Positions 1 through 41,662 of a stretch of DNA of 41,662 bases are shown here, in pieces. The notes under the pieces are model-generated. The model had not been told where the DNA came from, ran no database searches, and saw only the letters and a program-made list of their open reading frames with translations. This DNA is from Azovibrio restrictus. Its GTDB lineage: Bacteria > Bacteroidota > Bacteroidia > Chitinophagales > Chitinophagaceae. How positions within the stretch are numbered: the first letter of the stretch is position 1; each line of letters opens with the position of its first letter. The stretch is taken from NCBI GenBank assembly GCA_029255605.1, contig JANLJF010000073.1, positions 1-41,662 on the forward strand, read 5' to 3'. A program made the position numbers and the translations under genes.

Positions 1-171
1 ATGTTTTATAACCAGCGTTTGTATGGCGGGTGTGAAGCAATGCTGTTCCAGGTAATCGATTAAGTAGTGCAGAAAAGGCTTGCCGTTTACGGGGGCCATG
101 CATTTGGGATGTTCTCCTATTACACTTTGCTACCTTGTGCCCAGCCCGCCGGCCAATATGATGCATTCCAT
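1..171 (-). pseudogene. Sugar-1-phosphate nucleotidyltransferase, N-terminal part, interrupted by an in-frame TAG
   Basis: The minus-strand reading frame starting with ATG at 171-169 encodes MECIILAGGLGTR, the nucleotide-binding loop of NTP-transferase-fold sugar nucleotidyltransferases. Codon 14 (132-130) is TAG. The frame then stays open to the window edge and continues with family-like sequence, including the expected Pro-Lys and the stretch MAPVNGKPFLHYLIDYLEQ. A Leu normally follows GTR, so one base change (TTG to TAG) would explain the stop. The ATG overlaps the stop of the upstream sugar kinase (TAATG) with GGAG just before it, so translational coupling was evidently intended. The family makes NDP-sugars; next to a heptose-kinase-like gene, a GDP-heptose-type (HddC-like) role is an inference. 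A downstream Met restart would lose the GTR loop. A sequencing error remains possible. Only 57 codons are visible. Confidence 0.75.
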
Positions 172-1193
172 TATACACTCCAGGTTGATAGCCCGTGCTC
201 CACGAACTGGTAATTACGAAATGCGCCGCCAAATTTTTCCAGTGCGGCCATTACATTATAACGTGTAGTGCCGGGACAGTAAAACATCATAAAACCACCA
301 CCGCCTGCACCGCTCACTTTTCCGCCGGTGGCGCCCGCTGCCAATGCAGTTTCATATATGGTATCCATGGCTGTGTTAGATATACCCTGCGCCGTCTGCT
401 TTTTAAAACGGAAGCCATAGTCCAGTATCTTGCCTATATCATCTACTGCACCTTTCAGCAAGGCCTCTTTCATCATATTGGCTTGCTGTTTCAGTTGGTG
501 CATCGCATCTATCGATTTCTCGTTCTTTTCCGTCACGTTCTTACTTTGCGCTTCAATGATGGTAGAAGACAGGCGGCTGGTAGAAGTAAAGTATAACAGC
601 AGGTTATTTTCCAGCTCGAAAAGGAATTTCTGTTTGATGCGCAGAGGGTTTACAATAACACGGTTATTCTCATAAAATTCCATAAAGTTCACGCCGCCGA
701 ATGTAGCAGCATACTGGTCTTGCTTGCCACCTGCCATAGCCAGCTCCACGCGTTCTATATGATAAGACATGTGTGCAATGTCATATTCCCCTAAGGGTAG
801 TCGCAGCCATTCTGCAAAGGCACCGATGATGGTCACCATCAGGGTAGAAGAGCTGCCCAACCCCGAACCGGCAGGCGCATCCACAAATGTTGTCAGCTTG
901 AAACCACTGTTAACAGGCCCGTATTTAGCTACTATATGGTTATACACACCTTTGGCAAGGTCCAGCGTACCATCTATCGGCAGTTTGTCTGCTTTTTCAT
1001 AACACACACTTTCCCTCCTGTCTGTGGCTTCAATAATGATCTCGTTGGTAGAAAGCAGTTCTATGCTGGCATACGCATATAATGAAATAGTAGCATTCAG
1101 GATAGCACCCCCGTACATATCGCAATACGGGCTAACATCGGTACCACCACCTGCCAGTCCTATCCTGAGTGGTGCTTTACTACGGTATATCAT
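171..1193 (-). CDS. GHMP-family sugar kinase, D-glycero-D-manno-heptose 7-phosphate kinase-like
   Basis: The 340-residue protein is a full-length GHMP kinase. Residues 1-40 hold the start typical of HddA-type kinases (APLRIGLAGGGTDVSPYC). The ATP-binding motif PAGSGLGSSS lies at about 107-116, and the C-terminal Gly-rich motif (GGKVSGAGGGGF) at about 290-301. The family phosphorylates sugars using ATP; HddA acts on heptose 7-phosphate for GDP-heptose, and related bacterial enzymes act on fucose or other sugars, so the substrate is inferred. Its stop codon overlaps the start of the following nucleotidyltransferase, which fits a kinase plus nucleotidyltransferase module for cell-surface polysaccharide or S-layer precursor synthesis. 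That partner carries a nonsense codon here. A near-match to the -7 box (TCTTTTTG) lies just upstream of the ATG. Confidence 0.85.
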   Translation of the reverse strand: MIYRSKAPLRIGLAGGGTDVSPYCDMYGGAILNATISLYAYASIELLSTNEIIIEATDRRESVCYEKADKLPIDGTLDLAKGVYNHIVAKYGPVNSGFKLTTFVDAPAGSGLGSSSTLMVTIIGAFAEWLRLPLGEYDIAHMSYHIERVELAMAGGKQDQYAATFGGVNFMEFYENNRVIVNPLRIKQKFLFELENNLLLYFTSTSRLSSTIIEAQSKNVTEKNEKSIDAMHQLKQQANMMKEALLKGAVDDIGKILDYGFRFKKQTAQGISNTAMDTIYETALAAGATGGKVSGAGGGGFMMFYCPGTTRYNVMAALEKFGGAFRNYQFVEHGLSTWSV

Positions 1194-1274
1194 TTCTGCA
1201 AAAAGAAGATTTATATAAGTATTATCACTCGCTAAAATAGTGAATCTAAGCGATGTGCAGCTTAAGAGTGTTGT

Positions 1275-1673
1275 CTAAGGCCGCGTATTTCGAATTTTAT
1301 AGTAAATGGAATATACCATAATACCCAGTAGCCCGCCAATACCATCAGCTAATGTATCCATATTATCCTGGCTCCGGCCGGGTACGTAGTGCCCTTGCAC
1401 ATATTCTACCAGCCAGCCCATGTATATGGTTATTATCAACAATATTAGCCTGTGTCTGGTGCTGTTAGCAGGGTTTACAGCATGCCACAGGTAGCTGAAA
1501 ACACCAAATAATATAATATGTGCCCACTTATCTACTAGCGGCACTCTTACATCCGGCAGGTCTTTACCAGGTATAAAACATAAAATAAAAATGAGCAAAG
1601 TCCATAGCCATGCTACCAACTTTGCTCTTTTATAGGATGTGTAATGTATGCTTTTTGGGGTGCTGTTATTCAC
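1275..1673 (-). CDS. VanZ-like family membrane protein
   Basis: The 132-residue protein has about four hydrophobic segments: roughly 18-35, 48-66, 74-92 and 108-125. It carries the VanZ-like signature: DKWAH in the second segment, then [17 protein letters not shown] and a Gly-rich last helix. VanZ-like proteins are small integral membrane proteins of mostly unknown function; the founding member gives low-level teicoplanin resistance, but most homologues have no link to resistance. The start overlaps the end of gcvH by 8 bases, so the two are probably translated from one message. No terminator is evident in the short gap to the sugar kinase. Confidence 0.85.
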
Positions 1674-2046
1674 CTATTACAGCTTTGTAACCGGCTGCAT
1701 CCAGCAGTGCATCTACTTCGGCCGGGTTATCTACCGTCATTTTTATCATCCAGCCTTTGCCGTATGGGTCCTGGTTTACAAATTCCGGATTGCCTTCCAG
1801 TTCGGCATTTACTTCATTAACCGTACCCGCAACAGGTAAATAAAGGTCAGAAACTGTTTTCACTGCTTCAACAGTGCCGAATATTTCATTTGCACCCAGT
1901 GCCTTTCCTACAGTATTGATATCTACAAATACGATATCGCCCAGCTCACGTTGTGCAAATTCGGTAATACCAACTGTAGCTACGTTACCTTCCAGCTTCA
2001 GCCATTCATGGTCCTTTGTGTACTTAATTGCGTCGGGAAATTGCAT
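1666..2046 (-). CDS. gcvH: Glycine cleavage system H protein
   Basis: The 126-residue protein is the normal length for GcvH. It opens with the typical [12 protein letters not shown] segment, followed by [17 protein letters not shown]. The lipoylation motif [13 protein letters not shown] places the lipoyl lysine at K63. GcvH shuttles the aminomethyl group between the P, T and L proteins of glycine cleavage; none of those partners is in this window, so the system is dispersed in this genome. It is the first gene of a minus-strand pair with the VanZ-like gene and is divergent from the GEVED array; the roughly 230-base gap at 2047-2275 should hold both promoters. A TATTTTTA element (one base from the -7 consensus) precedes the start. 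Confidence 0.96.
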
Positions 2047-2275
2047 GTTTCAGATTTTGCGCGTAAAAATAATAGAATTTTACAGAAATATATACCCTTA
2101 AAACCGGCTTACTATAAACATACATTTTAATAATAACATTAAAACGGGATTAAAGACCTATGAAACTCAATAACGACCTTGTAAAATTTTGCTAAAGTTT
2201 ATTAATTTACAATTGCATTTTGTTCTCATTGGGCAAAATGCTTCTTTGTCTTATCATGTAACTTATATAAAATGT

Positions 2276-4888
2276 ATGGAAAGTAAACTTTTACAACCCT
2301 CAAAAATACGACGTTTCTTAAGAAACTTGTCCTTAACGTTGTGTTGCGCATTGATGCTGCCATTTTCTTCCGGCGCGCAATTGCCTACTACGGCAGCAGC
2401 ATATCCGTTCGTTGCGTCTAACAAAACTTTTACGTACCTGCCCAGTGGTACGCCTGTCACTTTTACTAACTGGGATGATGGTTATGTACAAAACATACCA
2501 ATAGGCTTCCCATTTACTTTCTGTGGCGTACCGTATACTACAGTTACCGCGCATACAAACGGGTATATGTGCTTTGGTAATATTACTAATATGTATTTGA
2601 GTGCAAATCAAGCTTACTTGCAGTATATGGCTCCGGCCGTTATTGCACAGTGGCATGATGCTTATGGACAAAATGCCAGTACCACACCGGTTACTTATAC
2701 AACCATAGGTACTGCGCCCAATCGTGTATTTATACTGGAGTTTAAAAACTGGGGCACTTGCTGTTCTCCCAGCTTTTATATAAGCTATCAATACATTCTT
2801 CATGAAGGTGGTGCGGTAGAGATTCTGTACGACCAGGTAGGCAGTGGCAATTTCCCTTCATATGCGGCTGTAGGTATTGCCAGGAATCAAAATGATTTCC
2901 AGATGCTGCCAAACTTAAGCGCATCACCTACCCCCAATACCACAACCTTTGTAACATGTGGTGGTGGCCGTCCCGCTACAGGCCAAAGTTATCTTTGGGG
3001 TTTGATCCCTTGTACAGGTACACCTGAATTTGAGGTTACAGGCCCTACGCAAGTTTGTCCCGGCAAGCCATTCTCTCTTTCAGTAAGCGGTACAGGCATC
3101 ATTTCAGGCCTTACGTTTCAATGGGAATCATCAAATGATGGTACTACATGGAATACAATTATGGGTGCAACGACAAACAGCATATCAGATGTAATCACCA
3201 CACCTATGTGGTACCGTTGCAATATTACATGTACCAACTCAGGCCTGTCGTATACTACACAGCCATGGAAAATAAGCATTGCTGATTTTATGTTCTGCTA
3301 CTGCGATAATGGTGCTGCAACAGCAACAGGTTTGGATATAGGTAATGTAACGCTTATCGAACAATCCATTTACAAACCGAAATCGGATACGATACTGAAT
3401 AATGGTGTGGCCAGCCCGCCATCCGGCAATGCAACCGCCAACAAAACGTACACTACCTTCCAGCATACACTGCCGCCTATAGTAATGTATCGTGATTCTG
3501 TATACAGGATATCCGTATCACGTATCACATCTGCAGCAGCTCCTATTAAAGATGCCAATGTTACTGTGTTTATAGACCTGGATAGGGATGGTGTTTTTGA
3601 CGCTACCGATAAAGTAATGCAAACACAGATAAATAGTTTGTCATTAATAGCAGATACGGAAGTAGATACTTTCCAGATACCAATGTCGGCCGAAATAGGT
3701 TTGACAGGTATGCGTGTGGTGCTGAGGGGTGCACCTAACAATGCCGATTCATGTGGTTTCAGCGGCGAAGGTGAAACAGAAGATTATATAGTGGATATGC
3801 GTTATGAGCCTTGTTCAGGCCCGGTTAACCCCGGTAACGGCCAGGCTACGGATACCAGTATTTGTGCCGGTTACGACTATATCGTACTGGATACAACATA
3901 TGAGAAGAAAAAATCTGAGCTGCAACGTTTCTGGCAGGTATCTGGCGATAATGTTTATTGGTCGAACATAACAGCCAGCACTGATAAAGATACATTGATG
4001 CGTGTTTTTGGCGGCCAGCCTTTATACTATCGTGTACGCATGATATGCCAGGCTACCGATGATACAACCTATTCAGACCCTGTATTGGTAAATGCTAAGG
4101 CAGGTTACAAATGTTATTGTTATAGCCAGTCTATGGGTGGTAAAAATGATAGCAGTGATATTGGCGGTATTAGCGTAGGCCCGTATACGGTATATACAGG
4201 TGGCCCTCACGTACTGAATCCGGATGCCAACCGCAAACGCACCGACCATACTGATGATACTCCTATGATACTGGATGTGGATAGCACTTATAGTCTTGTA
4301 GTATATCACACACAGCGTTCAGTAGAACATGCGGATGCGAAGATTACCATATTTATGGACTTCAACAATAATAAACAGTATGATGTGCCATATGAGCGTG
4401 TGTTCACCGGTTACACCGGCATTGGAAACTTTACCATAGCAGATAATGTAACAATACCATCTACCGTAATTACAGGGTTGGAAACAGGTTTGCGTGTAGT
4501 ATTGAATAACGATTTGGCACCTAACATTCCGTCTGATGAAGCCTGTGGCCCTTATAGCTCAGGAGAAACGGAAGATTACATCGTAAAGTTTGAAAGAAGG
4601 CTGTTCCCTGCAGGTGTTAATGCTGCAAATGCTATTTCTTCATTCGGTATGTACCCCAACCCTACCAAAGGCAAATTTGTATTACAGTTTGCCAGTGCAG
4701 CAGCGTTTGACAATGTAGATGTTACTATCGCAAACATAACCGGTCAACTGGTATATAATAATACTTATAAACACAATGGTGGCCAGTTCAGCCAGGAGAT
4801 CAATTTAACAGAATTACCTCGTGGTGTTTATATGGTGACTTTATCAGCTGCCGGCGAAAAACAAATACAAAAGTTAGTGATAGAGTAG
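2276..4888 (+). CDS. Secreted GEVED-domain protein with T9SS sorting tail (array member 1)
   Basis: The open frame extends up to 2189, but the ATG at 2276 is preferred because it directly begins a signal peptide: a basic n-region (KIRRFLR), a hydrophobic core, and a cut near SGA-Q. This gives 870 residues. The order is: an N-terminal head (about 36-245), an Ig-like segment with paired Cys (about 245-340), GEVED domain 1 (about 343-510, with FIDLDRDGVFD and GETEDYIVD), a linker, GEVED domain 2 (about 613-773, with IFMDFNNNKQYD and GETEDYIV), and a Por-type C-terminal sorting domain (about 790-870, YPNPTKGKF to the end). T9SS tails direct export across the outer membrane and cell-surface attachment. 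The two acidic DxDxDG-like segments suggest calcium binding. The head differs from those of the next two genes; the body is clearly homologous but diverged. A surface adhesin or binding role is inferred. Confidence 0.87.
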   Translation: MESKLLQPSKIRRFLRNLSLTLCCALMLPFSSGAQLPTTAAAYPFVASNKTFTYLPSGTPVTFTNWDDGYVQNIPIGFPFTFCGVPYTTVTAHTNGYMCFGNITNMYLSANQAYLQYMAPAVIAQWHDAYGQNASTTPVTYTTIGTAPNRVFILEFKNWGTCCSPSFYISYQYILHEGGAVEILYDQVGSGNFPSYAAVGIARNQNDFQMLPNLSASPTPNTTTFVTCGGGRPATGQSYLWGLIPCTGTPEFEVTGPTQVCPGKPFSLSVSGTGIISGLTFQWESSNDGTTWNTIMGATTNSISDVITTPMWYRCNITCTNSGLSYTTQPWKISIADFMFCYCDNGAATATGLDIGNVTLIEQSIYKPKSDTILNNGVASPPSGNATANKTYTTFQHTLPPIVMYRDSVYRISVSRITSAAAPIKDANVTVFIDLDRDGVFDATDKVMQTQINSLSLIADTEVDTFQIPMSAEIGLTGMRVVLRGAPNNADSCGFSGEGETEDYIVDMRYEPCSGPVNPGNGQATDTSICAGYDYIVLDTTYEKKKSELQRFWQVSGDNVYWSNITASTDKDTLMRVFGGQPLYYRVRMICQATDDTTYSDPVLVNAKAGYKCYCYSQSMGGKNDSSDIGGISVGPYTVYTGGPHVLNPDANRKRTDHTDDTPMILDVDSTYSLVVYHTQRSVEHADAKITIFMDFNNNKQYDVPYERVFTGYTGIGNFTIADNVTIPSTVITGLETGLRVVLNNDLAPNIPSDEACGPYSSGETEDYIVKFERRLFPAGVNAANAISSFGMYPNPTKGKFVLQFASAAAFDNVDVTIANITGQLVYNNTYKHNGGQFSQEINLTELPRGVYMVTLSAAGEKQIQKLVIE

Positions 4889-4915
4889 TATTATAGAATA
4901 ATCGTTATATAAGAT

Positions 4916-4946
4916 AAAGGAGGCCAAAAGCCTCCTTTATTTTTTA
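4916..4946 (+). terminator. Intrinsic terminator after GEVED gene 1
   Basis: A 9-bp perfect stem (AAAGGAGGC / GCCTCCTTT) with a 5-base loop is followed by ATTTTTT. It lies about 28 bases after the stop codon and separates the first array gene from the second, so the array is probably not one transcript. Confidence 0.85.
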
Positions 4947-5051
4947 AGCAGTTTTTAACACTGGCAAAAAATATAATATACCTGTTTTTCTTTATTTTAA
5001 TTATGCTTTAATATGTTTTAAACTACCTTTTCATGACAAAAACTGATGTAC

Positions 5052-7529
5052 ATGAAAAGAACCTTATTACTCTTTCTGTCATTGTGGCTGTATGTAGGGG
5101 CAGCGTTGGCTCAAATACCTCAATACACCTATACAAACAACGCAACAGGTGGTAATTACATTCCTTTTGGTGTTGGTGCCGGATGGAACAATTACCGGTC
5201 GCAATTTTTGTACTTGCCGGGCGATTTCCCTACTGCGCCTGCGCTTCCCGGTTTTATTACCACTATATATTTCAGGGCATATTATGCCACGTCTTCTTTT
5301 ACGCTGAATGATTTGAATGTTTCTATCGGAAACACCAGCGTCACAAGCCTTACCGGTTATGTTACCGGGCTAACTCCGGCATTTTCTGCCAGTTCATACT
5401 CATGGACCGGGTTGATTGCCGGCCAGTGGTTTGCCATTCCGCTTCCTACACCTGTATATGTAGATTTAACGCAACCTCTTGTTATAGATGTTAGCCAAAC
5501 AGGTGGCTCTGGCGGTATCCCGGTATATGCAGGGGGCACACCGGTTAGTAGCACATATACAGGCAATACACATGCTTATAGTACAACATCCAGTACTTCT
5601 GCCAGCACACGCCGTTATTCTTATCAGTTTGGTTTCGACTTTTTCGTCGGCTACCCCTGTACAGGTACGCCTACTGCAGATGTAGTGGTTCCCACGCCTG
5701 TATGTCCTAACAAAGGATATGTTGTAAAACCCGGTACCTTTTATGCAGATGCTACTTATGATTGGGAGTATTCTGATGACGGTACTACCTGGAACCCTTA
5801 CCTGGGCCCTGTAGGGCAATTGGCCGATTTCCGCGATTCTATTACCGCACCCCGTTGGTACAGGTGTAAGATCACCTGTATTGCAACCGGCTTATCATAC
5901 ATGACCCCTGCGAAGAAAGTAGAGATTGCACCGTTCTATTATTGTTATTGCGATAATGGTGCGGCAATAAGTACCGGCCTTGATGTAGGTAATGTAAAAA
6001 TGATTGCCCAGTCTATTTATAAACCGAAGAGCGATACCCTGCTGGATAATGGTAATGCCTCACCGCCCACCAGTAACGTGCAGGCGAAAAACACTTACAG
6101 TACGTTCCAGTACAGTATCCCCCCGATAAAGATGTACCGTGATTCGGTGTATGCGTTACATGTATCACGCATCACCTCGGCTGCCACCGCCAAAGATGCG
6201 AACGTAAGCATCTTTATAGACCTGGACCGTGATGGTGTTTTTGATGCAAGCGATAAAGTTTTCCAGAAACAGATCAACAGCCTGTCGCTGGTAGCCCATA
6301 CGGAGATCGATACGATCACGATCCCGATGACAGCAGAGATAGGGCTTACAGGCATGCGTGTGATCATGCGGGATGCACCGAACAACCCGGATTCCTGCGG
6401 TTATTTCGGTGAAGGTGAGACGGAAGACTACCTGGTAGATATGCGCTACGAGCCCTGTAAAGGCCCTCAGAACCCCGGTACGGTAGACCCGAGCGATACC
6501 TCGTTGTGCACAGGTTATGATTATGTGGTAGCCGATACGACGTATGAGAAGAAGAAATCAGAGATCACACGCTACTGGCAGGTATCAGGCGATAACATCA
6601 ACTGGAACGGCATCACCGGCAGTACCAATAAAGACATGCTGCCCTTCATTTTCACCGGCCAGCCATTATACTATCGTGTCCGCAATATCTGCGAAGCCAC
6701 AGCCGATACGACCTATACGGACGCCCGCCTGGTAAATGCGAAAGCCGGCTATAAATGTTATTGCTACAGCCAGGCCGAAGGCATCAGCCAGGACAGCAGT
6801 GATATCGGCGGTATCCGCATTGGAGACTATACGTATATGACCGGTGGGCCGCACACCCTGAACCCGGATGCGCGCCGCAAACGCACCGACCATACGGACG
6901 GGCAGGTACCGGTGTTGTACATAGACAGTACCTACAATATGTATGTATACCATACGATGCGCAGCGCAGAGCATGCCGATGCGAAGGTGACGATCTTTAT
7001 GGACTTCAATAACAACAAGCAATACGATTTGCCGTACGAGCGTGTATATACGGGCTATACCGGCATCGGCAACTTTACGGTGGTAGACCCTGTAACGATA
7101 CCGAAGAATGTGATCACGAACCTACCAACGGGTTTAAGAGTGATCCTGAACAACGACCTGGCCCCGAACGTACCATCAGATGAAGCGTGCGGTGCCTATA
7201 CATCGGGCGAAACGGAAGACTTCATCGTAGAGTTCCGCAGGAACTTCCCTGCGGGTGTGAACGGTCTGGAAAATGAAGTGGGCTTCAACATGTTCCCGAA
7301 CCCTACGACAGGTAAGTTTGTATTGCAGTACAGCAGCAATAAGGAAGTGAAGGATGTTACGGTTACGGTAACAAGCATCACGGGGCAGAAGGTATTTGAG
7401 AAAGCCTATCAGAAGACCGAGCGTGAGTTCAGCCAGGAGATAGACCTGAACGAGATGCCACGTGGCGTGTACTATGTAGAGTTGAATGCCGGAGGTGAGA
7501 AGATGATGCAGAAACTCACAGTGAAATAG
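5052..7529 (+). CDS. Secreted GEVED-domain protein with T9SS sorting tail (array member 2)
   Basis: The start at 5052 (MKRTLLLF) is preferred over the ATG six bases upstream because the paralogue at 7706 begins MKRILLF. The protein has 825 residues: signal peptide to about 21 (ALA-Q), a variable head (about 22-200), an Ig-like segment with paired Cys (about 205-295), GEVED 1 (from C300 to about 465), a linker, GEVED 2 (about 570-730) and a T9SS tail (about 745-825, ending KLTVK). From residue M284 to the end it is identical to array member 3 in protein and in DNA. The head is only distantly similar to member 3 and different from member 1. The body uses many ATC, CCG and ACG codons, unlike member 1. 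A surface binding or adhesion role is inferred; no enzymatic motif is seen. Confidence 0.88.
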   Translation: MKRTLLLFLSLWLYVGAALAQIPQYTYTNNATGGNYIPFGVGAGWNNYRSQFLYLPGDFPTAPALPGFITTIYFRAYYATSSFTLNDLNVSIGNTSVTSLTGYVTGLTPAFSASSYSWTGLIAGQWFAIPLPTPVYVDLTQPLVIDVSQTGGSGGIPVYAGGTPVSSTYTGNTHAYSTTSSTSASTRRYSYQFGFDFFVGYPCTGTPTADVVVPTPVCPNKGYVVKPGTFYADATYDWEYSDDGTTWNPYLGPVGQLADFRDSITAPRWYRCKITCIATGLSYMTPAKKVEIAPFYYCYCDNGAAISTGLDVGNVKMIAQSIYKPKSDTLLDNGNASPPTSNVQAKNTYSTFQYSIPPIKMYRDSVYALHVSRITSAATAKDANVSIFIDLDRDGVFDASDKVFQKQINSLSLVAHTEIDTITIPMTAEIGLTGMRVIMRDAPNNPDSCGYFGEGETEDYLVDMRYEPCKGPQNPGTVDPSDTSLCTGYDYVVADTTYEKKKSEITRYWQVSGDNINWNGITGSTNKDMLPFIFTGQPLYYRVRNICEATADTTYTDARLVNAKAGYKCYCYSQAEGISQDSSDIGGIRIGDYTYMTGGPHTLNPDARRKRTDHTDGQVPVLYIDSTYNMYVYHTMRSAEHADAKVTIFMDFNNNKQYDLPYERVYTGYTGIGNFTVVDPVTIPKNVITNLPTGLRVILNNDLAPNVPSDEACGAYTSGETEDFIVEFRRNFPAGVNGLENEVGFNMFPNPTTGKFVLQYSSNKEVKDVTVTVTSITGQKVFEKAYQKTEREFSQEIDLNEMPRGVYYVELNAGGEKMMQKLTVK
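5901..7528 (+). repeat. 1,628-bp perfect direct repeat, copy A
   Basis: Compared line by line with 8576-10203 (constant offset 2,675), I find no mismatch. The repeat starts at the codon for M284 and ends at the second base of the stop codon (TAG here, TAA in copy B). The preceding 165 bases (5736-5900) align without gaps but carry about 20 differences, so identity begins abruptly. Confidence 0.95.
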
Positions 7530-7552
7530 AAGAAGTAGATCTTCAATATATA

Positions 7553-7581
7553 CTAAGCCCCGCTGTTTTAGCGGGGCTTAG
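7553..7581 (+). terminator. GC-rich hairpin after GEVED gene 2
   Basis: A 12-bp perfect stem (CTAAGCCCCGCT / AGCGGGGCTTAG) with loop GTTTT lies about 24 bases after the stop. No T-run follows (GTGCATT), so termination may be partial. The core matches the terminator after GEVED gene 3. Confidence 0.7.
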
Positions 7582-7705
7582 TGCATTAGATAAACTAAAT
7601 GAAAGACTTTTTAACCGACTATTAGTATAAATATTTTAATTTGAAATCAAGTATTTTTTCTATACCTTAACCGCACATATGTACCGATAAATACACCTTT
7701 TTGAT

Positions 7706-10204
7706 ATGAAAAGAATTTTATTGTTTGCTGCATTGCTCCTTTCAATGCTGACTAATAAATCCTTCGCGCAAACGCCACAGTATAGCTACACAATAGCTTC
7801 GCCCTGTGCCGACCTTGTGCCTTTCGGAGTTACCCCATGGGGATTCAGTAACTATAAGATCCAGATATTATATTTTCCTGATGACTTCACAGGGTTGCCT
7901 GCGCAACCGGGTTTTATTACGGGTATTTATTTCCGTACGCATCCATCCTATGCCATCAGCAATGGTACCTGGAACAACCTGACAGTATCGATAGGGAATA
8001 CGGCCCTTACAACGCTGAATACTACTTTCCAAACCGGTTTGACACCCGCCTTCGGGCCTACAACTTTTACAGTTGCTTCGGCTCCCGGCGGCACTTGGTT
8101 CCAGATACCATTTCCTACACCGGTTTATATAGATGCGTCACAGCCCTTTATAGTAGAAGTGAGCCAGACCGGCGGCTCTAATGGCCAGCCTGTGGCATCA
8201 TGCGGCGCACCTAAAAATCCCGCAAATAATGGTAAGAATACACGCCTTTATGCAACAACGGGTAGTACTACAGGTTTCACGGGTTCTAATTATACGTACG
8301 CCTTTGGTTTCGACTTTTTTGCAGGTTACCCTTGTACAGGTACGCCAACATCTAATGTTGATGCACCGGACATCGTATGCCCTAATAAGGGATATAGGGT
8401 GATGCCTGCTACCTTTTATGCAGATGCTACTTATAATTGGGAGTATTCTGATGACGGCACTACCTGGAACCCTTACCTGGGCCCTGTGGGTCTGATGGCA
8501 GATTTCCGTGATTCTATTACAGCACCCCGTTGGTACAGGTGCAAGATCACCTGTATCAATACCGGTGAGTCATATATGACCCCTGCGAAGAAAGTAGAGA
8601 TTGCACCGTTCTATTATTGTTATTGCGATAATGGTGCGGCAATAAGTACCGGCCTTGATGTAGGTAATGTAAAAATGATTGCCCAGTCTATTTATAAACC
8701 GAAGAGCGATACCCTGCTGGATAATGGTAATGCCTCACCGCCCACCAGTAACGTGCAGGCGAAAAACACTTACAGTACGTTCCAGTACAGTATCCCCCCG
8801 ATAAAGATGTACCGTGATTCGGTGTATGCGTTACATGTATCACGCATCACCTCGGCTGCCACCGCCAAAGATGCGAACGTAAGCATCTTTATAGACCTGG
8901 ACCGTGATGGTGTTTTTGATGCAAGCGATAAAGTTTTCCAGAAACAGATCAACAGCCTGTCGCTGGTAGCCCATACGGAGATCGATACGATCACGATCCC
9001 GATGACAGCAGAGATAGGGCTTACAGGCATGCGTGTGATCATGCGGGATGCACCGAACAACCCGGATTCCTGCGGTTATTTCGGTGAAGGTGAGACGGAA
9101 GACTACCTGGTAGATATGCGCTACGAGCCCTGTAAAGGCCCTCAGAACCCCGGTACGGTAGACCCGAGCGATACCTCGTTGTGCACAGGTTATGATTATG
9201 TGGTAGCCGATACGACGTATGAGAAGAAGAAATCAGAGATCACACGCTACTGGCAGGTATCAGGCGATAACATCAACTGGAACGGCATCACCGGCAGTAC
9301 CAATAAAGACATGCTGCCCTTCATTTTCACCGGCCAGCCATTATACTATCGTGTCCGCAATATCTGCGAAGCCACAGCCGATACGACCTATACGGACGCC
9401 CGCCTGGTAAATGCGAAAGCCGGCTATAAATGTTATTGCTACAGCCAGGCCGAAGGCATCAGCCAGGACAGCAGTGATATCGGCGGTATCCGCATTGGAG
9501 ACTATACGTATATGACCGGTGGGCCGCACACCCTGAACCCGGATGCGCGCCGCAAACGCACCGACCATACGGACGGGCAGGTACCGGTGTTGTACATAGA
9601 CAGTACCTACAATATGTATGTATACCATACGATGCGCAGCGCAGAGCATGCCGATGCGAAGGTGACGATCTTTATGGACTTCAATAACAACAAGCAATAC
9701 GATTTGCCGTACGAGCGTGTATATACGGGCTATACCGGCATCGGCAACTTTACGGTGGTAGACCCTGTAACGATACCGAAGAATGTGATCACGAACCTAC
9801 CAACGGGTTTAAGAGTGATCCTGAACAACGACCTGGCCCCGAACGTACCATCAGATGAAGCGTGCGGTGCCTATACATCGGGCGAAACGGAAGACTTCAT
9901 CGTAGAGTTCCGCAGGAACTTCCCTGCGGGTGTGAACGGTCTGGAAAATGAAGTGGGCTTCAACATGTTCCCGAACCCTACGACAGGTAAGTTTGTATTG
10001 CAGTACAGCAGCAATAAGGAAGTGAAGGATGTTACGGTTACGGTAACAAGCATCACGGGGCAGAAGGTATTTGAGAAAGCCTATCAGAAGACCGAGCGTG
10101 AGTTCAGCCAGGAGATAGACCTGAACGAGATGCCACGTGGCGTGTACTATGTAGAGTTGAATGCCGGAGGTGAGAAGATGATGCAGAAACTCACAGTGAA
10201 ATAA
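7706..10204 (+). CDS. Secreted GEVED-domain protein with T9SS sorting tail (array member 3)
   Basis: The protein has 832 residues and the same architecture as its neighbour: signal peptide MKRILLFAALLLSML to about SFA-Q (21/22), a variable head (about 23-205), an Ig-like segment, GEVED 1 (from C307), GEVED 2 and a T9SS tail. From M291 onward it is identical to array member 2. The head shares blocks with member 2 (PGFITGIYFR, SIGNT, SQTGGS, FGFDFFAGYPCTGTPT) but is otherwise strongly diverged and carries different insertions. Constant body with changed head is the pattern expected when ligand-facing domains diversify while the export and anchoring part is homogenised by gene conversion. Function is not established; cell-surface location follows from the T9SS tail. 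Confidence 0.88.
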   Translation: MKRILLFAALLLSMLTNKSFAQTPQYSYTIASPCADLVPFGVTPWGFSNYKIQILYFPDDFTGLPAQPGFITGIYFRTHPSYAISNGTWNNLTVSIGNTALTTLNTTFQTGLTPAFGPTTFTVASAPGGTWFQIPFPTPVYIDASQPFIVEVSQTGGSNGQPVASCGAPKNPANNGKNTRLYATTGSTTGFTGSNYTYAFGFDFFAGYPCTGTPTSNVDAPDIVCPNKGYRVMPATFYADATYNWEYSDDGTTWNPYLGPVGLMADFRDSITAPRWYRCKITCINTGESYMTPAKKVEIAPFYYCYCDNGAAISTGLDVGNVKMIAQSIYKPKSDTLLDNGNASPPTSNVQAKNTYSTFQYSIPPIKMYRDSVYALHVSRITSAATAKDANVSIFIDLDRDGVFDASDKVFQKQINSLSLVAHTEIDTITIPMTAEIGLTGMRVIMRDAPNNPDSCGYFGEGETEDYLVDMRYEPCKGPQNPGTVDPSDTSLCTGYDYVVADTTYEKKKSEITRYWQVSGDNINWNGITGSTNKDMLPFIFTGQPLYYRVRNICEATADTTYTDARLVNAKAGYKCYCYSQAEGISQDSSDIGGIRIGDYTYMTGGPHTLNPDARRKRTDHTDGQVPVLYIDSTYNMYVYHTMRSAEHADAKVTIFMDFNNNKQYDLPYERVYTGYTGIGNFTVVDPVTIPKNVITNLPTGLRVILNNDLAPNVPSDEACGAYTSGETEDFIVEFRRNFPAGVNGLENEVGFNMFPNPTTGKFVLQYSSNKEVKDVTVTVTSITGQKVFEKAYQKTEREFSQEIDLNEMPRGVYYVELNAGGEKMMQKLTVK
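8576..10203 (+). repeat. 1,628-bp perfect direct repeat, copy B
   Basis: This is the second copy of the repeat at 5901-7528, in the same orientation and with no mismatch found by eye. Intergenic DNA beyond the stop codons is unrelated except for the terminator core GCCCCGCTGTTT.AGCGGGGC. Confidence 0.95.
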
Positions 10205-10227
10205 GTATATACTTTGTAAAAATATAA

Positions 10228-10260
10228 TTAGCCCCGCTGTTTCAGCGGGGCTAATTTTTT
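10228..10260 (+). terminator. Intrinsic terminator after GEVED gene 3
   Basis: A 12-bp perfect stem (TTAGCCCCGCTG / CAGCGGGGCTAA) with a TTT loop is followed by six T. The inner stem is the same as in the hairpin at 7553-7581, so the two genes share a duplicated terminator core. Confidence 0.9.
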
Positions 10261-10504
10261 GCCCTTTTGCGCGTATTACTTTAATATAAAATAATCTTTA
10301 AAATAACAAAATATCTTTCCACGGCTGAAATGTGCATAAATATAGCTAAATGCTTTACAGGCAAGGCTTTAACCCGCATTGAATAATACTTCGTAACTTT
10401 ATCCACAGCAGGTTGATTACTAATTTCCTCCCCCATAATTGTTTTAAATATTTTCGCTATTCATCAGAGGAAAATCAACTTATCTCAACAAATATTTTTT
10501 ACCC
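10261..10504. other. AT-rich intergenic region before nrdJ
   Basis: No gene is visible in this 244-base gap. It should carry the nrdJ promoter; the best -7-like element is TAACTTTA at 10394-10401, one base off the TAnnTTTG consensus. I looked for a cobalamin riboswitch B12-box and for NrdR-type palindromes and could not recognise either. Confidence 0.6.
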
Positions 10505-13500
10505 ATGGCTGCAGCAAAAACTTCAAATAAAACAGCGGGGCTGGTTTTTGACCGCCAATACACAAAAGATGGTGTGAATGTTTTCGACCTGTTCGAGTAT
10601 GATTACCGTACATCGGTAATACGTAACCCGAATGGTGAAAAAGTATTCGAAATGACCGATGTGGAAGTTCCGAAACATTGGTCTCAGATAGCTACAGATA
10701 TCTTAGCTCAAAAATATTTTCGTAAAGCAGGTGTTCCGCAAGCCGATGGCAGCCTTGGCCGCGAAACATCTATCAAACAGGTAGCGCACCGCCTGGCCGA
10801 TTGCTGGCGCACATGGGGTAGCAAATACGGTTACTTCGCATCCGATAAAGATGCACAGGTATTTTACGATGAACTGGTATATAGCATCATGCAGCAAAGC
10901 TGTGCGCCCAATTCACCACAATGGTTCAATACCGGCCTTTACAATAGCTATGGTATAGATGGCAAAGCTCAAGGCCACTATTTCGTAAATCCGGAAACAG
11001 GTGAACTGGAGCGTTCTAAAAATGCATACGAGCGCCCGCAGCCACACGCCTGCTTTATACTAAGTGTCGATGACGACCTGGTAAATGAAGGTGGCATCAT
11101 GGACTTGTGGGTACGCGAGGCACGTATCTTCAAATACGGTTCGGGCGTGGGTACCAACTATTCCAACATCCGCGCAGAAGGTGAAAAACTGAGCGGTGGT
11201 GGTACATCCAGCGGCCTGATGAGCTTTCTGAAAATAGGTGACCGCGCTGCAGGTGCTATCAAAAGCGGTGGTACTACACGTCGAGCTGCTAAAATGGTTT
11301 GCCTTGACCTGGACCACCCTGAAGTAGTAGACTTTATAGACTGGAAAGTAGAAGAAGAAAAGAAAGTGGCCGCACTGATAGCTGCTGGCTACGCTTCTGA
11401 TTATGAAGGCGAGGCTTACAAAACAGTATCTGGCCAGAACTCAAACAACTCGGTACGTATACCTAACGAATTCTTCCGCCGCCTGGCCAATAACGAAGAT
11501 TGGGAAATGACCGCGCGCAGCAATGGCAAGGTGATGAAAAAAATGCCTGCTGCACAGTTGTTCGATAAAATATCGTACGCTGCATGGCGCTGTGCCGACC
11601 CGGGTACACAATATGATACTACCATCAATGAATGGCACACATGCCCTGAAGGTGGCCCTATCCGTGCGTCTAACCCATGCTCGGAGTATATGTTCCTGGA
11701 TAATACAGCATGTAACCTGGCATCGCTCAACCTGCGCCGCTTCTTCAATGAAGAAACCGGCATATTTGATGTGCAAGGCTTTGAATATATGACTCGCCTG
11801 TGGACTGTTGTGTTGGAAATATCCGTACTGATGGCGCAGTTTCCTTCTCCTGAAGTAGCGCAGCTGAGCTACGACTATCGCACGCTGGGCCTGGGCTATG
11901 CCAACCTTGGCTCTATGCTGATGGTAAGCGGTATAGCTTATGATAGTGAGGAAGCCCGTGCTATTGCAGGTGCTATCACTGCCATCATGAACGGTATAGC
12001 CTATAAAACATCTGCAGAGATGGCGGCTGCATTGGGTGCTTTCCCTCGTTACGAAGAGAATAAAAAGCACATGATGCGTGTTATGCGCAATCACCGCGCC
12101 GCTGCTTACGATGCTGCTGATGCGTACGAAGGCCTGGAAACAAAACCAATGGGCATCAATGCTAAATACTGTCCTGATTACCTGCTGACTGCCGCTACCA
12201 AAGCATGGGATGATGCCGTGCAAATGGGCGAACAACATGGCTACCGCAATGCGCAGGCTACTGTTATTGCTCCTACGGGTACCATAGGCCTGGTAATGGA
12301 TTGCGATACTACCGGTATCGAGCCCGACTTTGCACTGGTTAAATTCAAAAAACTTTCCGGTGGTGGTTATTTCAAGATCATCAACCAGTCTATACCTACA
12401 GCACTGAAAAAACTGGGCTACAAACCTGATGAAGCAGATGCTATCGTTAAGTATGCAAAAGGCCACGCTACGTTCGCAGGTGCTCCATATATCAATCACC
12501 AGTCATTGAGCGAAAAAGGCTTCATAGCCGACGAGCTGAAAAAACTGGATACTGCAGTAGAAAGCGCTTTTGAAATAGGTTTCGTATTCAACGTTTACAC
12601 ACTGGGCGAAGAATGCCTGCAACGCCTGGGCTTCACTGCCGAGCAATATTATGCACCGGACTTCAACCTGCTGGAATCCCTGGGCTTCAGCGATGAAGAG
12701 ATAGATGCAGCTAACGATTACGTATGCGGTACCATGATGATAGAAGGTGCCCCTTACCTGAAAGAAGAGCACCTGCCGGTGTTCGACTGCGCTAACAAAT
12801 GCGGTAAAAAAGGTGAGCGCTACATCCATGCGCATGGCCACATCCGTATGATGGGTGCTACACAGCCTTTCATCAGCGGTGCCATCTCTAAAACCATCAA
12901 TCTGCCAAATGAGGCTACGGTAGAAGAAATAAAAGACTGCTACACACTTAGCTGGCAGTTGGGTATCAAGGCTTGTGCCCTGTACCGCGACGGTTCTAAA
13001 CTGAGCCAGCCACTGAGCAACAAAAGCGATAAAAAGAAAAAAGAAGATACAAAAGAAACAGCCGCCGCTGAAGCTGCTACTGCTGAAAGCGCAATAGTAG
13101 ACATGGGCAAGCTGACCATAGATGAACTGCTGGAAGAAGTGAACAAGCGTGTACAGGCCAGCCCCGATACACAGCTGAAACGCGAACTGAGCCGCATCGT
13201 AGAGCGCAAGCAATTACCTGCCAAGCGCCGTGGTTATACCATCAAAGCTAAAGTAGGTGGCCAGCCATTGTTCGTTCGTACCGGTGAATATGGTGATGGC
13301 ACGCTGGGTGAAATATTCCTGGATATGGCCAAAGAAGGTGCTACCATGCGCAGCCTGATGAACAGCTTTGCAATAGCGGTATCTATAGGCCTGCAATACG
13401 GTGTGCCGCTGGATGAATTCGTTGATAAATTCACATTCACCCGCTTTGAACCGGCAGGTATCGTAGAGCACCCGAACATCAAATCGGCTACCTCTGTGCT

Positions 13501-13834
13501 CGACTTCGTATTCCGCTTGCTGGCTTATGAATACCTGGACCGTAGCGACCTGGTGCATGTGCAGGACCCTGAAAGGATGCAGGCCGCAGAAGATGATGCC
13601 GCACAGCAGGAACTTTCACAGGTACGCGTAACAGCACCACAAACACAAAAGCAAAAGAATGTAGTGCCTGCACCCAAACCGGTGGCAGTAAGCGCACAAA
13701 ACAGTGCCGATATCAAAAAGATGATGGGAACCAGCGCCGATGCGCCGGTATGCCGCAACTGCGGCAACATCACCCTGCGGAACGGTACCTGCTATATGTG
13801 CCCTAACTGCGGTACTACCACAGGTTGCAGCTAA
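10505..13834 (+). CDS. nrdJ: Vitamin B12-dependent (class II) ribonucleotide reductase
   Basis: The 1,109-residue protein matches the long NrdJ form. It reduces ribonucleotides to deoxyribonucleotides using adenosylcobalamin as radical source, without oxygen dependence. Visible landmarks are SCAPNSPQWFNTG, the redox Cys in PHACF (C183), NPCSEYMFLDNTACNLASLNL with the active-site Cys at 392, the phosphate-binding segment APTGTIG, and FNVYTLGEECLQRLGF. A Lys/Ala/Glu-rich linker (about 840-870) leads to the C-terminal NrdJ region, which ends in a Cys-rich tail (C1083, C1086, C1096, C1099, C1102, C1108) that resembles a zinc ribbon and probably carries the electron-relay cysteines. No nrdAB or other nrd gene is adjacent. 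It is monocistronic, with its own terminator. Confidence 0.95.
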   Translation: MAAAKTSNKTAGLVFDRQYTKDGVNVFDLFEYDYRTSVIRNPNGEKVFEMTDVEVPKHWSQIATDILAQKYFRKAGVPQADGSLGRETSIKQVAHRLADCWRTWGSKYGYFASDKDAQVFYDELVYSIMQQSCAPNSPQWFNTGLYNSYGIDGKAQGHYFVNPETGELERSKNAYERPQPHACFILSVDDDLVNEGGIMDLWVREARIFKYGSGVGTNYSNIRAEGEKLSGGGTSSGLMSFLKIGDRAAGAIKSGGTTRRAAKMVCLDLDHPEVVDFIDWKVEEEKKVAALIAAGYASDYEGEAYKTVSGQNSNNSVRIPNEFFRRLANNEDWEMTARSNGKVMKKMPAAQLFDKISYAAWRCADPGTQYDTTINEWHTCPEGGPIRASNPCSEYMFLDNTACNLASLNLRRFFNEETGIFDVQGFEYMTRLWTVVLEISVLMAQFPSPEVAQLSYDYRTLGLGYANLGSMLMVSGIAYDSEEARAIAGAITAIMNGIAYKTSAEMAAALGAFPRYEENKKHMMRVMRNHRAAAYDAADAYEGLETKPMGINAKYCPDYLLTAATKAWDDAVQMGEQHGYRNAQATVIAPTGTIGLVMDCDTTGIEPDFALVKFKKLSGGGYFKIINQSIPTALKKLGYKPDEADAIVKYAKGHATFAGAPYINHQSLSEKGFIADELKKLDTAVESAFEIGFVFNVYTLGEECLQRLGFTAEQYYAPDFNLLESLGFSDEEIDAANDYVCGTMMIEGAPYLKEEHLPVFDCANKCGKKGERYIHAHGHIRMMGATQPFISGAISKTINLPNEATVEEIKDCYTLSWQLGIKACALYRDGSKLSQPLSNKSDKKKKEDTKETAAAEAATAESAIVDMGKLTIDELLEEVNKRVQASPDTQLKRELSRIVERKQLPAKRRGYTIKAKVGGQPLFVRTGEYGDGTLGEIFLDMAKEGATMRSLMNSFAIAVSIGLQYGVPLDEFVDKFTFTRFEPAGIVEHPNIKSATSVLDFVFRLLAYEYLDRSDLVHVQDPERMQAAEDDAAQQELSQVRVTAPQTQKQKNVVPAPKPVAVSAQNSADIKKMMGTSADAPVCRNCGNITLRNGTCYMCPNCGTTTGCS

Positions 13835-13860
13835 TTACTAACCCATATACATAGATTGCA

Positions 13861-13888
13861 AAAGGCTACCATTTGGTAGCCTTTTTTT
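13861..13888 (+). terminator. Intrinsic terminator of nrdJ
   Basis: A 10-bp perfect stem (AAAGGCTACC / GGTAGCCTTT) with loop ATTT is followed by a T-run. The same stem sequence recurs in the terminator after the next gene (14773-14800). Confidence 0.93.
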
Positions 13889-13924
13889 AATGGCATATAT
13901 TTTGCTCATCATAGCAAAACCACT

Positions 13925-14758
13925 ATGATGCACCGCTACCTCTTACTATGTATGATGCCATTACTGCTGGGATCCTGCACGCAAAGCATGTATTTCCCCG
14001 ACCGCGTCAATTCACCCGGCTTTAAAGAGAAAGGAGAAGCAAAGCTGGTATTGGCTACAAAATTTACCAGCAACGATGCGGATTCGCTTAACAGGGGCTG
14101 GCTCAATCCTGCTGCCGATATAGCCTATGCCGTTTCAAACCACATAGCAGTATTTGCTTCCTATAGGTCCCTGCAAAACCGGTACATCCGCGAGCACATC
14201 CCCGATGAATATGATAATACGCGCTGGAGTAATGATACCATTATGGGTGGGCACTTTACGGGTAATTACTTCGATGCCGGTGCAGGTTATTTCTCTGCTA
14301 TAGCAGGCCGTGCAAAGATGGAAGTGTATGGCGGTATAGGCATGGGCAGTTTAAATCGTAACGGCAAGCTTATGCCGCAACTGAATTATGATGCCCGGTA
14401 TTATCGGGTGTTCATACAGCCTGCCATTGGCGCTACCAGCCGTCAGGATATTTTTTCTGTAATGGCAGGGATGCGGCTGATGTTCCAGAAGTTCTATGCG
14501 TTCAGTTCGCCCACCCCCTCGTTGTATTATCGTGCAGCTCCTATCAGCAGCTACGATTCTTACGATGTACGCCACCCCGTGTATACCTTCTTAGAACCAT
14601 TTGCCAACCTCGAACTGGGTTACAAGTTTATCAAGGTAAATATGCAGTTAGGCCTGTCTGTACCACTTAGTGGCAGGTCTGCAGATATTGCAGGGTTCAG
14701 TCCTTTATTCGGTAGCCTGGGCCTGGCATTCAATTATGCCCCACGTTATTTTAAGTAG
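13925..14758 (+). CDS. Envelope lipoprotein, predicted beta-rich outer-membrane protein
   Basis: The 277-residue protein starts with a lipoprotein signal: a hydrophobic core and the lipobox LLGSC, with the lipidated Cys at residue 18. The remainder alternates polar and aromatic residues (for example HFTGNYFDAGAGYFSAIAG and KMEVYGGIGMGSL) and ends in a short beta-strand-like segment finishing YAPRYFK. This resembles the hypothetical beta-barrel or outer-membrane-associated proteins common in Bacteroidota. I do not recognise a named family. It is flanked by two terminators with the same stem sequence, so it is transcribed alone. TATTTTG, a shortened form of the -7 element, lies about 20 bases before the start. 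Confidence 0.75.
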   Translation: MMHRYLLLCMMPLLLGSCTQSMYFPDRVNSPGFKEKGEAKLVLATKFTSNDADSLNRGWLNPAADIAYAVSNHIAVFASYRSLQNRYIREHIPDEYDNTRWSNDTIMGGHFTGNYFDAGAGYFSAIAGRAKMEVYGGIGMGSLNRNGKLMPQLNYDARYYRVFIQPAIGATSRQDIFSVMAGMRLMFQKFYAFSSPTPSLYYRAAPISSYDSYDVRHPVYTFLEPFANLELGYKFIKVNMQLGLSVPLSGRSADIAGFSPLFGSLGLAFNYAPRYFK

Positions 14759-14772
14759 AAAGTTGCAATTGA

Positions 14773-14800
14773 AAAAGGCTACCAGAAATGGTAGCCTTTT
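14773..14800. terminator. Bidirectional terminator between convergent genes
   Basis: An 11-bp perfect stem (AAAAGGCTACC / GGTAGCCTTTT) with loop AGAAAT lies between the lipoprotein gene (plus) and the DUF4397 gene (minus). A/T runs on both sides let it serve both strands. Confidence 0.9.
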
Positions 14801-14820
14801 CATCTAACCGCTAGCCCGTC

Positions 14821-16497
14821 CTATTGCTTTACAAACTTTATAACCTCGCTATGAGCGCCATTTTCCAATCTTATAAAATAAACCCCGTTGCCTATGTTAC
14901 TAATATTTATGTCGCTGTTGTTGCTGTTAGTTCCAGCGCTTATCATTTTGCCCGTCACATCATATATCGTTGCGTTGTAGTTGCCTTTCCACCCGCTGAT
15001 GCGTAGCACATTAGTAGCGGGATTAGGCCATACGGATAATGTGCTGCCGCCATCTATGTTTGCTACACTACTGGTTACCGCCGGCAATGGTACCAGCGCA
15101 CCACCTGTAGCCAGCGCTGCATATAGGCCGAATGCAGGGCCATTACTGTTATTGGCGGGTGCCAGGAAGCCTGAAGCCAGCACGGTAATAGCTTGTCCCT
15201 GCAGTCCCAGTGTTTGCAGAGGTGCAGAATAAGATTTAACTACAGTACTGCCGCTTGCATTGGTTACATCTATTGTATAGTTGCTGGTGGGCAACGACAA
15301 GTAAGTGCTGTAGTTGCCAAAGCTGATGTCATTTACAAGTGTATTACCGCCCGAGCGCACATCAACAGTAGGCGCATCTGTACTACCATGCATTACCAGC
15401 ACATCTGTATTAGCCGCATTCGTGCCCAGTTCGCGTGCTGGTGCAAATGGGCTTAGCCTGAAGTCGGGGCTAGGGTTATAGCCCGAACCGCTAACGATGC
15501 CATTGGCTACCAGTATATAACGGCCGGCAGAATCCAGTGTTACATTCAGGTTGTAGAGCGTATCAGTTACAGCGGTACTGTTTTTTGGTGCAATGCCTAT
15601 GTTCAATGCTGTTTTAGCCGGTGCATCTATAAACGGCGTAGCCGTGCGGAATGCAAAATTGTCCAGCAGTTTGTCTCCGTTCAGGTATACGTCTACAGAA
15701 TCAGCAACGGCATCGGCACAATTATGTATAGCTTGTACACGCGCCAATGCTTCAGCACTGGTAGTAGGCAATGGTATTAATGTACCACCAGCAGCAGGCG
15801 CTACATACAATCCGAATGCAGGGCCATTACTATTATTCGCCGGTGTCAGGAAACCCGATGCCAATACTACAATTGCTTCACCGTCCAGGTTCAGTGTTTG
15901 CAATGGTGCGCTGTAAGTTTGCACGGTAGTAGCCCCTGTGGTAGTAGTTACGCGTATCTTATAGTCGGCAGTAGGCAGTTCAAGATAACCAGCAAAATTA
16001 CCAAACGCGATGTCGTCAACTAGTGTGTTGATACCACTACGCACATCTACGGTAGGGGCATCGGTGCTGCCATGCACTACCAGCACATCTGTATTGGCAG
16101 CATTCGCGGCTGCCTCCCTGCCCATATTATATACACTTATCCTGAAGGGCACCGCAGGGCTGTAACCGCTGCTGCTTTCAATGCCGTTTGCCACTGCTAT
16201 ATATTTGGCGCCGGCAGTCAATGTGGTGGAAAGGTTATAAAAAGTATCTGCTGCGGCAGTGCTGTTTTGAGGCGCAATACCTACGTTGATAGGTACACCT
16301 GCCGGTATGTCTAAAAAGCCGGTCGCGGTGCGGAAGGGTACATTATCCAATGCTTTGGTGCCATTCAGATAAACGTCAACGCTGGCTGCTGCAGCATCAG
16401 CGCTGTTATGAATGATTTGTACCCGTGCAGTCTGCGCATAGCCAGAAATCATGGCAGCACTTAAAGAAAGCGTAAGTAAAAATTTGTGTTTCATCAT
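14821..16497 (-). CDS. Secreted protein with two DUF4397 repeats and a T9SS sorting tail
   Basis: The 558-residue protein has a signal peptide (cut near GYA-Q, residue 21/22) and two tandem copies of a roughly 220-residue unit, starting ARVQIIHNSADA (about 24-246) and ARVQAIHNCADA (about 252-470). Each unit holds VDVYLNG, NVGIAP or NIGIAP, VLVVHGSTDAPTVDVRSG (VLVMHG in the second) and GPAFGLY, which are DUF4397 features. A Por-type sorting domain (about 480-558, VWPNPATNVLRISGW and NIGNGVYFIRL) follows. DUF4397 domains occur in extracellular bacterial proteins, often predicted to bind other molecules; the ligand is unknown. The two units are clearly an internal duplication but have diverged at many positions. 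Export to the cell surface through T9SS is inferred from the tail. Confidence 0.9.
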   Translation of the reverse strand: MMKHKFLLTLSLSAAMISGYAQTARVQIIHNSADAAAASVDVYLNGTKALDNVPFRTATGFLDIPAGVPINVGIAPQNSTAAADTFYNLSTTLTAGAKYIAVANGIESSSGYSPAVPFRISVYNMGREAAANAANTDVLVVHGSTDAPTVDVRSGINTLVDDIAFGNFAGYLELPTADYKIRVTTTTGATTVQTYSAPLQTLNLDGEAIVVLASGFLTPANNSNGPAFGLYVAPAAGGTLIPLPTTSAEALARVQAIHNCADAVADSVDVYLNGDKLLDNFAFRTATPFIDAPAKTALNIGIAPKNSTAVTDTLYNLNVTLDSAGRYILVANGIVSGSGYNPSPDFRLSPFAPARELGTNAANTDVLVMHGSTDAPTVDVRSGGNTLVNDISFGNYSTYLSLPTSNYTIDVTNASGSTVVKSYSAPLQTLGLQGQAITVLASGFLAPANNSNGPAFGLYAALATGGALVPLPAVTSSVANIDGGSTLSVWPNPATNVLRISGWKGNYNATIYDVTGKMISAGTNSNNSDINISNIGNGVYFIRLENGAHSEVIKFVKQ

Positions 16498-16700
16498 AGT
16501 TCACAGTTTTAGATTCATTGAGGAAACATGATTTTTAAATATTTTGTTTAACCAGCAATGCCAATTTATTAAACGAATGACGCTTATATGACAATGGTTC
16601 ATACATCATGCATTCAGTATGGAAAAACCTTCAACAACCATATGCATGTTGCTGGAATGTGGCTGCTGCGTTGTTTGTATTTTACCTATTTTGTCCGCCC

Positions 16701-17150
16701 ATGTCTTTAAAGCAACAGTTATTTGCCCATTGCCGTGAGCACTTTAGTGCTGCAATAAAAGCAGCAGAAGCTGCCATTGCATCCGCGCGCGAAGCATCGC
16801 AGAATGAAACGAAAAGCAGTGCAGGCGATAAATACGAAACCGCCCGCGAAATGATGCAGCAGGAAATAGACATGAATACGGCCCGTCTGCATCAATCGCA
16901 ACTGCAATTATCTGCATTGGAAAGAGTAGATGTGTCAAAAGCATATGAACGGGTACAAACCGGCAGTCTTGTGTATACTGATAATGGTAATTTCTTCATA
17001 GGCGTAAGTGCGGGCCACTTCACTATTGATGGTATTAAATACTATGCTATCTCCATAGAATCACCCATTGGCAGGCATATGGCCGGCAAACAACAAGGCG
17101 AAACCTTCACACTGAATGGCAAGCAGTTTGCTATATCAGGAGTTGAATAA
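16701..17150 (+). CDS. GreA/GreB C-terminal-domain-like protein
   Basis: The open frame reaches 16608, but the ATG at 16701 is preferred: MSLKQQLFAHC is the start seen in the Bacteroidota family, and a promoter-like TATTTTG lies only a few bases before it. The 149-residue product has an N-terminal helical, probably coiled-coil region (about 5-75, rich in Ala, Glu and Gln, with the conserved SSAGDKYETAREMM) and a C-terminal beta domain (about 88-149: GSLVYTDNGNFFIGVSAG, ISIESPIGRHMAGKQQGETF). The second part resembles the FKBP-like domain of transcription elongation factors GreA/GreB, and the helical hairpin plus this domain suggests an RNA-polymerase-secondary-channel type protein. Actual function is unproven. 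Confidence 0.75.
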   Translation: MSLKQQLFAHCREHFSAAIKAAEAAIASAREASQNETKSSAGDKYETAREMMQQEIDMNTARLHQSQLQLSALERVDVSKAYERVQTGSLVYTDNGNFFIGVSAGHFTIDGIKYYAISIESPIGRHMAGKQQGETFTLNGKQFAISGVE

Positions 17151-17217
17151 CAATTATTTATTGTATATTTGCTATATAATAAGGTGTAGTTAGCATGGAA
17201 ACTATCGACAAATCAAA

Positions 17218-17315
17218 ACAACAAAACACAACATTTCACAACAAATTCAGGTTGATGCGCATTGATTATCAATAGCACGAATTGAAAACATGAAAATTCA
17301 CAACAAAACACAACA
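17218..17315 (+). promoter_or_regulatory. Phased CACAACA repeats and a palindrome upstream of the aldehyde dehydrogenase gene
   Basis: CACAACA occurs four times, at 17227, 17237, 17299 and 17309. Each pair is spaced exactly 10 bases and the pairs start 72 bases apart, about seven helical turns. The 16-base string ACAACAAAACACAACA occurs at both 17218 and 17300. Between them lies a perfect 13-base palindrome ATTGAT-T-ATCAAT (17261-17273). This looks like a regulator-binding region; A-richness makes chance more likely than usual. Confidence 0.45.
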
Positions 17316-17338
17316 AATCCTTTTTAACGCCAACACCG

Positions 17339-17346
17339 TACCTTTG
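17339..17346 (+). promoter_or_regulatory. -7 promoter element TACCTTTG for the aldehyde dehydrogenase gene
   Basis: A perfect match to the Bacteroidota -7 form TAnnTTTG ends five bases before the ATG at 17352, so the message would be leaderless or nearly so. I see no clear -33 TTG at the usual spacing. Confidence 0.6.
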
Positions 17347-17351
17347 CACCC

Positions 17352-18809
17352 ATGGATTTGAAGATTCCTGAAAAAATAGCCAATTATATAGGTGGCAGCC
17401 TTTCTGCGCCCATCAACGGTAACTATACGGATAATGTAAACCCCGCTACAGGCGAGGTGTACAGCCAGATACCTGATAGTGATATCCAAGATGTGGAAGA
17501 AGCTGTTGGTGCCGCCAAGGCAGCATTTGCCGGCTGGAGCACCACCCCTGCCGAAGAACGTTTTAAGATACTGAACCGCATAGCCGAGCTGATAGACCAG
17601 AACCTGGATGCACTGGCATTGGCGGAAACTAATGATAACGGTAAGCCACTGTGGCTGAGTAAAAAAGTGGACATACCACGTGCATCCAGCAACTTCCGCT
17701 TCTTTGCTACAGGGCTGATGCACTTTTCTACCGAAAGCCACAATATGGAAAACGGCACGGTAAACTATACGCTGCGCCAGCCTATTGGCGTAGTGGGGTG
17801 CATCTCTCCATGGAACCTGCCGCTATATCTATTTACCTGGAAAATAGCCCCTGCGCTGGCTGCAGGCAACTGCGTAATAGCCAAGCCCAGCGAGGTAACA
17901 CCTATGACGGGCTATCTGCTGAGTGTAATATGTAAAGAAGCGGGTCTTCCTGCCGGTGTGCTCAATATCGTACATGGCAATGGCCCCAACTGTGGTTCCG
18001 CTATCGTATCGCATCCTGAAATAAAGGCCATATCCTTTACAGGTAGCACGCGTGCAGGTAAAGACATAGCAGCCACCGCAGCACCTATGTTCAAAAAAAT
18101 ATCGCTGGAGCTGGGTGGTAAAAACCCTAACCTCATTTTTGCCGATTGCGATTGGGATAAGATGATGCGCACCACGCTGCAGTCTTCTTTTGCCAACCAG
18201 GGGCAGATATGTTTGTGCGGTAGCCGCATATTGATAGAAGAAAGCATCTATGAAAAATTCAAAGCCGAGTTTGTAGAGCGTGCTAAAAAGTTAACCGTAG
18301 GCGACCCGCTGGATGACAACAGCAGGCAAGGTGCCGTGGTAAGTAAAGTACACTTCGATAAAGTCATCAGTTGCATAGAAACGGCGAAGGAAGAAGGCGG
18401 TAAGATACTGCTGGGCGGCAATGCTATAAAAGGCACGGGCCGTTGCGAGAATGGCTACTTCATAGAGCCTACTATTATAGAAGGCCTTGGCCCATCATGC
18501 CGCACCAATATGGAAGAGATATTTGGGCCGGTGGTGACGCTGCAGTCTTTCAAAACAGAAGACGAAGCCCTGCAACTGGCAAATGCCAGCGATTATGGCC
18601 TGGCCGCTACTATATGGACACAGGATGTGAGCCGTGCCAACCGTATGGCTACCAAAGTGCATAGCGGCATCATATGGGTAAACTGCTGGCTGCTGCGCGA
18701 TCTGCGTACGCCTTTTGGTGGTTTTAAAAACTCGGGTGTAGGCCGCGAAGGTGGCTGGGAAGCCCTGAAGTTCTTCACCGATGTAAAGAATGTGTGCATT
18801 GATTTATAA
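17352..18809 (+). CDS. Aldehyde dehydrogenase, 2-aminomuconic/2-hydroxymuconic semialdehyde dehydrogenase-like
   Basis: The 485-residue protein is a full-length NAD(P)-dependent aldehyde dehydrogenase. It has the proline-tryptophan segment CISPWNLPLYLFTWKIAPALAAGN, the cofactor loop SFTGSTRAGKDI, the general-base Glu in LELGGKNPN (E253) and the catalytic Cys in NQGQICLCG (C287). The NQGQICLC version and overall sequence point to the ALDH8-like group that oxidises 2-aminomuconate or 2-hydroxymuconate semialdehyde. The next gene is a RidA-family protein of the 2-aminomuconate deaminase type, starting 31 bases after this stop, which supports a role late in the kynurenine route of tryptophan breakdown or in a related meta-cleavage route. 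The other pathway genes are not in the window. Substrate is inferred; the family call is firm. Confidence 0.88.
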   Translation: MDLKIPEKIANYIGGSLSAPINGNYTDNVNPATGEVYSQIPDSDIQDVEEAVGAAKAAFAGWSTTPAEERFKILNRIAELIDQNLDALALAETNDNGKPLWLSKKVDIPRASSNFRFFATGLMHFSTESHNMENGTVNYTLRQPIGVVGCISPWNLPLYLFTWKIAPALAAGNCVIAKPSEVTPMTGYLLSVICKEAGLPAGVLNIVHGNGPNCGSAIVSHPEIKAISFTGSTRAGKDIAATAAPMFKKISLELGGKNPNLIFADCDWDKMMRTTLQSSFANQGQICLCGSRILIEESIYEKFKAEFVERAKKLTVGDPLDDNSRQGAVVSKVHFDKVISCIETAKEEGGKILLGGNAIKGTGRCENGYFIEPTIIEGLGPSCRTNMEEIFGPVVTLQSFKTEDEALQLANASDYGLAATIWTQDVSRANRMATKVHSGIIWVNCWLLRDLRTPFGGFKNSGVGREGGWEALKFFTDVKNVCIDL

Positions 18810-18840
18810 TTTTTGGTTTTAACTTTTGAATTTTGACTTT

Positions 18841-19254
18841 ATGAGCGAACGTATTTCCACAGATAAAGCACCTGCGCCGGTTGGCCTCTATCCACATGCC
18901 CGCCGTGTAGGCAACCTACTGTTCCTTTCAGGCATAGGCCCGCGCACCGTTACCAACGAGATACCCGGGTTGGTGCTGGATAAGAATGGCAACTTCCAGG
19001 AGTTTGACTTTGCTGCCCAGTGCCGCAATGTATTTGATAACGTCCGCATCGTGCTGGAAGAAAGCGGCAGTAGCTGGGATAAGCTGGTAGATGTAACCGT
19101 TTTCCTGGTAAACATGAAGCGCGACTTTGCTACTTACAATAAGATATATGCAGAGTACTTCAAAGACAACCAGCCCTGCCGCACCACGGTAGAGATCAAC
19201 TCCCTGCCTACACCCATAGCTATAGAGCTGAAGTGTATCGCTACAATAGACTAG
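18841..19254 (+). CDS. RidA-family protein, probable 2-aminomuconate deaminase
   Basis: The ATG at 18841 is chosen (MSERISTDKAPAPVGLYPHA); an in-frame TTG 15 bases upstream is a weaker start. The 137-residue protein has the RidA/YjgF fold signature: the APAPVGLYPHARRVGNLLFLSG start, QCRNVFDNVRIVLEESG, VTVFLVNM and a C-terminal CRTTVEINSLPTPIAIELKCIA with the conserved Arg. RidA proteins remove amino groups from enamines and imines; 2-aminomuconate deaminases are members that convert 2-aminomuconate to 4-oxalocrotonate. The RVGNLLFLSGIGPR form and the location after a 2-aminomuconate-semialdehyde-dehydrogenase-like gene support that specific role, but a general RidA function cannot be excluded from sequence alone. 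Confidence 0.82.
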   Translation: MSERISTDKAPAPVGLYPHARRVGNLLFLSGIGPRTVTNEIPGLVLDKNGNFQEFDFAAQCRNVFDNVRIVLEESGSSWDKLVDVTVFLVNMKRDFATYNKIYAEYFKDNQPCRTTVEINSLPTPIAIELKCIATID

Positions 19255-19270
19255 TAAGTACCTGATAATA

Positions 19271-19300
19271 AAAGAGGCTGCAATACTATGCAGCCTCTTT
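19271..19300. terminator. Bidirectional terminator between convergent genes
   Basis: A 12-bp perfect stem (AAAGAGGCTGCA / TGCAGCCTCTTT) with a six-base loop lies between the RidA gene (plus) and the lipoprotein gene (minus), with A/T-rich flanks on both sides. Confidence 0.9.
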
Positions 19301-19322
19301 ATATTTAAGTAAAGCTTGAGGA

Positions 19323-20189
19323 TTACAAAGGTATATCCAATCTCAATTGCTTCTGGAAAGCTTTGCCGGATGCATCTTTGCCATCTATCTTCCACATCAC
19401 GCTGCGCAGCTCTACTGTCAATGGCTTCTGATTCGCTGCCCTTACATTCCGCACACTATTGATCCATTTCTGCTGCATAGCACGGCTCATACGTTTGTTC
19501 TTTACAGCACGGGTCACAGCGTTCTTTATACTGTTAGGGCTTGCCTTTACATACTCCAGTCGCTTATCATCCAGCCCGCTGATGGTATAGCTATTGTTGC
19601 CACCTTTCAAAGCCTGCCAGTTTGTAGTACGGCTCAGCTGGTCAAGCACCAGCGTGCCCAGTTCATTTTTTACTACAACAACCGTCTGGTAGCGTTGCGA
19701 TACGCGGGTTACCTTACCGCCACTTAGTTTTATCTGGTTGCCATTCAGCTTGCCACCCGTCATCTCGAAGCTGGCACCGCTGGCTTTGCTCAGGTCTTGT
19801 TGTTTGTAAGAGCGGGTAGTAAGGTTAGGTATCAGGATGCTTACTTCCTTAAAGTTCGCTTTTAAGCCATTGCCTTTCAATTCCTGGCGGGGCTCTTCTT
19901 TAGGCTGCTCCGGTTCTTTCTTTTCCGGTTCTGCCGGTGCAGCTTCTTTTTCCGGTTGCTTGGCAGCAGTGTCCTGTGCAGGCTGTTGTGGTTCTGCAGG
20001 TGGGGCCGCTACAGGTTGCAGCGGGCGCACATCGGCCACAAAGTCTTGCAGGTATTGCGAGTCCGTTTCTGTGACGATGGTGGCAGGGTCGCCCAGTACT
20101 ATCGGCTTACCCCTGTTAGGATTTTCAGTACCACACGATTGCAGTATGATAGCAGCAGATAATATGGCCAATACAAAGGGGATACGCAT
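19323..20189 (-). CDS. Lipoprotein of unknown function with a Pro/Glu-rich linker
   Basis: The 288-residue protein begins with a lipoprotein signal (lipobox LQSC, lipidated Cys at 19). A long linker rich in Pro, Glu, Lys and Gln (about 55-108) precedes a C-terminal domain (about 109-288) with predicted beta strands and a basic helical segment (NAVTRAVKNKRMSRAMQQKW). I do not recognise the family. The linker would let the C-terminal domain reach into the periplasm or across the peptidoglycan. It lies 39 bases after the branched-chain E1 gene on the same strand, so it may be its downstream operon partner, although the functional link is unclear. Confidence 0.75.
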   Translation of the reverse strand: MRIPFVLAILSAAIILQSCGTENPNRGKPIVLGDPATIVTETDSQYLQDFVADVRPLQPVAAPPAEPQQPAQDTAAKQPEKEAAPAEPEKKEPEQPKEEPRQELKGNGLKANFKEVSILIPNLTTRSYKQQDLSKASGASFEMTGGKLNGNQIKLSGGKVTRVSQRYQTVVVVKNELGTLVLDQLSRTTNWQALKGGNNSYTISGLDDKRLEYVKASPNSIKNAVTRAVKNKRMSRAMQQKWINSVRNVRAANQKPLTVELRSVMWKIDGKDASGKAFQKQLRLDIPL

Positions 20190-20228
20190 AATAGTGTCTG
20201 TATTCTGTACGAAATTAATAAAGCCTTT

Positions 20229-22208
20229 TTAGTACGCCAGTAGTTTTTGCACGCTTTCACCCAGCCTTTTCTTTGCCAGGAAGTTTTGTTCCAGCTCTAT
20301 GGCAAATGGTACCGGCGTATCCATACTGGCGCAGCGCACGATTGGTGCATCCAGCAGCTCAAAGCAGTTCTCCGATATCCAGGCAGCTATCTCGCCACCA
20401 AGGCCACCTATCAGTGTATCTTCATGCAGCAGCAGCACTTTTCCCGTACGCTTTACAGATGCACGTATGGCATCATAGTCCAGCGGCAATAAGGTACGCA
20501 GGTCCAGTATGTCGAAAGATGTATCAGGATTGGCAGCTGCATAATCTGTTGCCCAGTGCACACCGCTACCGTAGGTAATGATGCTCACATCGCACCCTTC
20601 CTGTACCAGTCGCGCCTTGCCTATTTCTATAGTATAATAATCATCGGGCACCATGCCGCTGATGCTGCGGTATAATGCCTTATGCTCGAAGAACATCACC
20701 GGGTTCGGGTCTTCTATAGCTGCTATGATAAGGCCTTTCGCATCTTCGGGTGTAGATGGGTACACTACCTTAAGGCCCGGTGTATGTGTAAACCATGCTT
20801 CATTACTCTGCGAGTGGAAAGGGCCTGCACCCACGCCACCACCTGTAGGCATGCGCACTACCACATCGGCGTTCTGCCCCCAGCGGTAGTGTATCTTGGC
20901 CAGGTTGTTGATGATCTGGTTAAAGCCTACCGTTACGAAGTCGGCAAACTGCATCTCCATCATCGATTTAAAACCCTTGATAGAAAGGCCCAGTGCCGTA
21001 CCCACAATAGCGCTTTCGCACAGCGGTGTATTGCGCACGCGCCCTTTGCCAAACTGTGCTACAAAGCCATCTGTTACTTTAAAGGCACCGCCGTATTCGG
21101 CTATGTCCTGTCCCATCAGTACCAGGTTGTCATGCTTTTCCATGCTTTGGCGCAGGCCATCGCTCAGGGCTTGTATAAACTTCTTCTCGCTGCGTGCACC
21201 GGTAGCAGGTGCTATGGCTGCACCATTGTGCGGTGCATACACATCGCGTACCTCCTCTTCTGTATCTGGCGTAATAGGGCCGGCAGCAAAGCCTGTAGCC
21301 AGGCCATCTTCTATTTCCTTCTGTATGCCATCGCGGATGTCTTTTATCAGGTGCTGTGATAGTATGGCTTTCTCCAGCAGGTAGCTTTCAAAGTTGGCCA
21401 CAGGGTCTTTCTTGCCCCATTCTTCAAACAGTTCCTTAGGCACATACTTCACGCCGCTGGCCTCTTCATGGCCGCGCATGCGGAAGGTCATGCACTCTAT
21501 CAATATAGGCTTCTGCTCGCGGATGCAATATTCGCGGGCTTCTTTTATGGTCTTGTAAACTTCCAGTATGTTATTGCCATCTATGGTGATGCCCTTCATG
21601 CCGTACCCTACGGCGCGGTCGGCCAGTTGCTTACATACAAACTGCTCATTGACAGGTGTGCTCAGGCCATAGCCATTGTTCTCTATAATGAAGATGGTAG
21701 GTAACCCCCATACGGCAGCCACGTTCAGCGCTTCGTGAAAATCACCCTCGCTGGTACCACCATCGCCGCTAAAGGCAACCGATACCTTGTTTTCTTTCTT
21801 CAGCTTGTGTGCCAGGGCTATACCATCGGCAATAGCCAGTTGCGGACCGAGGTGCGATATCATACCGCAGATATGATACTCATTGGCACCGAAGTGGAAA
21901 GAACGCTCACGGCCTTTACTAAAGCCTTCTTTCTTTCCCTGCCATTGCATGAACAGCTTATCGAACGGCATTTTGCGAACGGTGAAAACACCCAGGTTGC
22001 GGTGCAGCGGCATCACATACTCATCCCTGTCCAGTGCTATAGTGGCACCTACGGAAATGGCTTCCTGCCCTATACCGCTGAACCATTTACTGATGCGGCC
22101 CTGCCTCAGCAGCACCAGCATCTTTTCTTCTATCATGCGGGGGCGTACCAGTTCAGTATATAGTTCAATTAATGTATCATCATCTAAACCGTTCCTGTCA
22201 AATTGCAT
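20229..22208 (-). CDS. Branched-chain 2-oxoacid dehydrogenase E1, alpha and beta subunits fused
   Basis: The 659-residue protein joins an E1-alpha-like half (about 1-330) and an E1-beta-like half (about 342-659). The alpha half carries the thiamine-diphosphate motif from GDG (148-150) to NN (177-178) and the phosphorylation-loop-like HFGANEYH. The beta half has MGQDIAEYGGAFKVTDG, FADF, the MPTGGGVGAGPFHSQSNEAW loop and VYPSTPEDAKGL. E1 decarboxylates 2-oxoacids and passes the acyl group to the E2 lipoyl domain. Such fused proteins, common in Bacteroidota, are usually annotated as 2-oxoisovalerate dehydrogenase E1 and feed branched-chain fatty acid synthesis from valine, leucine and isoleucine. 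E2 and E3 are not nearby. A perfect -7 element precedes it. Confidence 0.92.
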   Translation of the reverse strand: MQFDRNGLDDDTLIELYTELVRPRMIEEKMLVLLRQGRISKWFSGIGQEAISVGATIALDRDEYVMPLHRNLGVFTVRKMPFDKLFMQWQGKKEGFSKGRERSFHFGANEYHICGMISHLGPQLAIADGIALAHKLKKENKVSVAFSGDGGTSEGDFHEALNVAAVWGLPTIFIIENNGYGLSTPVNEQFVCKQLADRAVGYGMKGITIDGNNILEVYKTIKEAREYCIREQKPILIECMTFRMRGHEEASGVKYVPKELFEEWGKKDPVANFESYLLEKAILSQHLIKDIRDGIQKEIEDGLATGFAAGPITPDTEEEVRDVYAPHNGAAIAPATGARSEKKFIQALSDGLRQSMEKHDNLVLMGQDIAEYGGAFKVTDGFVAQFGKGRVRNTPLCESAIVGTALGLSIKGFKSMMEMQFADFVTVGFNQIINNLAKIHYRWGQNADVVVRMPTGGGVGAGPFHSQSNEAWFTHTPGLKVVYPSTPEDAKGLIIAAIEDPNPVMFFEHKALYRSISGMVPDDYYTIEIGKARLVQEGCDVSIITYGSGVHWATDYAAANPDTSFDILDLRTLLPLDYDAIRASVKRTGKVLLLHEDTLIGGLGGEIAAWISENCFELLDAPIVRCASMDTPVPFAIELEQNFLAKKRLGESVQKLLAY

Positions 22209-22224
22209 ACGGGATATTTGGGGG

Positions 22225-22232
22225 CAAAGATA
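22225..22232 (-). promoter_or_regulatory. -7 promoter element TATCTTTG for the E1 gene
   Basis: On the minus strand this matches TAnnTTTG exactly and lies 16 bases before the ATG, just after the hairpin that ends the upstream gene. E1 therefore has its own promoter. Confidence 0.6.
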
Positions 22233-22245
22233 GTATTCAAATGGT

Positions 22246-22270
22246 GCAATGCCCGCACTTAGGGCATTGC
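22246..22270 (-). terminator. Hairpin directly after the GH3/serine hydrolase gene
   Basis: A 9-bp perfect stem (GCAATGCCC / GGGCATTGC) with a seven-base loop begins at the base after the TAG stop. No T-run follows on the minus strand, so it may be a weak terminator or an mRNA-stabilising hairpin. Confidence 0.55.
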
Positions 22271-25200
22271 CTATTTCGTATTGTTTTTTTGTGCCAATTG
22301 TGTCTTGTATACTTCGGGGCGCTCATGGTTTATTTCGAAGCCCAGCGACTCGTAGATGTAGTCCTGCGCTACGGTGCGCACGCTCAGCCTGTTGATAGCC
22401 GTATTATCCGCAGAGGGATTGATGCGATTTGACAGGAAGACAAATACGATACCCGTTGCAGGATCGGCCCAGGCGCAGGTGCCGGTAAAGCCCTGGTGGC
22501 CAAATGCATAACCACTCACACGGTTGCCCGCGGGCCCTGCATCATCCTTATCGGCCGATGGCTTATCGAAGCCTAAGCCGCGGCGGCTGATGGTAGCATT
22601 GTATGCAGTAAATTTCTCTATTGTTTCCGGCTTGAAGTAGCGCTGGCCTTTGTATGTGCCTTTATTCAGCAGCATCTGGAAGACAGCAGCCACATCGCCC
22701 GCGGTAGAAAAGATACCCGCATGGCCGGCTACACCGCCCATCAGCGCAGCGCCCTGGTCGTGCACATAGCCTTGTAGTATCTGCTTACGGAAGAAGATAT
22801 CATTTTCTGTAGGTGCTATCTGTGTGGCTTTAAATTTCTTCAGCGGGTTGTAAGTTGTGTACTTCAAACCCATGGGTTTGTAAAACTGCTCCTCCACATA
22901 TTTATCTATATGCATGCCGGTAATGCTTTCTGCAATGGCTGCCAGGAAGTAGAAGTCAAGATCGCTATACACGCTCTTGCCCTTATTCTCCAGTGGGCTG
23001 TTCAATACACGGTTCCAAATGGTATCTACATAATCGCCGCGTATATACAGGTCTTTGGCTACCTCTATCCATTTATTATTATCGGGCCTGTTGCTATACA
23101 GGTCGCGGCGCAGGTTATTGTTTTCATCCAGCGTTTCTTTATAGAAAGGTATCCAGCTTTTCAGCCCTGCCTGGTGCAGCAGCAGGTCGCGTACTTTCAG
23201 GCCTTGCTTATCACTATGCTTCACCCATGGCAGGTAATCGCCAATGGTTTTATCGAGGTTCAGCTTGCCCGTTTCCACCAGGCGCATTACCGCCATGGTA
23301 GTAGACAGCACCTTGGTGACAGATGCCACATCATAAATGGTATTTGTTTGAACGGCTGTGTTCTTCTCGAACGTATAATAGCCGAAAGCCTTATCGTAAA
23401 ACACCTTGCCATTTTTGGCCGCCAACACCCTGCAACCCGGGAAGGCACCATCGGTAATGCTGCGCTGCATAAACATATCCAGTTTATCAAGCGCCTTCCG
23501 GTTTACCACGCCGGCATCTTCTGCAAAGTCGAGGTATTCCAGTTCGTCCTTGCGCTGTACGCCGGCTTTGCCAGCCAGTAGCGATGCTCCTTCTGTCTGC
23601 ATATCTATACATGGGCTTACCGGCAGCACACCCCGCGCATCTTCCTTGCGCAGCAGCACACGTGCTACCATATTTTCAGTAATGGTATCATCTTCATAAG
23701 CCACCATGGCAGAGCCTACCTCGCATACATTTTTCAGGATGTAAGGATTGCCCATCACTACCAGCATTACATTACGGCGGGTAGCCATTTGTTTGATGAA
23801 AGACAGCTGCTGCTCATCTATACCATAGTTGCCATTGGTAGGATAAAAGGTCATGTTGTGAATAGCTACAATGGTGATATCATCTACTGTGGTACCACCT
23901 AATACCTTATTGGCCTTTGTAGCATTGCTGCCTTTGGGCAACCATTGTATGTTTATATCGGGTATGGCAGCCTGCAATTGCTTTGATAGCTGTGTGCTGT
24001 CATTGGCATTGATGCCTACATAGCCTATGTGTTTCTTATTGTTCAGAAGGTCGGTAAGGACATAGTTACGGTCGCGTATCAGCGTAGTAGCACGCTTCGC
24101 CATTTGTGTGCGGATGGCTACCACCTGCCTGTTCAGGTCTTCGGTAGCTCCTACATTTTCCACCGCTTTGAAGGTAGAAAGGCCGGCGTCATATTTCGCA
24201 GCCAGTATCTTTTTTACGTGCACATTAATTTCTGCCCATGTGATGGTGCTATCGGCTAATGCCTGTTGAATTTTAGCAATAGCTGTGGGCACATCCTGAG
24301 AGAACAGCAGCATATCGTTGCCCGCCTGCAGAGCGCGCAGGTCTACATCGCCGGGGGCAAAGTATTTCGCAATGCCCTGCATGTTCAGCGCATCGGTAAA
24401 CACCAATCCTTTAAAACCCATCTTGTTTTTCAGCAGGCCGGTAATGGTGTTCTTAGAAAGCGTAGTGGGTATATGCGGTTCTGTTTCCAGCGCCGGTACT
24501 TCCAGGTGGGCCACCATCATGGTTTTGATACCTGCGTCTATCAATTTTTTAAAAGGATATAATTCCAGTGTATCCAATTGCTGCAAAGACTTACGTATAG
24601 ATGGCATGTCGTTGTGCGAATCCACATCCGTATCGCCGTGACCGGGGAAATGTTTGGCGCAGGCCATCACACCATTATCCTGCAGGCCGCGCATATAGGC
24701 GATACCCAGTTTCACCACCATTGTTTTATCCTCGCCAAACGAGCGGGCATTTATGATGGGGTTATTGGGATTGTTGTTCACATCTACCACCGGGCCAAAA
24801 TTGATATGGACGCCCATGCGTTTGCATTGCGCAGCTATAGAAGCACCCACCCTGTAGGCCATGCCAGTATCGCGCGTAGCGCCTATCATCATGGCGCGCG
24901 GCAGGTTTTGCACGCCGGTCAGGCGCATACCCAGTCCCCATTCTGCATCCATGGCTATCAGCAGCGGTACGCGCGCCATCTGCTGGTACAGGTTGGTTTG
25001 TGTAGCCTGTGCCTCGGCAGTGCCCTGCATGAATATTAATCCGCCAATGCGGTGGTTAAAAATCAGGTCTTTTATCTTCTCCTCGTTATAATCCTTACCA
25101 CCCGAATAGGCCGCCACCATAAACAGCTGGCCGATGCGTTGCGTATCGCTCAGTTTATTGAACACGCTATCTACCCAACGCGCTTTCAGATTTACAGCCG

Positions 25201-25315
25201 AGGGCGAAGAAGAAGAAACCACCACGCGTGATTTGGAGCGTTGTGCCCAAACGCCATTGTGTAAAAGAAATATAAATAATGCCAATAATATTCTAGGAAA
25301 CATACGTCCTGCCAT
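22271..25315 (-). CDS. Secreted GH3 beta-N-acetylglucosaminidase-like enzyme fused to a class C beta-lactamase-fold serine hydrolase
   Basis: The 1,014-residue protein has a signal peptide (hydrophobic core LLALFIFLL, cut near VWA-Q). The GH3 part (about 50-600) has KHFPGHGD (from K221), then DVDSH with the Asp-His pair D232/H234 used as acid/base in NagZ-type enzymes, and the nucleophile Asp in TDALNMQGI (D308). The C-terminal part (about 620-1000) is a beta-lactamase/penicillin-binding fold with SVTK (S665/K668), YSD (Y783) and GHQG (H940). NagZ enzymes remove N-acetylglucosamine from muropeptides; the second domain is expected to act on D-amino peptides or esters. This fusion recurs in Bacteroidota, so a role in turnover of exogenous or own peptidoglycan is inferred. 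It is divergent from mutL, with its own -7 element. Confidence 0.9.
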   Translation of the reverse strand: MAGRMFPRILLALFIFLLHNGVWAQRSKSRVVVSSSSPSAVNLKARWVDSVFNKLSDTQRIGQLFMVAAYSGGKDYNEEKIKDLIFNHRIGGLIFMQGTAEAQATQTNLYQQMARVPLLIAMDAEWGLGMRLTGVQNLPRAMMIGATRDTGMAYRVGASIAAQCKRMGVHINFGPVVDVNNNPNNPIINARSFGEDKTMVVKLGIAYMRGLQDNGVMACAKHFPGHGDTDVDSHNDMPSIRKSLQQLDTLELYPFKKLIDAGIKTMMVAHLEVPALETEPHIPTTLSKNTITGLLKNKMGFKGLVFTDALNMQGIAKYFAPGDVDLRALQAGNDMLLFSQDVPTAIAKIQQALADSTITWAEINVHVKKILAAKYDAGLSTFKAVENVGATEDLNRQVVAIRTQMAKRATTLIRDRNYVLTDLLNNKKHIGYVGINANDSTQLSKQLQAAIPDINIQWLPKGSNATKANKVLGGTTVDDITIVAIHNMTFYPTNGNYGIDEQQLSFIKQMATRRNVMLVVMGNPYILKNVCEVGSAMVAYEDDTITENMVARVLLRKEDARGVLPVSPCIDMQTEGASLLAGKAGVQRKDELEYLDFAEDAGVVNRKALDKLDMFMQRSITDGAFPGCRVLAAKNGKVFYDKAFGYYTFEKNTAVQTNTIYDVASVTKVLSTTMAVMRLVETGKLNLDKTIGDYLPWVKHSDKQGLKVRDLLLHQAGLKSWIPFYKETLDENNNLRRDLYSNRPDNNKWIEVAKDLYIRGDYVDTIWNRVLNSPLENKGKSVYSDLDFYFLAAIAESITGMHIDKYVEEQFYKPMGLKYTTYNPLKKFKATQIAPTENDIFFRKQILQGYVHDQGAALMGGVAGHAGIFSTAGDVAAVFQMLLNKGTYKGQRYFKPETIEKFTAYNATISRRGLGFDKPSADKDDAGPAGNRVSGYAFGHQGFTGTCAWADPATGIVFVFLSNRINPSADNTAINRLSVRTVAQDYIYESLGFEINHERPEVYKTQLAQKNNTK

Positions 25316-25320
25316 AGAAA

Positions 25321-25328
25321 CAAATATA
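25321..25328 (-). promoter_or_regulatory. -7 promoter element TATATTTG for the GH3 fusion gene
   Basis: A perfect TAnnTTTG on the minus strand ends five bases before the ATG, the same near-leaderless spacing as at 17339-17346. Confidence 0.55.
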
Positions 25329-25433
25329 GCCCTATTGTTTTGCTTGCCTACCCTTTACAGTAGCATTTTTAACAGTCTAATCCATAACACAATACTTGTC
25401 ATATATCCGCCTCATTTTGCACCTGCTAAAGCT

Positions 25434-25441
25434 TACCTTTG
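25434..25441 (+). promoter_or_regulatory. -7 promoter element TACCTTTG for mutL
   Basis: A perfect TAnnTTTG lies 19 bases before the GTG start of mutL. With 25321-25328 it forms a divergent promoter pair in a 145-base gap. Confidence 0.6.
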
Positions 25442-25460
25442 CGGAAATTGAAAGTGCAGC

Positions 25461-27332
25461 GTGCCGGACGTAATACAACTTTTATCAGACCATATAGCCA
25501 ACCAGATAGCAGCAGGAGAGGTGATACAACGCCCCGCCTCTGCCGTGAAAGAATTATTGGAGAATGCCATAGATGCAGGTGCTACGGATATACAACTGGT
25601 AATAAAAGATGCCGGCAAGGAACTGCTGCAAGTGGTAGATAACGGCAAGGGCATGACCCCTACCGATGCCCGCATGAGCTTTGAGCGCCATGCTACCAGT
25701 AAGATACGCGATATCAACGACCTGTTTTCCATTCGCACCATGGGCTTTCGTGGAGAGGCACTGGCATCTGTAGCGGCGGTGGCGCAGGTAGAAATGAAAA
25801 CCCGCCAGCACGATAACGAAGTAGGCAGCCGGTTGGTGATAGAAGCTACGGAAGTGAAGACACAGGAACCCTGTGCTACGGCACCGGGTACCAACATCAT
25901 GGTGAAGAACCTGTTTTACAATGTGCCCGCCCGCAGGCATTTCTTAAAAAGTAATACCACCGAGTTTCGCCATATAGTAGATGAATTTACCCGCATAGCA
26001 CTGGCGCATCCGCAGATAGCCTTTAAGCTATGGCACAATGGTGCGGAGCAGTTTCATCTGGAAGCAGGCAACCTAAAAACGCGCATCAAAGGCCTGCTGG
26101 GCAATTCATACGAGAAGAACCTGGTGCCGGTAGAAGAAAAGACCGATATGCTGAATATATCGGGCTTCATAGGCAAGCCGGAAGCGGCAACCCGTACACG
26201 TGGTATGCAGTTCTTCTTCATCAACAACCGTTTTATACGCAATGCCTACCTGCACCATGCACTGGTACAGGCATACGAGGGATTGATAGAAAAAGAATCT
26301 TTCCCTTTCTATGTACTATTCCTGGAAGTAGACCCGGCGCGTGTGGATGTGAATGTGCACCCCACCAAGCAGGAAGTGAAATTTGAAGATGACCGGATGA
26401 TGTATGCTTACCTGAATGCTGCCGTGAAGCATGCATTGGCAAAATATAACATCGCCCCATCGCTCGATTTTACGCTGAGCCCGGAAATACAGCAGCTATC
26501 CAGCATACAACTGCCTACTACGGAAAAACAGAAGGCGGACACAGAAAAGGGTTACCTCTACAATTCTTTCAGCAATAAAAACCAGGCGCATTTTATAGAA
26601 AAGAAAGATGCCCTGAAGCAATGGAAGGACCTGTATGAAATAGCCAATACGGTAACACCATCGCAAGAGAATACGGAAAACCTGATACCCGCACATGAAG
26701 TGCCGCACAGCCACTATGCACAAACCGGCAACCTGCATGGCACCAATGATAAAGCACCCGCCGGCAATAGTGGCAACAGCATTATATCTGTACAGGGTGC
26801 TATGCTGGTGACGACCGTAAAATCGGGGTTGATGCTGGTGCATATACGCCGCGCGCAGGAACGCATCTGGTACGAACGCCTGCTGGGCGAGTGGAACAAT
26901 GGCAACACGCCATCTCAGCAATTGCTGTTCCCCATATCGTATGAACTGGCACCGCAGGATGCTATTTTATTAAATGATGCCCTGGCCGATCTGGCACGTA
27001 TTGGTTTCGATATATCGCCCTTCGGGCAGAATACCTTTGTAGTGCAGGGTGTGCCCACCGGGCTGCCTGCCGGTGAGGAGAAAAATGTGCTGGACGAAGT
27101 GGTAGACCAACTGAAACATGAAGCACCCGATGCCGTAGCCCGCCGCACCGATATGCTGCTGGCTAATATGGCCCGCCGCCTGTCGCGCAATACTGATGCC
27201 ATACAGCATACAGAAGGGCAGCAAGCGCTGATAGACGAGCTTTTTGCCTGCTCACAACCCGAATATACCCCCGATGGTAAGAAGGTATTTACCATGATAA
27301 AGCGCGAGGCGCTGGAGGGGATGTTGGGGTAA
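25461..27332 (+). CDS. mutL: DNA mismatch repair protein MutL
   Basis: The start is GTG: the family's first residues (PDVIQLLSDHIANQIAAGEV) follow at once and no upstream ATG is in frame. The 623-residue protein has the GHKL ATPase motifs: KELLENAIDAGAT (E31, N35), DNGKGM (60-65), RHATSKI and GFRGEAL (95-101). The transducer region RVDVNVHPTKQEVKF follows. The C-terminal dimerisation domain (about 435-623) lacks the endonuclease motif DQHAxxExxxxE; the aligned stretch reads HIRRAQERIWYE. The usual CPHGRP-like metal site reads TPDGKK. MutL links MutS mismatch recognition to strand removal; this copy looks nuclease-dead. mutS is not in the window. The PaaE-like gene follows after 62 bases with its own -7 element. 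Confidence 0.94.
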   Translation: MPDVIQLLSDHIANQIAAGEVIQRPASAVKELLENAIDAGATDIQLVIKDAGKELLQVVDNGKGMTPTDARMSFERHATSKIRDINDLFSIRTMGFRGEALASVAAVAQVEMKTRQHDNEVGSRLVIEATEVKTQEPCATAPGTNIMVKNLFYNVPARRHFLKSNTTEFRHIVDEFTRIALAHPQIAFKLWHNGAEQFHLEAGNLKTRIKGLLGNSYEKNLVPVEEKTDMLNISGFIGKPEAATRTRGMQFFFINNRFIRNAYLHHALVQAYEGLIEKESFPFYVLFLEVDPARVDVNVHPTKQEVKFEDDRMMYAYLNAAVKHALAKYNIAPSLDFTLSPEIQQLSSIQLPTTEKQKADTEKGYLYNSFSNKNQAHFIEKKDALKQWKDLYEIANTVTPSQENTENLIPAHEVPHSHYAQTGNLHGTNDKAPAGNSGNSIISVQGAMLVTTVKSGLMLVHIRRAQERIWYERLLGEWNNGNTPSQQLLFPISYELAPQDAILLNDALADLARIGFDISPFGQNTFVVQGVPTGLPAGEEKNVLDEVVDQLKHEAPDAVARRTDMLLANMARRLSRNTDAIQHTEGQQALIDELFACSQPEYTPDGKKVFTMIKREALEGMLG

Positions 27333-27360
27333 AATCATCTTTCTGACAGGTATTTTTAGC

Positions 27361-27368
27361 TATTTTTG
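27361..27368 (+). promoter_or_regulatory. -7 promoter element TATTTTTG for the PaaE-like gene
   Basis: A perfect TAnnTTTG lies 26 bases before the ATG at 27395. Confidence 0.55.
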
Positions 27369-27394
27369 CCAGCGCTTAAAGCGTTGTTATAAAG

Positions 27395-28483
27395 ATGTCA
27401 GCACTAAAGTTCTACGAATTAAAAGTAAAAGAAGTACGACCTGAAACGGCCGATTGCGTATCTGTAGCACTCGAAGTGCCTGAAAATCTGAAAGAAACCT
27501 TTGCCTTTGCAGCGGGCCAGTACCTTACTTTCCGCACACAACTGGATGGTGCAGAAGTGCGCCGTTCTTACTCCATATGTGTAAGCCCGAATGATGGTGA
27601 GCTACGTGTAGCGGTAAAAAAGGTAGAGGACGGGAAATTTTCTACCCATGCTAATACCGTGTTGAAGGCCGGCGATGTGCTGGAAGTGATGCCGCCGATG
27701 GGTAAATTTTCTCCCAAAAGTGCAGCGAAGCCCAATAAACAATATCTGGCCATTGTAGCAGGTAGTGGTATTACCCCGGTGATGAGCATCATGAAAACGG
27801 TGCTGGACAATGAACCGGATAGCCATTTTACCCTTATATATGGCAACCGCAGCCGCCAGACCATCATATTCCGCGAAGCCATAGAAGCCCTGAAGAATAC
27901 ATACATGCAGCGCCTGCGGGTGTACCATATACTGAGCCGCGAGCAGATGGATATTCCCCTGTTCAATGGCCGTATAGATGCAGAAAAATGTGCTGCTTTT
28001 TGCGATTCGCTGATAAATATCAATACGATAGATGAGGCATTCATCTGCGGGCCGGAGGATATGATATTAGCCGTGCGCCAGCAGTTGGTGGATATGGGTA
28101 TGCCTTTGGAGAGTGTGCATATAGAACTCTTCACATCGCCCGACCAGCCGAAAGCAGCGCGTGAAAAATGGGCTGCCGCACATGCCCATGATACATCAGC
28201 CATGAGCAAAGTATCCATCACGTTGGATGGTGCTACGTTTGATATGAACCTGGCTTATGGCGGCGATAATATACTGGATGCTGCACTGAAGCATGGTGCC
28301 GACCTGCCCTACGCATGCAAAGGTGGTGTTTGCAGTACCTGTCGTGCTAAGCTGGTAGAAGGTGCAGTGGATATGGAAGTGAATTATGCGCTGGAAAAAG
28401 ATGAAATAGAGAAGGGCTTTATACTTACCTGCCAGTCGCACCCTAAAACAGAAAGGGTGGTAGTAGACTTTGATGCCCGCTAG
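27395..28483 (+). CDS. PaaE-like ferredoxin-dependent reductase (FAD, NAD and 2Fe-2S domains)
   Basis: The 362-residue protein has three domains in the PaaE order. A FAD-binding barrel (about 5-105) carries AGQYLTFR and RRSYSICVSP. An NAD(P)-binding domain (about 115-235) carries AGSGITPVMSIMK and CGPEDMI. A C-terminal plant-type 2Fe-2S ferredoxin (about 270-362) has ligands C308, C313, C316 and C346 in CKGGVCSTC and LTCQSHP. PaaE passes electrons from NADPH to the phenylacetyl-CoA epoxidase PaaABC(D). No other paa gene is in the window, so it may serve another oxygenase or desaturase; the fold assignment is firm and the pathway is not. Confidence 0.85.
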   Translation: MSALKFYELKVKEVRPETADCVSVALEVPENLKETFAFAAGQYLTFRTQLDGAEVRRSYSICVSPNDGELRVAVKKVEDGKFSTHANTVLKAGDVLEVMPPMGKFSPKSAAKPNKQYLAIVAGSGITPVMSIMKTVLDNEPDSHFTLIYGNRSRQTIIFREAIEALKNTYMQRLRVYHILSREQMDIPLFNGRIDAEKCAAFCDSLININTIDEAFICGPEDMILAVRQQLVDMGMPLESVHIELFTSPDQPKAAREKWAAAHAHDTSAMSKVSITLDGATFDMNLAYGGDNILDAALKHGADLPYACKGGVCSTCRAKLVEGAVDMEVNYALEKDEIEKGFILTCQSHPKTERVVVDFDAR

Positions 28484-28491
28484 ACATAACG

Positions 28492-28521
28492 AGGCGGCTG
28501 CCCCGTAAGAAACAGCCGCCT
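28492..28521. terminator. Hairpin between the convergent PaaE-like and small secreted protein genes
   Basis: A 9-bp perfect stem (AGGCGGCTG / CAGCCGCCT) with a 12-base loop occupies the gap. T-runs are poor on both sides, so termination strength is uncertain. Confidence 0.55.
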
Positions 28522-28542
28522 ATCTAAAACACACACATCTTA

Positions 28543-28977
28543 TTATTTTTTGTCTGAATTACCGCCATCACTTGGTGGGCGTTGTACGCTGCCATCCAGG
28601 TAATTCAGGTTACGTTGTTTGTTTTTTTGCACTCCGTCATTAACCATGCTTTCTTCCCCTAAGTATGGCGCCTGAGGGTCATCGTAAGAGACAAGGAACC
28701 GTGGGTTACGTTTCACACTGGTAGCCAATTGTATAGGTACAGGTGCAGGTTTAGGCGCTACGTATGTATAGCTATCCATCCTACGCAAACCATCAATGGT
28801 TTTTTGGTTTTTATCTTTGGTCATTTTCGTAATTACTACCGAAGGTGTATTTTCATCGCAGGTAGCATATTTATCATCTATACGGCATACTTTAAAATTC
28901 TGGTCGAACTTACTTTGAGCCGCTGCGCCGAAATGCATCATCCCGATCATTACAAGCGCTGAAAACATCATTTTCAT
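28543..28977 (-). CDS. Small secreted protein of unknown function
   Basis: The 144-residue product has a signal peptide (MKMMFSALVMIGMMHFGAAA, cut before Q21). The mature part has two Cys (near residues 31 and 40, in KVCRIDDKYATCDEN), which could form a disulfide. A Pro-rich stretch (YVAPKPAPVPIQL) follows, and the C-terminus is polar and disordered (GGNSDKK). I recognise no family. It is transcribed alone, convergent with the PaaE-like gene, and may be periplasmic or released. Confidence 0.65.
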   Translation of the reverse strand: MKMMFSALVMIGMMHFGAAAQSKFDQNFKVCRIDDKYATCDENTPSVVITKMTKDKNQKTIDGLRRMDSYTYVAPKPAPVPIQLATSVKRNPRFLVSYDDPQAPYLGEESMVNDGVQKNKQRNLNYLDGSVQRPPSDGGNSDKK

Positions 28978-29220
28978 ATATATCGGTTTTAATAGTTTTA
29001 CAAAATCATTGTTCTGCCTATGTATTTTAAAAACTGTTCCAAGCGCCTTGCCCTGTCTGATAAGGCCATACTAATATATGTGTAAGTCAATTGATTGTCT
29101 TTCAGAAGATTATAATCTGTTAAAGAAAATATAAGGATATAGAAACCCTTATTTTTTGGGGAATTAATTTCCACACTACACATATTACCTTAATTGATTA
29201 GGGCATAGCATGGAAATGAG

Positions 29221-29228
29221 TATTTTTG
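29221..29228 (+). promoter_or_regulatory. -7 promoter element TATTTTTG for the NifU-like gene
   Basis: A perfect TAnnTTTG lies 18 bases before the ATG at 29247. It overlaps an in-frame TTG at 29226, arguing that this TTG is not the start. A TTG at 29194-29196 could be the -33 box, though the spacing (24 bases) is long. Confidence 0.6.
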
Positions 29229-29246
29229 TACAAAATTGATCATACC

Positions 29247-29837
29247 ATGTTGAAGACAGGAAATACTATCGTGAGTATTTATACGGAGATGACCCCTAAC
29301 CCCGAAACGATGAAGTTTGTGGCCAATAAATTGTTGTATCCCGGCAAGAGCATTGATTTTCCTGAGGAAGCAAGTGCCACACCATCACCTTTAGCAAAAG
29401 AATTATTCGGTTTCCCTTTTATACGCAGTGTGTTTATTGCCAGCAACTTTGTAACGCTGACCAAAACACCTGAAACGCAATGGGAAGAAGTAATACCTAC
29501 CATACGCGAGTTTTTGAAGCAATACCTGGAAGAAGGTAAAGCGGTGGTGAATGATGAACTGGTAGTGAAAAAAGTAGAAGCCAATACCATAAACGAAGAC
29601 GATACGGATGTGGTAAAACGCATAAAGGAACTGCTGGAAAACTACGTGAAACCGGCGGTGGAAATGGATGGTGGCGCCATTAGCTACAAAGGCTATGATA
29701 ATGGTGTGGTGAAGCTGATGATGCAGGGTTCGTGCTCAGGCTGCCCATCATCTATGATAACACTGAAAGCGGGTATTGAAGGTATGATGAAGCGCATGAT
29801 ACCGGAAGTGAAGGAAGTAGTAGCAGAAGCAGAATAA
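29247..29837 (+). CDS. NifU/Nfu-type iron-sulfur cluster carrier protein
   Basis: The ATG at 29247 gives 196 residues; an in-frame TTG 21 bases upstream lies within the promoter and is rejected. The N-terminal Nfu domain (about 10-95) includes YTEMTPNPETMKFVANK and LFGFPFIRSVFIASNFVTLTK. The C-terminal NifU domain (about 118-190) includes VKPAVEMDGGAI and the cluster-binding CxxC in GSCSGCPSS (C163, C166). Nfu proteins receive Fe-S clusters from scaffolds such as SufBCD and deliver them to target enzymes; MqnC and the 2Fe-2S protein encoded here are possible but unproven clients. It is transcribed singly and closed by a strong hairpin. Confidence 0.9.
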   Translation: MLKTGNTIVSIYTEMTPNPETMKFVANKLLYPGKSIDFPEEASATPSPLAKELFGFPFIRSVFIASNFVTLTKTPETQWEEVIPTIREFLKQYLEEGKAVVNDELVVKKVEANTINEDDTDVVKRIKELLENYVKPAVEMDGGAISYKGYDNGVVKLMMQGSCSGCPSSMITLKAGIEGMMKRMIPEVKEVVAEAE

Positions 29838-29869
29838 AGCATAAGTTAATTTTTAGTACGATTATATAG

Positions 29870-29895
29870 CAGCTCCGCATGTGCGGGGCTGTTTT
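29870..29895 (+). terminator. Intrinsic terminator after the NifU-like gene
   Basis: A 10-bp stem with one G-T pair (CAGCTCCGCA / TGCGGGGCTG) and a two-base loop is followed by TTTT. Outer ATTATATA and TATATAAT arms lengthen the dyad. Confidence 0.85.
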
Positions 29896-29952
29896 GTTAT
29901 ATAATCGGGTGAATTATAGTATTTTTAGCACATCTCTCGACAGATAGCACAC

Positions 29953-31038
29953 ATGAGCAATCAGAATAATTATGTGGCCATAATGGCCGGTGGTATCGGC
30001 AGCCGTTTCTGGCCTGTTAGCCGTACAGGATATCCTAAACAGTTTATAGACATACTGGGCACCGGCAGGTCGCTGATACAATGGACCTATCAACGCTTTA
30101 AGCACATATGTCCGCAGGAAAATATCTACTTCATCACCAACCAGCAATATATACAAACGCTGAAGGAACAGATACCTGAACTGAATGATGCCAACATCAT
30201 CAGCGAGCCATCGCGCAAAAATACAGCACCCTGCGCTGCTTATTTTGCGCACAAAATGATGTCGCTTAATCCTGATGCCAACATCATCATGTCGCCCGCC
30301 GACCACCTGATAATGGATGAGCGTGCTTTTGAACGCACGGCACTGGATGCACTCAACTTCGTATCCACCCACGATGCACTGCTAACACTGGGCATCAAGC
30401 CCACACGCCCCGATACCGGCTACGGATATATACAGTACGATGTAGAAGAAGAGCTGGATATGGTGTACCGTGTGAAAACATTTACCGAAAAACCGTCATT
30501 GGAACTGGCACGTACTTTCCTTAAAAGTGGTGACTTCCTTTGGAACTCAGGCATCTTTGTATGGAATGTAAAAACCATCATGGAAGCACTGGATAAATAC
30601 CTGCCTGAAATGCATGAAGTATTTACCATGGCCAAGAATGTATACAATACACCTAAAGAAGCCGAAGTTATCAGCAATTTGTATTCGCAGTGTACCAATA
30701 TATCTATAGACTATGGCATTATGGAAAAGGCCAAGAATGTATTTGTGATACCTTCTTACTTTGGCTGGTGCGACCTGGGTACATGGGAAAGCGCCTATGA
30801 GAATTCTGAAAAGGACTACCTGGGCAATGCGGTATATGGAGATAACGTGATGGTGATTGATGCCAGTGAGTGCATGATAAAAGTGCCGAATGAAAAGCTA
30901 TTGGTAGTGCAGGGGCTGGAGCAGTTTATTGTGATAGATACCCCCGATGTGTTGCTGATATGTGAACGCAACCGCGAGCAGCAGATAAAAGAATACGTGG
31001 CGGAAGTGAAACGTAACAAAGGCGAAAAATTCCTGTAA
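29953..31038 (+). CDS. manC: Mannose-1-phosphate guanylyltransferase
   Basis: The 361-residue protein is a short-form GDP-mannose pyrophosphorylase without the C-terminal mannose-6-phosphate isomerase domain found in longer bifunctional enzymes. It begins with the nucleotide-binding signature IMAGGIGSRFWPVSRTGYPKQF. SPADHLI, TRPDTGYGYIQ, FTEKPSLELARTF and LWNSGIFVWNV follow in the expected order. The enzyme makes GDP-mannose from mannose 1-phosphate and GTP for polysaccharide, glycoprotein or GDP-fucose synthesis. The aminotransferase gene starts four bases after the stop, so the two are probably co-transcribed although metabolically unrelated. TATTTTTA, a near -7 box, lies upstream. Confidence 0.92.
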   Translation: MSNQNNYVAIMAGGIGSRFWPVSRTGYPKQFIDILGTGRSLIQWTYQRFKHICPQENIYFITNQQYIQTLKEQIPELNDANIISEPSRKNTAPCAAYFAHKMMSLNPDANIIMSPADHLIMDERAFERTALDALNFVSTHDALLTLGIKPTRPDTGYGYIQYDVEEELDMVYRVKTFTEKPSLELARTFLKSGDFLWNSGIFVWNVKTIMEALDKYLPEMHEVFTMAKNVYNTPKEAEVISNLYSQCTNISIDYGIMEKAKNVFVIPSYFGWCDLGTWESAYENSEKDYLGNAVYGDNVMVIDASECMIKVPNEKLLVVQGLEQFIVIDTPDVLLICERNREQQIKEYVAEVKRNKGEKFL

Positions 31039-31042
31039 CGAT

Positions 31043-32197
31043 ATGTTGCTGCCTCATAAACACACTGCAGAAGGGACGACCATTTTTACCGTGATGAGCG
31101 GGTTGGCTCAACAGCATAATGCCATCAACCTGTCTCAGGGGTTTCCTGATTTTGCTATTGATGAACGCTTATCGCAATCGCTGCATGAGGCAGCACTAAA
31201 AGGCTTTAACCAGTATGCACCCATGCCGGGGCTGCCGCAACTGAGACAAGCCATAGTAGCCGATTTTAAGAAACGTTACGGCCTGCATATAGATGCGGAT
31301 ACGGAACTGACCATAACACCCGGCGCTACCTATGCTATTTATACTGCCTTTACTACCATACTGGAGCCCGGCGATGAAGTGATAGTACTGGAGCCGGCGT
31401 ATGATAGCTACATACCCAATATAGAAACCAATGGCGCCAAGGCTATCACCATATCATTGCAAGCACCCGGCTTTACAGTAGATTGGGAGCGTGTGGAGCA
31501 AGCCATCAACCTGCGTACCAAAGCCATCATTGTTAATACCCCGCATAATCCTACGGGTGCTATCTGGAGCAAGGAAGACTGGGATATGCTGGCATCGCTG
31601 GTAAGAGATACCAATATCATTATCCTTTCAGACGAGGTGTATGAGCAACTGGTGTATGATGGCAAGCAGCATTATAGTGTATTGCAACATGAAGAATTAA
31701 GGCATCGCAGTTTTGTACTCTATTCATCCGGAAAAGTGTTTCACAACACCGGCTGGAAAATAGGTTACTGCATAGCGCCACCTGCATTTACAACTGCTTT
31801 CAGGCGCATACACCAGTTTCTGTGCTTTTCGGTAAATACACCGGCACAGTATGCGCTGGCACAATACCTGTCGCTACCCGACCTACCGGCAGTGGTAGAT
31901 ATGATGCAACAAAAGCGTGACTACTTTTTAGAACTGCTATCGCAAACGCCATTTACCATACACCGGCCTGCGGCTGGCAGCTATTTCCAAACGGCCAGCT
32001 ATGCCCACATCAGCCATATGCCCGATACGGAATTTGCCCAGTGGCTAACCCGTGAACATGGTGTGGCTACCATTCCCATCAGTGCTTTTTATCGCCACAA
32101 AAAAGATGATAAACTGGTACGTTTTTGTTTTGCCAAAAAAGAAGAAACGATAGTGCAGGCTATAGAGCGATTGGCGAAGCTGAATGTTATGGTTTGA
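31043..32197 (+). CDS. PLP-dependent aminotransferase, methionine transaminase (YbdL)-like
   Basis: The 384-residue protein is a fold-type I, class I/II aminotransferase. It has INLSQGFPDF, ITPGATYAIYTAF, NTPHNPTGA, ILSDEVYEQLVYDG and the PLP lysine in SSGKVFHNTGWKIGY (K231). The SQGFPDF start and the lysine region resemble E. coli YbdL and kynurenine-oxoglutarate transaminases, which act on methionine, aromatic amino acids or kynurenine. The substrate is therefore inferred. It follows manC by four bases, and its last 11 bases overlap the 3' end of the convergent TauE gene. Confidence 0.88.
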   Translation: MLLPHKHTAEGTTIFTVMSGLAQQHNAINLSQGFPDFAIDERLSQSLHEAALKGFNQYAPMPGLPQLRQAIVADFKKRYGLHIDADTELTITPGATYAIYTAFTTILEPGDEVIVLEPAYDSYIPNIETNGAKAITISLQAPGFTVDWERVEQAINLRTKAIIVNTPHNPTGAIWSKEDWDMLASLVRDTNIIILSDEVYEQLVYDGKQHYSVLQHEELRHRSFVLYSSGKVFHNTGWKIGYCIAPPAFTTAFRRIHQFLCFSVNTPAQYALAQYLSLPDLPAVVDMMQQKRDYFLELLSQTPFTIHRPAAGSYFQTASYAHISHMPDTEFAQWLTREHGVATIPISAFYRHKKDDKLVRFCFAKKEETIVQAIERLAKLNVMV

Positions 32198-32948
32198 TAT
32201 AATCGAGCCCCAACTTGGCTATCAGTGCCAATACTACCAGTATAAAGAACAGGCGTATAAAACCACTCCCTTTTTTTAATGCTACATGCGAGCCCACATA
32301 GCTGCCCAGCATATTGGCAATGCCTACCGGTATGGCTATATGCCATATAATAGCACCTTTTATCAGAAAGAATATCAGCGCTGATATATTGGTCACCACA
32401 TTTATGACCTTCGCGTTGGCAGATGCATGCAGGAAATTGTAGCCGAATAAAACCACGAAGGAAAATATCAGGAAGCTGCCTGTGCCGGGGCCTATCAGGC
32501 CATCGTAAAAGCCAATGATGGCACCTGTGCCTATGGCATACAGCAGGTATTGTTTCCGTGTCAGCGATTTATCTATATGATGCAGACCCAGCTCCTTTTT
32601 AAAAACGGTATAGAGTAGTACCAACACCAGCACTATCAAAATAAAAGGCATGAACTGCTCTTTGCGCACATGGCTTACCAGCAGTGCACCACTCAGGGAA
32701 CAGATGAATGCCGCAACGATGGCCGGTGTCAGGTGTCGCCAGTCTATTTCTACTTTTTTGATATAGCGGTAGGCAGATACCGATGTGCCGAAGAAGGAAG
32801 CTGTTTTATTGGTAGCCAATGTTTGCACCAGGCTCAGGTGTGGCTGTAGTACAAAAAAGGCCGGCAATTGCAACAAACCGCCACCACCCACCATAGCATC
32901 TATAAAGCCGGCAAAAAAAGCAAAACAACAAAGCGCCAGTATCAGCAT
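32187..32948 (-). CDS. TauE/SafE (TSUP) family membrane permease
   Basis: The product has about eight hydrophobic segments and the TSUP landmarks GFIDAMVGGGGLLQLPAF near the N-terminus and GFYDGLIGPGTGSFL in the middle. The family exports or imports sulfite, sulfoacetate and other organosulfur anions; the substrate is unknown here. Two starts compete. ATG at 32975 gives 262 residues (MQPFSYFEAML) but lies inside the terminator hairpin of mqnC. ATG at 32948 gives 253 residues (MLILALCCFAFF) and lies beyond it, so I prefer it with limited confidence. The last codons overlap the aminotransferase stop by 11 bases. Confidence 0.85.
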   Translation of the reverse strand: MLILALCCFAFFAGFIDAMVGGGGLLQLPAFFVLQPHLSLVQTLATNKTASFFGTSVSAYRYIKKVEIDWRHLTPAIVAAFICSLSGALLVSHVRKEQFMPFILIVLVLVLLYTVFKKELGLHHIDKSLTRKQYLLYAIGTGAIIGFYDGLIGPGTGSFLIFSFVVLFGYNFLHASANAKVINVVTNISALIFFLIKGAIIWHIAIPVGIANMLGSYVGSHVALKKGSGFIRLFFILVVLALIAKLGLDYIKP

Positions 32949-32954
32949 GGCTTC

Positions 32955-32991
32955 AAAATAAGAAAAGGGCTGCATTATCCGTGCAGCCCTT
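32955..32991 (-). terminator. Intrinsic terminator of mqnC, overlapping a possible TauE start
   Basis: A 10-bp perfect stem (AAGGGCTGCA / TGCAGCCCTT, 32965-32991) has a seven-base loop. On the minus strand it is followed by TTTCTTATTTT. An ATG usable by the TauE gene (32975-32973) sits where loop meets stem. Confidence 0.85.
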
Positions 32992-33011
32992 CGTAAAGTT
33001 TACGTATGTAT

Positions 33012-34136
33012 TTAGTAATTGATCACTTGCTCTTCGATAGTTTCCGGTATCGCGCGGAATTCGTATTGCTGATTGCGAAGTTGTGCTACAAAGCCCGCTT
33101 CGTTTATAGCTTCCTGTATGCCCTTGTAGGTAAAGCGGTGTGGCGCGCCGGCAGCACTTACTACATTCTCTTCTATCATGATAGAACCGAAATCGTTGGT
33201 ACCGGCATGCAGGCACATTTGTGCTATTTGCTTACCCACCGTCAGCCATGATGCCTGTATGTTCTTCACATTCGGTAGCATGATGCGGCTCAGGGCTATC
33301 ATACGGATGTACTCTTCGCCTGTGGTCAGGTTTTTAGTACCGCGTATGCGGCGCAGTAATGTATCTACATCCTGGAATGTCCATGGTATAAAGGCGATAA
33401 AACCTTTAGCACCTTCCGGTTTTTTAGCCTGCACTTCGCGCAGTTTCACCAGGTGCTCAAAACGCTCGTACACGGTTTCCACGTGGCCAAACATCATAGT
33501 AGCGCTGGTGGTAAGGCCCACTTTATGTGCTTCATGCATGATGTCCAGCCATTCCTGCGCACCGCATTTGCCTTTCGATATCAGGCGGCGCACGCGGTCG
33601 TTCAGTATCTCTGCACCGGGGCCGGGCATACTATCCATACCCGCTTCTTTCAGCGCCAGCAGTGCCTCCCTGTGGCTCACGCCCGATACTTTGCAGATGT
33701 GCGCTACTTCGGGTGGCCCTAAAGCGTGCAGCTTCAGGTTAGGGAACATTTCTTTCAATTGCCTGAACAGGTCGGTATAATAGTCCAGTCCCAATTCCGG
33801 ATTGTGCCCACCTTGCAGCAGCAACTGCTCACCACCATAGCGGAAGGTTTCTTCTATCTTCTTCCTGTAGGTTTCTATATCCGTAACATAAGACTCCGCA
33901 TGGCCGGGTATGCGATAGAAATTGCAGAATTTGCAATTGGCTACGCACACGTTGGTGGTATTCATGTTACGGTCTATAATCCACGTTACTTTACCATGAG
34001 GTACCTGTATCTTCCGCAGCTCATTGGCCACGAACATCAACTCTGTAAGGGGAGCATTTTCAAACAGGAACACGCCTTCTTCAGCACTCAAAAATTCGAA
34101 CTTCAGGGCGCGTTCATACAATGTTGATAATTGCAT
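33012..34136 (-). CDS. mqnC: Cyclic dehypoxanthinyl futalosine synthase (menaquinone synthesis)
   Basis: The frame extends to 34244, but the ATG at 34136 gives a 374-residue protein of family-typical length and follows a perfect -7 box at 34161-34168; the longer form would have to begin upstream of that promoter. It is a radical-SAM enzyme with CVANCKFC (C64, C68, C71). LLLQGGHNPELGLDYY, MDSMPGPGAEIL, TTSATMMFGHVET and DFGSIMIEENVVSAAG are hallmarks of the MqnC/MqnE group. QGGHNPEL favours MqnC, which cyclises dehypoxanthine futalosine in the alternative menaquinone pathway. Other mqn genes are elsewhere. The 4Fe-4S cluster would need a carrier such as the Nfu protein encoded in this window. 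Confidence 0.92.
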   Translation of the reverse strand: MQLSTLYERALKFEFLSAEEGVFLFENAPLTELMFVANELRKIQVPHGKVTWIIDRNMNTTNVCVANCKFCNFYRIPGHAESYVTDIETYRKKIEETFRYGGEQLLLQGGHNPELGLDYYTDLFRQLKEMFPNLKLHALGPPEVAHICKVSGVSHREALLALKEAGMDSMPGPGAEILNDRVRRLISKGKCGAQEWLDIMHEAHKVGLTTSATMMFGHVETVYERFEHLVKLREVQAKKPEGAKGFIAFIPWTFQDVDTLLRRIRGTKNLTTGEEYIRMIALSRIMLPNVKNIQASWLTVGKQIAQMCLHAGTNDFGSIMIEENVVSAAGAPHRFTYKGIQEAINEAGFVAQLRNQQYEFRAIPETIEEQVINY

Positions 34137-34160
34137 GGATGCTAATAAAATATTGAACTG

Positions 34161-34168
34161 CAAATTTA
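34161..34168 (-). promoter_or_regulatory. -7 promoter element TAAATTTG for mqnC
   Basis: A perfect TAnnTTTG on the minus strand lies 24 bases before the ATG at 34136 and inside the longer open frame, which supports the shorter start. Confidence 0.6.
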
Positions 34169-34273
34169 GGTAAAAACCAAGGGGCAACACTATGTTTTCC
34201 TTAATACTTGTATATACATGGGCGGATTTTATATATCTACCCATGCTAGATTTTTTTTCGTTAATTTGTACTG

Positions 34274-34774
34274 ATGTCTGTAAAAGTCCTTACACTGTTT
34301 GGTGAAGAACTGTTACCGGAACCGGTAAAGCCACAACCCAGAAAAAGGGTTGCCAAAAAAGCTGTGGCCCCCGATAAAGAAGAGCCTGCTACTGAAAAGC
34401 CGGTGGCCGAAAAAAAGACAAGGGAACTGAAAAAGACCGATGCCCTGAATGGCTGGGCGGGCGACAAGCAATACTATACCATAGGCGAAGTAGCTACTTT
34501 ATTCAAAGTCAATACATCCAATATCAGGTTTTGGACGAAAGAATTTGAAATGAAGGTGCGTACTACCCGCAAAGGCGACAGGCTGTACACACCTGAAAAT
34601 GTGCGGGAGATCAATACCATTTACCAACTGGTAAAGGAGATGGGTTTTACCATAAACGGTGCGAAGGCCAAAATGAAGAGCAGTAAGAAGGCCGCGTTCC
34701 AAACCGTAGACCTGAGGAAATCCCTATTACAACTGCGAAACAAACTATTACAAATCAGAAACAATTTGACCTGA
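34274..34774 (+). CDS. MerR-family transcriptional regulator
   Basis: The 166-residue protein has a Lys/Glu/Pro-rich N-terminal tail (about 20-58), probably disordered. A MerR-type winged helix follows (about 66-135): YYTIGEVATLFKVNTSNIRFWTKEF, RLYTPENVREI and YQLVKEMGFTINGAKAKM. There is no long C-terminal effector domain and no Cys cluster for metal sensing, so it belongs to the short MerR-like regulators common in Bacteroidota. The thioredoxin-fold gene starts nine bases after its stop, suggesting co-transcription. A TTAATTTG element lies five bases before the ATG. Targets are unknown. Confidence 0.88.
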   Translation: MSVKVLTLFGEELLPEPVKPQPRKRVAKKAVAPDKEEPATEKPVAEKKTRELKKTDALNGWAGDKQYYTIGEVATLFKVNTSNIRFWTKEFEMKVRTTRKGDRLYTPENVREINTIYQLVKEMGFTINGAKAKMKSSKKAAFQTVDLRKSLLQLRNKLLQIRNNLT

Positions 34775-34782
34775 CGTAACAA

Positions 34783-35298
34783 ATGAAATTTATCCTTTTT
34801 GCACTGATCATGAGTTTAAGCATTACCAGCTACGCACAAAAAGATTTCGATATATCTACTGATACAGAAGATAACTCGACGGTGTATAAAGGCAAGATAA
34901 ATTTCGGGGACCTGGAAAAAGAAACCGGTTTCGACTGGTTGGGTCATAAAGAGAACTACAAAGCCGATGCTGCACAGATAAGCTACCTGCAGCAACACTT
35001 ATCCCAATACCACCTTATAGTTTTTATGGGCACCTGGTGCAGCGACTCAAAAAGCCTGCTGCCTAAGCTGCATGCTGTATTGACGCAGGCGAAGTATCCT
35101 GTGCAGCGGTTAACCATGTATGGTGTAGACAGGACTAAAACAGCAAAGAACGGGGAAGAAAAAACGTATGCTATAAAATTTGTACCTACTATCATATTAA
35201 TGAAAGACAATAAAGAGGCCGGACGTATAGTCGAATCTGTACAAACAAGTATGGAGGCTGATATGGTAGATATAATAAAAGGGGACCTGGACGACTAA
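34783..35298 (+). CDS. Periplasmic thioredoxin-fold protein with a CxxS site
   Basis: The 171-residue protein has a signal peptide (cut near SYA-Q, 18/19) and a thioredoxin fold: VFMGTWCSDSKSLLPKL, then the beta strand before the cis-Pro in KFVPTIILM. The active site reads WCSDS (C86, S89), so the second, resolving Cys of a standard CxxC is replaced by Ser. Such proteins cannot complete a normal disulfide exchange alone and may act as isomerase-like or mixed-disulfide partners. It lies nine bases after the MerR gene, so they are probably one unit; whether the regulator controls it is not known. Confidence 0.82.
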   Translation: MKFILFALIMSLSITSYAQKDFDISTDTEDNSTVYKGKINFGDLEKETGFDWLGHKENYKADAAQISYLQQHLSQYHLIVFMGTWCSDSKSLLPKLHAVLTQAKYPVQRLTMYGVDRTKTAKNGEEKTYAIKFVPTIILMKDNKEAGRIVESVQTSMEADMVDIIKGDLDD

Positions 35299-35324
35299 AA
35301 ACTCAATCATTATTCACAAAAAAT

Positions 35325-35332
35325 TATTTTTG
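35325..35332 (+). promoter_or_regulatory. -7 promoter element TATTTTTG for hutH
   Basis: A perfect TAnnTTTG lies 10 bases before the ATG at 35343. Confidence 0.6.
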
Positions 35333-35342
35333 CGCCACTTTT

Positions 35343-36821
35343 ATGGAATTACCGGAGCACTTGTCGATTGATTTTTTAAGCCGCGGAGATGTAAATAACC
35401 TCATCTTTTCGGCAGAATCCTTAAAGCGCGTAGCGCGAAACAGACTCTATCTCGACCAGATACTGAAGAAGGGAGATACATACTATGGTATCAATACAGG
35501 CTTCGGGTCGTTGTGCAACGTAAGGGTAGAGCCGGATGAATTATCCCAATTGCAGGAAAACCTTGTATGTTCCCACGCATGCGGCATGGGCGATGAAGTA
35601 CCTGAAGAAATAGTGCGCCTGATGCTGCTGCTGAAGGTGCAGGGACTGAGCAAGGGGTATAGCGGTGTGCGTCCTGCCATCGTTCAAAGACTGATAGATT
35701 ATTACAACCTGCATATCACACCAATAGTATATGAACAAGGCTCACTGGGCGCATCGGGCGACCTGGCACCGCTGGCACACCTGAGCCTGCCCATATTTGG
35801 TATGGGGCAGGTGCGCTATAAAGGGGAGGTAAGGGAAACGATGGATGTGCTGAATGAACTGGGGCTGGAGCCTATGCCACTGGCTGCAAAGGAAGGCCTG
35901 GCCTTGCTGAATGGCACACAGTTCATGAGCAGTTATGCATCATGGTCGCTGGTAGCTGCACAAAGGCTTTCTGCATGGGCCGATGTTATCGGTGCTTTGT
36001 CGGCAGATGGCTATATGGCTAAAGATGAACCATTCAAACATCCTATACACCGCATACGCCCGCACAAAGGGCAGGTAGAAACGGCCAGGCGCATACTGGA
36101 ACTGCTGAAGGATAGCGAGATACAGGGCATTCAGAAAGAACAGGTACAAGACCCTTATTCTTTCCGCTGCATGCCACAGGTGCATGGCGCTACCAAAGAT
36201 GTGATAGATAACGTGCGCCATGTGGTAGAAACAGAAATTAATTCGGTAACGGATAACCCCATAGTGTTTCACGATGAGGATGCCATTATGAGTGGTGGTA
36301 ACTTCCACGGGCAGCCATTGGCGTTGAACCTTGATTTCCTGGCCATCGCTATGTCTGAACTGGCTAATATATCTGAACGCCGCACCTACCTGCTGATAAG
36401 CGGGCAGCGCGGCTTGCCACCATTCCTGGCACCGGATGCAGGGCTCAACAGTGGCTTTATGATAGCACAGTACACTGCAGCCGCTATCGTCAGCCAGAAC
36501 AAGCAATTGTGTACACCGGCATCGGTAGATAGCATTGTGAGCAGTAACGGGCAGGAAGACCATGTGAGCATGGGGGCTAATGCCGCTACCAAGCTGCGCC
36601 GCGTAATACAAAATGTACAAAGGGTTTTGGGTATAGAACTATTGACAGCAACACAGGCCATAGACCTGCGCAGGCCAAAGCAAACATCGCCTATGCTGGA
36701 AAAAGTGTTTGCAGCCTTCCGTTCTGAAGTGGATATGATGCCTAAAGACAGGTTGCTGCATACCGACCTGGTGAAAGCAGAAAGATTCCTGGACCACAGG
36801 GTAGAAGATGTAATACGTTAA
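35343..36821 (+). CDS. hutH: Histidine ammonia-lyase
   Basis: The 492-residue protein is the normal length for HAL. The prosthetic MIO group would form from Ala-Ser-Gly at 137-139 in GSLGASGDLAPLAHL. YGINTGFGSL, the substrate-contacting NLVCSHACG (Ser-His, the HAL version of the selectivity position) and the SSNGQEDHVSMG region are also present. It removes ammonia from histidine to give urocanate. hutU, hutI and hutG are not adjacent, so the degradation pathway is either split or the enzyme acts alone. A different aromatic substrate is less likely given the Ser-His pair. Its stop codon directly abuts the stop of the convergent glycosyltransferase. Confidence 0.9.
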   Translation: MELPEHLSIDFLSRGDVNNLIFSAESLKRVARNRLYLDQILKKGDTYYGINTGFGSLCNVRVEPDELSQLQENLVCSHACGMGDEVPEEIVRLMLLLKVQGLSKGYSGVRPAIVQRLIDYYNLHITPIVYEQGSLGASGDLAPLAHLSLPIFGMGQVRYKGEVRETMDVLNELGLEPMPLAAKEGLALLNGTQFMSSYASWSLVAAQRLSAWADVIGALSADGYMAKDEPFKHPIHRIRPHKGQVETARRILELLKDSEIQGIQKEQVQDPYSFRCMPQVHGATKDVIDNVRHVVETEINSVTDNPIVFHDEDAIMSGGNFHGQPLALNLDFLAIAMSELANISERRTYLLISGQRGLPPFLAPDAGLNSGFMIAQYTAAAIVSQNKQLCTPASVDSIVSSNGQEDHVSMGANAATKLRRVIQNVQRVLGIELLTATQAIDLRRPKQTSPMLEKVFAAFRSEVDMMPKDRLLHTDLVKAERFLDHRVEDVIR

Positions 36822-37694
36822 TTACAGCAACTTGTAATTGCGATAGCTGAAATCGAGGCCCAGCACATCTTTTGCCATAGCTTTCATTCGCTCTTTGAAT
36901 GAAATGTGGTTGAAAGAAATATCATAGTCAAACTTCCAATTCTTTTGCCTGATACGCTCCTGCATCACTGCAGGATGCGTGTCGGTAAAGCGTGTCAGGG
37001 CATCAATGTCTTTACTGTAATCGTATGCATCTGCCCGGGCTACATGCTTCGATACCCATTCATCATCATGCCATAGCTTGTGAAAGATCTCCTGCTTGCG
37101 CTGCATAGCTTCGGGCTCCTTCACCCATCCGTAATGATATACATAAGCATCCAGTGGTTTTACCCGTAGCTTTTCATCATTACCTTTTCTAAAACCCTGC
37201 GCATCGCGATAAGAATAGATGCTTTTATCATTGCGTATGATGCGTATTTCATTCGGATACCACCTGCTGGATGTGCCTATATAATCGTAAGAGCCGTAGA
37301 AATGCAGGTATTTGAATAGCAGGCCATCCACACGTTTATCATCCTTCCAGCGCTGCATGCCTTCTTTTATGGCTGCATGATATTTTTCATGCACGATCTC
37401 ATCGCCTTGTATGTAAAAACACCAGTCGGTATCATCATCTATGGCACGAAAGGCTTTATTGGTTTCTTCGGCCAGTACACGGCCGCCGGTGCGCAGGCTA
37501 TCATCCCATTCGGTTTCTACTATACGTATCTTATCGGGGGCTATGCTGCGTATCATGTCCAGCGTACCGTCTTCCGATTTGCCCACGGCTATCACAAATG
37601 CATCGCACAGCGGCAGTATAGATAAGATAGCCTCTTTTATCGGGTAATCGTATTGTATAGCATTGCGGATGAAACTGAAACCTGTAACCTTCAT
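36822..37694 (-). CDS. Glycosyltransferase family 2-like protein
   Basis: The 290-residue soluble protein has a GT-A-like start (SFIRNAIQYDYPIKEAILSILPLCDAFVIAVGKSEDGT). The acidic metal-binding motif is in YIQGDEIVH (GDE at 97-99). The C-terminal half, rich in His, Trp and Tyr (YHYGWVKEPEAMQRKQE), resembles Bacteroidota glycosyltransferases that add sugars to surface glycans. Donor and acceptor are unknown. It begins 36 bases after the patatin gene on the same strand, so the two may be co-transcribed. Downstream its stop touches that of hutH without any gap, leaving no room for a separate terminator. Confidence 0.8.
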   Translation of the reverse strand: MKVTGFSFIRNAIQYDYPIKEAILSILPLCDAFVIAVGKSEDGTLDMIRSIAPDKIRIVETEWDDSLRTGGRVLAEETNKAFRAIDDDTDWCFYIQGDEIVHEKYHAAIKEGMQRWKDDKRVDGLLFKYLHFYGSYDYIGTSSRWYPNEIRIIRNDKSIYSYRDAQGFRKGNDEKLRVKPLDAYVYHYGWVKEPEAMQRKQEIFHKLWHDDEWVSKHVARADAYDYSKDIDALTRFTDTHPAVMQERIRQKNWKFDYDISFNHISFKERMKAMAKDVLGLDFSYRNYKLL

Positions 37695-37730
37695 TGTAGA
37701 GCGAATCGCATCAAAAGTAGCGATTATCAG

Positions 37731-39965
37731 CTACTCTCCGTTAATAACCCGGATAATGCTATCTGTTGCAGCTTTGTTTTGCGGATGGTTGATAGAATGG
37801 GCAAGGTCTGATTTTTCGCGCGCCGTCAGGTGAAAATTAAGGGCTGCAGTTTTTTCAGAGAACTGCGGTATGTATTGCATATTCACTACATGCAGTTTGC
37901 CTTTAAAATTCTGCTCGGCATAGTCTTTCAGGTAGCCATGATAGTAGGATTGGAAAGATTCCCACTTGGTTTGTATCACAAACACCGGGTCTGCCATCAT
38001 CTTGCCCATTGTATTCATATCCGTTGCGGGAAATATCTCATGCTCACGTGTGTCGCGTATTTGTAGCAGTATCACATCGCGCGTGTTTTGCTGCAGCCAG
38101 TCGCGCATTACACTCAGGTAGCGCACAGCTGTCTCTATGCCAAAATTATCGCGCAGCCCTGCATCCATAATATTCATATCCGGTTTTGAAGGCAGTTTTA
38201 CTACCGGCAATATGTAAGGGAATGTGGCATTCATACGCAATGCCGTAGTAAGGCGCAGGTTATATGGGTTCTGGTTTTGAAAGAATGCGGCGAAGTCCAC
38301 GGCATCAATGGGGGTATAGCTGCTATCCTGTATGCCCAGTGCAGGCTGTGTCAGGTAGGCTACCGGCTGTGCAGCCATCATCAGCCTTCTTCCATCATTT
38401 ACAATAGTGGCATTTACTATCATCATAGGCACATCGGCACTCGCTTCGCGGCTGCGGTAATCTTCCAGCTTTTTATCCAGCATGCCATTGGTATTGCTTA
38501 TCAGCTCCTGCTCCATGGCATAGCCACGGTCTTTGGTATAGGAATAACCCGATACCGATATTTTATTGAAGGGCGATATCAGGTCTACACTTGCAAAGGA
38601 ATAAATGATAGCATTCAGCAGGTCTTTGCCTATGTTATCCTGGTAGGTGGGCAGGTATGGATTTTTAATGTTGCCCTGGCTATACAGGTTGTGCAGTTCG
38701 CGCCAGTAAGCGCCACCCAGCATACCGCCAGATGCTCCAGTAATCAGCACTGTATTTTTAAAGAGTTTTCCGTGTGTAGCACTGTCTATATATTGCAGCG
38801 AACGGAAGCCCCAGTATGCAGCACGAGAGCCACCACCGCTCAGCGTTACAATGACCAATGGCGGTTGCTTGCCATCTTTCATGTTTTTCTGTTTCCAGGC
38901 ATCCAGGCGGGCTATCTCTTTTTGCTTGTCTTCATTATAACGCTCGCGAGTAAATATTTTAGACAGATAATCATAGTTATAATCGGGGCGCTTATCGGCC
39001 TGCGTTTTATAGTCCATGCCATAAGCTATACTGCGGAAGTCGAATATCTTATACTTCACCAGCAGCGATAACAACAGCATAATGCATATCCACCCCAGCA
39101 TTTCCCAGCTGCGCAGGAAATATTTTACAGCGCCTACAATGCCCATGATGATAGAGAACAATATGAGGAAGCCGGAACCGGCAGGTACCCTCAAGCGCGG
39201 GTCTTCCATAAATATGCCGGATAGTAACAAAACAAATAAAGCAAAGATGGTAGCCGTAATAGCATTGCGGTGATGCTTGCGCAGTACGGTTTGCATCAGC
39301 CTTGGCGCATAAGGCTCCAGTTCCGCACATTTACCTATACGCAGCCTGCCGGTAAGAAAAGTTTCGGCGCGTACAATGTCTATGTCATAATCCAGGCTGT
39401 CATATGGTATGATCTCGCGAATACGTGCGGGGTTGGTAATGCGTGATAGTACTACTTTCAGCAGGTCACGGTCCACACGAAAAAAATAGGCAAATGATAT
39501 AATGATGACCAGCAGGAAGCCCAGGTAAAATCCAAGCTGGAAGCGTAATACCTCGATGCCCTTAGCATATTCGTTTTGCCATTGAAAACGGATGGCTATA
39601 ATAGAGTAGAAGATAAGGAAGGCTAAAGGCAGTATTGAATTGTTGATGCAATACTTTATAAAGGCGTGGCGGGTAGCACCCAGAAATGGTATGCGTGTGC
39701 TGTGAATGATAAAGGTGGTAATGTGCCATGCCATGATAAATACAGCAGTAGCACCACCCAGTAATAGCATACTGAAAAAGTTTATCTCCCCTAAATACTC
39801 AGGTGCCAGGAACAAGGATGATGCCCCGAATGCCGCTGCAAAATTTCCCGTGATGGTGGTAAACAGGATGAACCAGAATACCAATAGCAACTGGTATTTA
39901 CGAAAGTGCAGCAATAGAAGCTGCACAGGTAAAAACCTGAAAATGCTATGGATGATGGTGCGCAT
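37731..39965 (-). CDS. Membrane-anchored patatin-like phospholipase
   Basis: The 744-residue protein has an N-terminal membrane region (about 15-320) with several hydrophobic helices interrupted by a soluble loop. A patatin lipase domain (about 365-700) follows. Catalytic features are the oxyanion loop SGGGSRAAYWG (from S376), the nucleophile elbow GASGG (S412) and the Asp of DAGLRDNFG (D601), giving the Ser-Asp dyad. Patatins hydrolyse acyl esters of phospholipids; the membrane part would place the active site at the inner-membrane surface. The dyad is complete, so the enzyme is probably active. Most characterised bacterial patatins are soluble or autotransporter-linked, so the multi-helix N-terminus is less usual. 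Confidence 0.88.
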   Translation of the reverse strand: MRTIIHSIFRFLPVQLLLLHFRKYQLLLVFWFILFTTITGNFAAAFGASSLFLAPEYLGEINFFSMLLLGGATAVFIMAWHITTFIIHSTRIPFLGATRHAFIKYCINNSILPLAFLIFYSIIAIRFQWQNEYAKGIEVLRFQLGFYLGFLLVIIISFAYFFRVDRDLLKVVLSRITNPARIREIIPYDSLDYDIDIVRAETFLTGRLRIGKCAELEPYAPRLMQTVLRKHHRNAITATIFALFVLLLSGIFMEDPRLRVPAGSGFLILFSIIMGIVGAVKYFLRSWEMLGWICIMLLLSLLVKYKIFDFRSIAYGMDYKTQADKRPDYNYDYLSKIFTRERYNEDKQKEIARLDAWKQKNMKDGKQPPLVIVTLSGGGSRAAYWGFRSLQYIDSATHGKLFKNTVLITGASGGMLGGAYWRELHNLYSQGNIKNPYLPTYQDNIGKDLLNAIIYSFASVDLISPFNKISVSGYSYTKDRGYAMEQELISNTNGMLDKKLEDYRSREASADVPMMIVNATIVNDGRRLMMAAQPVAYLTQPALGIQDSSYTPIDAVDFAAFFQNQNPYNLRLTTALRMNATFPYILPVVKLPSKPDMNIMDAGLRDNFGIETAVRYLSVMRDWLQQNTRDVILLQIRDTREHEIFPATDMNTMGKMMADPVFVIQTKWESFQSYYHGYLKDYAEQNFKGKLHVVNMQYIPQFSEKTAALNFHLTAREKSDLAHSINHPQNKAATDSIIRVINGE

Positions 39966-40047
39966 GCGGCAAAAGCTGTTTCTATTTATTAAGATACAAA
40001 AACTTTCCGCCTTTGCAGTATTAATAATGTATTGTTATTGTAAAATG

Positions 40048-41106
40048 CTAAGCTGCAGTGCGTTTGCTACGCAGGCCATATATATTTACTACCAGCGCCA
40101 TCAACAGGAACATGGCTACCACCTGGTGTGTTTCTGCCAGCATTTCATACATGCCAAACTTACCCAGCACAATGCGTGGTGCGCTTAACACGGTAATGAC
40201 ACCCAGCAATACCTGCGTTATTACCAGTATGAATGGCCATATGCGTGCCTTGTTCAGCAGGCTGCCCGGTTGCACTTTGCCATGTTTGGTAGCATTGCCA
40301 AACCAGAACATGATAAGTGTGAACAACAGGTAGGCCAGTTGGCGGTGCATGAAGTGTACATTGATAGGATGGTTAATAAAGCTTTGCACCATCAACCTAT
40401 CGGGTATCCATGCGCCGTTGATGGTGGGCCACGTAGCTGCTGCCATTGCCGCTTTCAGCCCCGACATAAATGCCCCATATACCAGTTGCACACAAAGCAG
40501 CACGGTTATAATGAGTGTAAAGTTTTTCAATCGTGTATTATATACAATAGCGCTTTCAGGTATCAATAGCTTCAGGGCAAACCATAGCGTGTAGCATAGC
40601 AGTAGCAGTGCTGCCATAAAGTGCAGTGCCAGTTTTATATGATTTACATACAGGTCGGTATCATTCAGGCCGCTGGCTACCATTATCCAGCCTATGGCAC
40701 CTTGTGCAGCGCCCAGTATAAAGAGGATGACAAATGGCAGTATCATCCCTTTATCAAAATATTTTTTAGACAGGAAGTATATGAAGCCAATAGCAAACAC
40801 TACACCCAGCAGCCTGGCCCACAGGCGGTGGAACCATTCCCAGAAATATATGAATTGAAAATCGCTGAGCTCGAAGTGGCTGTTAACGTATTTGAATTGG
40901 GCGATGTCCTGGTATTTATCAAATGCTGCCTGCCATTCTGCTTCGCTCAGGGGCGGGAAAGCACCCATGATAGGTTTCCATTCCGTTATAGACAGTCCCG
41001 AACCTGTAAGGCGGGTAATGCCCCCCAGCAATACCTGTATGATTATCATTGCTACACCTGCCAACAACCAATAAGCTACTGCCTTTCTTTTCTTTATATC
41101 CTGCAC
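40048..41106 (-). CDS. ctaA: Heme A synthase (COX15/CtaA family)
   Basis: The protein has about eight transmembrane helices and the family's conserved segments: QVLLGGITRLTGSGLSITEWKPIMGAFPP, the heme-ligand histidines in EWFHRLWARLLG and HIKLALHF, and in the second half MHRQLAYLL and ETHQVVAM. It converts heme O to heme A for cytochrome aa3 oxidase. An ATG at 41154 would add 16 residues (MPDKRRCSTFAQISIA), but a perfect -7 box lies inside that extension, so I prefer the GTG at 41106 (QDIKKRKAVAYWLL follows). No cox operon genes are in the window. The patatin gene starts 82 bases downstream on the same strand. Confidence 0.9.
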   Translation of the reverse strand: MQDIKKRKAVAYWLLAGVAMIIIQVLLGGITRLTGSGLSITEWKPIMGAFPPLSEAEWQAAFDKYQDIAQFKYVNSHFELSDFQFIYFWEWFHRLWARLLGVVFAIGFIYFLSKKYFDKGMILPFVILFILGAAQGAIGWIMVASGLNDTDLYVNHIKLALHFMAALLLLCYTLWFALKLLIPESAIVYNTRLKNFTLIITVLLCVQLVYGAFMSGLKAAMAAATWPTINGAWIPDRLMVQSFINHPINVHFMHRQLAYLLFTLIMFWFGNATKHGKVQPGSLLNKARIWPFILVITQVLLGVITVLSAPRIVLGKFGMYEMLAETHQVVAMFLLMALVVNIYGLRSKRTAA

Positions 41107-41123
41107 GGCTATGGAAATTTGTG

Positions 41124-41131
41124 CAAAAGTA
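41124..41131 (-). promoter_or_regulatory. -7 promoter element TACTTTTG for ctaA
   Basis: A perfect TAnnTTTG on the minus strand lies 17 bases before the GTG at 41106. It falls between the two candidate starts and favours the shorter protein. Confidence 0.5.
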
Positions 41132-41154
41132 CTGCACCTGCGCTTATCAGGCAT

Positions 41155-41568
41155 GGATTTCTATATGCGTGTGGGTAGCTTTGGGGGCCAGGCATTATGC
41201 ATATAATATTCTACAAAAGTGTACCATATTGTGGCACAATTTGGGTAAATATCACCCCAATAAACCGAATAATACAGGATGTGTATAAGTAATGGTAGTT
41301 CAATGCATTATTGAAAAACCTGCTTAAACTCAATGTATTTGATATGATATTTTATATTGTATGAGGCTTGGAGTGCGGTTTTCACAATATTATCCTGCTA
41401 TCGGATTGATTTTTAATATATTATTAAAGTAAATTATTTCGGTTTATGCAAAATATGGCGTAAAAATTGCCCTAATTTTGCATTAAACACATTTGTTTGA
41501 TTAAAACCCTGTTATATAGGAGGATTTAGTTACATTTTTATTCTTTTAATTTCTAAAATGTATAAGTT
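41155..41568. other. Intergenic region between divergent ctaA and HU genes
   Basis: No gene is visible in these 414 bases, which are strongly AT-rich. They hold an imperfect dyad TGTACCA-N5-TGGCACA (41220-41238), the HU -7 box at 41473, and an AGGAGG (41518-41523) that is too far from the HU start to act as its ribosome-binding site. A four-codon ORF (ATG TAT AAG TTA TGA, 41558-41572) overlaps the HU ATG. Confidence 0.5.
41473..41480 (+). promoter_or_regulatory. -7 promoter element TAATTTTG for the HU gene
   Basis: A perfect TAnnTTTG lies 88 bases before the ATG, giving an untranslated leader of about 80 bases, much longer than for the other genes in this window. Confidence 0.55.
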
Positions 41569-41662
41569 ATGAGAAAAGCCGATGTTGTAACCAGCATTGC
41601 TGAAAAAACCGGTATTCCCAAAGTTGACATCCTCGTTGCCTTGGAAGCGTTTTTCAAAGAAG
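41569..41662 (+). CDS. HU-family DNA-binding protein, N-terminal part
   Basis: Only the first 31 codons are present; the gene runs off the window. MRKADVVTSIAEKTGIPKVD and VALEAFFKE match the N-terminal helices of HU/IHF histone-like proteins, which bend DNA and shape the nucleoid. An HU subunit and an IHF-like subunit cannot be distinguished from this part. The start fits the family and follows an AT-rich leader of about 80 bases. Confidence 0.85.
   Translation, partial: MRKADVVTSIAEKTGIPKVDILVALEAFFKE

Follow-up and report, generated by a model that had tools for sequence, protein, structure and literature searches.

Tandem genes for probable T9SS surface proteins in a Chitinophagaceae genome, with constant C-terminal modules that appear homogenized by gene conversion and N-terminal modules that appear exchanged

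The GEVED/T9SS gene array and its identical tract

The window analyzed here is one whole contig (JANLJF010000073.1, 41,662 bp) of a 163-contig, 3.27-Mb genome (G000) that is 99.3% complete, and it carries three tandem paralogues, which we call genes A, B and C (Table 1). The true start of gene A, the more distant paralogue that the original prediction omitted, is probably near 2276. Signal peptides were recognized by eye in all three. Two stretches in each protein match the GEVED domain (PF20009, 90–100 bits, cut-off 24.4), and the C-terminal tail of each is recognized by both PF18962 (54–58 bits, cut-off 27) and TIGR04183 (44–45 bits, cut-off 23). We sought two components of the T9SS machinery in the same genome and found both over cut-off (SprA_N, 542 bits; PorV, 215 bits). 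By these matches A, B and C qualify as predicted T9SS cargo with a type A sorting domain, and the B and C proteins are probably exported and surface-bound, so that the label "surface protein" given to them originally fits their GEVED domains, their sorting tails and the T9SS genes of the genome. Promoter and terminator scans of the window gave counts at the level of shuffled sequence (10 vs 11.1 and 5 vs 5.3, respectively). Elsewhere in the window, a 558-aa protein encoded at 14821–16497 on the reverse strand contains an internal duplication (68–69% over ~340 bp, seen via the comparison with a sister genome described below) and, by eye, a sorting-like C-terminal tail.

Table 1. Coordinates of the array and its modules within the window
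Feature	Position	Strand	Remarks
Gene A, tandem paralogue	2189..4888	+	899 aa from mechanical start; GEVED x2 and T9SS tail
Gene B	5046..7529	+	827 aa; variable N-module and constant C-module behind a signal peptide (by eye)
Gene B, start of shared module outside the last conversion tract	5736..5900	+	20/165 bp differ from 8411–8575
Gene B copy of identical tract	5901..7528	+	0/1,628 differences
Gene B, best GEVED match (PF20009)	6201..6437	+	residues 386–464
Gene B, T9SS C-terminal sorting domain	7290..7523	+	PF18962 and TIGR04183 above cut-off
Gene C upstream region and signal peptide, identical to sister	7607..7772	+	166 bp
Gene C	7706..10204	+	832 aa; plan as gene B, different N-module
Gene C mature N-module, replaced relative to sister	7773..8430	+	different at about one base in three; saturation at synonymous sites
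Gene C copy of identical tract	8576..10203	+	0/1,628 differences
Gene C, best GEVED match (PF20009)	8876..9112	+	residues 391–469
Gene C, T9SS C-terminal sorting domain	9965..10198	+	PF18962 and TIGR04183 above cut-off

The 3' two thirds of the adjacent genes B and C are the same sequence. Direct comparison at an offset of 2,675 bp bore out the predicted 1,628-bp base-perfect repeat, and extending the exact match as far as it goes at this offset gives precisely the tract, for which a chance origin is out of the question at such a length. The boundaries had also been described closely: about 20 differences were expected in the preceding 165 bases and 20 were counted (87.9% identity), and the right boundary, placed at the stop codons, is correct to within one base, the last identical base being the second of the codon (TAG for B and TAA for C). 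Left of 5736, the copies soon no longer align without gaps. Recombination between the copies would delete 2,675 bp, in agreement with the ~2.7 kb calculated earlier for this predicted event; the product would be a B-type gene followed by the 3' flank of C, and since the shared part is identical, just the front module of C would be lost. Gene A shares ~69% nucleotide identity with B and C over ~1.4 kb and is not homogenized with either (C-module 64.6% identical in nucleotides to that of B; longest exact match 21 bp).

Independent homogenization in a sister genome

The nearest genome among those examined is a metagenome assembly titled "uncultured Bacteroides sp." (G011; locus L033 on contig CABHOP010000030.1), hereafter the sister, which carries the same A-B-C array at ~94% nucleotide identity with the same gene-specific flanks. 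Upstream of gene C and through its signal peptide, the sister is identical over 166 bp (7607–7772), the 3' flank of the sister's gene C (C') is similar to that of the window's, and the N-module of the sister's gene B (B') is 97% identical in protein to its counterpart. Because the sister has an orthologue of B and one of C, each between its own flanks, the duplication predates the split of the two species.

We aligned B, C, B' and C' and counted site patterns over 6164–7528. Invariant sites make up 1,309 of the 1,365, and all 56 variable sites separate B and C from B' and C', with none specific to one copy; third codon positions account for 48 of them. B' and C' are mutually identical over 1,389 bp. 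Had the copies diverged since the split, ~56 differences within a species would be expected (Poisson probability of none, ~5e-25). Over this delimited segment, then, every one of the 56 sites places the paralogues of one genome closer together than the orthologues of the two species. Both genes are old, yet their C-modules are identical within each species, indicating independent recent homogenization in both lineages. The original prediction had left the choice between gene conversion and a very recent duplication; the sister, with old genes and young identity in both species, supports gene conversion for the B–C pair and does not support recent duplication. Across the 1,628 bp, 65 positions differ between B and B'. 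If a clock is assumed and a count of zero is given a 95% upper limit of 3 differences, the last conversion in the window lineage would lie within roughly the final 5% of the period since the split.

The tract ends differ between the species, running from 5901 to 7528 in the window and from 6141 to 7529, in window coordinates, in the sister, where a separate 81-bp run at 5821–5901 is also identical between copies. In this short run, C' has the B state at 10 sites at which window C differs, and window B alone differs at 3. Past the stop codon, B' resembles C' in the alignment and not window B, so that conversion seems to have run in both directions. For the window's last conversion, neither direction is clearly favored: 7 sites at 5901–6163 group B, C and B' against C', and 5 group B, C and C' against B'. 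We infer that the left tract end is set by where B and C stop being alike and not by a special site.

A second homogenized pair lies in Chitinophagaceae bacterium IBVUCB1 (G007, contig NFUW01000001, matched by coordinates), a genome assembled by SPAdes from a lake metagenome with 143x Illumina and 9x PacBio coverage (PMC5604771). Its two genes are neighbors at another place in the chromosome and have an exact tract of 1,668 bp in common, which starts near residues 298 and 267 (286 and 291 in the window) and extends 53 bp beyond the stop codons; of their N-modules, BLASTP aligns just the last 42 residues. Exact C-module tracts of at least 1,386 bp occur in 3 of 14 adjacent pairs, among 42 within-genome pairs examined; the other 11 adjacent pairs are not homogenized, including one in G004, the one single-contig chromosome of the set (70%, no tract), and a six-gene array in G013 likewise has no tract. 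A pair in G008 with its members 28 kb apart is a mosaic (87.6%) with a 233-bp exact stretch, and in the remaining 38 of the 42 pairs the exact match is at most 62 bp. Homogenization is thus not universal in GEVED/T9SS gene arrays. These counts and the C-module tree below use 42 of 43 family ORFs (one partial G005 ORF was dropped), and an adjacent partial pair in G005 (82% over 1.1 kb) was left out of the 14.

The array of the window lies between gcvH and nrdJ, and 10 of 22 related loci show both of these flanks; the related loci come from records labeled Chitinophagaceae, Chitinophagales, Flavipsychrobacter, Taibaiella or plain Bacteroidetes/Bacteroidia. With loci assigned to genomes by contig coordinates, this place holds a single gene in eight genomes and three genes in the window, the sister and the more distant locus L049. 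The single genes have an A-type N-module in G002, G006 and G009, a B-type in G010 and G014, and a third type in G004, G007 and G012. A plasmid collection gave no match to the query (near mode), nor did a phage collection searched by tblastn with the C-module. One family gene of G008 has a 44-bp perfect palindrome close to its end (L062:5746–5789), and imperfect palindromes of 40–51 bp occur in L062, L065, L066 and L072; these are perhaps terminators.

Gene conversion has to be weighed against three other accounts of the identity. A very recent tandem duplication, followed by replacement of the front in one copy, would likewise give identical 3' parts with different fronts, and the G007 pair may have arisen in this way. 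For the window, C is already present in the sister, where its upstream region and signal peptide are the same and its 3' flank is similar, and so is B, with an N-module that is 97% identical; this refutes recent duplication unless the two species had each made the duplication separately between the same flanks, and we regard it as very improbable. Least credible of all is that strong selection, with no recombination, holds the C-modules identical down to codon use. The C-module protein is indeed conserved between the species (dN 0.008), but its dS from 5901 on is 0.173 between species (NrdJ 0.176; gene A 0.151) against 0 of 355 synonymous sites differing between B and C, and the fixed changes fall largely at third positions. 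Selection on silent sites is excluded by these between-species changes.

The identity might instead arise in assembly, if copies that differ, or a single copy, had been rendered as one consensus repeated twice. A 1.6-kb exact repeat is hard to bridge by short reads, and G000 is in 163 contigs; the sister contig has a SPAdes-style name and a coverage of 7.1, and the sister and G007 are both metagenome assemblies. A short-read assembler can merge slightly different copies, in which case "base-perfect" could mean "nearly so". Contigs of G005, G010 and G014 (L022, L064, L071 and L074) end inside members of the family, which would fit the presence of near-identical copies left out of the assembly. 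Against this, both copies have distinct N-modules and flanks with orthologues in two genomes, and the two copies are therefore very probably real. Collapse also requires near-identity beforehand, and copies as far apart as the two species, with a difference about every 25 bp, would be expected to stay separate; in the sister assembly, 12 differences between the copies are preserved at 5901–6163, and G007 had PacBio reads from a 20-kb preparation. We consider an artifact unlikely, if somewhat less so than duplication. The true B–C identity could be a little under 100%, but several per cent of difference should not be hidden. Gene conversion between old duplicates remains the reading that we prefer.

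Replaced N-terminal modules

The N-modules have a different history from the homogenized C-modules. Between 7773 and ~8430, gene C differs from the sister's C with a dN of 0.24, while both flanks are near 4% different; this looks like the replacement of the N-module of gene C, or of the sister's C, by an imported allele and not like local mutation. A second tip replacement with the same pattern was found in the G010/G014 pair at the gcvH–nrdJ place, and three other orthologous comparisons (two G002/G009, one G014/G010) had no such N-module break. Searching 15 genus genomes (the window's own, the sister and 13 others), we found no donor of the gene C N-module, whose nearest relative there is the module of the sister's C (67% in nucleotides, 71–72% in amino acids). 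Cassette antigenic variation from silent donor copies would call for further copies of the variable module in the same genome. Within its own genome, this module DNA matches only itself and the last 123 bp of that of B (75%), in a 163-contig assembly from which repeated copies could be missing; the corresponding module of the sister matches only itself and weak parts of B' (66–71%) in the sister genome.

We also looked for an invertible switch. Among four inverted pairs of at least 14 bp (10-bp seeds) at 4800–10500, none closely flanks 7773–8430, and one consists of the two terminator-like hairpins that follow B and C, at 7556 and 10221. The whole window has no inverted repeat of at least 60 bp. 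Among inverted repeats of these sizes, the window does not show the arrangement of a shufflon-like switch, with a pair on both sides of the variable segment.

Comparison with the sister brought out several other differences along the window. At 41–540, the 3' part of a GHMP-kinase-like gene (171–1193, reverse strand) is 20–30% different from L033, falling to ~4% beyond ~540, and may be a second replaced segment. Conversely, runs of 216–329 bases within 3107–3435, 1576–2099 and 10363–10842, including runs upstream of A and of nrdJ, are identical to the sister against a background of ~4%, as conserved control regions or recent interspecies exchange would produce. Near 13890, ~530 bp that lie between nrdJ and the next gene in the sister are absent from the window.

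Phylogenies of the two modules conflict. In the C-module tree, copies group within a genome or species pair for the window and sister, the adjacent pair of G007, G008, G012, G005, the L049 genome and five of the six G013 copies. Those of G002, G006 and G009 group by locus and not by genome, the third copy of G007 groups with those of G004, and the G010 and G014 copies pair with each other. N-modules fall by BLAST into clusters of 26, 14, 1 and 1 members that cut across genomes. AU tests on the C-module tree (41 rows, the long-branch G015 also being dropped) rejected clades of A-type and B-type N-modules (p = 0.00036 and 0.00195); the groups, which comprised 12 of the 14 members of the A-type BLAST cluster and 8 of the 26 of the B-type, were chosen after the C-module tree had been seen. 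On the N-module tree, for which 19 of 42 modules were chosen, a clade of the G007 pair (3.8e-53) and a B plus C clade (8.4e-46) were rejected, and a clade joining the modules of B, C, B' and C' was not (p = 0.32). Fronts that cluster by gene or type, together with backs that cluster by genome, thus characterize the window, the sister and the G007 pair, and not G002, G006 or G009.

No Pfam match was found for the tip in any of the 22 members scanned, and its profile searched against PDB sequences gave nothing convincing (best E 0.75). Modeled alone, the N-module is one predicted beta-sandwich (pLDDT 81.5, pTM 0.77), and the whole C protein is modeled as several beta-sandwich domains in a row (pLDDT 79, pTM 0.47). 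The best structural neighbors of the N-module (Z 8.4–10.4, rmsd 3.3–4.0, 5–12% identity) are phage tail-tip, baseplate and capsid proteins, the lectin-like part of Cwp84, PHR domains, and N-terminal parts of carbohydrate and polyvinyl-alcohol esterases; carbohydrate-binding modules rank lower (Z 5.5–6.6). Foldseek gave one match for the tip at E of at most 0.001 and, for the full-length model, Ig-like or complement-type strings with TM-scores of at most 0.25. Full-length VIA-align matches were mostly multi-domain with large rmsd, and neither these nor the full-length Foldseek matches were used for function; the full-length structure alignment covered 38 of the 43 family members. Given Z values that are modest, a ligand-binding tip is a reasonable inference from these models.

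Proposed mechanism, known parallels and significance

Taken together, the comparisons make it highly probable that B and C are old tandem duplicates whose C-modules have been overwritten by repeated gene conversion and whose tips have been exchanged between lineages. Each gene would encode a T9SS-exported, probably stalk-like protein, with an N-terminal tip module on a constant C-terminal module of GEVED and other beta-sandwich domains that ends in a sorting tail. Homologous recombination between B and C, presumably of the RecA type, would repeatedly overwrite one C-module with the other, the latest event or events in the window lineage having left the 1,628-bp identity. The tract would span most of the similar length, with tips too divergent to pair on its left and homology that ends just past the stop codon on its right. 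The tips would thereby escape homogenization and could be exchanged between lineages via recombination in the conserved parts on either side, as may have happened since the split to the tip of gene C or of the sister's C. The tip may bind a ligand, perhaps a carbohydrate, and selection may keep the tips different.

The closest parallels come from other surface-protein genes, which we compare here on parts of the cited accounts. In the Helicobacter pylori homA/homB pair, the 3' segment clusters by strain, which is ascribed to gene conversion (distance 0.020 within strains vs 0.064 between strains), and the 5' segment by gene, with a polymorphic allelic segment in addition, and babA/babB is cited there as precedent (PMC2795765). 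The back halves of B and C likewise cluster by genome and the fronts by gene, and the contrast is sharper than in the portion of the homA/homB account used here, with no differences in the back part and saturated synonymous sites in the fronts. Unlike homA and homB, which are outer-membrane proteins, B and C are predicted T9SS cargo, their genes are adjacent and their host belongs to the Chitinophagaceae (Chitinophagales). Just GEVED, Por_Secre_tail and DUF3244 matched in Pfam (E 0.001), and homology to the Helicobacter Hop/Bab/Hom family is absent from these matches. By sequence, B and C appear to work like the bab and hom paralogues without belonging to their family.

Gingipains are T9SS cargo. 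Surface proteins of Porphyromonas gingivalis exchange alleles and rearrange domains (PMC5266723); like B and C they belong to the Bacteroidota, and they are built of modular adhesin domains, with recombination reshuffling their alleles. The excerpted account describes that exchange between strains, whereas B and C are tandem paralogues with a homogenized constant half. In CshA-like fibrillar adhesins, a ligand-binding CshA_NR2 domain lies upstream of GEVED, and their diversity is ascribed in the cited part to domain shuffling (PMC10952558). The front modules of B and C also precede GEVED; their tip, which has no Pfam match, is not assigned to NR2, and the proteins have two GEVED stretches and a T9SS tail. 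The rhs genes, too, combine a constant part with an exchangeable end, as far as the cited portion describes them, but vary at the C-terminus, while B and C vary at the N-terminus and keep the C-terminus constant (PMC2935791). A limited search of open-license literature found no report of this conversion pattern in T9SS or GEVED proteins. Within that search, what we describe would be a known kind of gene conversion in another protein family, not yet described for T9SS GEVED proteins.

A further step, in which the homogenized C-module serves as a shared recombination arm for trading tips between loci and lineages behind a conserved signal peptide, is speculative and rather unlikely on present comparisons. 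If true, tip trading would let environmental Bacteroidota diversify their T9SS surface proteins with no need of cassettes, and phages or attachment might be the driving force. As it stands, the array offers a clean natural case of bacterial gene conversion, with two species, one array, all 56 differences common to both copies and distinct, defined ends. Short-read assemblies of GEVED/T9SS gene arrays need checking, and the gcvH–nrdJ place could act as a marker locus at which recombination in the little-studied Chitinophagales is measured from long reads. The constant and variable halves of these T9SS-type proteins can have separate histories, so whole-protein trees and orthologue calls can mislead within the family.
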